From Pandoraea capi (GTDB lineage Bacteria; Pseudomonadota; Gammaproteobacteria; Burkholderiales; Burkholderiaceae), in the NCBI RefSeq assembly GCF_902459735.1, contig NZ_CABPRV010000001.1, positions 372,001 to 436,000 of the forward strand: a DNA stretch of 64,000 nt, given 5' to 3'. This document shows positions 1-64,000 of this stretch, in pieces. The translations under genes were made by a program, and so were the position numbers. Positions within the stretch are counted from its first letter, which is position 1; the number at the start of each line of letters is the position of its first letter. The notes beneath the pieces are model-generated. The model searched no databases and had not been told where the DNA came from. It worked only from the letters and a program-made list of their open reading frames with translations.

Positions 1-509
1 CGCGCTGGCTCGGCGGTCACAACCAGATCGTGCGCTGCATGCCGAACACGCCGGCATTGATCGGCAAGGGCATCACCGGCCTGATCGCGCTCTCGGGCGT
101 GGATTCGGATCAGCGCAAGCGCGCCGAGACCGTGCTGAGCGCCGCCGGCGAAATCGTGTGGGTCGAGAAAGAGGATCAGCTCGACGCCGTCACCGCCATC
201 TCGGGCAGCGGCCCGGCCTACGTCTTCTACTTCATCGAAGCGCTGGAGCAGGCCGCACAGGAACTGGGCTTCTCGGCCGACAAGGCTCGCCAGCTCGCCA
301 TCGCCACGTTCACCGGCGCCTCGCAACTCGCGGCAGACTCGACCGAACCGGCCAGCGTGCTGCGCGATCGCGTGACGTCGAAGGGCGGCACCACCTTCGC
401 GGCCATCAGCTCGTTCGAAAAAGACGCCATCAAGGACGCCATCGTGCGCGGCGTCAAGGCGGCCAACCATCGCGCCAAGGAACTCGGCGACGAACTGGGC
501 GACGCCTGA
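1..509 (+). CDS. proC: Pyrroline-5-carboxylate reductase (3' part)
   Basis: Last step of proline synthesis: NAD(P)H-dependent reduction of 1-pyrroline-5-carboxylate in the cytosol. The start lies before the window; the frame is open from base 3. What is seen is the end of the Rossmann domain (CMPNTPALIGKGITG) and the whole C-terminal dimerisation domain, with the family signature SGSGPAYVF and the TSKGGTTFAAI stretch. The protein ends in GDA with TGA at 507-509. An amidase remnant starts about 20 bases further on. The family assignment is secure; only the 5' truncation by the window edge limits it. Confidence 0.95.
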   Translation, partial: RWLGGHNQIVRCMPNTPALIGKGITGLIALSGVDSDQRKRAETVLSAAGEIVWVEKEDQLDAVTAISGSGPAYVFYFIEALEQAAQELGFSADKARQLAIATFTGASQLAADSTEPASVLRDRVTSKGGTTFAAISSFEKDAIKDAIVRGVKAANHRAKELGDELGDA

Positions 510-529
510 TTGCGTCAGTCCGACACGCC

Positions 530-988
530 GGCATCGCACCGAATCGAGTGGTCGGTCATGCCGATGTCGCGCCGGGTCGCAAGCTCGATCCGGGCCCCCT
601 GTTTCCCTGGCAGACGCTGCATGAACGCGGGATCGGCGCCTGGCCGGACACGGCAACGGCGCCCTTCTATCGCGATCATATGCCGTATGCCGGCGACGTC
701 GCGACCGTGCAGGCGAAGCTGCGAACCTACGGCTACGACACCCCGCAAACCGGCCAGTTGGACCCGGCGACGACGAACGTCATCGAGTCGTTTCAGATGC
801 ACTTCTGTGCGAGCCATCGCTACAACGGGGTTCCCGACGCACAAACGGTCGCAGTGCTCGACGCACTGCTGGAGAAATACCTCGATGTGCCGCGTCCGTC
901 CGCCGACGTTACCGCGAAAAACCGCAGCGCAGCGACGGGACCGAACTCACCGGACGACGCTGCCAGCGCCGTCTACCTGCATCCATAG
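530..988 (+). pseudogene. Truncated N-acetylmuramoyl-L-alanine amidase remnant
   Basis: This reading frame (frame 2, different from proC) stays open to a TAG at 986-988 and encodes the C-terminal half of the amidase that follows intact downstream. It keeps the second zinc-ligand region (GHADVAPGR..DPGP) and the complete peptidoglycan-binding-like tail (DTPQTGQLD, GVPDAQTVAVLDALLEKY). The N-terminal half with the first zinc histidine is gone. Recognisable homology begins about 20 bases after the proC stop, and no ribosome site or convincing start is visible. It is read as a decayed tandem duplicate. The absence of stop codons over 150 codons leaves open that it is recent or still translated. 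Confidence 0.75.
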
Positions 989-997
989 GCAGTGCAG

Positions 998-1040
998 CAC
1001 GCCGGAATCGGCCCAAACGATTCCGGCGTGAACCTTTTTT
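998..1040 (+). terminator. Intrinsic terminator
   Basis: A 13-bp perfect stem (CACGCCGGAATCG with CGATTCCGGCGTG, 998-1010 and 1018-1030) is followed by AACC and six T. It closes transcription from proC and the amidase remnant before the intact amidase. Confidence 0.85.
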
Positions 1041-1172
1041 GGAGTCCCCGACGTCCGCCGACGACTACGCTGGTCAAGTCTCAGCGACGTCATGGAATTC
1101 CAATGCACAACGTTCGCCTCGCCCCGAACAGCGCGGCAGTGCCTAAGCGGCAACCGAGCGGCAACCGTCCCA

Positions 1173-2081
1173 ATGAGTGACGACGAGAAGTACCGGAAAT
1201 TTCTCGTCAACGCACTGGGCCGCCCGCTGGCGCGGCAAGCCGGTTTGCTTGCGCGGCCTGGGAAGGTGCCGCCGATGGTTCGGGAGTGCAACGGCTACTT
1301 CATCGACAAGGGGCTGACGCCGGCCAGACGCGAGCCCCGCATTCGCACGCTCGTGCTGCATTACACCGCTGCCTCGCTGTTGCGCTCGCTCAGCACGCTG
1401 ACGAATCCTGCGGGCGATGCCAGCGCGCATTACGTCGTGCCCGAGACGGCCGACGACGACAATCGTTTCGTCGTCTATCAATTGGTACCCGAACGGCAGT
1501 TGGCCCGGCACGCTGGCGTGAGCGGCTGGCGGGGAGAACGTCTGCTGAACGGCACCTCCATCGGCGTCGAAATCGTCAATCCCGGCTATCCGGCAGACGA
1601 CGCGCGGCTCCCGCTCATGGACCGGCGCTGGCATCCCTTCCCGATGCCACAGATCGCCGTCGTCGGCAGACTCGTCGCCGACATCGTGATGCGATACGGC
1701 ATTGCACCGGATCGGGTACTCGGTCATGCCGACGTCGCCCCCGGGCGCACGCACGACCCCGGACCGCGGTTTCCGTGGCGATGGCTGCACGAGCAATTTG
1801 GGGTCGGCGCATGGCCCGACGACGCGAGGGTCGCGCATTACCGCGATCATCGACCGTATCGGGGAGACGTTCCGGCGTTACAGGCGAAGCTGCTCGCCTA
1901 CGGTTTCGACACGCCGCAAACAGGTGAACTGGACGCTTCAACGACCGATGTCATTGCCGCGTTCCAGATGCATTTCCATCCGGCACGCTATGACGGCGTG
2001 CCCGACGTGGAAACGGTCGCCGTGCTCGACGCATTGCTGGAGAAGTACGGCGAGACCGACCGCGCCATGACGGCGCGATGA
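1173..2081 (+). CDS. N-acetylmuramoyl-L-alanine amidase (AmiD/AmpD type) with PG-binding tail
   Basis: Zinc amidase that cleaves the bond between N-acetylmuramic acid and L-alanine in peptidoglycan or its fragments. The amidase_2 fold shows the first zinc histidine in VLHYT (about residue 63), HYVV in the middle, and GHADVAPGRTHDPGP (about 183-198) with the second His and the Asp. A PG_binding_1-like helical repeat follows (about 228-293). ATG 1173 is chosen; ATG 1275 has a better ribosome site (GGGAAGG) and would give a shorter N-terminus, while the frame is open back to 1092. No clear signal peptide is seen, so location is uncertain. A truncated paralog lies immediately upstream. Confidence 0.85.
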   Translation: MSDDEKYRKFLVNALGRPLARQAGLLARPGKVPPMVRECNGYFIDKGLTPARREPRIRTLVLHYTAASLLRSLSTLTNPAGDASAHYVVPETADDDNRFVVYQLVPERQLARHAGVSGWRGERLLNGTSIGVEIVNPGYPADDARLPLMDRRWHPFPMPQIAVVGRLVADIVMRYGIAPDRVLGHADVAPGRTHDPGPRFPWRWLHEQFGVGAWPDDARVAHYRDHRPYRGDVPALQAKLLAYGFDTPQTGELDASTTDVIAAFQMHFHPARYDGVPDVETVAVLDALLEKYGETDRAMTAR

Positions 2082-2100
2082 GCACGCAAAGCGGGGTTCA

Positions 2101-2124
2101 CGCGGGGCATGTCGATGCCCCGCG
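2101..2124. terminator. Hairpin between convergent genes
   Basis: Perfect 10-bp inverted repeat CGCGGGGCAT/ATGCCCCGCG with a 4-base loop sits in the 50-base gap between the amidase and ubiA stop codons. There is no T-run on either side, so its strength as a terminator is uncertain. Confidence 0.5.
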
Positions 2125-2131
2125 TCCGCCG

Positions 2132-3004
2132 TCAGCCCTGCGCAGTCAGCAGATAGTGCCCGGCGATACCGGCGAACACCGCTGCGCCGAGCCAATTGTT
2201 GTGACGGAACGCCGCGAAGCAAGGCATGCGCTCGCGGCCGCGAATCAGGAAGTAGTGATAGATGGCAAAGCTCACCGCAACGGCCATGCCCAGCCAGAAC
2301 GGCCAGCCGAAGCCGAGATACGCACCGACCAGCGCCTGAATGCCGAGTGCGCCGACGTAACAAAGCATCACGGCCAGCACGTCGAAACGGCCGAACGTGA
2401 TCGCCGACGTCTTGATCCCGATCTTCAGGTCGTCGTCGCGATCGACCATGGCGTACTCGGTATCGTAGGCCAGCGACCAGAACACGTTGGAGAGCAGCAG
2501 CACCCACGCAATCACGGGCACCTGATCCTGCACGGCGGCAAACGCCATCGGAATGCCGAAGCCGAACGCCACGCCCAGATACGCCTGCGGCAACGCGAAG
2601 AAGCGTTTGGTGAACGGATAGGTGCCCGCCACGAACAGGGCCGGAATCGAGAGCCACTTGGTCAGCGCATTGAGCGGGAGAATCAGCAGGAAGCTGACGA
2701 GCGCAAGTGTCGCAGCCACGGCGACCGCCTCCCACGCCCGAATCCGTCCCGACGTGATCGGGCGTTCTTTCGTTCGCTTGACGTACTTGTCGAAGTCGCG
2801 ATCGGCGTAATCGTTGATGGCGCAACCCGCCGAGCGCATCAGGAATGTGCCGAGCGTGAAGATGACGAGCAGCAACGGGTCGGGATGCCCGTTCGACGCG
2901 ATCCACAGCGCCGAGAGCGTCGGCCACAGCAGCAGCACGGTGCCGATCGGCTTGTCCAGACGGACGAGGCGGAAATAGAGCGGGAGACGTTGAGCGAGCA
3001 ACAT
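2132..3004 (-). CDS. ubiA: 4-hydroxybenzoate octaprenyltransferase
   Basis: Membrane prenyltransferase of ubiquinone synthesis that attaches the polyprenyl chain to 4-hydroxybenzoate. Both Asp-rich diphosphate/Mg sites are present: NDYADRDFD and, later, [12 protein letters not shown]. The chain carries about eight hydrophobic helices and has the usual UbiA length (290 aa). The ATG at 3004 ([19 protein letters not shown]) fits the family start. The frame is open upstream to 3085, which would add 27 residues rich in Arg/Pro that look untranslated. It is convergent with the amidase gene. Confidence 0.93.
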
Positions 3005-3264
3005 GGGCGTCTTGAGACTGGAAAGACCGAGAGGACCGGCGAAGCTGCGAGGCCGGAAGACCGGGGCACCGGGGCACCGAGACACCGAAAGGCGATGCGC
3101 CGACGGGGCCGTGAGGTCGGCAAGCCCCGGCAGACCGGGCGACGTGTGGCGTCATTGTAGGCCACCGGCCTTCGGCTCGCCAATCCCGGCCATTTCACCG
3201 GCAGTGCGGATTCGCACCGACCGGGAAACGCCCTACGTCATGCACGCTCGTGGATCTCTGACTG

Positions 3265-4659
3265 TTACCAGATCCAGAACATCAGCAGCCAGAGCCAGTT
3301 CACGAGCGCCAGCGCCGCCACGATCCCGGCCATGCCGGCCAGACGCCGCAGCAGCGACGTGGCATGCCGCCCCGTCACGCGCCAGCCCAGCCAGAGGCTC
3401 CACAACGTCGTGGTCGCGAGAATGGTCGCGCGCACGTCGTTCGCCCAGTAGATCGGCAGATGCTCGGCGCGCAACAGGCTGACCGTCGTGGCCGACAGAC
3501 CGATGAACACGCCCGCGCCGGCAATCGGAATCAGCGACTGCACGAGGTGGTTGAAGCGCGACGTGTTCCACTTGCCCATCGCCCGGTTGGCCAGCGCGAA
3601 GATGGCCGAGAACGCGAGGCCGAGCACCAGACCGTTACCGAGGATGTACGTGACGACCATCGCACCGTCGAGCCAGGTGAAGACATCGCTCTGTTCGGGG
3701 TAGTTGGTGAAGATGAACCACGGCGCGTTCGTCTCGAACGGCCACATGATGTCGCGGTCAATCAGCCACGTGGCCAGGAACGTCTTGGTCGCAACGAACC
3801 ACGGGTTCACCGTCCAGTGGAATGCGCCGATGGCCACGCCCAGCAGGCCGAAGTTGACCAGCACGCTATCCCAGAGACTGTTGTTTTCGGTCGCCCCGTA
3901 CGTCACGATCTCTTCGCTCGGCGAACGGCCCGTGAGCTCGATGGCGTCGCGATGTCCGGCGCAGCGGCCGCACATATGGCACTGCGCACCGCCCTTCATG
4001 TTGCGCAGCGGCACGAGCGGCGCGCAATTGATCGGGATGATCTTGTGACCTTTGGTGTTGTACGACTGACGCCAGGCGTCTTCGTTGACCTTGAAGTGGA
4101 ACGGCGCCAGACGCGCGAGCAGCGAGAACACGCCATTGACCGGGCACAGATACTTGCACCACACGCGCTTGTCGCGCCCGTAGTAGTAGCCGATCACCAT
4201 GGCCCCGATGGTCGAGCCGCCGAGCACCAGCAGCACCGCTTTCGGATATTGGTAGACGCTGACCATCTGACCGTACAGCGTGGTTCCGGCGAAAGCGACG
4301 AACGGCCAGCCGCCCCATCGCATCCAGCGCGGAATCGCACGGCCTTTGCCATGTCGGCTGGCGAATTCGGAGAGGGTGCCTTCGGGGCACAGCACACCGC
4401 ACCAGATACGCCCCATGAGCACCATGCTGATGAGCACGAACGGCCACCAGATGCCCCAGAACGTGAATTGCGCGAAGACGGTGAGATTGTTCAGGATGTG
4501 TGCCGTCTCATCGGGCAACGGCAGCAGAACGGGCACGCAGATGAGAAACGCATAAACGAGCACGATAACCCATTGCACGCCACGAATCAGTTTGCCGTGG
4601 CGTTGCATCCAAAGGCCCAGACGGGCCAGTCGGTTCGGGACAGTAATGGCGATACTCAT
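3265..4659 (-). CDS. ftrD: FtrD-type polyferredoxin membrane protein of iron uptake
   Basis: Multispanning membrane protein of the NosR/NapH/YccM class, read as the electron-transfer component of an FtrABCD ferrous iron uptake system. Cysteine clusters for Fe-S centres are visible: CGVLCPEG, WCKYLCPVNG and CHMCGRCAGH. These sit between hydrophobic helices at the N-terminus (about 30-55) and at the C-terminus (about 330-460). It is last in the ftrA-ftrB-ftrC-ftrD order, the order described for Brucella and Bordetella. A 175-base gap containing a short repeat separates it from ftrC. The role follows from family and context. Confidence 0.87.
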   Translation of the reverse strand: MSIAITVPNRLARLGLWMQRHGKLIRGVQWVIVLVYAFLICVPVLLPLPDETAHILNNLTVFAQFTFWGIWWPFVLISMVLMGRIWCGVLCPEGTLSEFASRHGKGRAIPRWMRWGGWPFVAFAGTTLYGQMVSVYQYPKAVLLVLGGSTIGAMVIGYYYGRDKRVWCKYLCPVNGVFSLLARLAPFHFKVNEDAWRQSYNTKGHKIIPINCAPLVPLRNMKGGAQCHMCGRCAGHRDAIELTGRSPSEEIVTYGATENNSLWDSVLVNFGLLGVAIGAFHWTVNPWFVATKTFLATWLIDRDIMWPFETNAPWFIFTNYPEQSDVFTWLDGAMVVTYILGNGLVLGLAFSAIFALANRAMGKWNTSRFNHLVQSLIPIAGAGVFIGLSATTVSLLRAEHLPIYWANDVRATILATTTLWSLWLGWRVTGRHATSLLRRLAGMAGIVAALALVNWLWLLMFWIW

Positions 4660-4795
4660 GCTCGGTGCTTGCGTCGGTCTTGCGTCGGGGGATTACCTTG
4701 CGGGCTGACGGATCTCGTATGTTGCGCGTCCGTTCAGTCCGTTGTGCGCGCCGGGCGGGATTGCCACCCGGTGCCACACGCTACGTTACGTCATG

Positions 4796-4826
4796 CGATA
4801 TCGCGCAATGTCGCGCAATATCGTGT
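4796..4826. repeat. Short CGCGCAAT repeat in the ftrC-ftrD gap
   Basis: CGCGCAATGTCG is followed directly by CGCGCAATATCG, flanked by further ATATCG/ATCTCG variants. It lies in the only long gap of the ftr operon, just after the ftrC stop on the coding strand. Its function is unknown. Confidence 0.5.
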
Positions 4827-4834
4827 CATCTCGC

Positions 4835-5671
4835 TCAGGCAGGCTTGACCTGCTTGGCCGGGGCGCCCGCTCGCTTGAGCAGCATCCACATGAACAGCCA
4901 GTACACGGCATACACCAGCAGATTCATGCCGGACGGATGGGCGCGATAGCCGGTCAGCGTCGCGACGAGGCTGCCAAACGGGCTGGCATCATCCAGAACC
5001 GCGGAAGTATCCCACAGTTGATCGACCAGCGTCGGCACGAGCTCAAGCGAGATCAGACGATCCAGTCCCGACTCCAGCAAACCGGCCGCGAGGAACAGCA
5101 GCATGATTTCGGTGACGCGGAAGAACAGGCGCCACGAGAAGACCTTGCCGCCCAGTTGCAGCAACCAGAACGTGACGAGCGCGAGCACGAAGCCGATCGC
5201 CACCGCCAGCCACATCGACATCGGCACGCTGCCGCCCTGACCGAAGCCCAGACCGTACAGGAAGATCGCGGTCTCGCTGCCTTCGCGGGCAATCGCCAGC
5301 GCCACCAGCACGAGCACACCCCACCATGTCCCCTGATCGTGATTCTTCTGCAGAGACGACTCCATGTCGCGCTTGAGCGTGCGCCCGTTGCGCTTCATCC
5401 AGAAGACCATCTGCACGATCAGCACGCAGGCAACGAGCACCATGCCGGTCTGGAAGTAATCCTGCGCGTCGCCCGAAAGCACTTCGGTGAAGCCGACGAG
5501 GGCGGCGCCCAGGCCGATGGCGGCTGCGATACCCAGCACGACGCCGGCCCACAGATAGGGCAGGCCACGCTTGGCGCCGTGATCCGGATTGGCCAGCCAT
5601 GCATGGAGAATACCTACGACCAGCAATGCCTCGACGCTTTCGCGCCAGACGATGAACATGACCTGACCCAT
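4835..5671 (-). CDS. ftrC: FTR1-family iron permease
   Basis: Inner-membrane high-affinity iron permease of the FTR1/EfeU family. Two RExxE iron-exchange motifs are visible, as the family requires: RESVE at about residue 10 and REGSE at about residue 128. Seven or so hydrophobic helices span 278 aa. It is third in the ftr operon, 64 bases after ftrB. By analogy, the cupredoxin FtrB oxidises or hands over the iron and FtrC moves it across the membrane. Confidence 0.92.
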   Translation of the reverse strand: MGQVMFIVWRESVEALLVVGILHAWLANPDHGAKRGLPYLWAGVVLGIAAAIGLGAALVGFTEVLSGDAQDYFQTGMVLVACVLIVQMVFWMKRNGRTLKRDMESSLQKNHDQGTWWGVLVLVALAIAREGSETAIFLYGLGFGQGGSVPMSMWLAVAIGFVLALVTFWLLQLGGKVFSWRLFFRVTEIMLLFLAAGLLESGLDRLISLELVPTLVDQLWDTSAVLDDASPFGSLVATLTGYRAHPSGMNLLVYAVYWLFMWMLLKRAGAPAKQVKPA

Positions 5672-5735
5672 CGTGTAATTCCTTTTGTAATGCGTGTACT
5701 GCGGTGTGACTGGAACGACCTGGGCTACGCCCGGC

Positions 5736-6092
5736 TTACTTGGCGACGATCACGCCCTGCGCCTGTTGATGGAAGTCGTCGAAAAACTTGTATTCGCCCG
5801 GTTGCAGCGGTGCGATCACGACAAACGACTGCGCACCGGGTGCGAGCACCTTTTCCTTGCGCAGTTGAAGGCTTTCAAATTCGACGGCGTTCGTTCCGGT
5901 GTTGTGCACCTCGATCTTGATGCGCTTGCCGGCCGGCACTTCGATACGCGCCGGATTGAGTTTGCCGTTGTTCATTTCCAGCTTGAAGGTGGGCAGGTCG
6001 TCGGCGCGGGCGAGCGACGGGCCGCCCATGGCCAACAAGGTCACCACCACGGCCGTCATCGTGGCCAGCAGGCGCGCGATGCGCTGAATCAT
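5736..6092 (-). CDS. ftrB: Periplasmic cupredoxin-like protein of iron uptake
   Basis: Small periplasmic protein (118 aa) with a signal peptide (MIQRIARLLATMTAVVVTLL.., cleavage probably after SLARA, about residue 30). A cupredoxin_1 fold follows: FKLEMNNGKLNPARIEVPAG, VHNTGTNAVEFES, and PGEYKFFDDFH near the end. FtrB of Bordetella/Brucella is proposed to oxidise Fe(II) for the FtrC permease. The gene lies 63 bases downstream of ftrA and 64 upstream of ftrC. Confidence 0.87.
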   Translation of the reverse strand: MIQRIARLLATMTAVVVTLLAMGGPSLARADDLPTFKLEMNNGKLNPARIEVPAGKRIKIEVHNTGTNAVEFESLQLRKEKVLAPGAQSFVVIAPLQPGEYKFFDDFHQQAQGVIVAK

Positions 6093-6155
6093 CCTTCTAC
6101 TCCAAAGGAAAACAGCGTTGGTCGGCTGACCAACGCTGCATCAGATTAATGCGGC

Positions 6156-6785
6156 TTAGTAGCCGCCCTTCTTGCCCACGGTCGCGAACGTGAAATCGAC
6201 GACCTTGGTGATGGGCTTGAACCATGCGCCCACGCCGGTTTCCTTATCGACGTGACGGCCGAAGCACCACGGACCCGCGCCGCCGTGATCCATATGACCG
6301 CCGGCCATCGGCTTGGCGTTCTTGTCGACCACGCAACCGAATTCCTTGAGCGTGCCCGGCGCGTTGACGACCATCGTCAGTTGATACTTGCCCACGCCGT
6401 TGAGCTTGACGTTATCGCCGTAGTGCGGGCCATCGCTCGCCACCATCGGCATCATCAGGCCCTGAACGATCGGGCCGTCCGGCGTCTTGCCGTCCGACTT
6501 CATCTTCTGGAGCTTGTAAGTGATTTCGAGACCCGGAATCCAGTCGCCCTCGGCGTAACCGTTCGGGTTCTCCTTGATCGCGTGGATGTCGGCTTCCAGG
6601 TGGATGTCCGACTTGGCGGCGTCGCGCATCATGCCGGCCGGCTCCATCGTGATCGGCTGGAGATACACCGTGTTGATTTCCATGCCCGCGGTGTTCAGCG
6701 GTTTGCCGATGGGAAACTCAGCGGCCTGGGCCAGGGTGGCCACACCGGCAAGCAGCATCGCTGCTGCGAGGGATTTCACACGCAT
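6156..6785 (-). CDS. ftrA: Periplasmic P19/Tpd-type iron-binding protein
   Basis: Periplasmic metal-binding protein of the P19/Tpd family, which captures iron for the FTR1-type permease. It has a signal peptide (MRVKSLAAAMLLAGVATLAQA, cleaved before AEFPIGKP) and family segments such as INTVYLQPITMEPAGM and GPHYGDNVKL, which supply Met/His ligands. ATG 6785 is preferred over GTG 6791 because CTGGAG lies 5 bases upstream of it. First gene of the ftr operon, with a Fur-box-like sequence just upstream, so iron repression is likely. Confidence 0.9.
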   Translation of the reverse strand: MRVKSLAAAMLLAGVATLAQAAEFPIGKPLNTAGMEINTVYLQPITMEPAGMMRDAAKSDIHLEADIHAIKENPNGYAEGDWIPGLEITYKLQKMKSDGKTPDGPIVQGLMMPMVASDGPHYGDNVKLNGVGKYQLTMVVNAPGTLKEFGCVVDKNAKPMAGGHMDHGGAGPWCFGRHVDKETGVGAWFKPITKVVDFTFATVGKKGGY

Positions 6786-6812
6786 ACACACTCCAGATTT
6801 GGTCGATTAGTT

Positions 6813-6831
6813 AATGCAAACAATTCTCAAT
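6813..6831 (-). promoter_or_regulatory. Candidate Fur box upstream of ftrA
   Basis: On the reverse strand the core TGAGAATTGTTTGCA (6815-6829) resembles the 7-1-7 Fur consensus TGATAATnATTATCA, with about 10 of 14 half-site positions matching. It lies about 30 bases upstream of the ftrA start within an AT-rich patch, which is where a Fur-controlled promoter would be. Binding is not proven. Confidence 0.5.
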
Positions 6832-6986
6832 AATTTTAGCACTATCGCCAATTGCAGACAAACCGACCAAGTCAAGGGAACACGGGGAAATTTGGGAGTT
6901 TTGAGGGTTGCGCGAGCATCGGCGGGGGCGCTCGCCCCCTGAGCACGGATTCTTAGGCGTCGGTTACGGATAATTACCGGCGTCTA

Positions 6987-7448
6987 TCAGGGCAGCACGC
7001 CGCCCCGGTCGATCTTGCGGGCAAGGACGACGGACGTCGTCGTGCGGGTCACACCATCGATCTCGCCGATGGTGTCGAGCAGTGCGTCGAGCTGGTCGGC
7101 AGACGCCGCATGCAGCCATGCCACGTAGTCGAACTCCCCGCTCACGGAGCACAGCAGATGGATCTCCGGCATCTTGTTCAGGCGCCGCAGCACGTCGCGC
7201 CCCGAGCGAGGCTGCACGGCGATGCTCACGCACGCCTGCAACCCGCCGCCGGCGGCGTCCTGGCCCAGTCTCACCGTATAGCCGGCAATGACCCCGGCCT
7301 GTTCGAGACGACCGAGACGGGCCACGACCGTGGTACGCGCCACGCCCAGACGTCGCGCCAGATTGGCCGTGCTCTCACGGGCGTTCACGCGGAGCAGGGC
7401 GAGCAGATTACGGTCGAGTTCGTCGAGCGCGGTGGCAAGAAGCGTCAT
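6987..7448 (-). CDS. Lrp/AsnC-family transcriptional regulator
   Basis: 153-aa feast/famine regulator. The N-terminal AsnC winged helix-turn-helix (about 8-60) includes STANLARRLGVARTTVVARLG. It is followed by the alpha/beta RAM ligand-binding domain (VSIAVQPRSGRDVLRRL, VSGEFDYVAWLHA). It diverges from an amino acid ABC importer 430 bases away, and amino acid effectors are typical of this family. Control of that operon is likely but inferred only from position and from the inverted repeat in between. Confidence 0.9.
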   Translation of the reverse strand: MTLLATALDELDRNLLALLRVNARESTANLARRLGVARTTVVARLGRLEQAGVIAGYTVRLGQDAAGGGLQACVSIAVQPRSGRDVLRRLNKMPEIHLLCSVSGEFDYVAWLHAASADQLDALLDTIGEIDGVTRTTTSVVLARKIDRGGVLP

Positions 7449-7693
7449 CGGATATCGGGAAGTGGGGGTCGAGTACGTCGAACCGGTCGCCTGGGCAAGC
7501 GCTGATTATAGAGCCGCGCCGTCCCGCAGATGCCGGAACGTCGATCCCCCGATCCGTCGATTTCCCACACCAAGAGATACGATGACAAGAGTCTGAAGCC
7601 GCCCGCCGTCAACCCATCGTTGAGGACGCTTCACGCAACCTGCGGGGCACCGCCCCACGGTTCAAAACGGCCTTTAACCCTTGTCCTATAAAG

Positions 7694-7758
7694 GCAATAG
7701 CCAAGGGTATCCCCCCAAGCGATTGCTATTGACAATGCTGAGGGGCGATGCGCAAAAT
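7694..7758 (+). promoter_or_regulatory. Promoter region of the amino acid ABC operon with inverted repeat
   Basis: In the 430-base gap between the Lrp-type regulator and the permease gene, CAATAGC (7694-7701) and GCTATTG (7725-7731) form an inverted repeat. The right arm overlaps a TTGACA -35-like hexamer (7729-7734); a weak CAAAAT follows 18 bases later. An operator overlapping -35 would suit the divergent regulator. The rest of the gap shows nothing recognisable. Confidence 0.4.
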
Positions 7759-7877
7759 CACATCACTTATATGACGACGTACAAGAAAGACCCACCACGG
7801 CTGCTACGGATGTCATAACCGCAACGATGGCTGCCTGGCGCGTCGGCCCCGAACGTCACCGGAGACAGGCGTTTGCC

Positions 7878-8666
7878 ATGCATTTCTCGTTGAATTTCGC
7901 CCCGCTGGTTCCTTACTGGCCAGTTTTCCTTGAAGGCGCGTGGCTCACGCTGAAGATGACCGTATTCTCGGTCGTCATCGGCACGGCCCTGGGCACGCTG
8001 GTCGCCTTCGCCAAACGCAGCCGTCACCGCTGGCTGTCGCGCCTGTGCGGCATCTATATCGAGTCGGTGCGCAACACGCCGTTCCTCGTCCAGATTTTCC
8101 TGCTGTACTTCGGCCTCGCCAGCATGGGCGTGCACTTGCCGACGTTCACTGCATCCGTGCTCGCAATGGTGATCAACATCGGCGCCTACGCGGCCGAGAT
8201 CATCCGCGCCGGTCTCGAATCGGTGCCGCGCGGCCAGATCGAAGCGGCCGAGTGTCTGGGGCTGTCGAAGTGGCGCATCGCGTGGCACGTGATGCTGCAA
8301 CCGTCGATCGAGAAGGTGTACCCGTCGCTCACCACGCAGTTCATTCTGATGATGCAGGCCTCGGCCATCGCCTCGCAGATTTCCGCCGAAGAACTCACGG
8401 CAGTTGCCAACACCGTGCAGTCGGATACGTTCCGCTCGCTTGAGACGTACATCGTCGTGGCCGCGCTCTATCTCGCGCTCTCGCTGCTCGTGAAGCTCGT
8501 GGCATGGGCCGCCGGCGAATACTTCTTCAAGCGCCGCCGCACCGTGCGACGCGCCGCAGCACAGACCGCGCAGGCCGCACGCCGCCGTGCCGCCGCTGCG
8601 CGTGCGGGCAACACGAACGCCTCCGGCACGTCGGCGGGCAACACCGCACAACGGAGCGCTTCATGA
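7878..8666 (+). CDS. Amino acid ABC transporter permease (HisM type)
   Basis: Inner-membrane subunit of a polar amino acid (PAAT family) importer. Hydrophobic helices run through residues 10-230. The EAA loop that docks on the ATPase is visible around EAAECLGLSKWRIAWHVMLQ. Start ATG 7878 gives the typical MHFSLNFAPLV opening; an in-frame ATG at 7827 would add 17 residues with a charged, untypical sequence. The last 40 residues are Ala/Arg-rich and low in complexity, longer than usual. The stop overlaps the next start (ATGA). Confidence 0.9.
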   Translation: MHFSLNFAPLVPYWPVFLEGAWLTLKMTVFSVVIGTALGTLVAFAKRSRHRWLSRLCGIYIESVRNTPFLVQIFLLYFGLASMGVHLPTFTASVLAMVINIGAYAAEIIRAGLESVPRGQIEAAECLGLSKWRIAWHVMLQPSIEKVYPSLTTQFILMMQASAIASQISAEELTAVANTVQSDTFRSLETYIVVAALYLALSLLVKLVAWAAGEYFFKRRRTVRRAAAQTAQAARRRAAAARAGNTNASGTSAGNTAQRSAS

Positions 8667-9316
8667 TCGGCAATTTCTCGTTCACGTATCTCGGCTACAT
8701 GGTGCAGTCCATTGGCTGGACGCTGGTGCTGTCTGCCCTCGCCTTCGTGCTGGGCATGGCCGGCGGCTTTCTGGTGATGCTCGGACGTATCTCGCCGCGC
8801 CGCTGGCTGCGCCTGCCCACACAGGTTTTCATCGAAGCGATTCAGGGCATTCCGCTGCTGATCCTGCTGTTCATCGTCTACTTCGGTCTGTCGGTGTACG
8901 GCTTCGAGCTGCCCTCGATCGTGGCGGCCGCACTGGCGCTCATGGTCTACACGAGCGCGTATCTCGGCGATATCTGGCGCGGTTGCGTGGAAGCGATGCC
9001 GCGTGCGCAATGGGAGGCGGCAGAGTGCCTGTCGTTCACCCGCTGGCAGACCCTGCGTCTGGTGATCATTCCGCAGGCGGTGCGTCTGTCGCTGCCGCCG
9101 ACCATCGGTTTCCTGGTGCAGATCATCAAGATGACGTCGCTCGCTTCGGTCATCGGTTTCGTCGAACTGACGCGCGCCGGACAGATCATCAACAACTCGA
9201 TTTTCCAGCCCTTCCTCGTCTTCTCGCTGGTAGGGGTGTTTTATTTCGTGCTGTGCTACCCGCTCTCGCGCTGGAGCGCATCACTGGAGGACAGGCTCAA
9301 TGTCGGCAATCGTTAA
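8663..9316 (+). CDS. Amino acid ABC transporter permease, second subunit
   Basis: Second PAAT-family permease (217 aa), partner of the preceding one. It begins at the ATGA overlap (8663-8666), so translation is probably coupled. The EAA loop is seen as EAAECLSFTRWQTLRLVIIPQA, shown here only by its ends EAAECLSF and VIIPQA. Several transmembrane segments are present, including VLSALAFVLGMAGGFLVML. It overlaps the ATPase gene by 17 bases, completing a tightly packed operon. Confidence 0.9.
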   Translation: MIGNFSFTYLGYMVQSIGWTLVLSALAFVLGMAGGFLVMLGRISPRRWLRLPTQVFIEAIQGIPLLILLFIVYFGLSVYGFELPSIVAAALALMVYTSAYLGDIWRGCVEAMPRAQWEAAECLSFTRWQTLRLVIIPQAVRLSLPPTIGFLVQIIKMTSLASVIGFVELTRAGQIINNSIFQPFLVFSLVGVFYFVLCYPLSRWSASLEDRLNVGNR

Positions 9317-10028
9317 GGTCAAAGAGATTCACAAGCGCTTCGGCGACAACCCTGTGCTCAAGGGCGTGTCGTTCGAAGTCGAGCGCGGTCAGATGGTCGC
9401 CATCATCGGCGCCAGCGGCTCGGGCAAAAGCACGGCCTTGCGTTGCATCGACCGCCTGGAGACCATCGACGAAGGCTCCATCGAAGTGTGCGGCATCCGC
9501 GTGGAAGATCCGTCCATCGACCTGCATCAGTTGCGTCGCGAAGTCGGCATCGTCTTCCAGAGCTACAACCTGTTCCCGCACCTGAGCGTGCGCGAAAACA
9601 TCATGCTCGCGCTGCGTCACGTCAAGCGCATGGCGCGCAGCGAAGCCGAAGAGGTCGCCAGGCGCGTGCTCGCACAGGTTGGCCTGTCCGACAAGGCGGA
9701 CAGCTATCCCGAACAACTCTCGGGCGGCCAGCAGCAGCGCGTGGCGATTGCACGCTCGCTCGCCATGTCGCCGAAGGTCATGTTGTTCGACGAAGTGACG
9801 TCCGCACTCGATCCGCAACTCACGGGCGAAGTGCTGCGTGTGATGGAAGACCTCGCGGCCGACGGCATGACGATGCTGCTCGTCACGCACGAAATGGCGT
9901 TTGCCAAGCGGGTGGCCGATCAGATCATCTACATGCATCACGGCAAGGTCTGGGAAGTCGGTCCGGGCGAGATGCTCGACAACCCGCAGACCCCCGAACT
10001 GCGTGCGTTCCTGGCGAACGGCCTGTAA
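9300..10028 (+). CDS. Amino acid ABC transporter ATP-binding protein (GlnQ/HisP type)
   Basis: Cytosolic ATPase of the importer, 242 aa. Walker A is GASGSGKST, the signature is LSGGQQQRVAIARSLAM, Walker B is VMLFDEVTSALDP and the switch His lies in LLVTHEMAF. The Q-loop is IVFQSYNLFPH. A strong GGAGG lies upstream of ATG 9300, inside the end of the permease gene. The substrate is not readable from this subunit. Confidence 0.93.
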   Translation: MSAIVKVKEIHKRFGDNPVLKGVSFEVERGQMVAIIGASGSGKSTALRCIDRLETIDEGSIEVCGIRVEDPSIDLHQLRREVGIVFQSYNLFPHLSVRENIMLALRHVKRMARSEAEEVARRVLAQVGLSDKADSYPEQLSGGQQQRVAIARSLAMSPKVMLFDEVTSALDPQLTGEVLRVMEDLAADGMTMLLVTHEMAFAKRVADQIIYMHHGKVWEVGPGEMLDNPQTPELRAFLANGL

Positions 10029-10092
10029 GCCGCGGCCACGATTCACGACGCCCGTTCAAGCAAGACAACAATCACCCGAAGGAGACCATTGC

Positions 10093-10890
10093 ATGAAACT
10101 CAAGACGTTCCTTACCCAAGCCTGTGCCGCCGTTGCGCTGGGCGTGATGGCACACGCTGCGTTTGCCGATCAACTGGACGACATCAAGAAGGCAGGCAAG
10201 ATCCGCGTGGCCATCGCGATGGGTACGCCGCTGTACTCGTATGCCGATGCGAATCTGAAGCCGGTCGGCTCGGACGTCGAGACCGCTGAGTTGCTCGCCA
10301 AGGATCTGGGGGTGAAGCTCGACATCGTGTCCGTGACGAACGCCGCGCGCGTGCCGACGCTGCAAGCGAACCGTGCCGACCTCGTGGTGGCCGACCTGTC
10401 GATCACGCCGGAACGTGCCCAGGTGGTGGACTTCTCGATCCCCTACGCCGTGATCTCGATCATCGTGGGCGCGCCGAAGAGCATGAACATCAAGGGCTAC
10501 GCCGATCTGGACGGCAAGCGCATCGGTCTCACGCGCGCCACCGTCAACGACACGCTCACTACGGCGAACGCCAAGGGTGCGCAGATCGTGCGTTACGAAG
10601 ACGACGCCACGCTGATCACGTCCATGGTGACGGGTCAGGTCGACATCTTCTCGAGCACGCCGTCGAATCTCGGCGAAATGCAGAAGCGCGCTCCGGGCAA
10701 GAACCTGGAACTGAAGTTCGCGCAGAAGGAATTCGATCTGGGTATCGCGTTGAACAAGAACCAGCCGGGCCTGAAGGATTGGGTCAACAACTGGGTCAAG
10801 ACCAACCTGAAAAACGGCAAGCTCAACGAGATCTACAAGAAGTACCATGGCCGCGATCTGCCGGAGAGCGTGACCAAGGGCGGCGCATAA
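10093..10890 (+). CDS. Polar amino acid ABC transporter substrate-binding protein
   Basis: Periplasmic family 3 solute-binding protein (265 aa) with a signal peptide (MKLKTFLTQACAAVALGVMA, cleaved after AFA). The mature part has the family pattern DDIKKAGKIRVAIAMGTPLYSY, DVETAELLAKDLG, RADLVVADLSITPERAQVVDF and LKNGKLNEIYKKYHG. AAGGAGA precedes the ATG. It closes the operon before a strong terminator. The ligand is an amino acid by family; which one cannot be read from sequence. Confidence 0.9.
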   Translation: MKLKTFLTQACAAVALGVMAHAAFADQLDDIKKAGKIRVAIAMGTPLYSYADANLKPVGSDVETAELLAKDLGVKLDIVSVTNAARVPTLQANRADLVVADLSITPERAQVVDFSIPYAVISIIVGAPKSMNIKGYADLDGKRIGLTRATVNDTLTTANAKGAQIVRYEDDATLITSMVTGQVDIFSSTPSNLGEMQKRAPGKNLELKFAQKEFDLGIALNKNQPGLKDWVNNWVKTNLKNGKLNEIYKKYHGRDLPESVTKGGA

Positions 10891-10927
10891 GCACGCCAGC
10901 ATTTGCAGGGCCGATAGCGACATCGCG

Positions 10928-10964
10928 AAAGGCCGTCTCTGCCTCGGCAGGGACGGCCTTTTTT
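10928..10964 (+). terminator. Intrinsic terminator of the amino acid ABC operon
   Basis: Stem AAAGGCCGTC/GACGGCCTTT (10928-10937 and 10952-10961) with a small loop, running into a T-tract. It lies 38 bases after the binding-protein stop. Confidence 0.85.
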
Positions 10965-11048
10965 CATGATCTCTTTACTGGCAGTCCTTCGCGGAAAGGG
11001 GTAAGTTAGCGGCTTGCTTTCGTTATCTTTCCTCGCGACCTCTCTCTC

Positions 11049-11480
11049 ATGCTGCTTCCGATGAAGGCGCTTAACGCGTTGTCCGCATTTCAACTCTCGT
11101 GCGCCGCCTGCCTGCGCACGGGCCTTCTCGCCCTGACGCTGTCCGCTACGGTGGCACCCGCCTTTGCCGCTGGCAACATCGAAGCCGGCAAGGCGCTGTT
11201 CGTCTCGCGCTGCGCATCGTGTCATTCGGTCGGGCCGATGGCCGCGTCGGGCTTCGGCCCGCAACTCAACGGACTCTCGACGCGCCGCGCGGGCAGCCTG
11301 AAGGACTTCGAATACTCCGCCGCCATGAAGCAGTCCGGCATCGTGTGGGACGACAAGACCCTCGCCGCCTTCATCGCGAATCCCGGCAACACGGTACCGG
11401 GCACGAAGATGCGCTTCTGGGGCATCGGCAACGAACGCAAGGTCGCCGATCTGATCGCTTACCTTCACACGTTCAAGTAA
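11049..11480 (+). CDS. Class I c-type cytochrome
   Basis: Exported monohaem cytochrome c (143 aa). The signal peptide covers about residues 1-40 (GLLALTLSATVAPAFA before AGNIEAGKALF). The haem site is CASCH, followed by SVGP. The likely axial Met lies in VPGTKMRFWG, and the final helix (VADLIAYLHTF) is typical. Start ATG 11049 or ATG 11061 cannot be separated, as neither has a good ribosome site. It stands alone, so its redox partner is unknown. Confidence 0.87.
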   Translation: MLLPMKALNALSAFQLSCAACLRTGLLALTLSATVAPAFAAGNIEAGKALFVSRCASCHSVGPMAASGFGPQLNGLSTRRAGSLKDFEYSAAMKQSGIVWDDKTLAAFIANPGNTVPGTKMRFWGIGNERKVADLIAYLHTFK

Positions 11481-11507
11481 CCGTCAGGGGATCGCCCCCG
11501 ACCATCG

Positions 11508-12995
11508 TCACACCCCGGCAAGACGCACGCCCGCCCGTTCGAGCAAGCGTTGATTGCGTGACGAGAGATGGACGAAGCGCAGATGCCGACCGGCTTTCCG
11601 GTAGCGCTCGACCAGCGTCTCGAACGCCACGATGGCCGAGTGATCGGCAACGTGGAGATGACGGCAATCGACCGTGACGTCGTGCAGGTCGGTGAGCGGT
11701 GCGAAGAGTTCCTGGAAATTCGCCGTCGACGCGAAGAACAGCGTGCCGTGCAGCACGTAAGTGCGGGCGTCGTGCGCGTTGTCCTCGATATCGGCGCGAA
11801 TCTCCCGCGCATGCTGCCAGGCGAAGTTGAGCGCAGCGATCACGATGCCGCACAGCACCGCCACCGCCAGATCCGTGAAGACGGTAATGATCGTCACCGC
11901 GACGATCACGATGGCGTCATTACGCGGCACCTTGCCGAGCACCCGCAGCGATCCCCACGCGAAGGTCTGTTGCGCGACGACGAACATCACACCGACGAGC
12001 GCCGCGAGCGGAATCCGCTCGATCAGCGGTGAGAGGAACAGCACGAACAGCAGGATCATGATCCCGGCGGTAGCGCCCGACACACGGGTGCGCCCGCCCG
12101 AACTCAGGTTGATCATCGTCTGCCCGATCATGGCGCAACCGCCCATGCCGCCGAACATTCCCGACACCACGTTCGACACGCCGAGCGCGAGGCATTCGCG
12201 GTTGGGACGGCCGCGCGTCTGCGTAATCTCGTCCGTCAGATTGAACGTGAGCAACGTCTCCAGCAGACCGACGATCGCCATGAGTAGTGCATAAGGAAAG
12301 ACGACACGCAGCGTGTCCAGATTCATCGGCACTTGCGGCAGATGGAGCGTCGGGAAACCGCCAGCGATATGGGCCATATCGCCCAGCGTGCGCGTGGGCA
12401 GATGCAACAACTGGCTCACGACACCGACACCGACAATGGCGACGAGCGCCGGCGGCACCGCCCTGGTGACGCGCGGCAACACGTAGACGATCAGCATCGT
12501 GACGGCAACCAGCGCACACATGATGGCGAGCGGCGTGCCGTGCAGCCAGACGTCGCCTTGCGGCGTGGCCTGCCTGAAGTGTTCGAGCTGCGCCATCGCA
12601 ATGATGATGGCCAGTCCGTTGACGAAACCGATCATCACCGGATGCGGCACCATGCGGATCAGTTTGCCGAGCCGCAGCATACCGAAGCCCATCATCAGCA
12701 GGCCGCTGAGCACGACCGTCGCCAGCAGATACTGCACGCCGTGCTCGACGACGAGCGCAACGATCACGACAGCCATCGACCCGGCAGCGCCGGAGATCAT
12801 GCCGGGGCGTCCGCCGAAAATGGCCGTGAGCGCACAGATGATGAATGCGCCGTACAACCCCATCAGCGGATTGACTTGTGCGACCAGTGCGAAGGCGATG
12901 CACTCGGGAACCAGCGCGAACGCGGTGGTGAGCCCGGCAAGGACGTTACCGGGGAGGTTCGGGAACCACTGATCCCGAAGCGTTGGAGACTTCAT
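11508..12995 (-). CDS. SulP-family anion transporter with STAS domain
   Basis: 495-aa inner-membrane transporter of the SulP/SLC26 family (sulfate, bicarbonate or other anions). The N-terminal family signature is FPNLPGNVLAGLTTAFALVP. About ten hydrophobic helices follow, including GGMGGCAMIGQTMINLSSGG. A cytosolic STAS domain lies at the C-terminus (about 395-490; VDCRHLHVADHSAIVAFETL region). It diverges from the two micropeptide genes, 227 bases away. The transported anion is not known. Confidence 0.9.
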   Translation of the reverse strand: MKSPTLRDQWFPNLPGNVLAGLTTAFALVPECIAFALVAQVNPLMGLYGAFIICALTAIFGGRPGMISGAAGSMAVVIVALVVEHGVQYLLATVVLSGLLMMGFGMLRLGKLIRMVPHPVMIGFVNGLAIIIAMAQLEHFRQATPQGDVWLHGTPLAIMCALVAVTMLIVYVLPRVTRAVPPALVAIVGVGVVSQLLHLPTRTLGDMAHIAGGFPTLHLPQVPMNLDTLRVVFPYALLMAIVGLLETLLTFNLTDEITQTRGRPNRECLALGVSNVVSGMFGGMGGCAMIGQTMINLSSGGRTRVSGATAGIMILLFVLFLSPLIERIPLAALVGVMFVVAQQTFAWGSLRVLGKVPRNDAIVIVAVTIITVFTDLAVAVLCGIVIAALNFAWQHAREIRADIEDNAHDARTYVLHGTLFFASTANFQELFAPLTDLHDVTVDCRHLHVADHSAIVAFETLVERYRKAGRHLRFVHLSSRNQRLLERAGVRLAGV

Positions 12996-13222
12996 GAATG
13001 ACGTTGAAGCAAAAAGATGCGGCGGACGCGCATTTTACCAGCCGTGCGCGCGCTGCCACTTCGGGCGTTTCGCGAACAGGTCGATACCGTCGTGGGGCAA
13101 ACGCCTGCGCAGACATGCTGAACGCACCTGTATTAATCGCAGTTTCGCCATCGAGCACGAAGTCGGATACTTCATTCAACGGCTCACGCAACACCGCGAA
13201 AGCCCCAACCAGGAGAACCACC

Positions 13223-13312
13223 ATGCCGATCGTACCCGCCCTGATGTATGCCGCCGAATACGCCTTCCAAGGCCTGATCCTGCTCTCGGCGACCAGCCCG
13301 TTCTGGCAATAA
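13223..13312 (+). CDS. SPFWQ micropeptide 1 (29 aa, hydrophobic)
   Basis: A 29-residue peptide with a strong ribosome site (AGGAGA, 7 bases before ATG). It starts MPIVP, is hydrophobic and helix-like through the middle (one possible membrane span), and ends GLILLSATSPFWQ. A second, clearly related peptide follows 58 bases later with the same beginning (MP[IL].P) and end (GLI..SA.SPFWQ). The frame is open upstream to ATG 12998, but the local ribosome site argues for an independent start at 13223. No known family is recognised. Possible roles are a membrane microprotein or a secreted or modified peptide. Confidence 0.65.
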   Translation: MPIVPALMYAAEYAFQGLILLSATSPFWQ

Positions 13313-13370
13313 GACGACACCACCGACGTATCACCCTCACCATCATCCGACTTACTGAAGGAGAAACACC

Positions 13371-13451
13371 ATGCCCCTGCTCCCCCTGTTCGCTGAAGGC
13401 GCTCTGTATCTCACCGGCCTTATTTCCGCAGCATCGCCCTTCTGGCAATAA
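13371..13451 (+). CDS. SPFWQ micropeptide 2 (26 aa, hydrophobic)
   Basis: A 26-residue peptide, paralog of the preceding one. AAGGAGA lies 6-7 bases before the ATG. It begins MPLLP, continues with a hydrophobic segment and ends GLISAASPFWQ, sharing the last five residues exactly with peptide 1. A terminator-like hairpin follows about 50 bases later, so the two probably share one short transcript. Retention of both ends with divergence in the middle suggests selection on the peptide. Function unknown. Confidence 0.65.
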   Translation: MPLLPLFAEGALYLTGLISAASPFWQ

Positions 13452-13502
13452 GTGCATCAAGCGGATCTACGCCGATGGCCGATGGCCAACGCAAATGAAG
13501 AA

Positions 13503-13530
13503 AGCCCTGACGTGTCAGGGCTCTCTCCGT
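13503..13530 (+). terminator. Terminator-like hairpin after the micropeptides
   Basis: Inverted repeat AGCCCTGA/TCAGGGCT (13503-13510 and 13515-13522) with loop CGTG, followed by a CT-rich run. The stem matches the one used after the tRNA-Cys gene near 58.74 kb. Confidence 0.6.
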
Positions 13531-13769
13531 TTGCGACGCGCCACCGAGCGTCATGCGCTACACGGCAAGCGATGCGAGTAATATCCGTCAGCACGAACCG
13601 GACGGAAGAAAACTGATCGAGAGGGGCGAGAGACAGCGGTTGCATGACGATCGATAGGCGCGAGGAGCCTTCGATTATGCGACGTGATCGGCCATGGGCT
13701 TAGTTGAATTGCGCATATGCATATTCGGTCGCAGTCACGGGGTTGCGACACAGCGTTGCAGGACGACGA
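13531..13769. other. Intergenic stretch, nothing recognised
   Basis: Between the micropeptide terminator and the superoxide dismutase terminator no coding pattern, tRNA or repeat was found. The open frames here lack ribosome sites and family resemblance. Confidence 0.5.
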
Positions 13770-13797
13770 AATGCCCCGACGAATCGGGGCATTCGCA
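13770..13797 (-). terminator. Terminator of superoxide dismutase gene
   Basis: Perfect 10-bp stem AATGCCCCGA/TCGGGGCATT (13770-13779 and 13784-13793), loop CGAA, about 35 bases beyond the dismutase stop on the reverse strand. The T-run is short, so efficiency may be modest. Confidence 0.6.
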
Positions 13798-13828
13798 TTT
13801 CTCGCTCACTTGTTGTGCTCGGCCGGAC

Positions 13829-14597
13829 TCAGATGCGTGCGTAATTCTGCGAGGCAAACGTCCAGTTCAACTTCTTCGCGATTGTCTCGGCGAGATAGTC
13901 CGGACGGCGATTCTGATAGTCGAGGTAATACGCGTGCTCCCACACATCGACCGTGAGCAACGGCAGTTGTCCGCTACGCGTGAACGGCGTTTGCGCGTTC
14001 CCCGTCTTCACGACGGCCAGCTCATGCTTGTCGTCGACGACGAGCCATCCCCAGCCGCTGCCGAACTGAGATGCCGACACCGACATCAGTTGCTTCGACA
14101 GCGCTTCGACCGAACCGAACTTGGCGACGATCGCCTTGGCGAGACGCTCGTCCGGCTGCGTCTGCATAGGGCTCAGCGACTTCCAGTAGAAGTTGTGATT
14201 CCACGCCTGTGCGGCATTGTTGAAGATGTCTTCCATGTCCTCGCGACCGTGCGACTTCAGGATCAGTTGTTCGAGCGTGGCGTTGGCGAGCGGCGAATCG
14301 GCCAGCAGCTTGTGAAGATTCGTGAAATACGCCTGGTGGTGCTTGCCGTAGTGAATACCGATGGTTCGAGCGGAGATGACGGGTTCGAGCGCGTCCTGCG
14401 CGTAGGGCAGATTGGGCAGCGATTGCGGCGACGCACCGAGATACGCGAGCAGCGCGGCTTCGTCGAGCTTTTTTGACCGATTTCTTCGGCGAAGACGACT
14501 GCGGCTGCGCAAAGGCCAGGTTCGACATGACGAGCGCGGCACCGCCGAGCGAACCGCTGGTGAGCATCCGACGGCGAGACAGGAGCGTTTGAGACAT
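13829..14597 (-). CDS. Tat-exported Fe/Mn superoxide dismutase, frame-shifted at an A6 run
   Basis: The catalytic part (reverse strand, 14480 down to 13829) is an Fe/Mn superoxide dismutase: IGIHYGKHHQAYFTNLHKLL, AAQAWNHNFYWKSL, SGWGWLVVDD, and metal ligands in TVDVWEHAYYLDYQNRRPDY. The preceding codons in another frame encode a Tat signal (MSQTLLSRRRMLTSGS.., cleaved after NLAFA) from ATG 14597. The two frames meet at six A residues (T-run 14469-14474). With five A residues the protein would read through as SVKKLDEAALLAYLG. It could be a real mutation, a slippage site or a sequencing error. An out-of-frame ATG at 14542 would yield a protein without a signal. Confidence 0.8.
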
Positions 14598-14868
14598 GAT
14601 CATTTCCGATTCGTTGGGGGGAGTGTGAGGGATATCAGTAGCACCTCTCACTCCCATAACGATTCGTCGCGTCGACTTATTCCGCGCTTTTCAGAATTTT
14701 TCAGCGAAGGGAGTTGCGCAAGTCGGGGGTGTGGTCAGCGTCACGCGTGGCGACGATGCGTGACGGGCGTCGCATCCCGTCGAAATGAATTGCCGCTAGA
14801 AAGTATGAGACTATCCGCGAATCGAGCAATTCAGCCAGATCGGTCGGGCCAACCCTCGGGAGTCGGAA

Positions 14869-15780
14869 ATGCGAAAACTGCTTGCTTTCCTGCTGTTGCT
14901 TGTGTCGTTCCAGTCCTTCCCCGCGTTCGCGGACAAATTCAGCTTCCCCTCGGATTTCCGGCACCAGACCATTGCGACCAATGGCGCGAAGATTTACGTG
15001 CGCGTCGGCGGGCAGGGTCCGGCGGTCGTGCTGTTGCACGGTTATGGTGAAACGGGCGACATGTGGGCGCCGCTGGCGGCGAAGCTCGCGACGAATCACA
15101 CAGTGGTGGTGCCCGATCTTCGCGGCATGGGGCTCTCCGACCATCCGGCCGGTGGCTACGACAAGAAGAACGAAGCCAGAGATATCGCCGGTGTGCTGGA
15201 TTCGCTCCATATCGGCCGCGTGGATGTCGTCGCGCACGACATCGGCAATATGGTGGCGTATGCGTTTGCTGCGGAGCAGCCCGATCGGGTCACGAAGCTG
15301 GTGCTGATGGACGCACCGATTCCCGGCGTCGGTCCCTGGGAAGAGATATTGAAGAGCCCGCTGCTCTGGCACTTCCGGTTTGGCGGACCGGACATGGAGC
15401 GTCTGGTGAAGGGACGCGAACGCATTTACCTCGACCGTTTCTGGAACGAGTTCTCCGCAGACCCCAAGCATTTCGACGAAGCGTCACGCCGGCATTACAC
15501 GCGGTTTTACGCTTTGCCCGGCGCGATGCATTCCGGCTTCGAGCAATTCCATGCGTTTGATCAGGACGCCATCGACAACAAGGCGTTTCTCGCGAAGGGC
15601 CTGCTACCGATGCCGGTGCTGGCCATCGGTGGCGAGAAATCGTTCGCCACGACGATGGCGACGGTCGCGAGCGCTGCGGCGACGAATGTGAAAGGCGTCG
15701 TCATTCCGAACGCCGGTCATTGGCTGATGGAAGAACAACCGGCCGCGACGATGGCGGCGATTATGGCGTTTCTTCAGTGA
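14869..15780 (+). CDS. Secreted alpha/beta hydrolase (epoxide hydrolase/dehalogenase-like)
   Basis: 303 aa with a signal peptide (MRKLLAFLLLLVSFQSFPAFA). The alpha/beta hydrolase fold shows the oxyanion segment LLHGYGETGDMW, and a nucleophile elbow VVAHDIGNMVAY in which the nucleophile is Asp. An Asp nucleophile is typical of epoxide hydrolases and haloalkane/haloacetate dehalogenases. The catalytic His lies in NAGHWLMEEQP near the C-terminus. CTCGGGAG precedes the ATG. It is transcribed alone. The substrate cannot be deduced from sequence. Confidence 0.87.
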   Translation: MRKLLAFLLLLVSFQSFPAFADKFSFPSDFRHQTIATNGAKIYVRVGGQGPAVVLLHGYGETGDMWAPLAAKLATNHTVVVPDLRGMGLSDHPAGGYDKKNEARDIAGVLDSLHIGRVDVVAHDIGNMVAYAFAAEQPDRVTKLVLMDAPIPGVGPWEEILKSPLLWHFRFGGPDMERLVKGRERIYLDRFWNEFSADPKHFDEASRRHYTRFYALPGAMHSGFEQFHAFDQDAIDNKAFLAKGLLPMPVLAIGGEKSFATTMATVASAAATNVKGVVIPNAGHWLMEEQPAATMAAIMAFLQ

Positions 15781-16000
15781 GGGGGATTAACCGCTGGCGA
15801 TTTCGCGTAATGATGGCTAGCGACATCCGATTGCGTCGTGGAGCATTGGCAACCATACACATTCCCATGTCGATTCGTGCCGAAGACCACTTCTGCACAA
15901 ACGTCGCAGAATGGCTTCACGCGACAGACTGTGGCGAGCCACTTGCCGTCATCGAACAATGACTGCGTAGGGGCGAGCAGAATTCCACCGGAGCGATTTT

Positions 16001-16651
16001 TTGCCAGTCAACACCGAATTTATCGATGCCCGTTCCGCCGAAAAAAATCTGATTCGGCGTGTTATCTGCGACCTCAGAAAACCAGCAGAGCGAGAAGCAT
16101 TTCTACAAGCCCTCGAAACGGCAATCATGACGCAGCCACCGCATGGCCTCGTTTACATTGCCTCGATTGAGGTTTCTCCAAACGACCTGGCGGCGGCTGA
16201 GCGTATTGCCTGGCTTCGGGCCAACGCTTTTACGATTGACTCAACTCCCACAGAACAGGACATAGTGGGTGCCCTGGGAGAGTGGGCATTGCTTCGCGTT
16301 CTGGCGCTTCATTCGTCCGTAAAGCCAGTGAGTTTGGTGTCGCTTGCCCCGGAGTCAAGACCAGACTTCGTGGTCAGGTACACGGGCTTCGAAGCATTAT
16401 TCGACATCAAAACGACTGCATCGCCGCAAGAGCCATCCGCATACATAGATCCCGTTCTTCATGAAAAGAAGGGCACCCCCCATGTCATCGGAATACGTCT
16501 AAGCGATAAATTGGCAGAAATCCCCAAGCTGGCAAATGTCTATTTTATTCATTCGAAATCTTTGATTACGCCCGTCGAATACGAGGAGTGGTGCACCCAA
16601 CAGGGCGGTCGTCCACGATATGTATTAAGTATCAAGGGATATCCCGATTGA
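16001..16651 (+). CDS. Orphan PD-(D/E)XK nuclease-like protein
   Basis: 216-aa protein not matched to a named family. Start TTG 16001 is supported by GGAG six bases upstream. A candidate PD-(D/E)XK catalytic set is visible: E94 in GALGEWALL, P121-D122 in RPDFVV, and D135-I136-K137 in LFDIKTT, with strand-like spacing. The codon use is AT-richer than its neighbours. It stands alone beside a tRNA-Leu gene, a common integration site, with no methylase or transposase nearby. It may be a restriction-type or defence nuclease relic, or another enzyme with the same fold. Confidence 0.6.
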   Translation: MPVNTEFIDARSAEKNLIRRVICDLRKPAEREAFLQALETAIMTQPPHGLVYIASIEVSPNDLAAAERIAWLRANAFTIDSTPTEQDIVGALGEWALLRVLALHSSVKPVSLVSLAPESRPDFVVRYTGFEALFDIKTTASPQEPSAYIDPVLHEKKGTPHVIGIRLSDKLAEIPKLANVYFIHSKSLITPVEYEEWCTQQGGRPRYVLSIKGYPD

Positions 16652-16727
16652 ATGCGCCCAGTTGGGTATTCATCCCTTATCGAGAGGGCCACGTTCCCGC
16701 ACCGCTCTGCGGAAGGAAGACATAACA

Positions 16728-16752
16728 CAAACCCTTGAAATCAAAGGGTTTG
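16728..16752 (-). terminator. Hairpin downstream of tRNA-Leu
   Basis: Stem CAAACCCTT/AAGGGTTTG (16728-16736 and 16744-16752), loop of seven, 34 bases beyond the tRNA 3' end on the reverse strand and followed there by a T-rich stretch. Confidence 0.6.
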
Positions 16753-16785
16753 CGTTGTAGGACATGAGTTGGCTCGAAGCCTAAG

Positions 16786-16870
16786 TGGTACCGGGGACCG
16801 GACTTGAACCGGCAAGCCCTAAGGCGGCGGATTTTAAGTCCGCTATGTTTACCAATTTCATCACCCCGGC
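16786..16870 (-). tRNA. tRNA-Leu (anticodon TAA)
   Basis: 85-nt cloverleaf on the reverse strand with acceptor GCCGGGG/CCCCGGT, a long class II variable arm, T-arm GGTTCAAGTCC, anticodon TAA in loop CTTAAAA, and an encoded 3' CCA (TGG at 16786-16788). No second copy of the 3' end was seen in the flanking DNA that would mark an integrated element. Confidence 0.95.
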
Positions 16871-16963
16871 AAGGGCACGCATTCTAACATCCCCCACCGA
16901 GATACGTCAGTTGGGTATCATGGGGGTATGCACGCACTGTGCGCGTCAACGGAGATCGATCCC

Positions 16964-17173
16964 ATGCTGGAGAATCTCGACCGCATCGCCCTGTCGCTCG
17001 ACGCCATCGAAACCGCCGCCCGCGACGTCGCCATGCATTCCCCCCAGAACGCGCAAGCCCTCTACACCGCGCTCATGGAAATCCGTAACGCCATCGCACT
17101 CGTCGCGCAGGAAGTCGTCCGCCTCGAACACGAACTCCACGGCCATAACCCCTCCGGCAACGGGCAATCGTGA
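16964..17173 (+). CDS. Small helical protein coupled to chromate transporter
   Basis: 69-aa protein starting MLENLDRIALSLDAIE, predicted almost wholly helical with heptad-like spacing of hydrophobic residues (ALYTALMEIRNAIALVAQEV, VRLEHELHG). The stop overlaps the GTG of the next gene (GTGA), which suggests coupled translation with the transporter. An ATG at 16928 would add 12 residues. No family is recognised; an accessory or regulatory partner of the transporter is possible. Confidence 0.5.
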   Translation: MLENLDRIALSLDAIETAARDVAMHSPQNAQALYTALMEIRNAIALVAQEVVRLEHELHGHNPSGNGQS

Positions 17174-17853
17174 CATTCCTCGCCTCCGACACTTCAGACG
17201 TCTCCTCCCCCGAGTCGCCTGCGCCACACACCGTTACCCCAAACCCCACCGAGCCCCCCACCTGCTGGGACCTCGCCCTCGCCTTCGGCACCATCGGCGC
17301 CACCGGCTTCGGCGGTGTCCTGCCCTGGGCGCGACGGATGGTAGTCGACCAGCGGCGCTGGCTCACCGACCGGGAATTCGCTGAATTGCTACCGCTCGCG
17401 CAACTCCTGCCCGGCCCCAACGTCGCCAATATCGCTACCGTCCTCGGACGCCGGTTCCGTGGCCCGCGCGGCGCCGCATCCGCCGTCGCCGGCCTCTATT
17501 TCTGCCCGACGCTCGTCATCATCCTGATCGGCTACGCCTACGCCCAATGGGGGCAAACACCACTCGTCCAGCACCTGCTCTCCGGGCTCATGCCCGCCGC
17601 TACCGGGCTGGTCATCGCCACGTCGGTGCGTCTGCTCGGTGGACTGGAGCGCCACTGGACGACACTCGGTTTCGCCGCCGCCACCTTCGTCGGCAGTTTC
17701 CTTTTCGGACTCCCGCTGCTGCTCGTGCTCGGTGTTCTCGGCCCCTGCGCCATCCTCACAGCCTACCGGCGTGGCCGGTCGCAGCCGCGAGATGACCACG
17801 ACCTTCAAGGTCAAAGCGGACAGAGCGGACAGAAGGGTCAAGAGGGCCAGTAA
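17170..17853 (+). CDS. chrA: Chromate transporter, N-terminal half protein
   Basis: Short-chain CHR family protein (227 aa), the first of a pair. The CHR signature region is seen as FGTIGATGFGGVLPWARRMVV, shown here by its ends FGTIGATGFGG and ARRMVV, with LLPLAQLLPGPNVANIA following. Several hydrophobic helices follow, and the tail is Gln/Gly-rich (QGQSGQSGQKGQEGQ) from a short DNA repeat. The GTG start overlaps the preceding small gene. Paired half-proteins work as a heterodimer in other bacteria. The substrate may be chromate or another anion. Confidence 0.87.
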   Translation: MTFLASDTSDVSSPESPAPHTVTPNPTEPPTCWDLALAFGTIGATGFGGVLPWARRMVVDQRRWLTDREFAELLPLAQLLPGPNVANIATVLGRRFRGPRGAASAVAGLYFCPTLVIILIGYAYAQWGQTPLVQHLLSGLMPAATGLVIATSVRLLGGLERHWTTLGFAAATFVGSFLFGLPLLLVLGVLGPCAILTAYRRGRSQPRDDHDLQGQSGQSGQKGQEGQ

Positions 17854-17875
17854 GGCCGAGAAGACGACGTCGCCC

Positions 17876-18400
17876 ATGCACACACTCATCGATCTCTTTC
17901 TGCACGGCTCGCTCTGGTCGCTGCTCGCCGTCGGGGGCACCAACGTCACTCTCGCCGATATCCACCGCTACGCCGTCGAGACGCGTCACTGGATTACCGA
18001 CGCGCAGTTCGTCACCTTCTTCTCGCTCGCCCAGGCCGCCCCCGGCCCCAACGGCATGGCCGTCACCCTGATCGGGCTTCAGGCCGCCGGGCTGCCCGGC
18101 GCCTTCACCGCCACGCTCGCCAAGTGCGCCCCGAGTTCGCTGCTCGCCTATCTGGTCGGCGGATGGGTCGACCGGCACGAGCGCTCGCCTTGGGTGCGGG
18201 CCGTGCGCGCCGGCCTCGCGCCCATCACCGTCGGCCTGCTCGCCGCCAGCAGCGCCCTGCTCGCTCGGGAGGTGGATATCAACGTCGCACGCGGCATTGT
18301 CACGCTGATCGCGGTCGTCATTACACTGCGCACCCGCTGGAATCCCCTCTGGCTGATCGCCGGAGGTAGCTTGCTCGGCCTCACCGGCTGGCTGATGTAG
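17876..18400 (+). CDS. chrA: Chromate transporter, second half protein
   Basis: Second short-chain CHR protein (174 aa), 22 bases after the first. CHR motifs are visible: LAVGGTNVTLADIHRY, FFSLAQAAPGPNGMAVTLIG and AKCAPSSLLAYLVGG. The start at ATG 17876 (MHTLIDLFLHGSLW) matches the usual beginning. The frame is open upstream within the end of the partner gene. The pair replaces one full-length ChrA. Confidence 0.87.
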   Translation: MHTLIDLFLHGSLWSLLAVGGTNVTLADIHRYAVETRHWITDAQFVTFFSLAQAAPGPNGMAVTLIGLQAAGLPGAFTATLAKCAPSSLLAYLVGGWVDRHERSPWVRAVRAGLAPITVGLLAASSALLAREVDINVARGIVTLIAVVITLRTRWNPLWLIAGGSLLGLTGWLM

Positions 18401-18560
18401 GCAGTCCGCGCTCTCATCCGTCAACGCGCCTTCAACGCCCCGTCAACCCTCGTTACGAACCGTCACACAGTAGCCCCACACTGGGGGTGTATGACGCCCG
18501 GACAACGGGTCTACAATAGGCAACACGTTTCACAACACGGTGTGTCCCCCGGGAATCCCC

Positions 18561-19931
18561 ATGACCGTCCCCTGTTGTACGTCGCAAGCCGAGGCGCCCG
18601 CCGGCACCTCACCCAACGTCACCCGCTCGCGGATCGCACGCGACGGCCCGTCGACGCCCGCATCAACGCATCCATCAACACACGCACCTCAGCACGCATT
18701 AGCGCCGCCCGCGGCCCTGCATGACCGCTTCGACGCCGTGCGCGCCGCATCCGTCGCCTTCGCACAGGGCCTGTCGGACGCCGACGCCACCGTGCAGTCG
18801 ATGCCGGACGCCAGCCCTATCAAGTGGCACCTTGCACACACCACCTGGTTTTTCGAGACGTTTTTGCTCGCAGAAGCCAACACCCCGGCCGGCGGACGCT
18901 ATCGTCCCTACGATCCGCGATTCGCCTACCTCTTCAACTCGTATTACGAAGCCGCCGGGCCGCGTCATCCGCGCCCGCAGCGCGGACTGCTCTCCCGCCC
19001 CACGCTCGACGAAGTACTGGCCTATCGCCGCCACGTCGACGCCGCGATGCACGAGCGCCTGCTACACGCGGACCTCGCGCCTGAGACCGTTGCGCTCGTC
19101 ACCCTCGGCCTGCATCACGAAGAGCAGCATCAGGAGCTGATGCACACCGATCTGCTGCACCTGTTCGCGCAGAACCCGCTGCGGCCCGCGCATCTGGAGC
19201 CGTCCGCCGTATTGCACGCCGCAGCCCCGTTGCAGTGGATCGAACACGACGGCGGGCAGCATCGCATCGGGCATCCGGGCGACGCCAGCCACGCGGGCGG
19301 CCCTTCCGACGCTTTTGCCTTCGATTGCGAAACCCCTTCGCATGACGTGCTGCTGCGCCCCTTCGCCATCGCCTCGCGCGTGGTGACGAACGGCGAATGG
19401 CGTGCGTTCATCGAGGACGGCGGCTACCGCATGGCAGGACTCTGGCTCTCCGATGGCTGGGCGACGGTGCAACGCGAAGGCTGGGGACACCCGCTGTACT
19501 GGGAGCTGCATCAGGGCGAATGGCAATCGATGACGCTCGCGGGCATGCAACCCGTCGACGACGACGCGCCCGTGCAACACGTCAGCTACTTCGAAGCCGA
19601 TGCCTTCGCGCGCTGGGCCGGCAAGCGTCTGCCGACAGAACAGGAATGGGAGGTGGCGGCCAACGTCTCGTCACCCGCGCAACAAACGATGGAGCAACGC
19701 TTTGGCCCCGTATGGCAATGGACGGCAAGCCCGTACGTCGCCTACCCGGGATTCCGGACGGCATCGGGGGCCGTCGGCGAGTACAACGGCAAATTCATGT
19801 GTGGACAGTTCGTGCTGCGCGGCGGCTCGCTCGCCACGCCGCCGGGACACGCACGCGCCACGTACCGTAACTTCTTCTACCCGCATCAGCGCTGGCAGTT
19901 CTGCGGCCTGAGGCTCGCGGAGGACCGCTGA
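18561..19931 (+). CDS. egtB: Ergothioneine biosynthesis sulfoxide synthase
   Basis: Non-haem iron enzyme that joins trimethylhistidine (hercynine) with a thiol donor. The N-terminal DinB_2 domain (HLAHTTWFFETFLL) and the HHEEQHQELMHTD motif supply the three iron-binding histidines. The C-terminal FGE-sulfatase domain shows VSYFEADAFARWAGKRLPTE and FVLRGGSLATPPGHARATYRNFFYP. The start is uncertain: ATG 18561 is chosen, GTG 18540 is in frame upstream, and the first 50 residues are Pro/Ala/Thr-rich and may not all be translated. It overlaps egtD by one base (TGATG). Confidence 0.92.
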   Translation: MTVPCCTSQAEAPAGTSPNVTRSRIARDGPSTPASTHPSTHAPQHALAPPAALHDRFDAVRAASVAFAQGLSDADATVQSMPDASPIKWHLAHTTWFFETFLLAEANTPAGGRYRPYDPRFAYLFNSYYEAAGPRHPRPQRGLLSRPTLDEVLAYRRHVDAAMHERLLHADLAPETVALVTLGLHHEEQHQELMHTDLLHLFAQNPLRPAHLEPSAVLHAAAPLQWIEHDGGQHRIGHPGDASHAGGPSDAFAFDCETPSHDVLLRPFAIASRVVTNGEWRAFIEDGGYRMAGLWLSDGWATVQREGWGHPLYWELHQGEWQSMTLAGMQPVDDDAPVQHVSYFEADAFARWAGKRLPTEQEWEVAANVSSPAQQTMEQRFGPVWQWTASPYVAYPGFRTASGAVGEYNGKFMCGQFVLRGGSLATPPGHARATYRNFFYPHQRWQFCGLRLAEDR

Positions 19932-20920
19932 TGTTGCAAGCCACGCAATCCAATCAAGCCGCAGCGTTCGTCTGCCCGTCGCTGCCGGAGAACGCCTTCG
20001 CCACCGACGTCCTCACCGGTCTCGGCCATACCCCGAAGACCCTGCCGAGCGCCTGGCTCTACGACCAGCGCGGCAGTGAACTCTTCGAGGAGATCACGGG
20101 ACTCGACGAGTATTATCAGACGCGCACCGAAACGGCCCTGCTCGGGGAATGCGCCGCCGCCATCGCAGATGTCATCGGGCCCGACGCCGTCGTTGTCGAG
20201 TTCGGCAGCGGCTCCAGTCGCAAGACCCCGCTGCTGCTCGACGCACTCGTCACCCCGCGGGCCTACGTGCCCGTCGACATCGCTGACGAGTTTCTCGACG
20301 ATGCCGTCGCCACGCTCGCACGCCGCTGCCCGGGCATTCCGATGCTGCCGGTGCGGGCGGACTTCACGCGTCCGTTCCATCTGCCGCCGCAGTTGCAGAA
20401 CACGCAAGGTCCGAGACTGGGTTTCTTCCCCGGGTCGACCATCGGCAACTTCGCGCCCGCGCAAGCCGCCGCGTTCCTCGCGCACGTGGGCAAGATGCTC
20501 GGCCCGCGACGCCGCATGGTGGTCGGTGTCGACGCCTGCAAGGACCCCGCCGTGTTGCTGCCCGCCTACGACGACGCGCGCGGTGTGACGGCGCAGTTCG
20601 ATCTGAACGTGCTCGTGCGCATCAACCGCGAACTCGACGGCGACCTGCCCCTCGATGCCTTCCGGCACGAAGCCCGCTTCAACGCCGGGGCGAGCCGCAT
20701 CGAAATGCATCTGGTCGCGCAGCGCCCCTTCACGGCAACGGTGCTCGGCAAGTCCTTTCGCTTCACCGCAGGCGAGTCCATCCATACTGAGAACTCCTAC
20801 AAATATGGACAGACGGAGTTTCGCGCACTGGCGAACTCTGCGGGCTGGGATATCGAACGCGTCTGGCTCGACGCCCGCTCCCGCTTCGCCGTCTACTTGC
20901 TACGCCCCGTCAGCGACTAA
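19931..20920 (+). CDS. egtD: L-histidine N-alpha-methyltransferase
   Basis: SAM-dependent enzyme that trimethylates histidine to hercynine, the first step of ergothioneine synthesis. 329 aa, matching the family. Segments seen: SAWLYDQRGSELFEEITGL and DEYYQTRTETALL (substrate side), VVEFGSGSSRKTPLLLDAL (SAM site), FFPGSTIGNFAP, and EMHLVAQRPF with HTENSYKY near the C-terminus. Translation is coupled to egtB, and together the two genes can make ergothioneine if cysteine- or glutathione-linked processing is available elsewhere. Confidence 0.94.
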   Translation: MLQATQSNQAAAFVCPSLPENAFATDVLTGLGHTPKTLPSAWLYDQRGSELFEEITGLDEYYQTRTETALLGECAAAIADVIGPDAVVVEFGSGSSRKTPLLLDALVTPRAYVPVDIADEFLDDAVATLARRCPGIPMLPVRADFTRPFHLPPQLQNTQGPRLGFFPGSTIGNFAPAQAAAFLAHVGKMLGPRRRMVVGVDACKDPAVLLPAYDDARGVTAQFDLNVLVRINRELDGDLPLDAFRHEARFNAGASRIEMHLVAQRPFTATVLGKSFRFTAGESIHTENSYKYGQTEFRALANSAGWDIERVWLDARSRFAVYLLRPVSD

Positions 20921-21395
20921 TTCCCGCTGAGCCGACGCGCTCGTCAGAGCGCCGAACGCCATCGGAATCCCCGCCCTATGAGGATGACACCGGACACCCG
21001 ATGTCATCCTCGCGATGCTCCCGGCACGGCCAGACGCCGACGCCACAAGTCGTTGAAAGAAAATGTGCGCCGGACGCTAAAGTTTTTGCATCGTTTTGCC
21101 GTTGATGCATGCAGACTCATGCTGCGCGTAACGCGAATCACCAATTCCGTGCGACGCAGACCATCTCACAGCGCACGGCCATGACCGCAGCGCACCGTTT
21201 ATACGAATCGCTGCACATGACTTCACGCGCAATGGGGATGCACGTGGCACGAGCTTCGGCGGCAGCGCCTGTGGCTCGATGCACTCATACGGACGCCGGG
21301 CCGCCCGGCACGACTTCGCTCGTGCAACGCGCGCGCATCGCCGTTGCCGACGAAAGCGCGACGATCATGGCGATCGCGACGCGGGAGCCGTGCCG
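20921..21395. other. Long intergenic region with one strong hairpin
   Basis: 475 bases without a convincing gene. A 10-bp perfect stem GAGGATGACA/TGTCATCCTC (20980-20989 and 21002-21011) may end the egtBD transcript, although no T-run follows. The remainder includes a less GC-rich patch around 21060-21110 that could hold a promoter for the next gene. Open frames here lack ribosome sites. Confidence 0.5.
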
Positions 21396-22223
21396 ATGAG
21401 TCGCGTCGCTCTCACCCTCTCCGACACCGCACTCGCGGATCTGCAAAAGGACTTCGACGCCTTCGTGCGCATCTCGTCCGCCGTCGATCGTCATTTCACG
21501 CCCCCGTCGTTCGACGACTTCCTGCGCGCCCGCCTGCTCGACAGCACCGTGCCGCTCACGGAAGCCGCCGTGGCGCAGTTGCTCGCCGGCGGTCACTACG
21601 CATGGGCCAAACGCACCTTCGACAAGCAGTTTCCGGATGTCGTCTCGATCATCCTGAATCAGGCGCGTCAGCACGGGTTCTACTTCGTATCGCGCCCGGA
21701 ATGGTCGCGTGAAGACATGGCGCGTCAGGCCAGCCGCTGGGCCGAAGGGATCGTGCGCGAAGCGAAGGGGGAAGAACGCATCGTGGAGTCGCTCGCCGGG
21801 CAGATCGTGACCTCGGCGCAGGACCTGCGCACGCTGGAAGCGACCTTGCAGACGCCGGCATGGCGCACCGCTTCGGTGCTGCGCGAGCGAGTATTCGAAG
21901 CGAAGCGCAGCGTGGAAACCGCCCGCACACTGCTGGCCCGGGAAAAGCTCGGTGAATTGCGAGCGCTACTCGACCTCGCCGTCATCTACGGTTCGGTCGG
22001 CGCTCAGGAAGCCGACCAGATTCTTGAGTATCTGGGCGTGCTGCGTCCAGAACTGTTCAACGACGACCCGGGCATCTTCGAGCGCCTCGCCGCCTGGTTG
22101 CGACGCCTGCTCACGCCGAGCATCCCGCGCGCCACGCCAGCCCCTGAAGTCCAGGTGCCCACGCTCGGCACCGAAGTCCCGCATCAGAACGCAGAGCCGC
22201 TGCAAACGCCCGTCGCACGCTAA
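21396..22223 (+). CDS. Conserved-looking hypothetical cytosolic protein
   Basis: 275 aa, unrecognised. Start ATG 21396 has GGGAG eight bases upstream. The protein is charged and mostly helical (FDAFVRISSAVDRHFTPPSF, WAEGIVREAKGEERIVESL, LRERVFEAKRSVETARTLL). It has no signal peptide or clear membrane span and carries a Pro-rich tail (RATPAPEVQVPTLGTEVP). Codon use matches the neighbours, so it is probably a real gene. It is transcribed alone after a long leader region. Confidence 0.6.
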   Translation: MSRVALTLSDTALADLQKDFDAFVRISSAVDRHFTPPSFDDFLRARLLDSTVPLTEAAVAQLLAGGHYAWAKRTFDKQFPDVVSIILNQARQHGFYFVSRPEWSREDMARQASRWAEGIVREAKGEERIVESLAGQIVTSAQDLRTLEATLQTPAWRTASVLRERVFEAKRSVETARTLLAREKLGELRALLDLAVIYGSVGAQEADQILEYLGVLRPELFNDDPGIFERLAAWLRRLLTPSIPRATPAPEVQVPTLGTEVPHQNAEPLQTPVAR

Positions 22224-22330
22224 TCGCCGGACGGCGGCTGGCATATCGCGCCCGCCCGAGGTCGATGAGGGGTGGGTGTCCCATCAAGGCACAGCGCTGC
22301 GATGGCGCACATCACAACGCGCGGCCAATC

Positions 22331-23224
22331 TCACCGATTGAAGATCAGCGCCACACCAACGCTCGCGATCAGCGCGCCCCACCACGCACCCGCCGCCGGA
22401 CGCTGCCGGGTGCGAATCCACAACAGCGGCAGCACCATCACCGGCGTGGTGGCCGAGAGCGTTGCGATCACCCCCGTATTGCCGTGCCCCATGCCGTACA
22501 GCAGCAACGTCATGCCGACGGCCACGCCGACGAAGCCGGACGCCGCCGTGAGTGCCAGCGTGCCCGGCGTGAACGCAGAGAAGATCGCGCGACCGCGGCG
22601 CGCCGCGATGATCGTCAGCCCCAGCGCCGAGACACCCACGCGCACCGCCGACGCCCCGACCGGATCCACCCCCGCCGCCATGACCGGCTTGGCGATCAAT
22701 GTCCCGATGGAATGACACAGCGCCGCCGTCAGGCCGATGGCGACACCCACGCGCACGTCGCCTCGCACCGACTCCCAGTGATGGGCATCTTCGCGACGGC
22801 CACCGAACGCGATCGCCAGCGCCACGCCTGCCGTCACCAACGCCACACCGAGCACCGCCCGCCACCCGAGCGCCTCGCCCAGCCAGAAATAGCCGAGCAC
22901 GGCCGTCATCGGGGCGTTGGTCGCGAAGACGATGGAGTTACGTCGCGGCCCGAGCCGGCCGAGCGACGTGTAAAGAATCGTGTCCCCGACGAGAATGCCG
23001 ATCAGCCCCGACGCCGTGAGTCGCAGCCATTGCTCCAGCGTGAGCGACGGCCAGCCGCGCAGCACCGCGAGCGCGAACAGCAGCATCGCGAACACCAGCA
23101 ACATCCGGGCGTAATTGAAGGGGAACGAACCGGCCTGACGGACAGGCGTGATGGCGATCATGCCGCTGCAAGCCCAGCAGAGGGCGGCACCGAGCGCGGC
23201 GAGGTAGGCGAGTTGGGTTGTCAT
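22331..23224 (-). CDS. DMT-family (EamA) transporter
   Basis: Inner-membrane exporter of the drug/metabolite superfamily, about 297 aa with ten hydrophobic helices arranged as two EamA repeats. The first repeat ends near LGPRRNSIVFATNAPMTAVLGY; the second contains GHGNTGVIATLSATTPVMVLPLL. ATG 23224 (MTTQLAYLAALGAALCWACSG) is the likely start. Substrate unknown. Confidence 0.85.
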   Translation of the reverse strand: MTTQLAYLAALGAALCWACSGMIAITPVRQAGSFPFNYARMLLVFAMLLFALAVLRGWPSLTLEQWLRLTASGLIGILVGDTILYTSLGRLGPRRNSIVFATNAPMTAVLGYFWLGEALGWRAVLGVALVTAGVALAIAFGGRREDAHHWESVRGDVRVGVAIGLTAALCHSIGTLIAKPVMAAGVDPVGASAVRVGVSALGLTIIAARRGRAIFSAFTPGTLALTAASGFVGVAVGMTLLLYGMGHGNTGVIATLSATTPVMVLPLLWIRTRQRPAAGAWWGALIASVGVALIFNR

Positions 23225-23368
23225 GGTCAGGGGGCGGACGGCGCAGAGCCGCAACCGCCCCCGCCGTTGGGACGCCATTATACGAGTCACATGCCCCATT
23301 CGGGGGCATGAATTGCGCGTGACGATTCGCTATCGCTCCCCGAGCCAGTCCGCGCTAACCCGCTGGCG

Positions 23369-24361
23369 TCACAGCGCCTCGTCGAGCCGATACAACGCGT
23401 CGAACATCACACGATAAGCCGCCGCCACCCCATAGGCCCCCCGCAGCATCCGCAAGCGCGACGCCACATCCGGCTCGCCTGCGTCTTCGACCCATTGCGA
23501 CAACAGCGCCGTGCCCCCGCAAACGCTCGCGTCGTGCCGGGCATGCGCGCACACGGCGGCGAAGCCGTCTGCCGCCGACGGATATCGCTGTGCGAGCGCG
23601 TCGAACTGCGCTTCGATCTCGCTGGCCGCCCGTACGGTCGACGGCGCCTGACACAGCGCACAGCAACCGACATAGGCCGGCATGTCGCCCGCCGCGCCGA
23701 TGATGAAGTCGATGAGCGCGTGCGTCGCGTCGAACGCGCCGCTGTCGAGAAACGTCCGTGCCGCAGGACCGCATCGCAGCAACCCGGCTGCGAGCATCGT
23801 CGACTGCCCGCGCTGCTCGCGATACTGACGCAACAGCAGCGGCCGCAGTGCGGTGTCCGTGCAACGCTCGACGGCAATGCGGTTGTGGACGTCCGCCCCC
23901 GCCGCACGATGATAAAGCTGCGCGAGAAACGCCAGCACCTGGATGTCGCTCGACTCACCGGCGAGAAAGCGCGCCCAGAACGGCGCCGCGAAGATGCCTC
24001 GCACCCAGTCGTCGCAAATCCGGCCGAACGCCGGCACGATGTCGCGACGCGTCGCGGGCAGGACATGCACCAGCGCCTCGTCGACGAGCGTCGCCAGCCA
24101 CGTGCCGGGCATCGGCGCTTCGGCGAGCAGTACGCCGTGTTTCACGCGCTCCAGCCACAGGGCGGTATCGGCGGGGGCATCGTGCAACGTGCACGACACT
24201 TCGTGAGACGTGACGGTCACCGTGTCCGGCGCACACGTCCATTGCGCATGCGGCGACGCGATCACCCAAACGGCAGTACCGGCCGACGCGCACGACGCCT
24301 CCGATACCGTCGACTTGCCCCCTGCCTCGGCGGCACCACACACGACGGATGCGACGCTCAT
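23369..24361 (-). CDS. Cys-rich heme-oxygenase-like (TenA/PqqC-fold) protein
   Basis: About 330 aa. The central part (about 120-320) resembles the iron-containing redox/TenA-like helical fold: VLAFLAQLYHRAAGADVHNR, then REQRGQSTMLAAGLL where active relatives have an acidic/His metal motif, and AHARHDASVCGG near the end. The usual metal ligands are partly replaced (REQRGQ), so a metal site is doubtful. The first about 100 residues form a separate, strand-rich region (VWVIASPHAQWT, DTVTVTSHEV) that could be a peptide-recognition-type domain. Roughly a dozen Cys are present. It starts in an ATGA overlap with a 97-aa gene. Function is not assigned. Confidence 0.5.
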   Translation of the reverse strand: MSVASVVCGAAEAGGKSTVSEASCASAGTAVWVIASPHAQWTCAPDTVTVTSHEVSCTLHDAPADTALWLERVKHGVLLAEAPMPGTWLATLVDEALVHVLPATRRDIVPAFGRICDDWVRGIFAAPFWARFLAGESSDIQVLAFLAQLYHRAAGADVHNRIAVERCTDTALRPLLLRQYREQRGQSTMLAAGLLRCGPAARTFLDSGAFDATHALIDFIIGAAGDMPAYVGCCALCQAPSTVRAASEIEAQFDALAQRYPSAADGFAAVCAHARHDASVCGGTALLSQWVEDAGEPDVASRLRMLRGAYGVAAAYRVMFDALYRLDEAL

Positions 24362-24651
24362 CGGACGATGGCTCCCAGCACGGTCAGACATTCGGGCGAG
24401 ACACTGCGCACCACTTCGATGCGCAACGCCTCGCGCGCGGCGGCATCCATCCCCGGCGGTTGCGCCGCCTGCGCCACACCGCCGCGCCGACTGTTGCGTG
24501 GTTTGCCACGTCCCGCACTGGCATGGCGTGACACGTCAGCGGCGTCCGGCGAGGACGGCGTCCCGCGGGCGGGCGCCGCCTTCGGTGCATCCAGAACGAC
24601 GGGGAGAAACGGAAAGGGCATGGGCGATGGATTTGACGAATGGGACGACAT
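24358..24651 (-). CDS. 97-aa protein translationally coupled to the heme-oxygenase-like gene
   Basis: Small protein with AGGAG five bases before ATG 24651. It begins MSSHSSNPSPMPFPFLPVV, has a Pro/Ala/Ser and Arg-rich low-complexity middle (RGKPRNSRRGG), and ends with a predicted helix and a single Cys (MDAAAREALRIEVV, SPECLTVLGAIVR). The stop overlaps the next start (ATGA). No family recognised. The coupling makes a partner, substrate or precursor of the downstream protein plausible, but that is inference. Confidence 0.5.
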   Translation of the reverse strand: MSSHSSNPSPMPFPFLPVVLDAPKAAPARGTPSSPDAADVSRHASAGRGKPRNSRRGGVAQAAQPPGMDAAAREALRIEVVRSVSPECLTVLGAIVR

Positions 24652-25137
24652 GTCGACTCCTGTCGGCTGTTGAACGACTGCGCAATGGACTCGGGCAATG
24701 GCGCACCCGCAGAGGCAACCACCGGCTCGCAAAGCGGGATATCGACGACGCGACCGGCGGGGAGAGCGACTACCTTAGAAAATCCGGGCCGGGTGCGGAA
24801 GGAGCCCAAACTCTAGGACGATTCACATTAAGTGGATTGTGATCCGTCCGAAATTCCCGTCGAGCAGCCAACCGCCAGCCTTTCCGTGCCGTGGGATGTC
24901 ACACGAAACGGACGATTTCCCAAGTGTCGATCGCGTCAATTTTGAGAAATATCCCAAGAACAAAAGGCGATCCCAAGAAGACACTTCGCTCGCCTGCAAC
25001 GTCGAAGGCGTTCTCACCGTTGTCATATCGTGCAGACGAATCGCGTCCCGATGTCGCACCGGCACCTGCGCGACGCACGCCGGAGCGCGAGTACAATCGA
25101 TCGCACGCCATACGTCGCCATTCAAGGAGTGACAGCC
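24652..25137. other. Divergent intergenic region
   Basis: About 485 bases between two divergent genes. An inverted repeat TCACA-N10-TGTGA lies at 24823-24842; it is inside-out relative to a CRP site. A less GC-rich stretch runs from about 24900 to 25020 and probably carries the promoters. No coding pattern or RNA gene was found. Confidence 0.4.
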
Positions 25138-25614
25138 ATGCATCTCTATCAGCGTCTGCCGATCTTTGTTTTCGAGATCGAAGCCTGCGAAAACCTGAAG
25201 TACATCACGATGGCGATTCGCTTCAATCTGGATCGCAACGGCCAGCATCTGTCGCTGGCGGACTGGCAGCGGCTGCCGCAGGAAGCGCGCGAGACGCTGG
25301 CCTCGTGCGTGCCGGGCGACGAGGACTTTGCGGCGCGTCTGGACGAGATTGCCCGCCAGCATCTCGGGCAGGAAGTCGAGCGCAGTGTCGATCCCGCGCC
25401 GACGGCGTGGCAGGACATGAACGCCTTGCCGCCGGGGTTGCTGAAACAATGCGAAATGGCGGATCTATTGCCGCCGGACGTCGGCAACTGGGGCACGCTG
25501 ACGCCTTTCCGACGCTATGTGCTCACGAAGCTTTCGCGCCGCGACACGCTCAATCACTGCTTCGTGCCGGCGATGCTCGAATTCGGGCTGGCGCAGACAC
25601 TGGCCGAACTCTGA
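25138..25614 (+). CDS. Nitrate reductase associated protein family
   Basis: 158 aa with the pattern of the Nitr_red_assoc family: FNLDRNGQHLSLADWQRLPQEARE near residue 30 (shown by its ends FNLDRNG and LPQEARE), WGTLTPFRRYVLTKLSR and a helical C-terminus. Start ATG 25138 (MHLYQRLPIFVFEIEAC) has GGAG upstream (AAGGAGTGACAGCC). The family is found next to assimilatory nitrate reductases in some bacteria; no such gene lies in this window, so its role here is unknown. Confidence 0.7.
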   Translation: MHLYQRLPIFVFEIEACENLKYITMAIRFNLDRNGQHLSLADWQRLPQEARETLASCVPGDEDFAARLDEIARQHLGQEVERSVDPAPTAWQDMNALPPGLLKQCEMADLLPPDVGNWGTLTPFRRYVLTKLSRRDTLNHCFVPAMLEFGLAQTLAEL

Positions 25615-25670
25615 GCCCTTTTGAGCAACACCTGGGTGTCTCACACCCTCCGGCGTCGCTTGCCCCGCGC

Positions 25671-27269
25671 TCAGGTCACCGGCGCCGGATTGAACAGCGT
25701 GAGCGCGTTGTGCAGGCCCCATCGCTCGGCCCACGTTTTCTCACCGCTGGCCACCGCGAGCATGAGGTGGAACAACTGCCAGCCGATGTCTTCGATCGTG
25801 GCCTCACCGGTTGCGATGCGTCCGGCATCCACATCCATCAGATCGTGCCACCGACGCGCCAGATCCGAGCGTGTCGCCACCTTGATGACAGGCACTTCGG
25901 CAAGTCCATACGGCGTGCCCCGCCCCGTCGTGAATACATGCAGATTGATGCCTGCTGCGAGTTGCAGCGTGCCGCAAATGAAGTCGCTGGCCGGCGTGGC
26001 CGCGTAGATCAACCCGCGTTGATGCGCCCGGTCGAGCTTCGCGCCCGGCGACACCACCCCGTGAATCGGCCCGCTGCCTGACTTCACGATCGACCCCATC
26101 GCCTTCTCGACGATGTTCGACAGACCGCCGCGCTTGTTGCCCGGGGTCGTGTTGGCGCTGCGGTCGACACGGCCGCGCTCCAGATACGCGTCGTACCAGG
26201 CCATCTCGCGAATCATGGCTTCGGCCACCTCGGGCGTTGCCGCGCGCGACGTCAGCTGATCGATGCCGTCGCGCACCTCGGTGACCTCCGAGAACATGAC
26301 CGTCGCCCCCGCCCGCACGAGCAGGTCGGTGGCGAAGCCTACGGCCGGATTGGCCGTCACGCCGGAGAACGCGTCGCTGCCGCCGCACTGCACGCCGACC
26401 ACCAGTTCGGACGCCGGCACGGTCTCGCGCCGGCGCGCATCGAGCCGCGCCAGATGCGTGCGCGCCGTCGACAGAATCGAATCGATCATCGACAGGAAGC
26501 CGACATGGGCGTCGTCCTGCAAGCAGACCGTGTCGGGCTTGCCGTCGGCGCCCGCGCTGCCGATGGGAATGCTGCCCTCCGGCAACAGGCGCTCCGGCTG
26601 CAACTTCTCGCAGCCCAGACTCACCACCATCACTTCACCGCCGAAGTTCGGGTTCGTGGCGATATTGCGCAGCGTACGGATAGGGACGATGGCATCCGGT
26701 GCGTCGATGGCAACGCCGCACCCGTAGGTATGCTCCAGCGCGACAACGTCGTCGACGTTCGGATACTGCGGCAGCAACGTCTCCTTGATGCGCTTGACCG
26801 CGAACTCGACCACGCCCGCCACGCATTGCACCGTGGTCGTGATCGCCAGGATGTTGCGCGTGCCGACGGAACCGTCGGCATTGCGATAGCCCTGGAACGT
26901 AAAGCCTTCGAGCGGCGGCAACTCGGCCGGCACACGCGTGCCGATCGGCAGACGATCCAGCGACGGCGCCTCGGGCATCGTCAGGTTGCGCTCGTTGACC
27001 CAGCTTCCCGCTGGCAGCACACGCGCGGCATAGCCGATCACCACGCCATAGCGGATCGCCGCGGCCCCTTCGGCCAGATCGGTCAGCGCAACCTTGTGGC
27101 CTTGCGGCACGGCGTCGACCAGCGTGAGACCGTCCGCGAACCGGCTGCCAGCGGGCAGCCCACCGTCGTTCACCACAATGGCGACGTTGTCGTCCGCCTG
27201 CATCCGGATATAGCGCGGCACCGCCTGCCCCACACCGCCGCTGTCGTTCATCGATCCCTTCGACGTCAT
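25671..27269 (-). CDS. garD: Galactarate dehydratase (UxaA/GarD family)
   Basis: 532-aa hydro-lyase that dehydrates galactarate to 5-dehydro-4-deoxyglucarate. An N-terminal SAF-like domain (about 20-110) is followed by the catalytic domain with [41 protein letters not shown] and [14 protein letters not shown], whose Cys/Asp residues are family hallmarks. ATG 27269 is preceded by GGAGGGAG. It diverges from kdgD, which uses its product, across a 387-base region with an operator-like inverted repeat. Altronate dehydratase is the main alternative, but the neighbours favour galactarate. Confidence 0.85.
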
Positions 27270-27424
27270 TTCGCTCCCTCCTCCCCTTGACTTTCCCGCA
27301 CCGGCGTCATCCGTCTCAGGCCACGCTCGCACGTCTGAATGCGTACGATCTGTCGCGCCATACCGACACAGGCACAAAAACCGGCGGCAGTCGTTGATGT
27401 TCGCTCAACCACCCGTCACTTATG

Positions 27425-27438
27425 CGTCATCATACATC
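27425..27438. promoter_or_regulatory. Half-site of the aldarate operator
   Basis: CGTCATCATA carries one arm (GTCAT) and the CAT spacer seen in the full site at 47466, but the second arm is poor (ACATC). It may be a weaker second site in the garD/kdgD divergent region. The rest of the 27270-27656 gap shows only an AT-rich patch. Confidence 0.3.
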
Positions 27439-27562
27439 TAGATACCCCGCTATGCGCGGACTTCCGGGGTTCTCGCAGAATCAGGAAAAACCCTTCCGTG
27501 GCCTTTTGCGGGTTTATCCCACTGCCATTCGACGGGTCAGCCTCTTGTCCGACCTCATCACA

Positions 27563-27577
27563 TGTTATACGATGACA
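27563..27577. promoter_or_regulatory. Aldarate operator upstream of kdgD
   Basis: TGTTATACGATGACA is an inverted repeat (TGTYAT-ACG-ATGACA), 80 bases before the kdgD start. Its core TACGATGAC recurs exactly at 47659-47667 in front of the glucarate-dehydratase-like gene. An outer dyad GTTATA/TATAAC (27564-27583) overlaps it. It is likely a site for a GntR-family regulator such as the one encoded at 50719. Confidence 0.6.
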
Positions 27578-27656
27578 TATAACTCAGCGCCGAGCGCTGG
27601 TTGAGCGCCATCTTTATTCATCGAATCCGGCCCTGTGGCCGACAGGAACTCTTGAA

Positions 27657-28568
27657 ATGACCGCACCTCAAGAACTCAAGCAGATCGTCTCCGACGGCTT
27701 GTTGTCTTTCCCCGTGACCGACTTCGACGCTAACGGCGACTTCAACGCGCGCGGCTACGCGGCGCGTCTGGAGTGGCTGGCGCCGTTCGGCGCGACGGCG
27801 CTCTTCGCCGCGGGCGGCACGGGCGAGTTCTTCTCGCTCACCCCGCAGGACTACAGCGCCGTCATCAAGACGGCGGTGGACACCTGCGCCGGCAAAGTGC
27901 CGATTCTCGCAGGTGCCGGCGGCCCGACGCGTCTGGCCATCGAATATGCGCAGGAAGCCGAGCGTCTGGGCGCGAAGGGCGTGCTGCTCATGCCGCATTA
28001 CCTGACCGAAGCGAGCCTCGACGGCATCGCTGCGCACGTCGAACAGGTCTGCAAGGCCGTGAACATCGGCGTGATCGTCTACAACCGTGCGAACTCGAAG
28101 CTCGGCGCCGACCAGCTCGAACGTCTGGCCGAGACCTGCCCGAACCTGATCGGCTTCAAGGACGGCGTGGGTGACATCGAGCGCATGGTGCAGATTCGTC
28201 GCCGCATGGGCGATCGTTTCTCGTATCTGGGCGGTCTGCCCACGGCGGAAGTCTATGCCGCCGCTTACCGTGCACTGGGCGTGCCGGTGTACTCGTCGGC
28301 CGTGTTCAACTTCATTCCGAAGACCGCGATGAAGTTCTATCACGCCGTGTGCAACAACGATCAGCAGACGCTGGGGCATCTGCTCGACACGTTCTTCCTG
28401 CCGTATCTGGAGATTCGCAACCGTCGCGCGGGCTACGCCGTGAGCATCGTCAAGGCAGGCGCGAAGCTGGTCGGTCACGATGCCGGTCCGGTGCGCGCAC
28501 CGCTGACCGATCTGCTGCCGAATGAGCTCGAAGCGCTCGACGCCCTCATCAAGCAAGTCGAAGGCTAA
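27657..28568 (+). CDS. kdgD: 5-dehydro-4-deoxyglucarate dehydratase
   Basis: Class I aldolase-fold enzyme (303 aa) that converts 5-dehydro-4-deoxy-D-glucarate to 2,5-dioxopentanoate with loss of water and CO2. Schiff-base Lys is in [11 protein letters not shown] (about residue 165); the catalytic Tyr is in [13 protein letters not shown]; the substrate loop [12 protein letters not shown] is near residue 45. AGGAAC lies upstream of ATG 27657. It is followed after 11 bases by the dehydrogenase that takes its product. Confidence 0.93.
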
Positions 28569-28579
28569 GGGGACCGCTC

Positions 28580-30154
28580 ATGCAGATCACCGGTGAGATG
28601 TTGATCGGCCGCGCCGATGTGCGCGGCAGCGCCGGAACGCTCGAAGCGTTCGATCCGTCGCATGGCGAGCGTCTGACGCCGACGTTCGGCGCAGGCACGG
28701 TGCAGGACGTCGAACGGGCGTGCGACCTCGCGCGCGCCGCGTTCGATCCGTTCCGTTCGCTGCCGCTGGCCAAACGCGCCGAGTTTCTGGAAGCCGTGGC
28801 GCAGGCGATTCTCGATCTGGGCGACGCGCTCATCGAGCGTGCGCACGCCGAGACCGGTCTGCCCGTGGCACGCCTGCAAGGCGAGCGCGGACGCACCGTC
28901 GGCCAGTTGCGGATGTTCGCCCGCGTGGTGCGCGACGGCCACTTCCTCGATGCCACCATCGACCCCGCACAACCGGCACGAGAACCGCTGCCGCGCAGCG
29001 ACCTGCGTCTGGCGAAGATCGGCCTCGGCCCTGTGGCCGTGTTCGGTGCAAGCAATTTCCCGCTGGCGTTTTCGGTAGCGGGTGGCGACACGGCATCGGC
29101 GTTTGCCGCCGGTTGCCCGGTGATCGTCAAGGCGCACTCGGCGCATCTGGGCACCTCGGAACTCGTCGCACGCGCCGTGCGCGCCGCAGTGCAGAAACTG
29201 GATTTGCCGGAAGGCGTGTTCTCGCTGCTCGTGGGTGAGCGTGCCGTCGGCGAAGCGCTGGTCGCGCATCCGGCGATTGCCGCCGTGGGCTTTACCGGCT
29301 CGCGCAACGGCGGTCTCGCGCTGCAACGCATCGCGCAATCGCGCGCCGTGCCGATTCCCGTGTATGCCGAGATGAGCAGCATCAATCCGGTGTACCTGCT
29401 GCCCGAAGCATTGGCGGCCCGGGGCGAAGCGATCGCCCGGGGGTTCGTCGATTCGCTGACGATGGGCGTCGGCCAGTTCTGTACGAATCCGGGGCTGGTG
29501 CTGGGGATTGCGGGCGACGCGCTCGAACGCTTCTGCCAGACGGCATCGGACGCACTCACAGCCAAAGCCGCCGGCACCATGCTCACGCCGGGCATCGCGC
29601 AAGCGTACGACAAGGGTGTGGGGCGTCTGGTCGACGAACCGAACGTGACGTTGGTCGCACGCGGTCAGTCGGGCGGCGCGTGTCAGGGTCAGGCTGCGCT
29701 GTTCCGCACGAGGGCCGCCGAATTCCTCGCTACGCCCGCATTGCACGACGAGATGTTCGGTCCGGCGTCGGTCGTGATTGCCTGCGATACCGTCGACGAG
29801 ATGATTGCGATCACCGAACGTCTGGAAGGCCAGCTGACGGCGACGTTGCAACTCGACACGGGCGACACCGCGACGGCGCGTCGTCTGCTGCCGAGTCTGG
29901 AGCGTCGTGCCGGACGCATTCTCGCCAACGGTTTCCCGACCGGTGTCGAAGTGTGTCACGCAATGGTCCACGGCGGTCCGTTCCCCGCCACGTCGAATGC
30001 GATGTTCACGTCAGTCGGCGCTTCGGCCATCGATCGCTTCCTGCGTCCGGTGTGCTATCAGGACTTGCCGGATACGCTCTTGCCGGAAGCCTTGCAAGAA
30101 GGCAACCCGCTGAACCTGTGGCGACTGCGTGACGGCGCGCTTGCGCAGCAGTAA
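28580..30154 (+). CDS. 2,5-dioxovalerate (alpha-ketoglutaric semialdehyde) dehydrogenase
   Basis: 524-aa aldehyde dehydrogenase of the KGSADH type, oxidising 2,5-dioxovalerate to 2-oxoglutarate with NAD(P)+. Catalytic Cys is in [11 protein letters not shown] (about residue 302), the general base Glu is in [10 protein letters not shown], the cofactor loop is GFTGSRNGG, and the catalytic Asn is in [19 protein letters not shown] lies before ATG 28580. With garD and kdgD it completes hexarate breakdown into the TCA cycle. A strong terminator follows. Confidence 0.9.
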
Positions 30155-30182
30155 GCCCGTAAGCGAAACGCACGCTGTAATG

Positions 30183-30216
30183 ACAAACGCCCTCGGTTTC
30201 GAGGGCGTTTGTTTTG
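30183..30216 (+). terminator. Intrinsic terminator of the kdgD operon
   Basis: 13-bp perfect stem ACAAACGCCCTCG/CGAGGGCGTTTGT (30183-30195 and 30200-30212), loop GTTT, then T residues. It may also slow reverse-strand transcription from the anti-sigma gene. Confidence 0.88.
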
Positions 30217-30248
30217 ATTCGGCGAAGACAGCGATGATTGCGACGACG

Positions 30249-31241
30249 TCAGGACGCCGCGCGATCCGGCCGCAGCTCCGGCAACATCAGCATGCCGTAC
30301 AGCGGCGTGACGGGACCGTCTGCCAGCGCCTTGGCGACCGCCTTGAGATCCGTCGATCCGGGCGCGCCGATCAGCGCATAGCCGATCTGACCCTTGCGCC
30401 ACGTCACCACGCCCATGCTATCGACCTTCTGCTCCGCGACACCCTGATCGGGACGCGTATCGCGCACCACGCACAGCGCCACGGGATCGCCCTTCGCCGG
30501 GAGATACACCATCTGCACCAGCGCGCTGTCCTTCCAGCGCAGACGTTGCACGCGCTTGAACGTCAGCCCTTGCGAGCGCAGATCGGGCACGCTGATGTCG
30601 AGCTTGTCGTTCTGACGGATGTCGCTCACGGTACGCTCGGTGTCGCCGTCGTCCACATGGATGGAAGCGACGGTGTCACGCGCATACAACTGCTGATACT
30701 CAGCCGCCGCGCGCACCCACGTGCGGCCCTGTTCGGGCTTCGCCGGGACTGACGCGGTCATGAACCCGCCCGTGCCGCCCTGATTCAGCACGCCGGAGAG
30801 CAACGGCAACGTGACGGCGGTGGCGGCAACACCCGCCGCGAAAGCGGCGGCGAGCCACCACAGGCGCACGCGTCGCCCGGCCGGGGCATCGTTGGCGGCC
30901 GGCGCCTGATGCATAGCATCGACCTGAACCGGATGACCCGGTGCGACCGGATCGGCAGCCCTGAGCGTTGCGGGCACTTCCTGCATGTCCTGTGCCCCCG
31001 CCGTCTGACGTTGCGCGTGCGAGCGCAGCAGCGCATCGAGGCTGGCCGTGAGGCTTTCGGGGACGGGCGGGATCGCCTGCGCCGCGAAGGTCTCGCGGTA
31101 CGGCAGACGCGACGCGCGCAACGACTCGACCGCGTCGGCCAGTTCGGGCGACGCGGCGATGGCCGCTTCCACTTCCGCGCGCTCCGCTACGGGGAGTGCG
31201 CCGTCGACGTAAGCGAGCAGGCGGATATCGTCTTCGTTCAT
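30249..31241 (-). CDS. Membrane anti-sigma factor
   Basis: 330-aa single-span protein that probably holds the ECF sigma factor encoded just upstream. The cytosolic N-terminal helical region (MNEDDIRLLAYVDGALPVAE) is typical of zinc-less or zinc-binding anti-sigma domains; no HxxxCxxC is visible. One hydrophobic span lies near residue 130 (WWLAAAFAAGVAATAVTLPL), followed by a large periplasmic domain. The start overlaps the sigma stop (TGATG). The GTG at 31244 is an alternative start. Confidence 0.83.
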   Translation of the reverse strand: MNEDDIRLLAYVDGALPVAERAEVEAAIAASPELADAVESLRASRLPYRETFAAQAIPPVPESLTASLDALLRSHAQRQTAGAQDMQEVPATLRAADPVAPGHPVQVDAMHQAPAANDAPAGRRVRLWWLAAAFAAGVAATAVTLPLLSGVLNQGGTGGFMTASVPAKPEQGRTWVRAAAEYQQLYARDTVASIHVDDGDTERTVSDIRQNDKLDISVPDLRSQGLTFKRVQRLRWKDSALVQMVYLPAKGDPVALCVVRDTRPDQGVAEQKVDSMGVVTWRKGQIGYALIGAPGSTDLKAVAKALADGPVTPLYGMLMLPELRPDRAAS

Positions 31242-31822
31242 CACGCGTCCTCCTCACGTGCGCCGGCTGCGGGACCGGAGCGATGCTCGCGCTGTGCGCG
31301 ATCCGCAAGGCGGGGTTGCCCCTCGGGGTTACGAAACTGATCGCCGATGGTTCGGCGGGCTCGCGACAAACGGCTCATGACGGTGCCGATAGGCACGTCG
31401 AGCACATCTGCCGCCTCCTGATAACTCATTCCCTCCACTGCCACGAGCAGCAGCACGAGGCGCTGCGCTTCGGGCAGACTGTCCACCGCGCCGAAGACCT
31501 GGCGATAGCTCGCGAGATCCTCGGGCGTGGACGCCTGAAGATCCGGAATCGCTTCGACGTCGGCCTCGTCCCACGCGAGACTGCCGCGCGAACGCACGCG
31601 ACGCGCGCGGATCTCGTTGATCCACGTCGTGTGCACGATACTGAACATCCAGCTCAACGCCGAGGTGCCCGGCTGCCACTGGTGCACGCGCTCAAGCGCG
31701 TGCACGCAAGCGCGTTGCACGAGATCCTCGGCATCATGACGATCGCCCGTAATACGCAAGGCGAACGCCCAGAGGCGTGGCAGCAAGCCCGGAAGCAAGC
31801 TGGGTAAATCCTGACCGGTCAT
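31241..31822 (-). CDS. ECF-type RNA polymerase sigma factor
   Basis: 193-aa sigma-70 family, extracytoplasmic-function type. Region 2 includes WAFALRITGDRHDAEDLVQRA and ALSWMFSIVHTTWINEIRA; region 4 has LPEAQRLVLLLVAVEGMSYQE and VLDVPIGTVMSRLSRAR. ATG 31822 is the likely start (MTGQDLPSLLPGLLPRL). The C-terminal tail is charged. A TATAAT-like element lies at 31905-31910 on the same strand, so the gene may have its own promoter besides read-through from the small secreted protein gene. Confidence 0.88.
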   Translation of the reverse strand: MTGQDLPSLLPGLLPRLWAFALRITGDRHDAEDLVQRACVHALERVHQWQPGTSALSWMFSIVHTTWINEIRARRVRSRGSLAWDEADVEAIPDLQASTPEDLASYRQVFGAVDSLPEAQRLVLLLVAVEGMSYQEAADVLDVPIGTVMSRLSRARRTIGDQFRNPEGQPRLADRAQREHRSGPAAGAREEDA

Positions 31823-32021
31823 CGGCGAATTTCCTGGCGGAGGGTGCCTGGCGGCAAGCCAGTCCGAAGCATCGCCGGCGAATGCCGCCGGCGCTTGCTG
31901 CGAAATTATACTGAGCCGCCGCGATTTTGCGCGGTCCGACCCGGCAGGCCGATATGCCAACACCCTCTCGCTCCCCGTCAGGATTCCCTAAACGCCTGGC
32001 TTGCGCCTCGTTGGCGGCCGC

Positions 32022-32414
32022 TCAGGGCTTGACAACGTGCCACACGTCCTTGACGCCATCGCCCTTCTTGTCGCCCGCGGCAGCGTCCTTCACGAACAGA
32101 TACAGCGGCTTGCCCTTGTAGGCCCACTGCTTCATGCCGTCATCGCGCGTCACGATGGAGTAGTTGCCTTCGGCTTTCGCACCTGCGTCGGCCATGACCG
32201 GCGGCCAGGCAGTGGCGCACTGGCCGTTACAGACGCTCTTGCCGCTGCCTGCCACATCGTTATCGAACGTATAGACGGTGCGGCTCTGGGCGTCGACGAG
32301 CACGCCGTCGGCGGTCTTGAGCGGGACTTCCGCGTGGGCGGCGGCGGCAGCGAACAGACCGGCGGCAGCCACGAGGCTGGTGAGCACAGCGGACATCGAT
32401 TGACGTTGGTTCAT
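32022..32414 (-). CDS. Small secreted protein with Lipoprotein_15 repeats
   Basis: 130-aa exported protein with a signal peptide (MSAVLTSLVAAAGLFAAAAA, cleaved after AHA, no lipobox Cys). Two copies of the Yx[FWY]xxD-type repeat are visible: TVYTFDND and PLYLFVKD, with SVCNGQCATAWPPV between. This COG4315 family often sits beside ECF sigma/anti-sigma pairs. An ECF-type promoter precedes it, so it is probably the first target of the adjacent sigma factor. Biochemical function unknown. Confidence 0.8.
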   Translation of the reverse strand: MNQRQSMSAVLTSLVAAAGLFAAAAAHAEVPLKTADGVLVDAQSRTVYTFDNDVAGSGKSVCNGQCATAWPPVMADAGAKAEGNYSIVTRDDGMKQWAYKGKPLYLFVKDAAAGDKKGDGVKDVWHVVKP

Positions 32415-32455
32415 GACTTGGCTCCTGAGTGAAATGTCGTTGTCGACACTCTCTG

Positions 32456-32481
32456 AACGCTTGGCGCCGACGCTTTATTCC
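32456..32481 (-). promoter_or_regulatory. Candidate ECF-sigma promoter
   Basis: Reverse-strand GGAAT (32477-32481), a 17-base spacer and CGTT (32456-32459) match the common ECF layout. It lies about 42 bases upstream of the small secreted protein start and could drive that gene and the sigma/anti-sigma pair behind it. Confidence 0.55.
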
Positions 32482-32769
32482 GCACGCTTTTATCGATATT
32501 TTTTGCTGCGCCGCAGCACGTCGTGACGACAATCCTCGCGCCGTCACCACGCCGTCATGCACTCGTCCGCCCCTCGGTCAGCGCGGCACAACGCAAGCTC
32601 AATCGCAAACTTTCAACGAACCGTTGATCTCTATCCACGCTCGCCAGGCGGAATAATCGACGTCTTCACGGGGTTTGCCCTGTGGGCAATGCACGCGCCC
32701 GGCACACTTTCGCGCCCCCTCCGGTGCGCGCATTGACGACCAATAAGAACGATCAGACCAGACACCGAT
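32482..32769. other. Remainder of the divergent region before the chemoreceptor
   Basis: Together with the ECF promoter this forms a 355-base gap. No coding pattern or repeat was found. A weak GGAAT at about 32651 on the plus strand lacks a matching -10. Confidence 0.4.
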
Positions 32770-34545
32770 ATGAAAGCGCCCTCCCGCCCGTCACTCTCAC
32801 TGCACTCACCACACTCACCGCACTTATCGCATCAGCCGCGCCTGAGCGTGGCCGCCCGCCTCGGGCTGAGCTTCACCGTGATCCTCGTCATGATGCTGGC
32901 CCTCGCCGCACTCGCCGTGCTGCGCGTGCATGGCATCGAGCGCACGCTCACGAACATCAGCGACAACAACAACGTCAAGCAGCAGTACGCCGTGAACTTT
33001 CGCGGCAGCGTGCACGACCGCGCCATCGCCGTACGCGACCTCACCCTGGCCGACGATAGCCACGTCGATGAAATCGTCTCGCTCATCGAACGCCTGAACG
33101 CCGACTACCAGCGCTCCGCCGGGCCGATGGACGCCCTCTTCACCCCGGCCAACGCCGGCAACGTCCGCCCCGAAGAACGCGAAGACCTCGCCGCGATCAA
33201 GGCGATCGAAGCGCGCACGCAGCCGATCATCGCGCAGGTGATCACGCTGCGCCGCGCGGGCGATCTCGACGGCGCACGACGTCTCGTGCTCGATCAGGCA
33301 CGCCCGGCATTCGTGGACTGGCTGGCCGCGATCAACCGCATGATCGATCTGGAAGACCGCACCAGTCATACGGAGTCGATGGAAGCGGTCGCGAGCGCGC
33401 ACGGGTTCCAGAACGTGATGCTCGCGCTGGTGATCGTGGCGCTGACGTGCGGCGCGGTGATGGCGTTTCTCATCACGCGCCAGTTGCGACGCGCGCTCGG
33501 CGCCGAGCCGGACGACGTCAAGGCACTCGCACTGGCTGTCGACCGTGGCGAGCTGTATCACGAGTTCGACCTGGGCCATGGCGCCTCCGCCAACGGCGCG
33601 AACCGTGAGCGCGACACGAGCATCATGGCGTCGCTCGCGGAGATGGCGACCAACCTGCGCCGCGCGGTGACGCAAGTGCGCCACGCCTCGCATGACGTCA
33701 TCGAGATCAGCCATCGCATCGCGTCGGGCAACCGCGACCTCGCAGCGCGCACGGCCGAGCAGGCCAGCTCGCTGGAACAGACGGCAGCGGCGATGGAAGA
33801 ACTGACCTCGACCGTCAGTCAGAATGACGAGAACTCGCGCGGGGCCAACGACCTCGCACACCGTGCCGCCGAAATGGCCGAGCAAGGCGGGTCGATGGTC
33901 GAACAGGTGGTCACGACGATGTCGTCCATCGATGCGTCGTCACGCAAGATCGTCGACATCATCGCGGTCATCGAAGGCATTGCGTTCCAGACGAACATCC
34001 TTGCGCTCAATGCCGCCGTGGAAGCCGCACGCGCGGGCGAGCAAGGCAAGGGATTCGCCGTGGTGGCAGCGGAAGTGCGCAGCCTCGCAGGACGCAGCTC
34101 GGCCGCCGCCAAGGAAGTGAAGCAACTGATCGACGCCTCGGTCTCGCAAGTCGCCTCGGGCACCACACTCGTGCAGAACGCGGGCAATACGATGCGTGAG
34201 ATCGTCGCGCGCGTGAAGCAGGTCAGCAACGCCATGGACGAGATCAGCGCCGCCAGCCACGAGCAGAAGCAGGGGATCGAGGAAGTGAACCGCGCGATTG
34301 CATTGATGGATCAGGTGACGTCGCACAATGCCGCGCTGGTGGAAGACGCCGGCGCCGCCGCACAGATGCTGCAACAGCAGGCGCAGGCGCTCACACTGGC
34401 CGTCGGCCGCTTCCATCTGGAAGCCGACGATGCCGGTCTCGATGCCACACCGGCCGCCTATGCAACGTCGGCACAGGCCTCGAACGACGCCGGGCACGAC
34501 GCGGGCGCGGCCACTCGCCCGGTGAAGGTGCTGCGCGCAAGCTGA
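32770..34545 (+). CDS. Methyl-accepting chemotaxis protein
   Basis: 591-aa chemoreceptor. The N-terminal span is [20 protein letters not shown] (about 34-55), followed by a periplasmic four-helix ligand domain (about 58-210) and a second span ([20 protein letters not shown], about 216-236). The signalling hairpin tip is seen in [20 protein letters not shown] and [17 protein letters not shown]. The HAMP region is poorly conserved. No C-terminal NWETF-like tether is present; it ends KVLRAS. Ligand unknown. It is convergent with the metal-efflux sensor gene. Confidence 0.92.
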
Positions 34546-34575
34546 CGCGCCTCTCTATCACCGTCCCCTTCCCCT

Positions 34576-36039
34576 TCACCCCTTCACGTCCGCGCGCAAG
34601 GGAAAGCTGAGGACCAGCGACGTGCCATTGCGCGCGTCGCTGCTCGCGGTGACCTCGCCGCCGTGCAGTTCCACGATGGATTTGACGATCGCCAGACCGA
34701 GGCCGGTGCCGCCGGTTCTGGCGTCTTCCTCGTTGTGCCGCGACGGATCGACACGGTAGAGCCGATCGAAGATACGCGGCAAGTGCTCCGGCGCGATCAC
34801 GTCGCCCACGTTATGTACGCGAATCCTCGCGTGTCCGGGCGTCGTAGTGCAAGACACCGAGATCACGCTGCCCGCGCGCGAATGCCGGATGGCATTGACG
34901 AGCACGTTCGCCAGCGCACGCCGCACCAGCGCCCGATCGACCGCTGCGGCAGCGTCGCCCTCGACCTTCAGCCCAAGCCCTGCCTCCTCCGCCATCGGCA
35001 AGAAGTCCTCGACCAGCGAGACCGCGATAGCCGCCAGCGAACTCGCCTCACGTCGGATTTCCGTATGCGCCGATTCGGCACGCGCGAGAAACAGCATTGT
35101 CGAGATCATGTGCGACAGACGCTCGCACTCCTCGATGGCCGACACCAGTACCGCCCGGTACTCCGCTGGCGGACGTTCACGCGAGAGCGCAACCTGCGCC
35201 TCTCCCATCATGTTCGATATCGGCGTGCGCAAGTCGTGCGCGAGGTCCGACGAGAACTGCGAGAGCCGCGTGAACGACTCGTTCAGCCGCGCAAGCATGC
35301 GGTTGAACGCATGCGTGAGGTCGCGAAGTTCCGCAGGGATGTCGTCTTCCGGCAGTGGCTCGCCCTCGTTGCCGAGCCGCTCGCCCGACACCTGTTCAGC
35401 GGCGCGGGTAAGCCGTTGCAGCGGACGCAGACCGAGCGTCACCAGCCAGAACGTCAACGCCCCGATAAGCACGGTGCCCGCGATTTGCACCGCCAGCGCG
35501 GTCAGCGCGAACTGCGTGAGAACGGCCAGCCGCTCCGTCGAATCCAACTGCACGACGAGGACGACGTGCGCGGCGTCAGCGCCACCGTCGCCGATCACGG
35601 CATCTGCCGCGACGTATTGCAGACGCTCGCCGGGCTTGCCTCTGCCGAGCCGGTGCACATCGTCGTCGCCGGGCGTCTTGCCGGAGCCGACACGCGTCAG
35701 TTCGCCTGTGGCAGATCGATACCCCCGGCTCGCCACGAGCGTCTTGCCGTCGGTGTCGAGCACGGCAAAATCGAGATTCTGATGGCCGTGTGTCGCGTCG
35801 TACCAGCGACGCGGGTCCGCACCGATCTCGGCCTTCGTCGAGATGCTGCCCAGTTCGTGGCGCAGCGCGGTGACGGTGCCCAGCAGATCCTGATGCGCGC
35901 GCACCCGCAATTGCTCGGAGAGCGCGAAGTATTGATAGAGCAGAATCAGCGCGAGCACCATGAACTCGCACGCGGCGATAATGAACGTGAGACGCGCGCG
36001 CAAGGAGCGCGTGCGCCGCGCACGCAACGAGAAATTCAT
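34576..36039 (-). CDS. Heavy-metal sensor histidine kinase
   Basis: 487-aa membrane kinase of the CusS/CzcS type. Two spans flank a periplasmic sensor domain (first near residue 15-38, [20 protein letters not shown]; second near 180). The HAMP domain follows. The phospho-acceptor is in [18 protein letters not shown], the N-box in [11 protein letters not shown] and the G-box in [20 protein letters not shown]. It overlaps the response regulator gene by four bases. It senses metal in the periplasm by family; the metal is not readable. Confidence 0.92.
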
Positions 36040-36719
36040 GACGCCGTGCCCTCGCGGCGTTCAAGCACGTAGCCCATGCCTCTGACGGTATGGATCAGCT
36101 TGGGCTCGAACGGATCGTCGATCTTCGCGCGCAAGCGCCGCATGGTCACGTCGACGATGTTGGTGTCGCTGTCGAAATTGACGTCCCACACCTGCGAGGC
36201 GATCAGACTGCGCGGCAGGATCTCGCCCTGACGTCGCATCAACAACGCAAGCAACAGGAACTCCTTGGCGGTGAGCACGATGCTCGTTCCCTGACGCATG
36301 GCTTTGTGGCCCAGCAGATTCAGTTCGAGATCGCCGACGACGAGCACGTCTGACTCTCGCGTACGCCCTCGTCGCAGGATCGTGCGGATGCGGGCAAGCA
36401 GCTCCGCAAAGGCGAACGGCTTGGTCATGTAGTCGTCCGCCCCCAGATCCAGCCCCTTGACCCGATCGCCGAGATCGTCGCGCGCCGTCAGGAACAGGAC
36501 CGCCGTATCCTGCTGCGCGCGCAACTGGTCCAGCACCTGCCAGCCGCTCTTGCCCGGCAGCATCACGTCGAGAATCACGAGATCGTAGGCGCCGGTCACC
36601 GCCATGTGCAGGCCGTCGACGCCATCACCGGCGACATCGACCACGTAACCGGCCTCCGTCAATCCTTTCTTCAGGTACTGACTCGTCTTGAACTCGTCCT
36701 CGACGACAAGAATTCTCAT
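36036..36719 (-). CDS. Heavy-metal response regulator (OmpR type)
   Basis: 227-aa transcription activator. The receiver domain (1-115) has the acidic pocket VVEDE, the phospho-Asp in [13 protein letters not shown] and the Lys in DYMTKPF. The C-terminal winged helix (about 130-220) includes [20 protein letters not shown] and [17 protein letters not shown]. It is cotranscribed with the czcCBA genes (24 bases after czcA), so the efflux operon carries its own control. Confidence 0.93.
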
Positions 36720-36743
36720 ACCTCCTCCTACCGCCTTCTCCAG

Positions 36744-39700
36744 TTAACTTCCCTTGCGACTGCGCTGCCCCACCATGCGGTAGAGCACCGGCAACACCAG
36801 CAGCGTCAGCACGGTCGACGACAGAATCCCTCCGATGACGACCGTCGCGAGCGGACGCTGGACCTCCGCCCCGGTGCCCGTGGCGATCGCCATCGGCACG
36901 AAGCCCAGCGACGCGACGAGCGCCGTCATCAGCACCGGCCGCAGGCGTGTGAGCGCACCTTCGCGCACCGCCTCGGCCAGCGGACGTCCGTTATCACGCA
37001 AATTGCGGATAAAGGATATCAAGACCAGCCCGTTCAGCACGGCAACGCCTGAAAGCGCGATGAACCCCACGGCCGCCGTGATCGACAACGGGATGCCGCG
37101 CAGCCACAGCGCGACGAGTCCACCACACAGGGCGAACGGGATACCGGTGAAGACGATGAGACCGTCGCGCACGTTGTTGAACATGACGAAGAGCAGGCCG
37201 AACACCATCAGCAACGCCACCGGCACAACGATCTTCAGACGATCCGAGGCCGACTGAAGTTGCTCGAACTGACCGCCCCACGCGGTCCAGTAACCCGGCG
37301 GCACCGCTACCGTCTCGATCTGCTTGCGAGCGTCTTCGACGAACGAACCCAGATCGCGCCCGCGCACGTTGGCGCTCACCACGACGCGCCGCTTGCCGTT
37401 CTCGCGGCTGATCTGGTTGGGACCGGGCGAGAGATCGAGCGTCGCCACTTCGGACAGCGGGATGAACGCGACACGCGGGGCGGCACCTGCGACTGTCGAC
37501 GCGCCACCGCCCGCCCCTTCGGCCCGGGGCAGTGCGATGGGCAGACGACGGATCGCGTCCAGATCGCTGCGCAACGCGTCGGGCATGCGCACGACGATGC
37601 TGAACCGGCGGTCGCCCTGAAACAGCGTGCCTGCGGTCTGGCCGCCGAGCGCCGCCGCGACGGTGTCCTGCACGTCGGCCACGTTCACGCCGTAGCGGGC
37701 GATCTTCTCGCGCTCGACGTTGATCGTGAGCATCGGCAGGCCCGACGTCTGCTCGACCTTGACTTCGGTCGCGCCTTCAATCGATTGCAGACGTGCGCTG
37801 ATGCGCCCCGCCACATCGTCGAGCACGGCCGTGTCGTCGCCGAACACCTTCACCGCCACGTCGCTGCGAACGCCCGAGATCAGTTCGTTGAAACGCAACT
37901 GGATCGGCTGCGAGAACTCGTAGTTGCTGCCCGGGATCGATTGGGCGATACGCGTGACTTCGTCGATCAACTGCTCGCGCGACTTGCCCGGATCGGGCCA
38001 TTCGGACTTCGGCTTGAGCATGATGTACCCATCCGAGATGTTCGGCGGCATCGGGTCGGACGCCACCTCGGCCGTCCCCGTGCGCGCAAACACACGCTCG
38101 ATCTCCGGCAGCTTCGCCACGAGCGCCTTCTCCAGTTGCTGCTGCATCGCCACCGACTGCGTGAGGCTCGTGCCGGGAATGCGCAGCGCCTGAATCGACA
38201 GATCGCCCTCGTTGAGGCTCGGCATGAACTCGCTGCCCAGTCGCGTGGCGAGCGCGAACGTCAGCAGCACGGTGACGCAGGCACCGGCCACCACCGCACG
38301 GCTGTGCGCCAGTGCCCAATCCAGCGCCGGCTCGTACGCACGACGCGCCAGCGTCATCAACCGATTTTCTTTTTCGGACACCCGATGGCCGATGAACGCG
38401 GCAATCGCCGCAGGAATGAACGTGACCGACAGCACCATGGCAGCGGCCAGCGCCATCACGACCGTGATCGCCATTGGATGGAACATCTTGCCTTCCACAC
38501 CGGTGAGGGCAAAGATCGGCACATACACCACCATGATGATGGCCTGACCGAACAGCAACGGCCGACGGGCCTCGCGCGCCGCAGCGAACACTTCCTTCAG
38601 ACGCTCGCGCAGCAACAGTGGGCGTCCCGATGCCTGCTGCGCATGCGCCAGACGGCGCACACAGTTCTCGACGATCACGACGGCCCCGTCGACGATGATG
38701 CCGAAGTCAAGCGCGCCCAGACTCATCAGATTCGCGCTGACGCGACCGGCCGCCATGCCGGTGAAGGTCATGAGCATCGCCAGCGGAATCACCATGGCGG
38801 TAATGAGCGCGGCGCGCAGATTTCCCAGGAACAGGAAGAGCACGGCGATGACGAGTGCCGCGCCTTCGAGCAGATTCTTCTTCACCGTCGCGATGGCCTT
38901 GTCCACCAGCACCGTGCGGTCGTACACGGGAATCGCGGAGACCCCCTCCGGCAGACGCTTGTTGATCTCGACCATCTTCTCCGAGACGGCGCGCGAGACG
39001 GTTCGGCTGTTTTCACCGATCAACATGAACACGGTGCCGAGCACGACCTCGCGGCCGTTCTCCGTCGCCGCGCCCGTGCGCAGTTCCTGTCCGATCGACA
39101 CTTGCGCGACATCGCGCACGCGCACCGGCACGCCGCCCACGTTGTTGAGCACGACGTTGCCGATGTCGTCGGTGTTGCGCACCTGTGCCGGCACGCGAAT
39201 GAGGTATTGCTCACCGCGTCGCTCGATGTAGCCCGCCCCGGCGTTGGCGTTGTTGCGCTCCAGCGCACGCACGACATCGGCAAACGTGAGGCCGTAGGAG
39301 ATGAGGCGCGCAGGGTCTGGCGCCACCTGATACGCCTTGGCCAGCCCACCGATGGTGTTGATCTCCGTCACGCCCGGGACGTTGCGCAATTGCGGCTTGA
39401 CGATCCAGTCCTGAATTTCGCGCAGATCCGCCGACGTATAAGGTGTGTTGTCCGGCTTGCGGGCCTGCGGCGTCGCCTCGACCGTCCACAGGAAAATCTC
39501 CCCGAGCCCGGTCGAGATCGGCCCCATCTCGGGATTGATGCCGTCGGGCAGCTTCCCCTTCGCCTGCGCGATGCGCTCGTTCACGAGCTGCCGGGCGAAA
39601 TAGATGTCCGTGCCGTCCTTGAAGATGACGGTGACCTGCGAGAGACCGTATCGCGAGATCGAACGGGTCTGCTCCAGCCCCGGCAATCCCGACATGGCCG

Positions 39701-39911
39701 TCTCGATGGGATACGTGACACGCTGCTCGGCTTCGAGCGGCGAGTACCCCGGCACGTTGGTGTTGATCTGCACCTGAACGTTGGTGATGTCGGGCACGGC
39801 GTCGATGGGCAGACGCTGATAGGCGAAGACACCGGCGACAGCCACCGCCAGCGTCATGACCAGCATCAGCCAGCGATGCCGGATGGAAAATTGAATGATG
39901 CGTTCGAACAT
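36744..39911 (-). CDS. czcA: Heavy-metal efflux RND pump
   Basis: 1055-aa inner-membrane proton/cation antiporter of the HME-RND family. The helix 4 signature DFGIIVDGAVVIVEN is the HME1 type (Zn/Co/Cd/Ni, as in CzcA/CnrA) and not the Cu/Ag type of CusA. Twelve spans and two large periplasmic loops are present; the N-terminus MFERIIQFSIRHRWLMLVMT is typical. It forms the tripartite pump with the adjacent CzcB and CzcC. The symbol is by family; exact metal specificity is not proven. Confidence 0.92.
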   Translation of the reverse strand: MFERIIQFSIRHRWLMLVMTLAVAVAGVFAYQRLPIDAVPDITNVQVQINTNVPGYSPLEAEQRVTYPIETAMSGLPGLEQTRSISRYGLSQVTVIFKDGTDIYFARQLVNERIAQAKGKLPDGINPEMGPISTGLGEIFLWTVEATPQARKPDNTPYTSADLREIQDWIVKPQLRNVPGVTEINTIGGLAKAYQVAPDPARLISYGLTFADVVRALERNNANAGAGYIERRGEQYLIRVPAQVRNTDDIGNVVLNNVGGVPVRVRDVAQVSIGQELRTGAATENGREVVLGTVFMLIGENSRTVSRAVSEKMVEINKRLPEGVSAIPVYDRTVLVDKAIATVKKNLLEGAALVIAVLFLFLGNLRAALITAMVIPLAMLMTFTGMAAGRVSANLMSLGALDFGIIVDGAVVIVENCVRRLAHAQQASGRPLLLRERLKEVFAAAREARRPLLFGQAIIMVVYVPIFALTGVEGKMFHPMAITVVMALAAAMVLSVTFIPAAIAAFIGHRVSEKENRLMTLARRAYEPALDWALAHSRAVVAGACVTVLLTFALATRLGSEFMPSLNEGDLSIQALRIPGTSLTQSVAMQQQLEKALVAKLPEIERVFARTGTAEVASDPMPPNISDGYIMLKPKSEWPDPGKSREQLIDEVTRIAQSIPGSNYEFSQPIQLRFNELISGVRSDVAVKVFGDDTAVLDDVAGRISARLQSIEGATEVKVEQTSGLPMLTINVEREKIARYGVNVADVQDTVAAALGGQTAGTLFQGDRRFSIVVRMPDALRSDLDAIRRLPIALPRAEGAGGGASTVAGAAPRVAFIPLSEVATLDLSPGPNQISRENGKRRVVVSANVRGRDLGSFVEDARKQIETVAVPPGYWTAWGGQFEQLQSASDRLKIVVPVALLMVFGLLFVMFNNVRDGLIVFTGIPFALCGGLVALWLRGIPLSITAAVGFIALSGVAVLNGLVLISFIRNLRDNGRPLAEAVREGALTRLRPVLMTALVASLGFVPMAIATGTGAEVQRPLATVVIGGILSSTVLTLLVLPVLYRMVGQRSRKGS

Positions 39912-39929
39912 GCTTGGCGTCCCCGTCTG

Positions 39930-41228
39930 TCAATGACCGTGCTCTGCGGTGCTCTTACCGAGCTCCGCCTTGAGCAGGAAGCTGTTCGATGCGGCGTATT
40001 CGGTGCCAGCGGACAGTCCCTTGACGATCTCGACCGAGGCGCCGTCGCGGCGACCAGTTTGCACCGGCGTTGCCACGAAGCCCTTGGGCGACTTCACGAA
40101 GACCATCGTGTCGTTGCCGATCGTCTGTACCGCGTCGAGCGACACGGCGACGGGCACCGTGACCTCGCTCGTGGTGAGCGCCACGTTGACGAACACACCG
40201 GGGCGCCACACGCCCTGCGGGTTGTCCAGCGTGACGCGTGCGACCGCCGTGCGTGTCTGCTCACCGAGCAGCGCGCCGACATAGGACACACGCCCCGTCG
40301 CCTTCGAGTCGAACGCCGTGGCGCGCACCTCGACCGGCGTGCCGACGCGCACTGCGCCCAGCCACTGCGGCGGCACTGCGATTTCGGCCCAGACGGCGTT
40401 CAGATCGGAGATCGTGAACAGGTCCCCGGCTTCGGTCACCGCTTCGCCCATGGCGGCATGCTTCGCCACGACCGTGCCGTCGAAAGGCGCTCTGAGCGTG
40501 AATCGGTTCAGGCCGCCGCCATCCGTGCCGCCTGCACCTTTGTCAGCGCCTAACGCATTGAGTTTCTGACGCGCGTTGCGCAACGCAATGTCCGCCTCGC
40601 GCAGCGCCTGCTGTGCCTGAAGGAAATCCTGCTCGGCCGAAATCTTGTCTTCCCACAGCGACTTCTCGCGCTCGAACGTCTTGAGCGCCATCGCGCGACG
40701 CTCCTGTGCCGTGAGCCATTCGGCCCGCTGCTCCGAGACCTGTGTGCTGGAGATGACGGCCAGCACGTCGCCGCGCCTGACCTGCTGACCGAGATTGACG
40801 TTCACACGCTCGACCACCCCTGCCACGCGCGCCACGACGTGCGCCGTCCTGTCCTCGTTGAAACGCACTTCGCCCGGCAACTGCGTCGATTCGACGATCT
40901 GTGCCGCGCCTGCCGCCCTGACCTCGATACCGGCGGCGGACTGCTGGTCCGCACTGAGACTGACCAGCCCCTCGTCGTCGTGATCCTTCGCTTCGCCCGA
41001 CGCGCGTGCGGTGTCGCCGTGTGCGCCTTTTTCGTCGCTCGCATGGCCGTCGTCTGCGCCGTCATGCGCGTGTGATGCCCCCGACGATGCCGACTGGCTG
41101 CCCGCGGGCGCCGAGACAGACGCCGAAACGGCCCTCGCAGACCGATCGAAGGCGAACAGGCCGATGGCCGCGCCGGCGATCAGCACGACGACCGCGCCGG
41201 CGATTTGCAGTTTTCTGATTCGTTGCAC
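39930..41228 (-). CDS. czcB: Metal efflux periplasmic adaptor
   Basis: 432-aa membrane fusion protein with an N-terminal anchor (LQIAGAVVVLIAGAAIGLFA). A His/Asp-rich segment (SHAHDGADDGHASDEKGAHG, about 48-68) is typical of CzcB and may bind metal. A biotinyl-lipoyl-like hairpin and beta-barrel domain follow (VVARVAGVVERVNVNLGQQV, APFDGTVVAKHAAMGEAV). It lies 9 bases from czcC and 18 from czcA. Confidence 0.92.
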   Translation of the reverse strand: MQRIRKLQIAGAVVVLIAGAAIGLFAFDRSARAVSASVSAPAGSQSASSGASHAHDGADDGHASDEKGAHGDTARASGEAKDHDDEGLVSLSADQQSAAGIEVRAAGAAQIVESTQLPGEVRFNEDRTAHVVARVAGVVERVNVNLGQQVRRGDVLAVISSTQVSEQRAEWLTAQERRAMALKTFEREKSLWEDKISAEQDFLQAQQALREADIALRNARQKLNALGADKGAGGTDGGGLNRFTLRAPFDGTVVAKHAAMGEAVTEAGDLFTISDLNAVWAEIAVPPQWLGAVRVGTPVEVRATAFDSKATGRVSYVGALLGEQTRTAVARVTLDNPQGVWRPGVFVNVALTTSEVTVPVAVSLDAVQTIGNDTMVFVKSPKGFVATPVQTGRRDGASVEIVKGLSAGTEYAASNSFLLKAELGKSTAEHGH

Positions 41229-41237
41229 AGCAGATCC

Positions 41238-42587
41238 TTACTTGGCAGACGTTGGCGGATTAGGGGACGTGGATAAGGCGGACGAGAGGTATTCGGGGGA
41301 TAACAGCGCGACGCCGTCGACCGTGCCGCCCACGGCCAGACTGGCCGTGGCATACGCGGCATAGGTGTTGGCGATGGACGTCATGTACTGCGAGCGCGCC
41401 TGCGATAGCGTTCGCTGCGCATCCAGCACGTCGAGGAAGCCGAATTTGCCCAGCAGGAATCCCCGCCGGGTGGCGTCATACGCGCGCTCGGCCTGCGGCA
41501 GGATGTTGTCCCGCAGGCTCAGCGTGGCTTCGCGCACGGCCGAGAACTCTGCATAAGACGCCTGTAGCAGCGCCTGCTGTTGCTGACGCACACCGTCATA
41601 GGCATCGCGCGCCATGTCGGCTCGTTGCGCCGCTTCCATCGCAGCCCCCCCACGCGTGTCGAAGATCGGCAGCGGAATCGACAGCCCCACGACCGCCTGA
41701 TTGTCGGTACGGCCACTGTCCGTCACACGCTTCAACCCGAGGCTCACGCTCACGTCGGGCACGCGCTGCGCGCGTTCGAGCCGGGCCATGGCGTCGCGCC
41801 GGTTGATCTCTTCGCTGGCCGAGCGCATCGCGGGTGTGGTCGGCAAGGCCGATACCAGCGATGACCAGACCGGCAGTTGCGGCAAGGCGTCGAGATCGCC
41901 CGCGAGTTGCTGGGGCAGCGTCGTGTCGGACACGCCGAGCGCCTGCGAGAGACGGCCGCGTGCGCGACTGAGCGACGCGCGCGCGGACGCGACTTCGATC
42001 TGCGCGTTGTTCAACGCGATCTGCGCGCGCCCCTCGTCGACCGGTGAAATCTTTCCGGCCTGCACGCGTCGCCGGGTGGCGGCGTAGGTGTCCTGCGCGA
42101 TGTCCTGCGTCTCGGTGGCCAGCGCCACGAGCGCCGTCGCCGACAACGTTTCGAAATAGCGCGTGACGACTTCGCTGCGCACCGTCGTCTCGGCGGTCTG
42201 CGCGTCCAGCGAGGCGACACGCTGCGCCGCCTCCCCCGCCTCGACCCGGTAGTGACGCTTTCCCGCAAGCTCGATGGACTGCGTCAGTTGAAAGGTCGTT
42301 GTACGCGACGCATTGCGGAAGTCCTCCTGCAACACGGACAACTCGGGGTTCGGGCGCGCCCCGGCCTGCATGAGCGCCCCGGTTTGCGCATCGATCTCGC
42401 GTCGCGCGATGCGCAACGTGGGGTGGTTGTCCAACGCCAGTTGCATGGCCTGCGCGAGCGTGAGGCCTGTCGTCTGGCCGGATGCCGTGACGGTGGCGGA
42501 GGCGGAGGCGGGTTGCGATTGGGCATAGCTGTTGCCCATCACGGCTGCGCTCATCGCGAGGCAGGTCGTGACGATCAGGTTCTTCAT
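41238..42587 (-). CDS. czcC: Metal efflux outer membrane channel
   Basis: 449-aa TolC-like outer membrane factor with a signal peptide (MKNLIVTTCLAMSAAVMGNS, cleaved after YAQS). Two OEP repeats are present, the first with LTLAQAMQLALDNHPTLRIA and ARPNPELSVLQEDF, the second from about 250. First gene of the reverse-strand czcCBA-RS operon. Confidence 0.9.
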   Translation of the reverse strand: MKNLIVTTCLAMSAAVMGNSYAQSQPASASATVTASGQTTGLTLAQAMQLALDNHPTLRIARREIDAQTGALMQAGARPNPELSVLQEDFRNASRTTTFQLTQSIELAGKRHYRVEAGEAAQRVASLDAQTAETTVRSEVVTRYFETLSATALVALATETQDIAQDTYAATRRRVQAGKISPVDEGRAQIALNNAQIEVASARASLSRARGRLSQALGVSDTTLPQQLAGDLDALPQLPVWSSLVSALPTTPAMRSASEEINRRDAMARLERAQRVPDVSVSLGLKRVTDSGRTDNQAVVGLSIPLPIFDTRGGAAMEAAQRADMARDAYDGVRQQQQALLQASYAEFSAVREATLSLRDNILPQAERAYDATRRGFLLGKFGFLDVLDAQRTLSQARSQYMTSIANTYAAYATASLAVGGTVDGVALLSPEYLSSALSTSPNPPTSAK

Positions 42588-42707
42588 GAAAGCGACACCA
42601 GGAATCCCCCTGAGCGTGCGCTGCTTCCGGCAACGTGCCCAACGGGGAGAAGATGCGAAAAAATGCGAAAAGCGGCTCGGGCCAATGCGGGAGCCGCGTG
42701 AATCAGG

Positions 42708-43094
42708 TCAGTTGGCGGCCTGTCGCGACGGGAATGGCGAGACAGCGGGCGAGACAGCGGGCGATACTGTGGGCGACATACGCGGATAGACCGAATCGGG
42801 TTGATTCATCAACCCCAGACGCTGGGCCTCGACCAGTTCGCGATACACCTCGTCGCGGGTCTTGCCTGACGCACCCTGCGTCGACTGAATGGCCTTGAGA
42901 TTCGACGGCACCGGCACGCCTTGCGCGTGCGCCTGCTTCAGATCCGACTGAATCGTTTGCGGCGTGGCGCGATTGGCGTCACCGGCGGGAGGGAAGAAAG
43001 GCTTGGCGTCGTCGTAGACGTGATCGGCGCGGGCCGCGGTGGACATGAGGGCCATCAGGCCGACGGCGGCGTAGAGCGCTAGGCGCTTTTGCAT
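42708..43094 (-). CDS. DUF4148 small secreted protein with SPAV repeats
   Basis: 128-aa exported protein with a signal peptide (MQKRLALYAAVGLMALMSTA, cleaved after ARA). The DUF4148 core is TRDEVYRELVEAQRLGLMN. The C-terminal tail MSPTVSPAVSPAVSPFPS comes from a 12-base tandem repeat in the DNA (42741-42776). The gene sits 120 bases upstream of the czcCBA operon in the same orientation, so a link to metal stress is possible. The family is common in Burkholderiales and has no known function. Confidence 0.82.
   Translation of the reverse strand: MQKRLALYAAVGLMALMSTAARADHVYDDAKPFFPPAGDANRATPQTIQSDLKQAHAQGVPVPSNLKAIQSTQGASGKTRDEVYRELVEAQRLGLMNQPDSVYPRMSPTVSPAVSPAVSPFPSRQAAN
42741..42776. repeat. 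12-bp tandem repeat inside DUF4148 gene
   Basis: GACAGCGGGCGA occurs twice in tandem, followed by TACTGTGGGCGA. It encodes the SPAV tetrads in the tail of the protein and could vary in copy number. Confidence 0.7.
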
Positions 43095-43213
43095 GGTAGT
43101 ACCCCTTTTGCTTGGCTAAGGAAGGCTGGACATCGAAGCCTGTTGGGTACCCATCGTAGGAAGCGCGCGCCTACACCAACATGAAACGCAGATTACATTT
43201 TTGTCATGTGGAA

Positions 43214-43244
43214 AAGGCCCGCACTCATGACGAATGCGGGCCTT
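43214..43244 (-). terminator. Terminator of the aldarate-type ABC operon
   Basis: 10-bp stem AAGGCCCGCA/TGCGGGCCTT (43214-43223 and 43235-43244), about 70 bases beyond the last permease stop, with TTTT at the reverse-strand end. Confidence 0.75.
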
Positions 43245-43315
43245 CGGTGGTCCTGCCGACGGTGGCGCCGAGGGGCGTCGCCCTCGTGTATGCGCCCCCC
43301 GTATCCGCCCCGGTG

Positions 43316-44272
43316 TCACTCTCCCTTCGGCGCTTCCTTCACACGGCTGACAAGCTGCGTCGGGCTCACGAATTGCAGCGCGATGAGCACCCACAGCAGC
43401 GTGATCGCCATGTAGATCATCGCCATCGCATCGATGGACTGCGGCGCACGCACGCCGGTGGAGAACACCGCGTAGTACAGCGCCACGACCAGCGTCTGCG
43501 TGTCGGGCCCCGCGGTGAAGAACGTCAGCTCGAACATGCCGATCGTGCGCACCAGCACGAGCAACCCCGCCGCGAGAATGCCGGGCACCAGCAGCGGCAG
43601 CAACACGTAACGGAAGTACTTCAGCGTGTTCGCCCCGAAGATGCGCGCGGCCGATTCCAGATTCGGATCGATCTGTTCGATGAACGGCGTCATGACCAGA
43701 ATCACGAACGGCAACGATGGCACGAGGTTCGCGAGAATCACCCCCGTGAGCGTGCCGCCCAGACCGACCTTGTAGAGCACCGTCGCCATCGGAATGCCGT
43801 ACGTGACCGGCGGCACCATCAGCGGCAACAGAAACACCAGCATTGCGAGTTTCTTGCCGGGAAACTGCGCGCGCGCCAGTGCATAGGCCGCCGGCACCCC
43901 CAGCGCGATCGACAACAGCACGACCGCGCCCACGACCTCGACCGTCACCCACAGCACGTCGGCCAGTTGAAAATCACGCCACGCCTGCGCATACCAGTGC
44001 AGCGTGAAGCCTTCGGGCAGCGGCGTGCCGAACCAGCGCGTGGCGAACGAGTTCATCGTGACGGTGGCAATCATCAACGCCACGTTCACGAGGAAGAAAA
44101 TCATCGCGCCCCACACCAGCACGCGCCACAAGCGCGAACCGGGCCCCTCGCGGCGCAGCTTGCGCCGCGCTTCGGGCGCGACCGCCGTCTGGCTTGCGGC
44201 TCCCTTCGTTGCCATGAACTCTCCGTTTTGCGCGGCCAGCGTGCCGGCCGGATGCTTGTCTGCGACGCTCAT
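43316..44272 (-). CDS. ABC transporter permease (PotC/PhnV-like)
   Basis: 318-aa inner-membrane permease, last gene of the reverse-strand importer operon. A cytosolic N-terminal extension of about 50 residues precedes six helices (VWGAMIFFLVNVALMIATVT first). The EAA-like loop is seen at ESAARIFGANTLKYFRYVLL. It overlaps the preceding permease by four bases (ATGA). The substrate may be an aldarate, from context only. Confidence 0.87.
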   Translation of the reverse strand: MSVADKHPAGTLAAQNGEFMATKGAASQTAVAPEARRKLRREGPGSRLWRVLVWGAMIFFLVNVALMIATVTMNSFATRWFGTPLPEGFTLHWYAQAWRDFQLADVLWVTVEVVGAVVLLSIALGVPAAYALARAQFPGKKLAMLVFLLPLMVPPVTYGIPMATVLYKVGLGGTLTGVILANLVPSLPFVILVMTPFIEQIDPNLESAARIFGANTLKYFRYVLLPLLVPGILAAGLLVLVRTIGMFELTFFTAGPDTQTLVVALYYAVFSTGVRAPQSIDAMAMIYMAITLLWVLIALQFVSPTQLVSRVKEAPKGE

Positions 44273-45159
44273 CCCTTGCCTCCCGTGGTCGGACCGCTAT
44301 AGAACGCCCGGCGTGCGCCGAGCATGCCCGCCACGATCAGCAACTGAACGAAACCCATCACGATCGCCACGCACGAGGCGAGCGAATAGTCGTAACTCTC
44401 GAACGCCGCCTCGTACGCCGCGATCGACACGACACGCGTCGCCCCGGCAGGTACACCGAGCAGCACTGCCGACGGAAACACCGAGAACGCCTGCACGAAC
44501 GACAGACATGCCGCCATCGTCAGCCCCGGCACCAGCAACGGCAGATAGATCAGACGGAACTGCTGCCACGGCCCGGCGCCCAGCGTGCCGGCGGCGCGCG
44601 CGAGCGTCGGGTCGATGCCGGTCACGTACGACAGGATCAGCAGGAACGCGAACGGAAAACCCGATATCACCAGCGAGATCAGCACGCCCCAGTAGTTATG
44701 CGTCAGGCGGACTTCGTCGTGATACAGCCCGAGCGCATGCAACGCCTGCGGGAACCAGCCGTTCGGGCCGTAGTACGTCAGCATGCCGTCGGCGATCAGC
44801 ACCGTGCCGAGCGTGACCGGCACGACAAGCAGCATCGTCACGAATTTCGATGCGCGCGTGCTTTTGCGCAGCGCGAACGCTGCCGGGATCGACGCGCCGA
44901 CGTTGATGAGCGTCGCAGGCACCGCGAGTTTGAGCGTGATGAGCACCGTCGGCCACAACGTCGGATCGGTGAAGAACTTCAGGTAGTTCGCAAGGACACC
45001 GCCCCCCTCCATCGGCTGGAACGACAGGAACAGGCCGTAGGCGAACGGATACACGAACATCGCGACCAGACACACGAGCGCCGGTGCGACGAGCCACCCG
45101 CGCCCGTCGAAACGTGCAGCCGGCGTCGTGTTGATCGCGGCGGAAGCTGCGGCACTCAT
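44269..45159 (-). CDS. ABC transporter permease (PotB/PhnU-like)
   Basis: 296-aa permease partner of the downstream one. Six helices are seen, starting WLVAPALVCLVAMFVYPFAY. The coupling loop is ARAAGTLGAGPWQQFRLIYL. Four-base ATGA overlaps on both sides show coupled translation with the ATPase and the second permease. Confidence 0.87.
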   Translation of the reverse strand: MSAAASAAINTTPAARFDGRGWLVAPALVCLVAMFVYPFAYGLFLSFQPMEGGGVLANYLKFFTDPTLWPTVLITLKLAVPATLINVGASIPAAFALRKSTRASKFVTMLLVVPVTLGTVLIADGMLTYYGPNGWFPQALHALGLYHDEVRLTHNYWGVLISLVISGFPFAFLLILSYVTGIDPTLARAAGTLGAGPWQQFRLIYLPLLVPGLTMAACLSFVQAFSVFPSAVLLGVPAGATRVVSIAAYEAAFESYDYSLASCVAIVMGFVQLLIVAGMLGARRAFYSGPTTGGKG

Positions 45160-46250
45160 GCGCGCTCTCCGGCGTAGACGAGCGTGCGCTCGGCGGGCAC
45201 GCGCAGCGGCACGCGCTCACCGACGGCGTAATCGCCCGGCAGCCGCGCATACAGCGGCCCGAACGGCGACGCCATGCGCAACAGCGAATCGCGACCGCCA
45301 TACTCGACCGTCTCCACGACCGCCTCGAAGGCATTGTCATTGGCAGCGGGCGCGCGCTCGAAATCGTCGGGACGAATTGCCACACTCACCTTGCCCTCGA
45401 CTTTTCCGCCGGCGGCGGGCGGCTCCATCAGCACGCCGTCGAACGACGCCCCGCCGCAAGACACGCGCGCACGCTCGCCCTGCGCCGAGGTGATCGAGAC
45501 ATCGAGCACGTTGCGATAGCCCATGAAGCGCGCCACGTGCAGATTGCGCGGACGTCCGTACACATCGCGCGGCGCACCGATCTGCTGCACGACGCCCTCT
45601 TTCATCACGACGATACGATCGGCCATCGACAACGCTTCGTCCTGATCGTGCGTGACGTAGATCGTCGCGCGATCGAGCTTGCCGTGGATGCGACGGATTT
45701 CCGCACGCATTTCGATGCGCAGCTTCGCGTCGAGGTTCGACAGCGGTTCGTCCATGAGCACAACCGGCGGTTCGATCACGATGGCGCGAGCAATCGCCAC
45801 GCGCTGTTGCTGACCGCCCGACAACTGTCCCGGCAACTTGCGCTCGTGGCCCACGAGCTGCACGAGTTGCAACGCTTCGCGCGAGCGCTTCTCGATCTCG
45901 GCACGCGACACGCCGCGCATGCGCAGCCCGAACCCCACGTTATCCAGCACGCTCATGTGCGGGAACAGCGCGTAGTTCTGGAAGACCATGCCGAAGCCGC
46001 GCTTCTCGCTCGGCAGCACGTCGATGCGCTCGTCGTCGAGCCAGATCGCGCCGCCCGTGAGCGGCGTGAGTCCGGCAATGCAATTGAGCGCCGTCGACTT
46101 GCCGCAGCCCGAGGGGCCGAGCAGCGCGATGAACTCCCCACGCTCGATGCTCAGATCGAGGCCGTTGAGCGCGGCCACCGACTGTCCTTCGGCGTTGGTA
46201 AAGCTGCGCGCCACGTGATCGAGCCGCAGTTGCTGGAAGTTGTGCTTCAT
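45156..46250 (-). CDS. ABC transporter ATP-binding protein with TOBE domain
   Basis: 364-aa ATPase of the PotA/FbpC class. Walker A is GPSGCGKST, the signature is LSGGQQQRVAIARAIVI, Walker B is PVVLMDEPLSNLDAK and the switch His is in YVTHDQDEAL. A TOBE domain lies at the C-terminus (about 275-355; VSVAIRPDDFERAP). ATG 46250 is the likely start (MKHNFQQLRLDHVARSF); a longer open frame to 46385 lacks family resemblance. It lies 10 bases from the binding-protein gene. Confidence 0.9.
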   Translation of the reverse strand: MKHNFQQLRLDHVARSFTNAEGQSVAALNGLDLSIERGEFIALLGPSGCGKSTALNCIAGLTPLTGGAIWLDDERIDVLPSEKRGFGMVFQNYALFPHMSVLDNVGFGLRMRGVSRAEIEKRSREALQLVQLVGHERKLPGQLSGGQQQRVAIARAIVIEPPVVLMDEPLSNLDAKLRIEMRAEIRRIHGKLDRATIYVTHDQDEALSMADRIVVMKEGVVQQIGAPRDVYGRPRNLHVARFMGYRNVLDVSITSAQGERARVSCGGASFDGVLMEPPAAGGKVEGKVSVAIRPDDFERAPAANDNAFEAVVETVEYGGRDSLLRMASPFGPLYARLPGDYAVGERVPLRVPAERTLVYAGERA

Positions 46251-46260
46251 GACGAGACCC

Positions 46261-47436
46261 TTATTTCGACTTCTGCGAACCGATCTCCGCATCCCACTTC
46301 TGGAACGCGGCGACCATCGCCGTCGCATCGAGCGGCACGGCGTGCGGGAAGTCGGCGATGAGCTTCGCGTATTCCGGACGGCCATACTTCGCGATCGTTT
46401 CCTGACTCTTCGCCGGGGCGGCGGACAGCGGCACGTCCTTCACCGCAGGCCCCGGATAGAAGTAGCCGTCGTCGTACGTGAGCGCCTGTTGCGCCGGTTC
46501 GAGCATGAAGTTGATCAGCTTGACGATCACGTCCATCTTCTCTTTCGGCACGCCCTTCGGCACGACCATGTAATGCGCGTCGTTCACCCACGTGAACTTG
46601 TCGAACGACTGCACCTTGAACGTTGCCGGCACGATACCGAGCGCACGCGGATTGATGTCCCAGCCCGTAACGGTGACGGTCATGTCGCGGCTGCCTTCCC
46701 CCAACTCCTTCATCACCGCCGACGTGCCGCCCGGGTAGTACGGAATGCACGTGTCGAGTTCTTTCAGGAACGCCCACGTCTTGTCCCATCCCTTGATCGG
46801 ATCGTGCGGATCCTTGTCGCCGAGCAGGTACGGCAGCCCCATCAGGAACGTGCGCCCCGGGCCCGAGTTGGCCGGACGCGCATAAATCAGCTTGCCCGGA
46901 TTCGCCTTGCACCAGGCGAGCAGTTCGGCCGGCGTCTTCGGCGGGTGCGTCACCTTCGCCGGGTTGTATTCGACGAGCGGACCGGCAGGCATGAACGTCA
47001 CGGCCAGCCCGTATCCCTTCGAGAGTTCCTGCATCGCACGCACGTTCGGCGCGTACTTGTCGAGCACGCCGGGCAACTTGGCGCTGTAGTCGGGCAGCAG
47101 GCGTTGCCAGAGGTTTTGCTGAATGCCTGCGGCCAGCGCGTCGGTCCCCGTCAGCACGATGTCGATGTCGGAGCGGCCGGCCGCCTGCATGGCCTTGATC
47201 TTGCCCGGCAACTGCGGCGCGGGAGCGTTCGTGAACGTGATCTTGGAGACGAGATCCGGGTACTTGTCGCGGAAGGCTTCAAAGCCCTTTTGCGTGAGCG
47301 CGAGATTGCCCGCTACGTCCACGACGTTCAGCGCGACAGGCGCTGCGCTTGCGGCACTTGCCATGCTCGCGAGTCCTGCGGCACATGCCACTGCGCCAAA
47401 AGTGCGTTGCCAGAATCCCCTGCGGCTGAAGGCCAT
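46261..47436 (-). CDS. ABC transporter periplasmic solute-binding protein
   Basis: 391-aa binding protein of the extracellular family 1/6 type (PotD/AfuA-like). The signal peptide (MAFSRRGFWQRTFGAVACAA, cleaved after ASA) has an RR pair and may use Tat. Mature segments include DIDIVLTGTDALAAGIQQ, ARPANSGPGRTFLMGLPYLL and HYMVVPKGVPKEKMD. AAGGAGA precedes the ATG. It is first in the importer operon, with an operator 30 bases upstream. The ligand is inferred to be an aldarate or related sugar acid from the divergent glucarate-dehydratase-like gene. Confidence 0.87.
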   Translation of the reverse strand: MAFSRRGFWQRTFGAVACAAGLASMASAASAAPVALNVVDVAGNLALTQKGFEAFRDKYPDLVSKITFTNAPAPQLPGKIKAMQAAGRSDIDIVLTGTDALAAGIQQNLWQRLLPDYSAKLPGVLDKYAPNVRAMQELSKGYGLAVTFMPAGPLVEYNPAKVTHPPKTPAELLAWCKANPGKLIYARPANSGPGRTFLMGLPYLLGDKDPHDPIKGWDKTWAFLKELDTCIPYYPGGTSAVMKELGEGSRDMTVTVTGWDINPRALGIVPATFKVQSFDKFTWVNDAHYMVVPKGVPKEKMDVIVKLINFMLEPAQQALTYDDGYFYPGPAVKDVPLSAAPAKSQETIAKYGRPEYAKLIADFPHAVPLDATAMVAAFQKWDAEIGSQKSK

Positions 47437-47465
47437 GCTGTCTCCTTTTGGTTAAATTTCTCGTA

Positions 47466-47480
47466 AGTCATCATATGACT
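47466..47480. promoter_or_regulatory. Aldarate operator in front of the ABC operon
   Basis: AGTCATCATATGACT has perfect 6-base arms (AGTCAT/ATGACT) around CAT. It lies about 30 bases upstream of the binding-protein start, where a repressor would block the promoter. It resembles the sites at 47654 and 27563. Confidence 0.65.
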
Positions 47481-47653
47481 GAGATATGAGATTTGCAATT
47501 GGGAGACATGCCAAATCACCCCAGTGGTTTCCCTAAGTGATCCTGATATCCTTGTTTAATCGGGCTTTAAAGCCATATTTCATCAGGATGCCGATCATTT
47601 CACTAGGGATTTCACCGATAGAGAGGGGCCATGGCGTCACCTAAATTACGGCC

Positions 47654-47668
47654 AGTCATACGATGACG
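47654..47668. promoter_or_regulatory. Aldarate operator in front of the glucarate-dehydratase-like gene
   Basis: AGTCATACGATGACG: arms AGTCAT/ATGACG around ACG, 100 bases before the enolase start. A TGACAT half-site follows at 47675. The 330-base divergent region 47437-47767 holds these two operators and AT-rich promoter DNA, with no gene. Confidence 0.65.
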
Positions 47669-47767
47669 TAAAAGTGACATAAAGCACAACATGAGCCGCG
47701 ATATGGACGTCGCAGATGGCGTTGCCGCCGACGTCACGTCCCTGGTGGAGACCGAGGAAAAGTTGCC

Positions 47768-49042
47768 GTGAAAATCCAGCGCATCACGATCACCCCGATT
47801 GCTTTTCGCGACCCGCCGCTGCTCAACGCCGCGGGTATTCACGAGCCGTATGCCCTGCGCTCGATCATCGAAATCGAGACGGATAACGGGCATGTCGGCC
47901 TCGGAGAGACGTACGGCGATGCGCCGGTGCTCGCGCTGCTCGAAAACGCCCGGCCGCATCTGATCGGCATGGACCCGTTCGATACCAATGGGCTGCGCGA
48001 GCGCGTGGCGGCGGTGGTGCGTCAGGGCGTGCGCGGCGAGCGCGTGGAGTACGAACTTGCCCCCGGCACCGACCCTCGCAAGGACGCCGAAAAAATCTAC
48101 TCCGCGTTCGAAGTCCCGTTTCTCGACTTGCAGGCCAGGCATCTGGGCATCCCGCTCGTCGAACTGCTGGGCGGCGCGGTGCGTCAGGAAGTGCAGTACA
48201 GCGCGTACCTGTTCTTCAAGTACGGCCAGCACATCGATTCGCCCTATGCGCCGGACAGTTGGGGCGAAACACTGAATGCCGAGCAACTCGTGGCACAGGC
48301 GCGCTTCATGATCGACACCTATGGCTTCGGCAGCATCAAGCTCAAGGCCGGGGTGCTCGAACCGACGGAAGAAGTGAAGTGCCTGGGGGCGCTCAAGCGC
48401 GCATTCCCCGACACGCCGCTGCGCATCGATCCGAACGGCAACTGGTCGCTCGCCACCGCCATTGCGATGGGACGCGAACTCGCGGGCGATCTCGAATACT
48501 ACGAAGACCCCACGCCCACGCTCGAAGGCATGGCCGAGCTGCATCGTGCGACGGGCATGCCGCTCGCCACGAACATGGTCGTCACCGACCTGCGGCAGTT
48601 TCGCGAGAACGTGCGCCTGAACGGCGCGCAGATCATCCTCTCCGATCACCACTACTGGGGCGGATTGCGTGACACGCAGTTGCTCGCGCGCATGTGCGAG
48701 ACGTTCGATCTCGGCCTGTCGATGCACTCCAACTCACACCTCGGCATCAGCCTGATGGCCATGACGCATCTGGCCGCGAGCGTGCCGCGTCTCTCATACG
48801 CGTGCGACACGCACTACCCGTGGCAGGAGGCCGACGAAGAGGTCGTGCGCGGGGGCAAGATCGCGATTCGCAACGGCGCGGTCGCTGTGACGAAAGCGCC
48901 CGGCCTCGGGCTGGAAATCGACCCGGACCAGTTGGCGAAGCTGCACGAACAGTATCTGCGCTGCGGATTGCGCACGCGCAACGACGCCGTGCAGATGCGC
49001 AAATACCGCCCCGACTGGAGCGGCAAGGCACCGCGTTATTAA
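47768..49042 (+). CDS. Glucarate dehydratase-like enolase superfamily enzyme
   Basis: 424-aa member of the mandelate racemase/glucarate dehydratase group, expected to dehydrate D-glucarate or a related aldarate to 5-dehydro-4-deoxyglucarate, the KdgD substrate. The catalytic Lys is in SIKLKAGV, metal ligands are in RIDPNGNW and YYEDPTPT, and the His base is in LSMHSNSHLG. The N-terminal cap domain has HVGLGETYGDAP. Start GTG 47768 gives MKIQRITITPIAFRDPPLL. It diverges from the importer. The symbol gudD is likely but not certain. Confidence 0.85.
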   Translation: MKIQRITITPIAFRDPPLLNAAGIHEPYALRSIIEIETDNGHVGLGETYGDAPVLALLENARPHLIGMDPFDTNGLRERVAAVVRQGVRGERVEYELAPGTDPRKDAEKIYSAFEVPFLDLQARHLGIPLVELLGGAVRQEVQYSAYLFFKYGQHIDSPYAPDSWGETLNAEQLVAQARFMIDTYGFGSIKLKAGVLEPTEEVKCLGALKRAFPDTPLRIDPNGNWSLATAIAMGRELAGDLEYYEDPTPTLEGMAELHRATGMPLATNMVVTDLRQFRENVRLNGAQIILSDHHYWGGLRDTQLLARMCETFDLGLSMHSNSHLGISLMAMTHLAASVPRLSYACDTHYPWQEADEEVVRGGKIAIRNGAVAVTKAPGLGLEIDPDQLAKLHEQYLRCGLRTRNDAVQMRKYRPDWSGKAPRY

Positions 49043-49043
49043 C

Positions 49044-49112
49044 GGCGATTGCGTAGCGGCGATACGTCAAGGCGATGACGTCAGGGCGATGGCTCAACGG
49101 TGATTGCGCACG
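49044..49112 (+). repeat. Degenerate 14-bp GGCGAT tandem repeat
   Basis: GGCGAT (last copy GGTGAT) recurs at 49044, 49058, 49071, 49085 and 49099, a period of 13-14 bases, starting two bases after the enolase stop. The positions between vary. A purine-rich run with several GAAGC units follows at about 49195-49245. Together these fill the 278-base gap before the porin; purpose unknown. Confidence 0.6.
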
Positions 49113-49320
49113 ACCCCATGAGGACGATCACGTCAGCGCCGCTCGCGCGCGGCGACAGAACACCACGGCAGCACCTTGAGTAGAGGCAACACGAGAACGA
49201 AGCAAGAAGAAGCGAAGCGAAGAGAAGGAAGCGAAGCAGCGCAAGCCTCAGACGCACACCCCGGTGTGCGATCCGCCCAATAGGCGAAGTCCAGGAAAAT
49301 ACATCACAAGAGGAGAAGTC

Positions 49321-50493
49321 GTGAGACATTCGAAACTGTTTGCCGGGCTGGTACTGGCCGGTCTCGCCGCCGGTGCCGTGCCGGCGTTTGCCCAGTCGAA
49401 CGTGACGCTGTACGGGATCGTCGACGATGCACTGACTTACAGCAGCAACCAGAACGGTAAATCGAACACTTACCTGCGCAACGGCAACCTCGCGGGCAGC
49501 CGCTGGGGCCTGCGCGGCACGGAAGATCTCGGTGGGGGCACCAAGGCACTCTTCCAGCTGGAGAACGGCTTCGACGTGAACAACGGCGCGTTGAGCTCGT
49601 CGGGGGTGATGTTCAACCGTCAGGCCTTCGTCGGCCTGAAGAACGATCAGGCCGGCACGGTCACCATCGGTCGTCAGTATTCGCCGTACTACCTGCTCGT
49701 GGGCACGATCGGTCCGGTCGCCTACGTAACGGGCGCGACCGGCGCTCACCCCGGCGATATCGACGGTCTCGACACGACCATCCGCATCAACAACTCCGTG
49801 ACGTACACTTCGCCCGTTTTGTGGGGCGTGACGGCCAGCGTGCAATACGGCTTCGGCGGTCAGCCCGGCGCCATGGGCAAGGGCAACACGTTCTCCGGTG
49901 CGCTGCGTTACGACGGCGGTCCGCTGTCGCTGGCAGCCGGTTACCTTCGCATGAACAACGTAGGCGGCGGCACGACGTGGAATGGCGCGTCGACGGGCAC
50001 GCCGGGCACGTCCGCCGTCAATCAGGGCTATGTCACCGCAGACTCACTGCAACACATCGCCGTGGCCGGTATCTACACGATCGGCAGCGTGACGCTGGGC
50101 GCGAGCTACAGCAACGTGCAATACAAGCCGGGCGCCGCGTCGTTGTTCCACGACTCCGCGGTCTTCAATACGGCCGGCGTGCATGCGTCGTGGATCGTGG
50201 CACCGCAGTGGCGTCTGGCCGCTGCGTACAGCTACACCGCCGCCTCGAAGGCCAACGGCATCACCGACGCCGCCACGTACCATCAGGTGTCGCTCGCGCA
50301 GGTGTATTCGCTCTCGAAGCGCACGTCGCTCTATGCGCTCGAAGCGTGGCAGCACGCCAACGGCAAGTCACTCTCGGCCAACGGCGTGAGCATCATCAAC
50401 GCGGGTCCGGTGGTCGGCGATTCGCAGAACAGCACGCCGTCGGCAACGAGTTCGCAGTTCGTCGGCATGCTGGGGATTCGCGTCGATTTCTGA
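49321..50493 (+). CDS. Gram-negative porin (OmpC type)
   Basis: 390-aa outer membrane trimeric porin. The signal peptide is MRHSKLFAGLVLAGLAAGAV.. cleaved after PAFA; the mature protein starts QSNVTLYGIVDDALTYSS, the hallmark of betaproteobacterial porins. Strand and loop features include SRWGLRGTEDLGGGTKALFQ and the C-terminal strand FVGMLGIRVDF ending in Phe. GTG 49321 has AGAGGAGA just upstream. It lies between the aldarate enzyme and the GntR regulator and may let sugar acids cross the outer membrane. Confidence 0.92.
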   Translation: MRHSKLFAGLVLAGLAAGAVPAFAQSNVTLYGIVDDALTYSSNQNGKSNTYLRNGNLAGSRWGLRGTEDLGGGTKALFQLENGFDVNNGALSSSGVMFNRQAFVGLKNDQAGTVTIGRQYSPYYLLVGTIGPVAYVTGATGAHPGDIDGLDTTIRINNSVTYTSPVLWGVTASVQYGFGGQPGAMGKGNTFSGALRYDGGPLSLAAGYLRMNNVGGGTTWNGASTGTPGTSAVNQGYVTADSLQHIAVAGIYTIGSVTLGASYSNVQYKPGAASLFHDSAVFNTAGVHASWIVAPQWRLAAAYSYTAASKANGITDAATYHQVSLAQVYSLSKRTSLYALEAWQHANGKSLSANGVSIINAGPVVGDSQNSTPSATSSQFVGMLGIRVDF

Positions 50494-50642
50494 CGTTCGT
50501 CCGTCTGAAGTCAGGCTGTCCGGAGCGGCGCCGTGCGCGTGCCGGTCCGGGGAGTTCCGAGTGGTCGCGAGAAGTCGCACAATGCAGTGCTCTCGGCCGC
50601 CAGCGCCCGATATCGTCTGGGTTGTGGCGCTGGCGGTCGATT

Positions 50643-50678
50643 CTTATCGGTTGTCGTATGTATGCGACGGTCGATAAG
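50643..50678 (+). promoter_or_regulatory. Long RNA-type hairpin/dyad upstream of gntR
   Basis: Arms CTTATCG (50643-50649) and CGATAAG (50672-50678) enclose GTCGTATG/TATGCGAC. All 18 position pairs match if G-U pairs are allowed in the plus-strand transcript: 13 Watson-Crick and 5 G-U. It lies 40 bases before the regulator start, possibly a leader structure, the porin terminator or an autoregulatory operator. No T-run follows. Confidence 0.5.
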
Positions 50679-50718
50679 GTAAACTGGGGGTGCTTTTCGC
50701 CATTTATCGTCACCCACA

Positions 50719-51486
50719 ATGCCAACCGACGCCATGTCCATGACCAGCCCGTTGCCCGCACGTCCTCGCCGCAAGTCTCGCAGCCTCACGGAGGAGGTGG
50801 TGAGCGCCTTGTCCGAGCAGATTCGCGCCGGCACGTTCCGCCCGGGCGACAAGCTGCCGACCGAGTCGGCCATCATGGAAAGCCTCGGCGTGAGCCGTAC
50901 GGTGGTTCGCGAGGCGATCTCGCGATTGCAGGCAGCGCAACTGGTGGAGACGCGTCACGGCATCGGCACCTTCGTGCTCGAAGCGCCGCGCGAGAATGCG
51001 CTGCAAGTCGACACCAACAGCATTCTCACGATGCTCGACGTGATGGCGATTCTGGAGCTGCGTATCTCGCTGGAAACGGAAGCTGCCGGTCTTGCCGCGA
51101 ACCGTCGCACCGACACGCAGCTCAAGGCGATGCGTCAGGCGCTCGACGACTTCGAAATGCACGTGCGTCAGCGCACCGGCAATGCCGTGACCGCCGACGT
51201 CGCCTTTCACCTGCAAGTGGCGAGCGCGACCGGCAACCGCTACTTCCACGACATTCTCGAACAGCTCGGCAACACGATCATCCCGCGCACGCGCGTGAAC
51301 TCGGCCGCGCTGGCCGACGACGATCAGGTGTCGTATCTGAACCGCGTGAATCGCGAACACGAAGACATCTACAACGCGATCGCCCGACGCGATCCGGAAG
51401 CCGCACGTGCGGCCATGCGCACGCACCTGACGAACAGCCGCGAACGTCTGCGCCGTGCGCAGGAATCGGCTGGCACGCAAAGCTGA
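50719..51486 (+). CDS. FadR-subfamily GntR transcriptional regulator
   Basis: 255-aa regulator. The winged helix (about 18-85) includes LSEQIRAGTFRPGDKLPTES and LGVSRTVVREAISRLQA. The FCD effector domain (about 105-240) keeps the metal-binding Asp and His residues (DVAFHLQVASATGNRYFH, REHEDIYNAI, MRTHL). Effectors of this type are often organic or sugar acids. Position next to the aldarate genes makes it the best candidate for the operator sites at 27563, 47466 and 47654. An in-frame ATG at 50734 would shorten it slightly. Confidence 0.9.
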   Translation: MPTDAMSMTSPLPARPRRKSRSLTEEVVSALSEQIRAGTFRPGDKLPTESAIMESLGVSRTVVREAISRLQAAQLVETRHGIGTFVLEAPRENALQVDTNSILTMLDVMAILELRISLETEAAGLAANRRTDTQLKAMRQALDDFEMHVRQRTGNAVTADVAFHLQVASATGNRYFHDILEQLGNTIIPRTRVNSAALADDDQVSYLNRVNREHEDIYNAIARRDPEAARAAMRTHLTNSRERLRRAQESAGTQS

Positions 51487-51536
51487 CAAGATGAGCGAGG
51501 GCTGACCGCGCGCTCGTCTGCCTTCCCCTGCCTCAC

Positions 51537-52226
51537 TCAATAAAGATCGCCGCGCACCGCACGGTAGTAGCCGGCATCGATCTCGCTTGCGCGTGCCTTG
51601 TCCATTCCGGTGAGCGCCGTCTTCATGTCTCCCATTGACGGCACCGCCTTGCGGTCGACGTGCGATTCGGCGCGCCAGAGCTTCGCGCGATTGATCGCCT
51701 TGCCGCAATGAAACAACACTTCGTCGATGTGCACGACGATGGCCGTCTTCGGTGTGCGCTCGCCCTCTTTTAGCGTCGCCAGCAAGGCCGGATCGGTGGC
51801 AATCCTTGCATGGCCGTTGATCCGCATGAAGACTTCCAGCCCCGGGAACAGAAACAGCATGCCGATGCGATCGTCTTCACACAGGTTGCGCAACGAGGCG
51901 ATACGGTTGTTGCCCGGCCAGTCCGCGAACATCACGGTCTTCTCGTCGAGCACCTTGACGAAGCCCGGCTCACCGCCACGCGGCGAGGCATCGAGCCCCT
52001 CGGCGCTGCCCGTCGCCACGCAGAAGAACGTGGCGACGTTGAGATATGCCACGTGAAATGAGAGCAGGTGCGGTAACACACCCTTCGTGATCATCTCCGA
52101 TGGCGGGTCGTAAAGCTGAGTGAGATCGACATGAGATGCGACCGCTGGCGTCGGCGGCTCGCAAGCGCGGTCATCGGCGGTATTGGGGAGATCGCCGGAC
52201 CCGGCGGGAGGGATGGGCTGCGACAT
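51537..52226 (-). CDS. PPOX-type FMN-dependent flavoprotein
   Basis: 229-aa protein of the pyridoxamine 5'-phosphate oxidase-like split-barrel family (MSMEG_1061-like). Core segments: FFCVATGSAEGLDASPRGGE, VLDEKTVMFADWPGNNRIAS and IGMLFLFPGLEVFMRINGHA, then TAIVVHIDEVLFHCGKAI. ATG 52226 is the likely start; about 25 Pro/Asp-rich residues precede the fold. It diverges from an AraC regulator, which probably controls it. The substrate is not known. Confidence 0.83.
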   Translation of the reverse strand: MSQPIPPAGSGDLPNTADDRACEPPTPAVASHVDLTQLYDPPSEMITKGVLPHLLSFHVAYLNVATFFCVATGSAEGLDASPRGGEPGFVKVLDEKTVMFADWPGNNRIASLRNLCEDDRIGMLFLFPGLEVFMRINGHARIATDPALLATLKEGERTPKTAIVVHIDEVLFHCGKAINRAKLWRAESHVDRKAVPSMGDMKTALTGMDKARASEIDAGYYRAVRGDLY

Positions 52227-52317
52227 GGCACGCTCCTTCAAGAACACGCGCCGAGCATATCCCGGCATTGGGTGGCGCTGATAGACTATCGGCGCCATTC
52301 AATAGCGAAATGACGCC

Positions 52318-53172
52318 ATGAATTTACCGAAACACCTCAAAGCCAAGATGGCGCGCGTTCAGCACATGGACGCGAGTGATCCGCCGCTGATCGCGCTCGT
52401 CGGTCGCGAAAGCACGCCGCGCGTGTCGCAGACGCATCATCACGCGTCCGGTCAGTTGCTTGGGTTGTTCAACGGTCTGATCTCCGTGCGCACGAGTCTC
52501 GGCGCGTGGGTCGTGCCGACGACGCGCGCCGTGTGGGTGCCGCCGCATTGTCCTCACGCCGCGTTCTCTCACGGGCCGTTCAACGGCTGGGCGGTGTACG
52601 TCCGCCCGGACCGATGCGCGGGACTGCCGGAGCAACCGCGTGCGATCGAGGTCTCGGGACTGCTGCGCGAAGCGGTGGTCAGGGCCGCGCAATGGGACAT
52701 GGGTCCCCCGGACCGGGCGCAAACGCACGTGATGCAAGTGATTCTGGACGAGATCGCGCTAAGTCCCGCCGACGCCTTCCGTCTGCCGATGCCCGGCGAC
52801 GCCCGCCTGAAACGCATCGCCACCGCGCTCGTCGACAACCCCGCCGATGCGCGCACCCTCGACGCATGGGCCGCCTGGGCGAACACCGCGCCGCGCACCG
52901 TGAGCCGTCGTTTCGTCGAAGAGACCGGGCTGACGTTCACGGCGTGGCGTCAGCGGGCGCGTCTGTTGCGCGGGCTGGAACTGCTCGCCGCCGGACAACC
53001 GGTGGGCACCGTCGCGCTCGATCTCGGCTACGACAACGCCAGTGCGTTCATCGCGGTATTCAAGCGCACGTTCAACACCACGCCCGGCCGTTACTTCGCC
53101 ATGGCATCGCCCGACATCGCGGATGCGCGCGCCGCCGGAACGTTGGTGGCCGATGACGACGCGGCAGGTTGA
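52318..53172 (+). CDS. AraC-family transcriptional regulator (cupin N-domain)
   Basis: 284 aa. The N-terminal cupin-type sensor (about 25-110) includes HHHASGQLLGLFNGLISV and VWVPPHCPHAAFSHGPFNGW. The C-terminal AraC DNA-binding domain (about 170-262) shows WANTAPRTVSRRFVEETGLT and VALDLGYDNASAFIAVFKRT then FNTTPGRYF. Starts only 91 bases from the divergent PPOX gene. Effector unknown. Confidence 0.9.
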   Translation: MNLPKHLKAKMARVQHMDASDPPLIALVGRESTPRVSQTHHHASGQLLGLFNGLISVRTSLGAWVVPTTRAVWVPPHCPHAAFSHGPFNGWAVYVRPDRCAGLPEQPRAIEVSGLLREAVVRAAQWDMGPPDRAQTHVMQVILDEIALSPADAFRLPMPGDARLKRIATALVDNPADARTLDAWAAWANTAPRTVSRRFVEETGLTFTAWRQRARLLRGLELLAAGQPVGTVALDLGYDNASAFIAVFKRTFNTTPGRYFAMASPDIADARAAGTLVADDDAAG

Positions 53173-53347
53173 CGTCGTTTGCGCGGGGACCTCATGGCCA
53201 TAGGTTCATGACTTCATCGAGACTTCATGCCCCCGCAACATCCATGATTCGGAGGATTGCTCAAACGTCAGGGCGCGAAGTAGCATGAGCGTCGATTTGT
53301 GAGTGAGAGCCCGAACCTCGGATCGCCACCGGAACGCCATCCATCCC

Positions 53348-54310
53348 ATGACACCCCTCGTCGGACGTTCTGCTTTGCACGCTCGATGCCTCTGCGTCGC
53401 CGCGCTTGTCGCCTCGCTCATTGCCACGGTCTTCGCCACGCCTGCGGCATACGCGGCGACAGACGACGATGCGTCGCCCGCGAGCGCCGCCCATGCGCCG
53501 GTCAAGCCCGAGATCGTCTCCATCAAGCTGCCCGGCGCGGGCACGTTCGGGGGCGACGTCGACATGCACACGGAGGTCTACAAACCTGCCGGCGACGGCC
53601 CCTTCCCCGTGCTGATCTTCGAGCATGGACGAGCGGGTGATCCGCAGACGCGCGCGAAGCTCACCGCGCCGATTTTGCCGGGCCATGTGCGCTTCTGGCT
53701 CGCGAAGGGATTCGCGATCGTCGCGCCGATTCGCGTCGGGTACGGCTTGACGGGCGGACCGGATCGGGAGAACTCGGGGGCGTCGTTCAATCAGTCGGGA
53801 CAATGCACGCGTCGCCCGGACTTCGAGACGTTGGCCAAGGTGACGGCAGAGGCGAACCTCGCCGTGCTGAAGTGGGCGCAGGCGCAGCCATGGGCGGACA
53901 AGAACCGCGTGGTGCTGGAGGGACGCTCGGTCGGCGGCTTCACCACGGTCTCCACTGCGGCGACCAACCCGCCGGGCGTCGTCGGTTACATCAACTTCTC
54001 GGGCGGCGCAGGCGGCTCGCCCGAGCGCGCGCCGCAGCACAGTTGCGACCCCGAGCAGATGAAAGCGGTGTACGGCGAATTCGGCAAGCGCACCAGGATT
54101 CCGGGCTTGTGGCTGTACGCGCATAACGACCAGTACTGGGGCCCGGACGCGCCCAGACAATGGTTCGACGCGTTCGCGGCGTCAGGCAGCCCGGCGCAGT
54201 TCGTTCACACGGAAGACATCCCGGGCCACGACGGTCACATGCTGCTCACCTACGGCGGCAAGATGTGGTCGGCGCCGGTGAACGCGTTCCTCAAACAGAT
54301 CGGCTTCTGA
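53348..54310 (+). CDS. Exported dienelactone-hydrolase-like alpha/beta hydrolase
   Basis: 320-aa serine hydrolase with a signal peptide (about 1-37, CVAALVASLIATVFATPAAY). The nucleophile elbow is LEGRSVGGFTT, the oxyanion region is LIFEHGRAGDPQ, and the catalytic His is likely in DIPGHDGHMLLTYGG. An SGGAGGSPERAPQHSC segment may cover the active site. The dienelactone hydrolase or CE-type esterase family fits; substrate unknown. It is transcribed alone. Confidence 0.8.
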   Translation: MTPLVGRSALHARCLCVAALVASLIATVFATPAAYAATDDDASPASAAHAPVKPEIVSIKLPGAGTFGGDVDMHTEVYKPAGDGPFPVLIFEHGRAGDPQTRAKLTAPILPGHVRFWLAKGFAIVAPIRVGYGLTGGPDRENSGASFNQSGQCTRRPDFETLAKVTAEANLAVLKWAQAQPWADKNRVVLEGRSVGGFTTVSTAATNPPGVVGYINFSGGAGGSPERAPQHSCDPEQMKAVYGEFGKRTRIPGLWLYAHNDQYWGPDAPRQWFDAFAASGSPAQFVHTEDIPGHDGHMLLTYGGKMWSAPVNAFLKQIGF

Positions 54311-54334
54311 GGTGTCGTCGGCCGACGTCCCGCA

Positions 54335-54667
54335 TCATTTCACGATGTGCGGGACGAGCACGTGAGGCAGCTTGCCGTCACCGTAACTGCGCAGCACTTG
54401 CGAGATGACGACCTGATAACCATCGAGCCATTTCGACTGCGCGGCCTTCGCTTCGATATGCGTCGGATGCCGAATCAATTGCTCAAGCGATTCGAGCGAC
54501 GCCCAGTAATACACATTCGAGACCTGCCCCGTCGCAGCGTTCTCCCACGCCTCTTCGCCGAGGTACCCGGGAATGCTGCGCGCCGCCTGCGCGATCGCCT
54601 GATCGAGCCGATGGAACTCGTCGTCGAACGGCTTTGCAGCGAAGATGAATGTGGAGGAATACGTCAT
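54335..54667 (-). CDS. Antibiotic biosynthesis monooxygenase-like (ABM) protein
   Basis: 110-aa ferredoxin-like dimeric alpha/beta barrel protein. ABM signals: FDDEFHRLDQAIAQAARSIP, YLGEEAWENAATGQVSNVYY and YWASLESLEQLIRHPTHIEA, followed by KSKW-like QSKWLDGYQVVIS. ATG 54667 (MTYSSTFIFAAKPF) is the likely start. Relatives include haem-degrading and quinol monooxygenases; the activity here is not known. Confidence 0.8.
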   Translation of the reverse strand: MTYSSTFIFAAKPFDDEFHRLDQAIAQAARSIPGYLGEEAWENAATGQVSNVYYWASLESLEQLIRHPTHIEAKAAQSKWLDGYQVVISQVLRSYGDGKLPHVLVPHIVK

Positions 54668-54868
54668 GGAGGGAAGGCTGTGAGCAAAGAGAGGCCCGGC
54701 GGACGGGGTGAGGTTTGCGCCGCGATTCTCGGGTATTTCCTTCGCCATGTCCATGGTCGGCCGAGGGCGTTGCACGTATCGCACGTCTCGCCCGCGTGAC
54801 ACGTGAAGCGCGCACAGACGGCAGGTTGCTGAGACGCTGAATCTGCGAACAGCGTCAGACGTCTGCGT

Positions 54869-55825
54869 TCAATCCTTGCGCAGTTCCTTGACCGTGCGTC
54901 CGAGTTTTCGCCGCAGCAGGCTTCGCAACGTCGACGCATCGGCATACCCGACTTGCGCCGCGACGGTATCGAGATCGCAACCGTTCGACACGAGTTGTCG
55001 CGCGCGTTGAATGCGCAGGTCCTGGAAGAACGCGAGTGGCGATTTGCCGAGCACTTGCTCTGTGCGACGTTGCAACGTGCGCACGTGAACATGCAGTGCG
55101 CTCGCCGCGCTCTCCAGCGAAAACCCTTGTGACATGTGCTCGCGCGACCATCGCTCGAACCGCTCGACGAGCGGATCGGCGTGCGCCAGATAGTCGGGAA
55201 TCACGTACTGCGCCTGCGACGCGCGATTGTCGATCAGCAGAAACCGGGCGACGTTCGACGCCAGTTCCGGACTGACCTGTCGCACGAACCACAAGGCAAG
55301 GTCGAGATGCCCCATCGCGGCGCCCGCTGTCACGAGGCCATTGGACGTCACGATCATGCGCGAGTCGTCGAGCCGCACCGTGGGGTAACGCTCGCGAAAC
55401 AACGGCGAGAGCGACCATGTGGTGGTGGCCTCCTCGCCGTCGAGCAGTCCGCTGTCGGCCAGCACGAACGTGCCGATACACGCCGCCGCAATTCCGATGC
55501 CCTGCGCACGCCACTCGCGCAGATGCGACTTGGCGGCCTCGACGTCGCGTCGCGCCAGCGCGGGCACGAGGACATTCGCCATCTTGGCGTTCAACGCGGG
55601 CACGACGACCCAGTCGGGACGGTCGACTTCGCGCGCCGGTTCGACCGCCATCGTCAGGCCGAGCGCAGTTTTCACTCTCGGCTTCACGCCGATGACCGTG
55701 ACCTGAAACGGTTCGGTGTCGGCGCCGCCTAACTTCGCGATCTCGTTGGCCGTGCACAGGGTATCGAGGATCGCCGTGATGCCTGTGTCGAACATGCCGT
55801 CGAGTGCAAAGACGCAAACCTTCAT
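54869..55825 (-). CDS. GlxA-type AraC regulator with DJ-1/PfpI domain
   Basis: 318 aa. The N-terminal DJ-1/PfpI (class I glutamine amidotransferase-like) domain covers about 1-185, with the elbow Cys in GIAAACIGTFVLADSGLL and a TSNGLVTAGAAMGHLDLALW segment. The C-terminal AraC domain (about 215-310) shows LESAASALHVHVRTLQRRTE and VAAQVGYADASTLRSLLRRK. It diverges from a MAPEG gene 100 bases away. Effector unknown. Confidence 0.9.
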   Translation of the reverse strand: MKVCVFALDGMFDTGITAILDTLCTANEIAKLGGADTEPFQVTVIGVKPRVKTALGLTMAVEPAREVDRPDWVVVPALNAKMANVLVPALARRDVEAAKSHLREWRAQGIGIAAACIGTFVLADSGLLDGEEATTTWSLSPLFRERYPTVRLDDSRMIVTSNGLVTAGAAMGHLDLALWFVRQVSPELASNVARFLLIDNRASQAQYVIPDYLAHADPLVERFERWSREHMSQGFSLESAASALHVHVRTLQRRTEQVLGKSPLAFFQDLRIQRARQLVSNGCDLDTVAAQVGYADASTLRSLLRRKLGRTVKELRKD

Positions 55826-55925
55826 GTCGCAAATCGCCTTAAAATTGTCATTTACGACTATATCTCCGTCGGCTGCGCCTGTCTAGAATCGCCGCATATT
55901 CAACGACTTCCCGAGGCCAGACACG

Positions 55926-56351
55926 ATGAAGCTCACGCCCGAACTGTATTACCTGACCTGCGTGACGGCGATGACTGCCGCGATGTGGATCCCTTACATC
56001 GTTGGCGGCATCGTGCTGCGCGGACCGATGCGCGCGATGGCGAATCCGGCACTGGAAGGGACAGCGCCCGCGGCAGGAGCGCCCGCACCTGCATGGATGC
56101 AACGGGCGAAGCGCGCCCACGCGAATGCGGTGGAGAACCTCGCAGTATTTGCGCCGCTGGTATTGATCGCCGCGTTGTCGGGCATCTCTACGCCGTCGAC
56201 GGTCTTTGCGGCGAAGCTTTATCTGACGGCGCGCATCGTCCATTACGTCGTCTATGTCGCGGGCATTCCTGTCGTCAGAACGCTCGCGTTTCTGGTCGGC
56301 TTCGGGGCAACGGTGTCGTTCGCCACAGCGATACTCGCCCACGCGGTTTGA
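55926..56351 (+). CDS. MAPEG family membrane protein
   Basis: 141-aa integral membrane protein with four hydrophobic helices. MAPEG hallmarks: RAHANAVENLAVFAPLVLIA and ARIVHYVVYVAGIPVVRTLA. Relatives conjugate glutathione or have unknown roles. A Pro/Ala-rich loop (EGTAPAAGAPAPAW) lies between helices 1 and 2. It is probably cotranscribed with the acetyltransferase 38 bases downstream. Confidence 0.88.
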   Translation: MKLTPELYYLTCVTAMTAAMWIPYIVGGIVLRGPMRAMANPALEGTAPAAGAPAPAWMQRAKRAHANAVENLAVFAPLVLIAALSGISTPSTVFAAKLYLTARIVHYVVYVAGIPVVRTLAFLVGFGATVSFATAILAHAV

Positions 56352-56389
56352 GCCGGGATTTCGGCAGCACATCTTTCAGGAAACCGATC

Positions 56390-57088
56390 ATGGAAAAGCA
56401 GAATCCCGGTCATCTCGACAGCCCCGTGTGGCATGCGCTTTCGACAACGCAATCGGCGCTCGGCGAGGGGACACCTCTGGCGCGTCGTTATCACCCGGAT
56501 GTCGCGCCGTTCGCCGGCATCGAGAACACGACATTGGAAGCGTTTCAGGCACTCATGCCCCTGATCCCGCAAGGCGGCTTCGCGTTCGTGCCGACATTGA
56601 CGGCGTTGCCGCCGATGGAGGGCATCCATCACGAGCACGTGTTTTCGGTGATTCAAATGGTGGATTGCGCAGACGCCCTCGGCACTGACGAGGACGACGC
56701 AACCATCGTGCAACTCGGCACGACGGACGTGCCCGACATGATGGCGTTAGCCGGACGCACGCGCCCCGGTCCCTTCTGCAAACGTACGATCGAGATGGGG
56801 GATTACGTTGGCATTCGCGTCGACGGCGAACTGATCGCGATGGCCGGAGAGCGCATGTGTTTCGACGGTTACGTGGAAATCAGCGCGGTGTGCGTGGACG
56901 AAAGCCATCGCGGTAAATCGATCGCCCGACGGCTGATGAACCGGCTCCGCCGGGAGATCCGCGCACGAGGCGACATCCCGTTTCTTCATGTGAAGGACGA
57001 CAACGACACCGCCATCGCGCTCTACGAACGGATGGGGTTCGTGCGGAGGCAAACGCTTGTTATGCATCGCATTGCGCACGAAACGTGA
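56390..57088 (+). CDS. GNAT-family N-acetyltransferase
   Basis: 232 aa. The GNAT core is C-terminal: YVEISAVCVDESHRGKSIAR, RRLMNRLRREIRARGDIPFL and DNDTAIALYERMGFVRRQTL, which contain the acetyl-CoA loop. The N-terminal half (about 1-110) is a FeeM/FR47-like extension. ATG 56390 is chosen. Substrate unknown. Confidence 0.87.
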   Translation: MEKQNPGHLDSPVWHALSTTQSALGEGTPLARRYHPDVAPFAGIENTTLEAFQALMPLIPQGGFAFVPTLTALPPMEGIHHEHVFSVIQMVDCADALGTDEDDATIVQLGTTDVPDMMALAGRTRPGPFCKRTIEMGDYVGIRVDGELIAMAGERMCFDGYVEISAVCVDESHRGKSIARRLMNRLRREIRARGDIPFLHVKDDNDTAIALYERMGFVRRQTLVMHRIAHET

Positions 57089-57172
57089 TTCGAGATGCGG
57101 CGTGCGCCGGGCGCAGTCAGACGCGCGGCGTAGGGCGCACGCTCAGGCGACGGTTCGCATGGTCGTGTCGGC

Positions 57173-57193
57173 GTGTGGCGTGTGGCGTGTGGC
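57173..57193. repeat. Three GTGTGGC heptads
   Basis: Three perfect tandem copies of GTGTGGC in the 124-base gap between convergent genes. A minor simple repeat without an evident role. Confidence 0.6.
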
Positions 57194-57212
57194 TGTACGG
57201 GCGAGCGTATCG

Positions 57213-57812
57213 TTATGACGCATTTCGCAGCAGGCGATCTTGCGTCGCGTCATCGATCCGCTGGCGAACGTCGCGAAGCGATGGAACCGCATCGGTGGCT
57301 TTTCGTCCGTACTCGAGATTAAAGGCGTAATCGAAGTCGGGCGGGTTATCGCCCTGCGCGTGTTGCAGCATCGTTTCGAGCTTATCCAGCGCCTTGACCG
57401 CGCGTGCTTCGGGCGTTGCCGCTTGCGAGTATTCGTCCCAGAGCGCGACGATCTGGTCACGCAGCGGCGCGTCGAGCGATGCGCAGATTGTCAGGAGATC
57501 GCGACGCTCGGCGGCATCTTTGTCGACATCAGCGCGTTGCGCAGGTGCGGGTACGTCACCGTGAAGCGCTTCGCCCAGGTCGTGTACCAGACATAGCGCC
57601 ATGACCCGCAACGGGTCGACGTCACCGAGCCGATCCATGAAGACCATCGCCATGAGGCCGAGCCGCCAACTGTGTTCGGCGGTGCTCTCGCGACGTCCGG
57701 CCGAGGTGTGTGCGCTTCGCAGCACGTCTTTCAGACGTTCGCACGCGCGCAGGAAACTCAGTCGCCCGTCGATTGTCGGTGTGCCTGTCGCTCCATCCGT
57801 CGTCGCTTTCAT
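57213..57812 (-). CDS. HD-domain phosphohydrolase (YfbR/HDDC2-like)
   Basis: 199 aa with the metal-binding HD pattern: ESTAEHSWRLGLMAM (His), CLVHDLGEALHGD (HD pair) and a later Asp in AVKALDKLETMLQHA. This layout matches 5'-deoxynucleotidase YfbR and eukaryotic HDDC2, which act on nucleoside monophosphates. Substrate not proven here. Confidence 0.85.
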   Translation of the reverse strand: MKATTDGATGTPTIDGRLSFLRACERLKDVLRSAHTSAGRRESTAEHSWRLGLMAMVFMDRLGDVDPLRVMALCLVHDLGEALHGDVPAPAQRADVDKDAAERRDLLTICASLDAPLRDQIVALWDEYSQAATPEARAVKALDKLETMLQHAQGDNPPDFDYAFNLEYGRKATDAVPSLRDVRQRIDDATQDRLLRNAS

Positions 57813-57953
57813 CGCCCCTCCCGCCTCGCGCTCATCCTGTGTCGATGAATCAGTCTATGCGTCAGCGAGACGGCCATCTACGCATAAATTATGCGTGGCC
57901 GATTCGATCACGTTGGCGCGAGGGCATGGGTGCAATGCGGGTTCGAGGTTGAT

Positions 57954-58505
57954 TCAAAGTGTTTCGACGAGTCGCGCCACGGTGCCGTCGGACAGCGTGA
58001 AGCGGGTCCATCGGCAGCGACTGTCCCGAATCGGTACGAGTGTCGAAGCATTGCAGCCCGTGTCGAATTCGACGGACTGCGTTGGATGTTCACCCCATCC
58101 CGCAACTCTGAGCGAGTGTTCGCGTGCCCGAATCGCATCCGTCGCGAACGGCCACAAGGACTTGCCCATCAGCGTGGCAACCGGCGCAGAGAACTCCATC
58201 GCCCGCGACGGCGAACAGGCGAGCAACCGGTGCGTGAGGTCGCAGACGAGATGCACGGGCAGGGCATTGAAGTTCACGAGTGGCGCCAGCGCTCTGTCCG
58301 CAGCCGAGTCGAGACTTGCAGCCAGCAGCGGCTCGATCCGCGCCAGTTCGTCCGCGCCGATCGCGAGTGTTCCGGCCTCCCAACGCGACACGGTCGATTG
58401 GGATACGCCGAACAATGCCGCCGCGTGCGTTTGCTTGATTCGCCGCAAGGTGCGCCAGCGCCGCAGTGTAGCCGCAGGCGCGTACGGAAGTTTCGGCGAC
58501 GTCAT
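57954..58505 (-). CDS. XRE-type helix-turn-helix regulator with C-terminal sensor region
   Basis: 183 aa. The N-terminal HTH_3 (about 14-60) has LRRIKQTHAAALFGVSQSTV then SRWEAG. The C-terminal part (about 75-180) is PAS-like in length (ALPVHLVCDLTHRLLACSPS, SLWPFATDAIRAREHSLRVA) and may sense a ligand or redox state. ATG 58505 is the likely start. No target can be named. Confidence 0.82.
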   Translation of the reverse strand: MTSPKLPYAPAATLRRWRTLRRIKQTHAAALFGVSQSTVSRWEAGTLAIGADELARIEPLLAASLDSAADRALAPLVNFNALPVHLVCDLTHRLLACSPSRAMEFSAPVATLMGKSLWPFATDAIRAREHSLRVAGWGEHPTQSVEFDTGCNASTLVPIRDSRCRWTRFTLSDGTVARLVETL

Positions 58506-58690
58506 GTCGGGCGCCGATACAAAAGGCCTAATAGGTGTACTCACAACCCTCTCTCCGATTCCGTTTTGTCGCCCGTTATCCACTTGCGTACACGGCAAAT
58601 CTTACTGAATTCCGGGTGGCAAATCGCCCTTTCCCGGGGGGACGAGACGGGTTTTGACCACTTGTAGCGGGCTTTGGTGAAAATGAAACG

Positions 58691-58729
58691 GGAAGCGGAA
58701 ACAGGAAGCGGAAACAGGAAGCGGAAAAA
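58691..58729. repeat. 13-bp tandem repeat GGAAGCGGAAACA
   Basis: Two perfect copies (58691-58703, 58704-58716) and a third diverged at its end, just beyond the tRNA terminator. A simple-sequence array with no visible role. Confidence 0.7.
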
Positions 58730-58757
58730 GAAAAAGCCCTGACAAGTCAGGGCTTTT
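58727..58757 (-). terminator. Terminator of the pgsA-tRNA transcript
   Basis: Reverse-strand stem AAAAGCCCTGAC/GTCAGGGCTTTT with a tiny loop, followed by T-rich DNA. It starts six bases after the tRNA-Cys 3' end. Confidence 0.88.
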
Positions 58758-58762
58758 GAATT

Positions 58763-58836
58763 TGGAGGCGGGAGTCGGAATCGAACCGGCGTACACGGCT
58801 TTGCAGGCCGCTGCATGACCACTCTGCCATCCCGCC
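58763..58836 (-). tRNA. tRNA-Cys (anticodon GCA)
   Basis: 74-nt cloverleaf, acceptor GGCGGGA paired with TCCCGCC, anticodon GCA in loop CTGCAAA, T-loop GGTTCGATTCC, encoded CCA end. Probably processed from one transcript with the two upstream tRNA-Gly genes. Confidence 0.95.
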
Positions 58837-58952
58837 ATCGGGATATGCTGCCGCATTGTAACCGCTCGCTGTTGCCATCGAGGGCGCCCTTCGGATCGAT
58901 CGCCGTGGGCTTTTCGGCAAATAAAAAGGGAAGCCAGGCTTCCCTCTGGATT

Positions 58953-59028
58953 TGGAGCGGGAGACGAGTCTCGAACTCGCGACCTCAACCTTGGCAAGGT
59001 TGCGCTCTACCAACTGAGCTACTCCCGC
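58953..59028 (-). tRNA. tRNA-Gly (anticodon GCC), copy 2
   Basis: 76-nt cloverleaf starting GCGGGAGTAGCTCAGTTGG, anticodon GCC in loop TTGCCAA, T-arm GAGTTCGAGACTC, encoded CCA. Identical to the copy at 59078-59153. Confidence 0.95.
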
Positions 59029-59077
59029 ATGACACCGAACACCAAGGATCAACTCACTTAATGTCCAGTGTAAAAAC

Positions 59078-59153
59078 TGGAGCGGGAGACGAGTCTCGAA
59101 CTCGCGACCTCAACCTTGGCAAGGTTGCGCTCTACCAACTGAGCTACTCCCGC
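59078..59153 (-). tRNA. tRNA-Gly (anticodon GCC), copy 1
   Basis: 76-nt cloverleaf with the same sequence as the next copy, separated by 49 bases of unrelated spacer. It lies about 190 bases downstream of pgsA on the same strand. Confidence 0.95.
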
Positions 59154-59341
59154 ATTGTCATGCGTACTACCAATCCATCAACTTCTTAAAACTTCGCTGC
59201 CGGGCTAGTGCCGTAGCAGCGAGAAGGAGATTATGTCTAAACGTCGATTCAGTGTCAAGCACCTGCACTGAAAATTTGTGAAGTATTTTCTCCTTCACCG
59301 CGCAGTTCGCGCGTCTATCCCGCATTTTCAGGAACTTACGC

Positions 59342-59935
59342 TCACATCTGCGCGCCGCCACGCTCGCGAATCTGCGGCCACGCGCGGCGCAGATAGTACA
59401 GCATCGACCACAAGGTCAGCACCGACGCCACGTAAATGAGCCACGTGCCCCAGAAGCGCGAGTCGAAACGCAGACCGTTCCATGCCACCGTGCCGTTGAA
59501 GAGCAACAGCGGAATCGCCACCATCTGCGCCGCCGTCTTGATCTTGCCCAGTTGATGCACCGCCACGCTGCGCGACGCGCCAATTTGCGCCATCCATTCG
59601 CGCAACGCCGAAATCGTGATTTCCCGACCGATGATGATCAGCGCCACCAGCGCATTGATCCGGCCCATCTGCAACAGCATCAGCAGCGCCGCCGCCACCA
59701 TCAGCTTGTCGGCCACCGGGTCCAGGAATGCGCCGAATGCCGACGTCTGGTTCCAGCGACGCGCCAGAAACCCATCGAACCAGTCCGTCAGCGCCGCCAG
59801 CACGAACACCGCGCACGCGACCCAGTTCATCTCGACCGATGACAACCAGGTCGTCGGCAAATAGTAGACGCCGACCACCAGCGGGATCAGCACGATCCGA
59901 AGCCAGGTCAGGAAGATGGGGACATTAAAAGGCAT
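59342..59935 (-). CDS. pgsA: CDP-diacylglycerol-glycerol-3-phosphate 3-phosphatidyltransferase
   Basis: 197-aa inner-membrane enzyme making phosphatidylglycerophosphate, the committed step to phosphatidylglycerol and cardiolipin. The CDP-alcohol phosphotransferase motif is complete: DWFDGFLARR.. followed by GAFLDPVADKL, with all the Asp and Gly residues. Four or more spans; start MPFNVPIFLTWLRIVLIPLV at ATG 59935. It lies next to uvrC as in many Burkholderiales, here with a potassium channel gene in between. Confidence 0.95.
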   Translation of the reverse strand: MPFNVPIFLTWLRIVLIPLVVGVYYLPTTWLSSVEMNWVACAVFVLAALTDWFDGFLARRWNQTSAFGAFLDPVADKLMVAAALLMLLQMGRINALVALIIIGREITISALREWMAQIGASRSVAVHQLGKIKTAAQMVAIPLLLFNGTVAWNGLRFDSRFWGTWLIYVASVLTLWSMLYYLRRAWPQIRERGGAQM

Positions 59936-60111
59936 GGCAGCATGAGTTCGGCAAACAGCGGTCGACACACGGCGCGCTCGGCAGCCGTACCAGACCCGCA
60001 TTGTGCCGTGTCTGCCCCGCAGCGACAAGGCCGGGGCACCTCACGCCTGTTGACATGTGCGCCGGTGTGCCCCTATCTTGCTCGCAACATCCCGCCAATA
60101 GCGTCGATCTC

Positions 60112-61350
60112 GTGAAACTGCCCCGGCCCCTGCCCGCCCTGCGTGGTGCCCTGCACCGCCCCGTGCTCTCCGCGCACATCGTCATCGCGGCGCTGGTCGG
60201 CATCGACGGCCTGCTGCTCGTCGCGTCAGTCCTTCTGCGCGTGCCCGGCTCGCTGCTCATCGACCTGTTCGTGCGCGGCGACATCTCCGCGCTGGAGCGC
60301 ATCGAAGCCACCCATTTGCCCCGCCTGCTGTTCGGCCTGAACGCCATCGAGCGCATTGACTTCTCGCATCTGCCCCGCGCGCTCGTCGGTCTGGCGCTGG
60401 TCGCACTCGCCTGCGGGCTCGTCATCCGCGCACGCACCGCCTGGGCGTTCACGCTGGTGATGCTCGTGCTCGCCGCCACGATCAACTTCCACCTCAACAT
60501 CCGCTTCGATCTGACGTTCGTCCTTTCGCTCGCCTGCTTCGGCCTGCTGCTCTGGTACTGGCGTGAGTTTGACCGGGCAAGCTTTGCCGCCGCCACGCTC
60601 TACACGCTCGTGGCGGTGTTCGCGCTAGTGGTCTATGCCACGTTCGGCACGATGTATCTGGGGCGCGAATTCAAGCCGAACGTCGCCGATCTGGCGACCG
60701 CCTTCTACTTTGCCATCGTCACGATGACGACCGTCGGTTATGGCGACATCGTGCCCATCTCGACAGACGCGCGCCTGTTCACCGCCTCGGTCATCATCTT
60801 CGGGATCAGCGTGTTCGCCACATCGCTCACGGTCGTCATCGGCCCGCTGGTCGGTGGCAACCTCAAGAAAATTCTCGCCGGGAGATTCACACACGTGATA
60901 CGAAAGAACCACTTCATCGTGGCCGGCGCCTCGCCGCTTGCCGTCAACGTGCACCACGAACTCACCAAGCGCGGCTGGCCGGTGACGGTCATCATCTCAA
61001 GCAGTGTCGACAACCCGTATCCGGAAGGCGCGGATGTCATGCACGGTGACGCCAGCGATAACACCGTGCTCACGCAAGCCGGGATCGATCACGCGAGAGC
61101 CGTGCTCGCCTTGCGGGCGGACGATTCGGAAAACGCCTTCATCGTGCTTGCCGCGAAGGAGATCGCGCCGAAAGTTCGCACGATTGCGTCGGTCAACGAC
61201 AGCAAGCATCTGAGCAAACTCAAGCGCGTGCAGCCGGATATGATCTTCGCGCCGCCGGTCGTCGGTGGTGAACTCCTCGCACGCACGCTCTCCGGGGAGA
61301 CGGTCGACAACGAGACCGTCATGCGCCTGCTGTTTCACGGCGATACGTGA
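60112..61350 (+). CDS. Voltage-gated-type potassium channel with RCK domain
   Basis: About 412-aa Kch-like channel. Hydrophobic segments precede the pore loop TMTTVGYGDIVP (selectivity filter TVGYGD at about residue 208). A cytosolic RCK/TrkA-N domain follows (about 262-412; HFIVAGASPLAVNVHHELTK, GDASDNTVLTQAGIDHARAV). The N-terminus is uncertain: GTG 60112 (VKLPRPLPALRG), ATG 60055 and TTG 60001 are in frame, none with a good ribosome site. It is transcribed opposite to its two neighbours. Confidence 0.85.
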   Translation: MKLPRPLPALRGALHRPVLSAHIVIAALVGIDGLLLVASVLLRVPGSLLIDLFVRGDISALERIEATHLPRLLFGLNAIERIDFSHLPRALVGLALVALACGLVIRARTAWAFTLVMLVLAATINFHLNIRFDLTFVLSLACFGLLLWYWREFDRASFAAATLYTLVAVFALVVYATFGTMYLGREFKPNVADLATAFYFAIVTMTTVGYGDIVPISTDARLFTASVIIFGISVFATSLTVVIGPLVGGNLKKILAGRFTHVIRKNHFIVAGASPLAVNVHHELTKRGWPVTVIISSSVDNPYPEGADVMHGDASDNTVLTQAGIDHARAVLALRADDSENAFIVLAAKEIAPKVRTIASVNDSKHLSKLKRVQPDMIFAPPVVGGELLARTLSGETVDNETVMRLLFHGDT

Positions 61351-61509
61351 TGTGACGTGGCGTGGCGTGGCGTCGTGCAATTCGAGCCGACGACGCAGCC
61401 AGCGCCGTGATCGCGCCCGCACCGTTGGCGTTGCGCGCAACGGCGAGGCGGTTCCGGTGTGCCTCCACGGATTCGCGGTACGCGTTCTATCGACTGACGC
61501 CGACGGCGA

Positions 61510-63999
61510 TCAGTGAAGCTGACGGTAGATCTGTTCGGCGAGCGTCGTGGAAATGCCTTCGACGCTGGCCAGTTCGTCGACGCTGGCCGACGCCACGCCC
61601 TGCAAACCGCCGAAGCGCATCAGCAGGCGCTGACGTCGCTTCGCGCCAATTCCCTCGATCTCCTCAAGTCGCGACGTCTGACGCGCCTTCGCACGCTTGG
61701 CCCGCATGCCGGTGATCGCGAAGCGGTGGGCTTCGTCACGAATCTGCGCGATCAGCATCAGCACGGCGCTCTCGCGGCCCAGCTCCAGCGGCGCCCGGCC
61801 ATCGGCAAAAATCAGCGTTTCGAGACCCACTTTGCGGCCCTCTCCCTTCGCCACGCCGACCAGACGGCCGATGTCGATACCCAACTCGACGAACACCTGA
61901 CGCGCGACCTCCACCTGCCCCTTGCCGCCGTCGATCAGCACCAGTTGCGGCAGGTTGGCTTCGACATCGGAGACGTCCGGCTTACCGGATGCCGTCGATG
62001 CCGTCACTTCAGTCACCTCGCCATCCGCAACGACCGAAGTCTCGGCCTCGGCACGCGCCACATCGGCCGCGACCGATGACGGGTCGGCCGCATCGGCCAA
62101 CGTCACGGAAGCCGCCGACGCCGCCTCCATCAGACGGCCATACCGCCGCGTGAGCACCTGACGCATCGCCGCGTAGTCGTCGCCCGGCGTAATGCCAGCG
62201 ATGTTGTAGCGCCGGTACTCGCTCGTCTGCATCTTGTGATGATGGAAGACGACGCACGACGCCTGCGTGGCTTCGCCCTGCGTATGGCTGATGTCGAAGC
62301 ACTCGACGCGCAGCAACGCCGGATCGTCGATATCGAGCCCGATCGTCTGCACCAGATCACGCGTTCGCGCCTGCTGGCTGCCTTGCTCGGTCAACAGACG
62401 CGTCAGTGCCAGTTGCGCCCCCTGCTGCGCCATGTCAAGCCACGCGCGACGTTGTCCCTGCGGTTGCCGCACCATCGCAATACGACGGCCGGCCTGCTCC
62501 GACAACGCGGCCAGCAACTCGTCGTTGGGCAGTGCGTGGCTCACGACCAGCACCGGGGGCACCGACTGCCCCAGATAGTGCTGCGCGACGAAGGCTTCGA
62601 GCAGTCGCGATTCGAGCGACGCCGATGGCGTATCCGACGGCATCTCGCCAGCGATCTCGCCTTCGTTGAGGGTCGCGTCCTTCGGCGGGTCGCCGGAGGC
62701 ATCCTGCGCCAGCACCTCGTCTTCCTCGAACTCGTCGGCAATGCCGCCCTCGACACCGCGCTCAACGTGCGCCGGGAAATACGCCTTGTCGCCCAGGTGA
62801 CGCCCGCCGCGCACCATCGCGAGGTTCACGCATGCGCGCCCGCCCGCGTACGCGACGGCCAGAATGTCGGCATCGACATCCCCCGCCGTCTCGACGGATT
62901 GCTGCTGGAGAACGCCGGACAACGCCTGCATCTGATTGCGTACCACCGCCGCCTGCTCGAACTGAAGCGCCTCGGCATACGTCATCATCTTGGCTTCCAG
63001 CGCGCCGAGCACCTCGTTCTGGCGTCCGGAGAGGAATGCCGCAGCGTTTTGCACGTCGCGCGCGTAGTCCTCGTCCGTAATCGCCCCCACGCATGGCGCG
63101 CTGCATCGCTCGATCTGATTCAACAGACAAGGCCGCGTGCGGTTCGAGAAGACGGAGTCTTCGCATGTCCGCAGTTGGAAGACCTTTTGCAGAATCTGGA
63201 TGCTTTCGCGCACCGCCCATGCGCTCGGGAATGGTCCGAAATACTGTCCACGACGATCCACCGAACCCCGGTAGTACGCCATGCGCGGATATTTGTGCTG
63301 CGTGAGTTTTAGGAACGGATACGACTTGTCGTCGCGAAACAGGATGTTGTAACGCGGATGCAGCGCCTTGATCAGATTGTTCTCAAGCAGCAGCGCCTCG
63401 GTTTCCGAGCGCGTCACGGTTGTTTCGAGCTTCGCGATACGCGCGACCATCAACGCAATGCGCGGCGAGAGCTGCGTCTTGTTGAAGTAGCTCGATACGC
63501 GCTTCTTGAGATTGCGCGCTTTGCCCACGTAGAGGACGTTGCCCGCTGCGTCGTAGTAGCGGTAGACGCCCGGCAGGTTCGGCAATTGTGCGAGGACCTT
63601 GCGGGCATCGAACAGTGGGGCGTCGTTGGCGTCGCCGGTTTGGGAAGCGGTGTCAGTGCTATCGACGTTACCGGCTTTGCGGGCGCGCGTCGTCTTGCTG
63701 GCCTTGGCCGGTTTTGTGGTAACCGGTGCGTCGCTCGCCGCGGCCGTCGTGCCGCTCGTGTCCACTTCGGCCGCGTCGGTCGCCTTAGCGGTCCCGGTGG
63801 GTTCGTCAGCCGGCGCCGATACTCGCGGCGCGACGCCCTCTCCCGGTTCGACTACGCCGGTGCCAGACTGCGCGACGGAATCGTCGACCGACGCCGACGT
63901 CTTCGTCGGCTGAGCGACGGTCTTCCCCGACTCGGCTTGAGCGGCTCTGGCTTTGCGGGACTTGCGCGGCGGCGTGACGTCGTGGGCGTCTTCGGTCAT
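61510..63999 (-). CDS. uvrC: Excinuclease ABC subunit C with long N-terminal extension
   Basis: Nucleotide excision repair endonuclease. The GIY-YIG nuclease domain starts near residue 139 ([31 protein letters not shown]), then the Cys-containing region, UVR motif ([20 protein letters not shown]), RNase H-like domain ([17 protein letters not shown]) and C-terminal helix-hairpin-helix pair. At 829 aa it exceeds the usual about 610. The first 130 residues are Ala/Thr/Lys low-complexity, and two acidic Ala/Val-rich insertions lie near residues 415-460 and 640-690. The start at 63999 is one base from the window edge, so a longer start cannot be excluded. Confidence 0.93.
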
Positions 64000-64000
64000 G

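Follow-up and report, generated by a model that had tools for sequence, protein, structure and literature searches.

A promoter-linked set of leaderless micropeptide operons, apparently undescribed, in Pandoraea

Are two very short tandem open reading frames (ORFs) in the genome of Pandoraea capi real genes, and if so, what do they belong to? They lie in the window (the whole 64,000-nucleotide stretch of DNA analyzed here), between a SulP transporter gene and a SOD-like gene. A sequence-only reading had singled them out as two genes of 29 and 26 codons, separated by 58 bases, each with an AGGAGA ribosome site, followed by a hairpin and diverging from the SulP gene. We recovered each of these elements:

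11508 to 12995, minus strand: SulP gene, divergent from the micropeptide operon
13211 to 13216, plus strand: ribosome site AGGAGA of micropeptide 1
13223 to 13312, plus strand: micropeptide 1, MPIVPALMYAAEYAFQGLILLSATSPFWQ, 29 codons (29 aa), YAFQG family
13359 to 13364, plus strand: ribosome site AGGAGA of micropeptide 2
13371 to 13451, plus strand: micropeptide 2, MPLLPLFAEGALYLTGLISAASPFWQ, 26 codons (26 aa), EGxxY family
13497 to 13528, no strand assigned: terminator-like hairpin separating the operon from the SOD gene, matched also in genomes G001, G008, G014, G021, and G042

The hairpin scores as terminator-like on the minus strand only, and its plus-strand T run is weak by eye. Both peptides have the layout MPxxP...GLI...SPFWQ, as had been described. 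Upstream, the frame of micropeptide 1 stays open as far as an ATG at 12998 (104 aa), and a conserved promoter, described below, sits within this upstream open stretch. The neighboring SOD-like gene (13829 to 14657, minus strand) is split over two frames in the window, with the frame change near 14470 at a run of T; this is either a true lesion or a sequencing error, and in G001 the gene is one open frame.

The two window peptides are clearly homologous by alignment (z 7.4; 0 of 5000 shuffles were equally good). The earlier suggestion of selection on the peptide was borne out among relatives: pN/pS in the first family (same-length pairs only) was 0.22 in the true frame versus 1.01 and 4.68 in the other frames, and in the second family it was 0.55 versus 0.98 and 2.07. 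Frame-specific selection was found in four of the five ORF families tested. The fifth, core1, gave 0.71 in the true frame versus 0.66 in frame 1; as it lacks a frame contrast, it is taken as coding on the strength of ribosome sites, recurrence, and composition. A profile of both window families found 15 copies (E < 1e-6), including the 13 sequences used to build it, in 12 of 32 Pandoraea genomes. A search for homologues across Burkholderiales had been suggested as a check; relatives with a kept frame were present within Pandoraea, and none were seen in Burkholderiales at large. The kept SPFWQ tail holds for the window pair but is not invariant, since the relatives have P-[FLM]-[FWL]-[QH]. A search with the literal PFWQ tail gave matches in 16 of 41 genomes, mostly by chance, and was set aside. 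We also rejected a core2 profile match (L193; other family, E 0.003) that is off-frame inside a response-regulator gene; two more weak matches, L194 and L195, fall within frames of 1261 and 278 aa. Six peptides had 0 matches in Pfam and PHROGs, and five peptides searched against NCBIfam had a single match of 10 bits against a cut-off of 371, with none near a cut-off, which agrees with the initial impression that no described family is involved. No description of this micropeptide system was found in the portions of the literature that our searches reached. We conclude that the window ORFs are real and form part of an apparently undescribed, Pandoraea-wide micropeptide set.

What defines this set is found upstream of the ORFs. 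When the window region was used to search the DNA of 32 genomes of the genus, the stretch upstream of the pair matched several unrelated places per genome. This promoter-like stretch, TTGTATTAATCRCAGTTTCG-N18-GATACTTCA, occurs at one to three places per promoter-bearing genome and has the following parts in the window:

13128 to 13147, plus strand: box CTGTATTAATCGCAGTTTCG, which overlies the -35 region and is proposed as a response-regulator site; it recurs before 39 distinct micro-operons
13166 to 13174, plus strand: GATACTTCA, proposed as the -10 region, with 18 bases between it and the box
13175 to 13210, plus strand: conserved transcript start TCAACGGCTCACGCAACAC..., part of the promoter-set consensus

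The pattern TATWNATCRCAGTTTCG-N{8,26}-GATACTTCA was found at 25 places in 20 of the 32 Pandoraea genomes, and the spacing from box to -10 was 18 bases in 25 of 25 matches, with 8 to 26 permitted. Of the 398 genomes of the family searched with a looser form, 23 had a match (23 of 32 Pandoraea genomes and 0 of 366 others), and all 18 promoter-matching stretches in a collection of named genomes were from Pandoraea. Reversed-pattern controls of the promoter searches gave 0 matches. In total, we gathered 39 distinct promoter sequences. Within the window genome, the pattern TATWNATCRCAGT occurs at three sites only: before the window pair, at a core operon on contig C8, and at the autotransporter gene divergent from that operon. 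At the core locus, the divergent gene is preceded by a related form of the box. Across the 32 genomes, 46 of 47 matches to GTATWAATCRCAGTNNC lay, by position, at micro-operons or the divergent gene, with none in the reversed control. The remaining match precedes a urease-like gene (ureA by eye) in G019 (G019:C1:303393-303409, L206); we took it as chance, as about one such match is expected in 32 genomes by our estimate.

Downstream of each promoter are one to four short ORFs, which have GGAG-type ribosome sites and form an operon. By script, one ORF followed 16 of the 39 promoters, two followed 6, three followed 15, and four followed 2; because the ORF finder requires a GGAG-type site and drops some ORFs, the resulting 81 ORFs are a lower bound. 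Three kinds of operon could be distinguished. The core operon encodes MPALITYGF..., then ...CIETGMQCAIHVGHVFGY, and then variable ORFs, the window-type satellite carries members of the YAFQG family and of the EGxxY family, and five genomes have a third satellite (MNPIVIAAALYG...). Different core peptides (M[FI]PFAYLFD..., MAAIAYY...) occur in G007, G010, G011, and G045. Six micropeptides were found in the window's own genome. Judged by its promoter, the window pair is one of the satellites in a set that spans several loci, and this set was seen only in Pandoraea.

The satellites vary in position. The one between the SulP and SOD genes is present in G000, G001, G014, G021, and G042, and in G008 the ORFs are missing (by eye), although the SulP end is still there, as are the hairpin and the SOD gene. 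The YAFQG satellite lies between porin-like and purH-like genes (named by eye) in G007, G011, and G045 and at other sites in G009 and G017. Since sites and losses differ among genomes, the operons seem to be gained and lost as small units along with their promoter. In G019, an operon is located on a plasmid, away from the response-regulator gene of the core locus. Plasmid records gave one match, on the conjugative plasmid pPF72-1 of P. faecigallinarum (L189, NZ_CP011808.2 41682-41831), and the phage records searched gave none. On pPF72-1, core 1-like and core 2-like ORFs are fused into one of 49 residues, annotated as the 49-aa hypothetical protein WP_157112500.1; in this record, the sole annotated one examined, only the fused form is listed. 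Its neighbors are an IS481 transposase gene and another response-regulator gene, which by its sequence is not that of the core locus.

Which regulator could serve such a promoter? Beside the core operon are genes for a REC-LuxR response regulator (RR) and a histidine kinase (HK) with a 4HB_MCP sensor. The RR is present in 24 of the 32 Pandoraea genomes, and the HK adjoins it in all 24. The promoter was found in 23 of the 24 genomes with the RR and in 0 of the 8 without it (Fisher P = 9e-7, with genomes counted as independent and kinship ignored); the exception, G012, has both RR and HK and no promoter match. From the box, the layout, and this co-occurrence, we infer that the RR directly controls the box promoters. 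In a sample of 399 genomes from the order, relatives of the RR (44-53% identity) were found in 10 other genomes, and each of the stretches read there (6-14 kb) also encodes a related kinase (27-31% identity). The box was absent from these 10 stretches outside the genus, 128 kb in all, so other Burkholderiales REC-LuxR/HK pairs resemble that of Pandoraea in the regulators but differ in lacking the box. No exporter was recognized by eye beside core loci with listed ORFs.

Among the 24 RR-bearing genomes, the gene divergent from the core operon encodes a near-full-length autotransporter in 17, all 17 with an HEVxH motif; where the core peptides are of the different kind (four genomes), it encodes a lipoprotein. 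It is present as fragments in G008 and was not found in G012 and G041. One such autotransporter (L082:7220-10603, minus strand) has 1127 aa, a PF03797 domain, and an N-terminal HEVxH. The first domain had no significant Pfam or PDB match; its AlphaFold model was poor (pLDDT 61) and Foldseek returned 0 matches with E up to 0.001, so that a metalloprotease reading rests on the HEVxH motif.

We then turned to the physical design of the peptides. The 66 distinct peptides have 23-49 residues (mean, 27), and all 66 have a net charge of 0 or below. Lysine and arginine make up 1.3% of their residues, and 60 of the 66 have F, W, or Y within the last three positions. For 20 representatives, chosen greedily at <55% identity, the helical hydrophobic moment had a mean percentile of 0.85 relative to their own shuffles (KS P = 6e-9), with one peptide at 0.26, and strand periodicity was under chance (0.31); as some representatives are still related, the helix test is not fully independent. 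The control set, 45 hydrophobic ORFs picked from the window by a mechanical search, had a helical-moment percentile of 0.55. Net charge was 0 or below in 17 of these 45 versus 20 of 20 representatives, and an aromatic end was present in 12 of 45 versus 19 of 20. AlphaFold modeled core2 as helices (pLDDT 71). The sequence-only reading had proposed a membrane microprotein family or else a secreted signal or modified peptide; the membrane-seeking character stands, but the hydrophobicity periodicity peaks at 90-100 degrees, which is the pattern predicted for amphipathic helices and not for plain membrane spans. Because charge, aromatic end, and helix periodicity are kept across differing peptides, what is conserved between operons is, by these measures, the design rather than the sequence.

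Our tentative reading is that these loci form a Pandoraea-specific regulon under a two-component system, and that its leaderless, amphipathic micropeptides work at membranes or interfaces, most likely extracellularly. Its sequence-based part (the ORFs, the selection, the common promoter, the co-occurrence with the RR, and the helix pattern) is demonstrated at that level. The HK with its four-helix sensor and the LuxR-type RR would act at the -35-overlapping box TTGTATTAATCRCAG and turn on one to three separate operons, each with genes for one to four leaderless peptides (23-49 residues), as well as the divergent surface gene (the autotransporter or, in four genomes, the lipoprotein). As one design is kept (an amphipathic helix, neutral or acidic, whose C terminus is aromatic), we infer that the peptides most likely act on membranes or interfaces, on which they would lie or into which they would insert. 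As for export and role, our guess is that they act outside the cell in surfactant activity, biofilm, or antagonism, like the staphylococcal phenol-soluble modulins (PSMs). Points that weigh against this reading are, chiefly, the lack of a recognized exporter and also the missing frame contrast of core1, the RR and HK of G012 with no promoter match, and the plasmid location of the G019 operon apart from the RR.

PSM operons encode small leaderless amphipathic surfactant peptides in Gram-positive staphylococci and are under AgrA, a LytTR regulator; PSMs leave the cell through a dedicated ABC exporter and have surfactant or lytic activity. The PSM-type design, a leaderless amphipathic alpha-helix of ~20-45 residues, is matched here by peptides of 23-49 residues with a moment percentile of 0.85. 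Both systems have several such peptides per operon and several operons, and those of Pandoraea, too, are apparently under one two-component regulator. In contrast to staphylococci, Pandoraea is Gram-negative, its regulator is REC-LuxR, its peptides are neutral or acidic with aromatic ends, and neither cyclic pheromone genes nor an exporter were recognized. The likeness is one of organization and peptide design. A full Gram-negative counterpart of agr/PSM, that is, a two-component-driven, genus-specific, fast-diversifying set of exported noncationic micropeptides whose satellites spread, even to a conjugative plasmid, by carrying the box, is a rather unlikely extension. Multipeptide leaderless bacteriocins such as aureocin A70 and garvicin KS are likewise encoded by two to four tandem genes, each behind its own ribosome site, for leaderless peptides of ~30 residues. 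These bacteriocins are cationic, however, whereas 0 of 66 Pandoraea peptides have a positive net charge, and no immunity or ABC exporter gene was recognized by eye beside the Pandoraea operons.

Could the peptides stay inside the producer? As regulators at the membrane surface or in the inner membrane, they might feed back on the neighboring kinase or on envelope proteins. Small proteins such as MgrB and SafA do act on kinases, the operon adjoins the RR and HK, and no signal peptide or exporter was recognized. However, one to four differing peptides per operon, unrelated sets between clades, and a conserved sensor fit poorly with a single target, and a lysine/arginine content of only 1.3% is unusual for inner-membrane micropeptides; we consider this explanation unlikely. 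A related idea, a peptide quorum system in which the peptides are pheromone precursors sensed by the HK, draws on the kept C termini and on a sensor that is more variable than the kinase domain (mean identities of 84% and 90%), and a loop is possible because the peptide operon, preceded by the box, adjoins the genes for the HK and RR. Sensor identity to the window genome is 78-92% across the genomes compared, but it is still 78-79% in the four genomes whose core peptides are unrelated, and core operons encode three or four peptides, which makes pheromone precursors improbable.

Type I toxins restrained by antisense RNA would account for short hydrophobic peptides in tandem copies at several loci, and the known examples Ibs and Ldr are short hydrophobic toxins of this kind. 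The Pandoraea operons differ in being polycistronic, with a common regulated promoter tied to the RR; a simple consensus scan saw no antisense promoter, with no minus-strand sigma-70-like site in 13128-13528, and there was no Rfam match at the operon. We consider toxins of this type very improbable here. Finally, the conserved part could be a regulatory RNA with incidental ORFs, as the transcript start (CGGCTNACGCAACAC) is conserved across operons with differing ORFs. Against this, selection is frame specific in four of five families, every ORF is preceded by a ribosome site, and RNA folding is not in excess (z 0.26), again with no Rfam match; we see hardly any chance that it is correct.

If the reading as a two-component regulon of membrane-active micropeptides is true, Pandoraea, a genus that includes cystic fibrosis opportunists, carries a micropeptide regulon that annotation appears to miss. 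It would provide a test case of tiny peptide families whose physical design (an amphipathic helix, the absence of positive charge, and an aromatic end) persists through sequence change and of satellite operons that enter a regulon by bringing the promoter box. The common promoter and the regulator pair make this hidden peptide system testable.

As a separate observation, a gene for a Peptidase_C39-like protein (L087:10031-10663, minus strand) lies between the micro-operon and the RR gene in G011. The match, to PF13529, is below the cut-off (E 0.0024). Relatives of this protein are present in G045 and G007, which brings the total to three of the four genomes with alternative core peptides.
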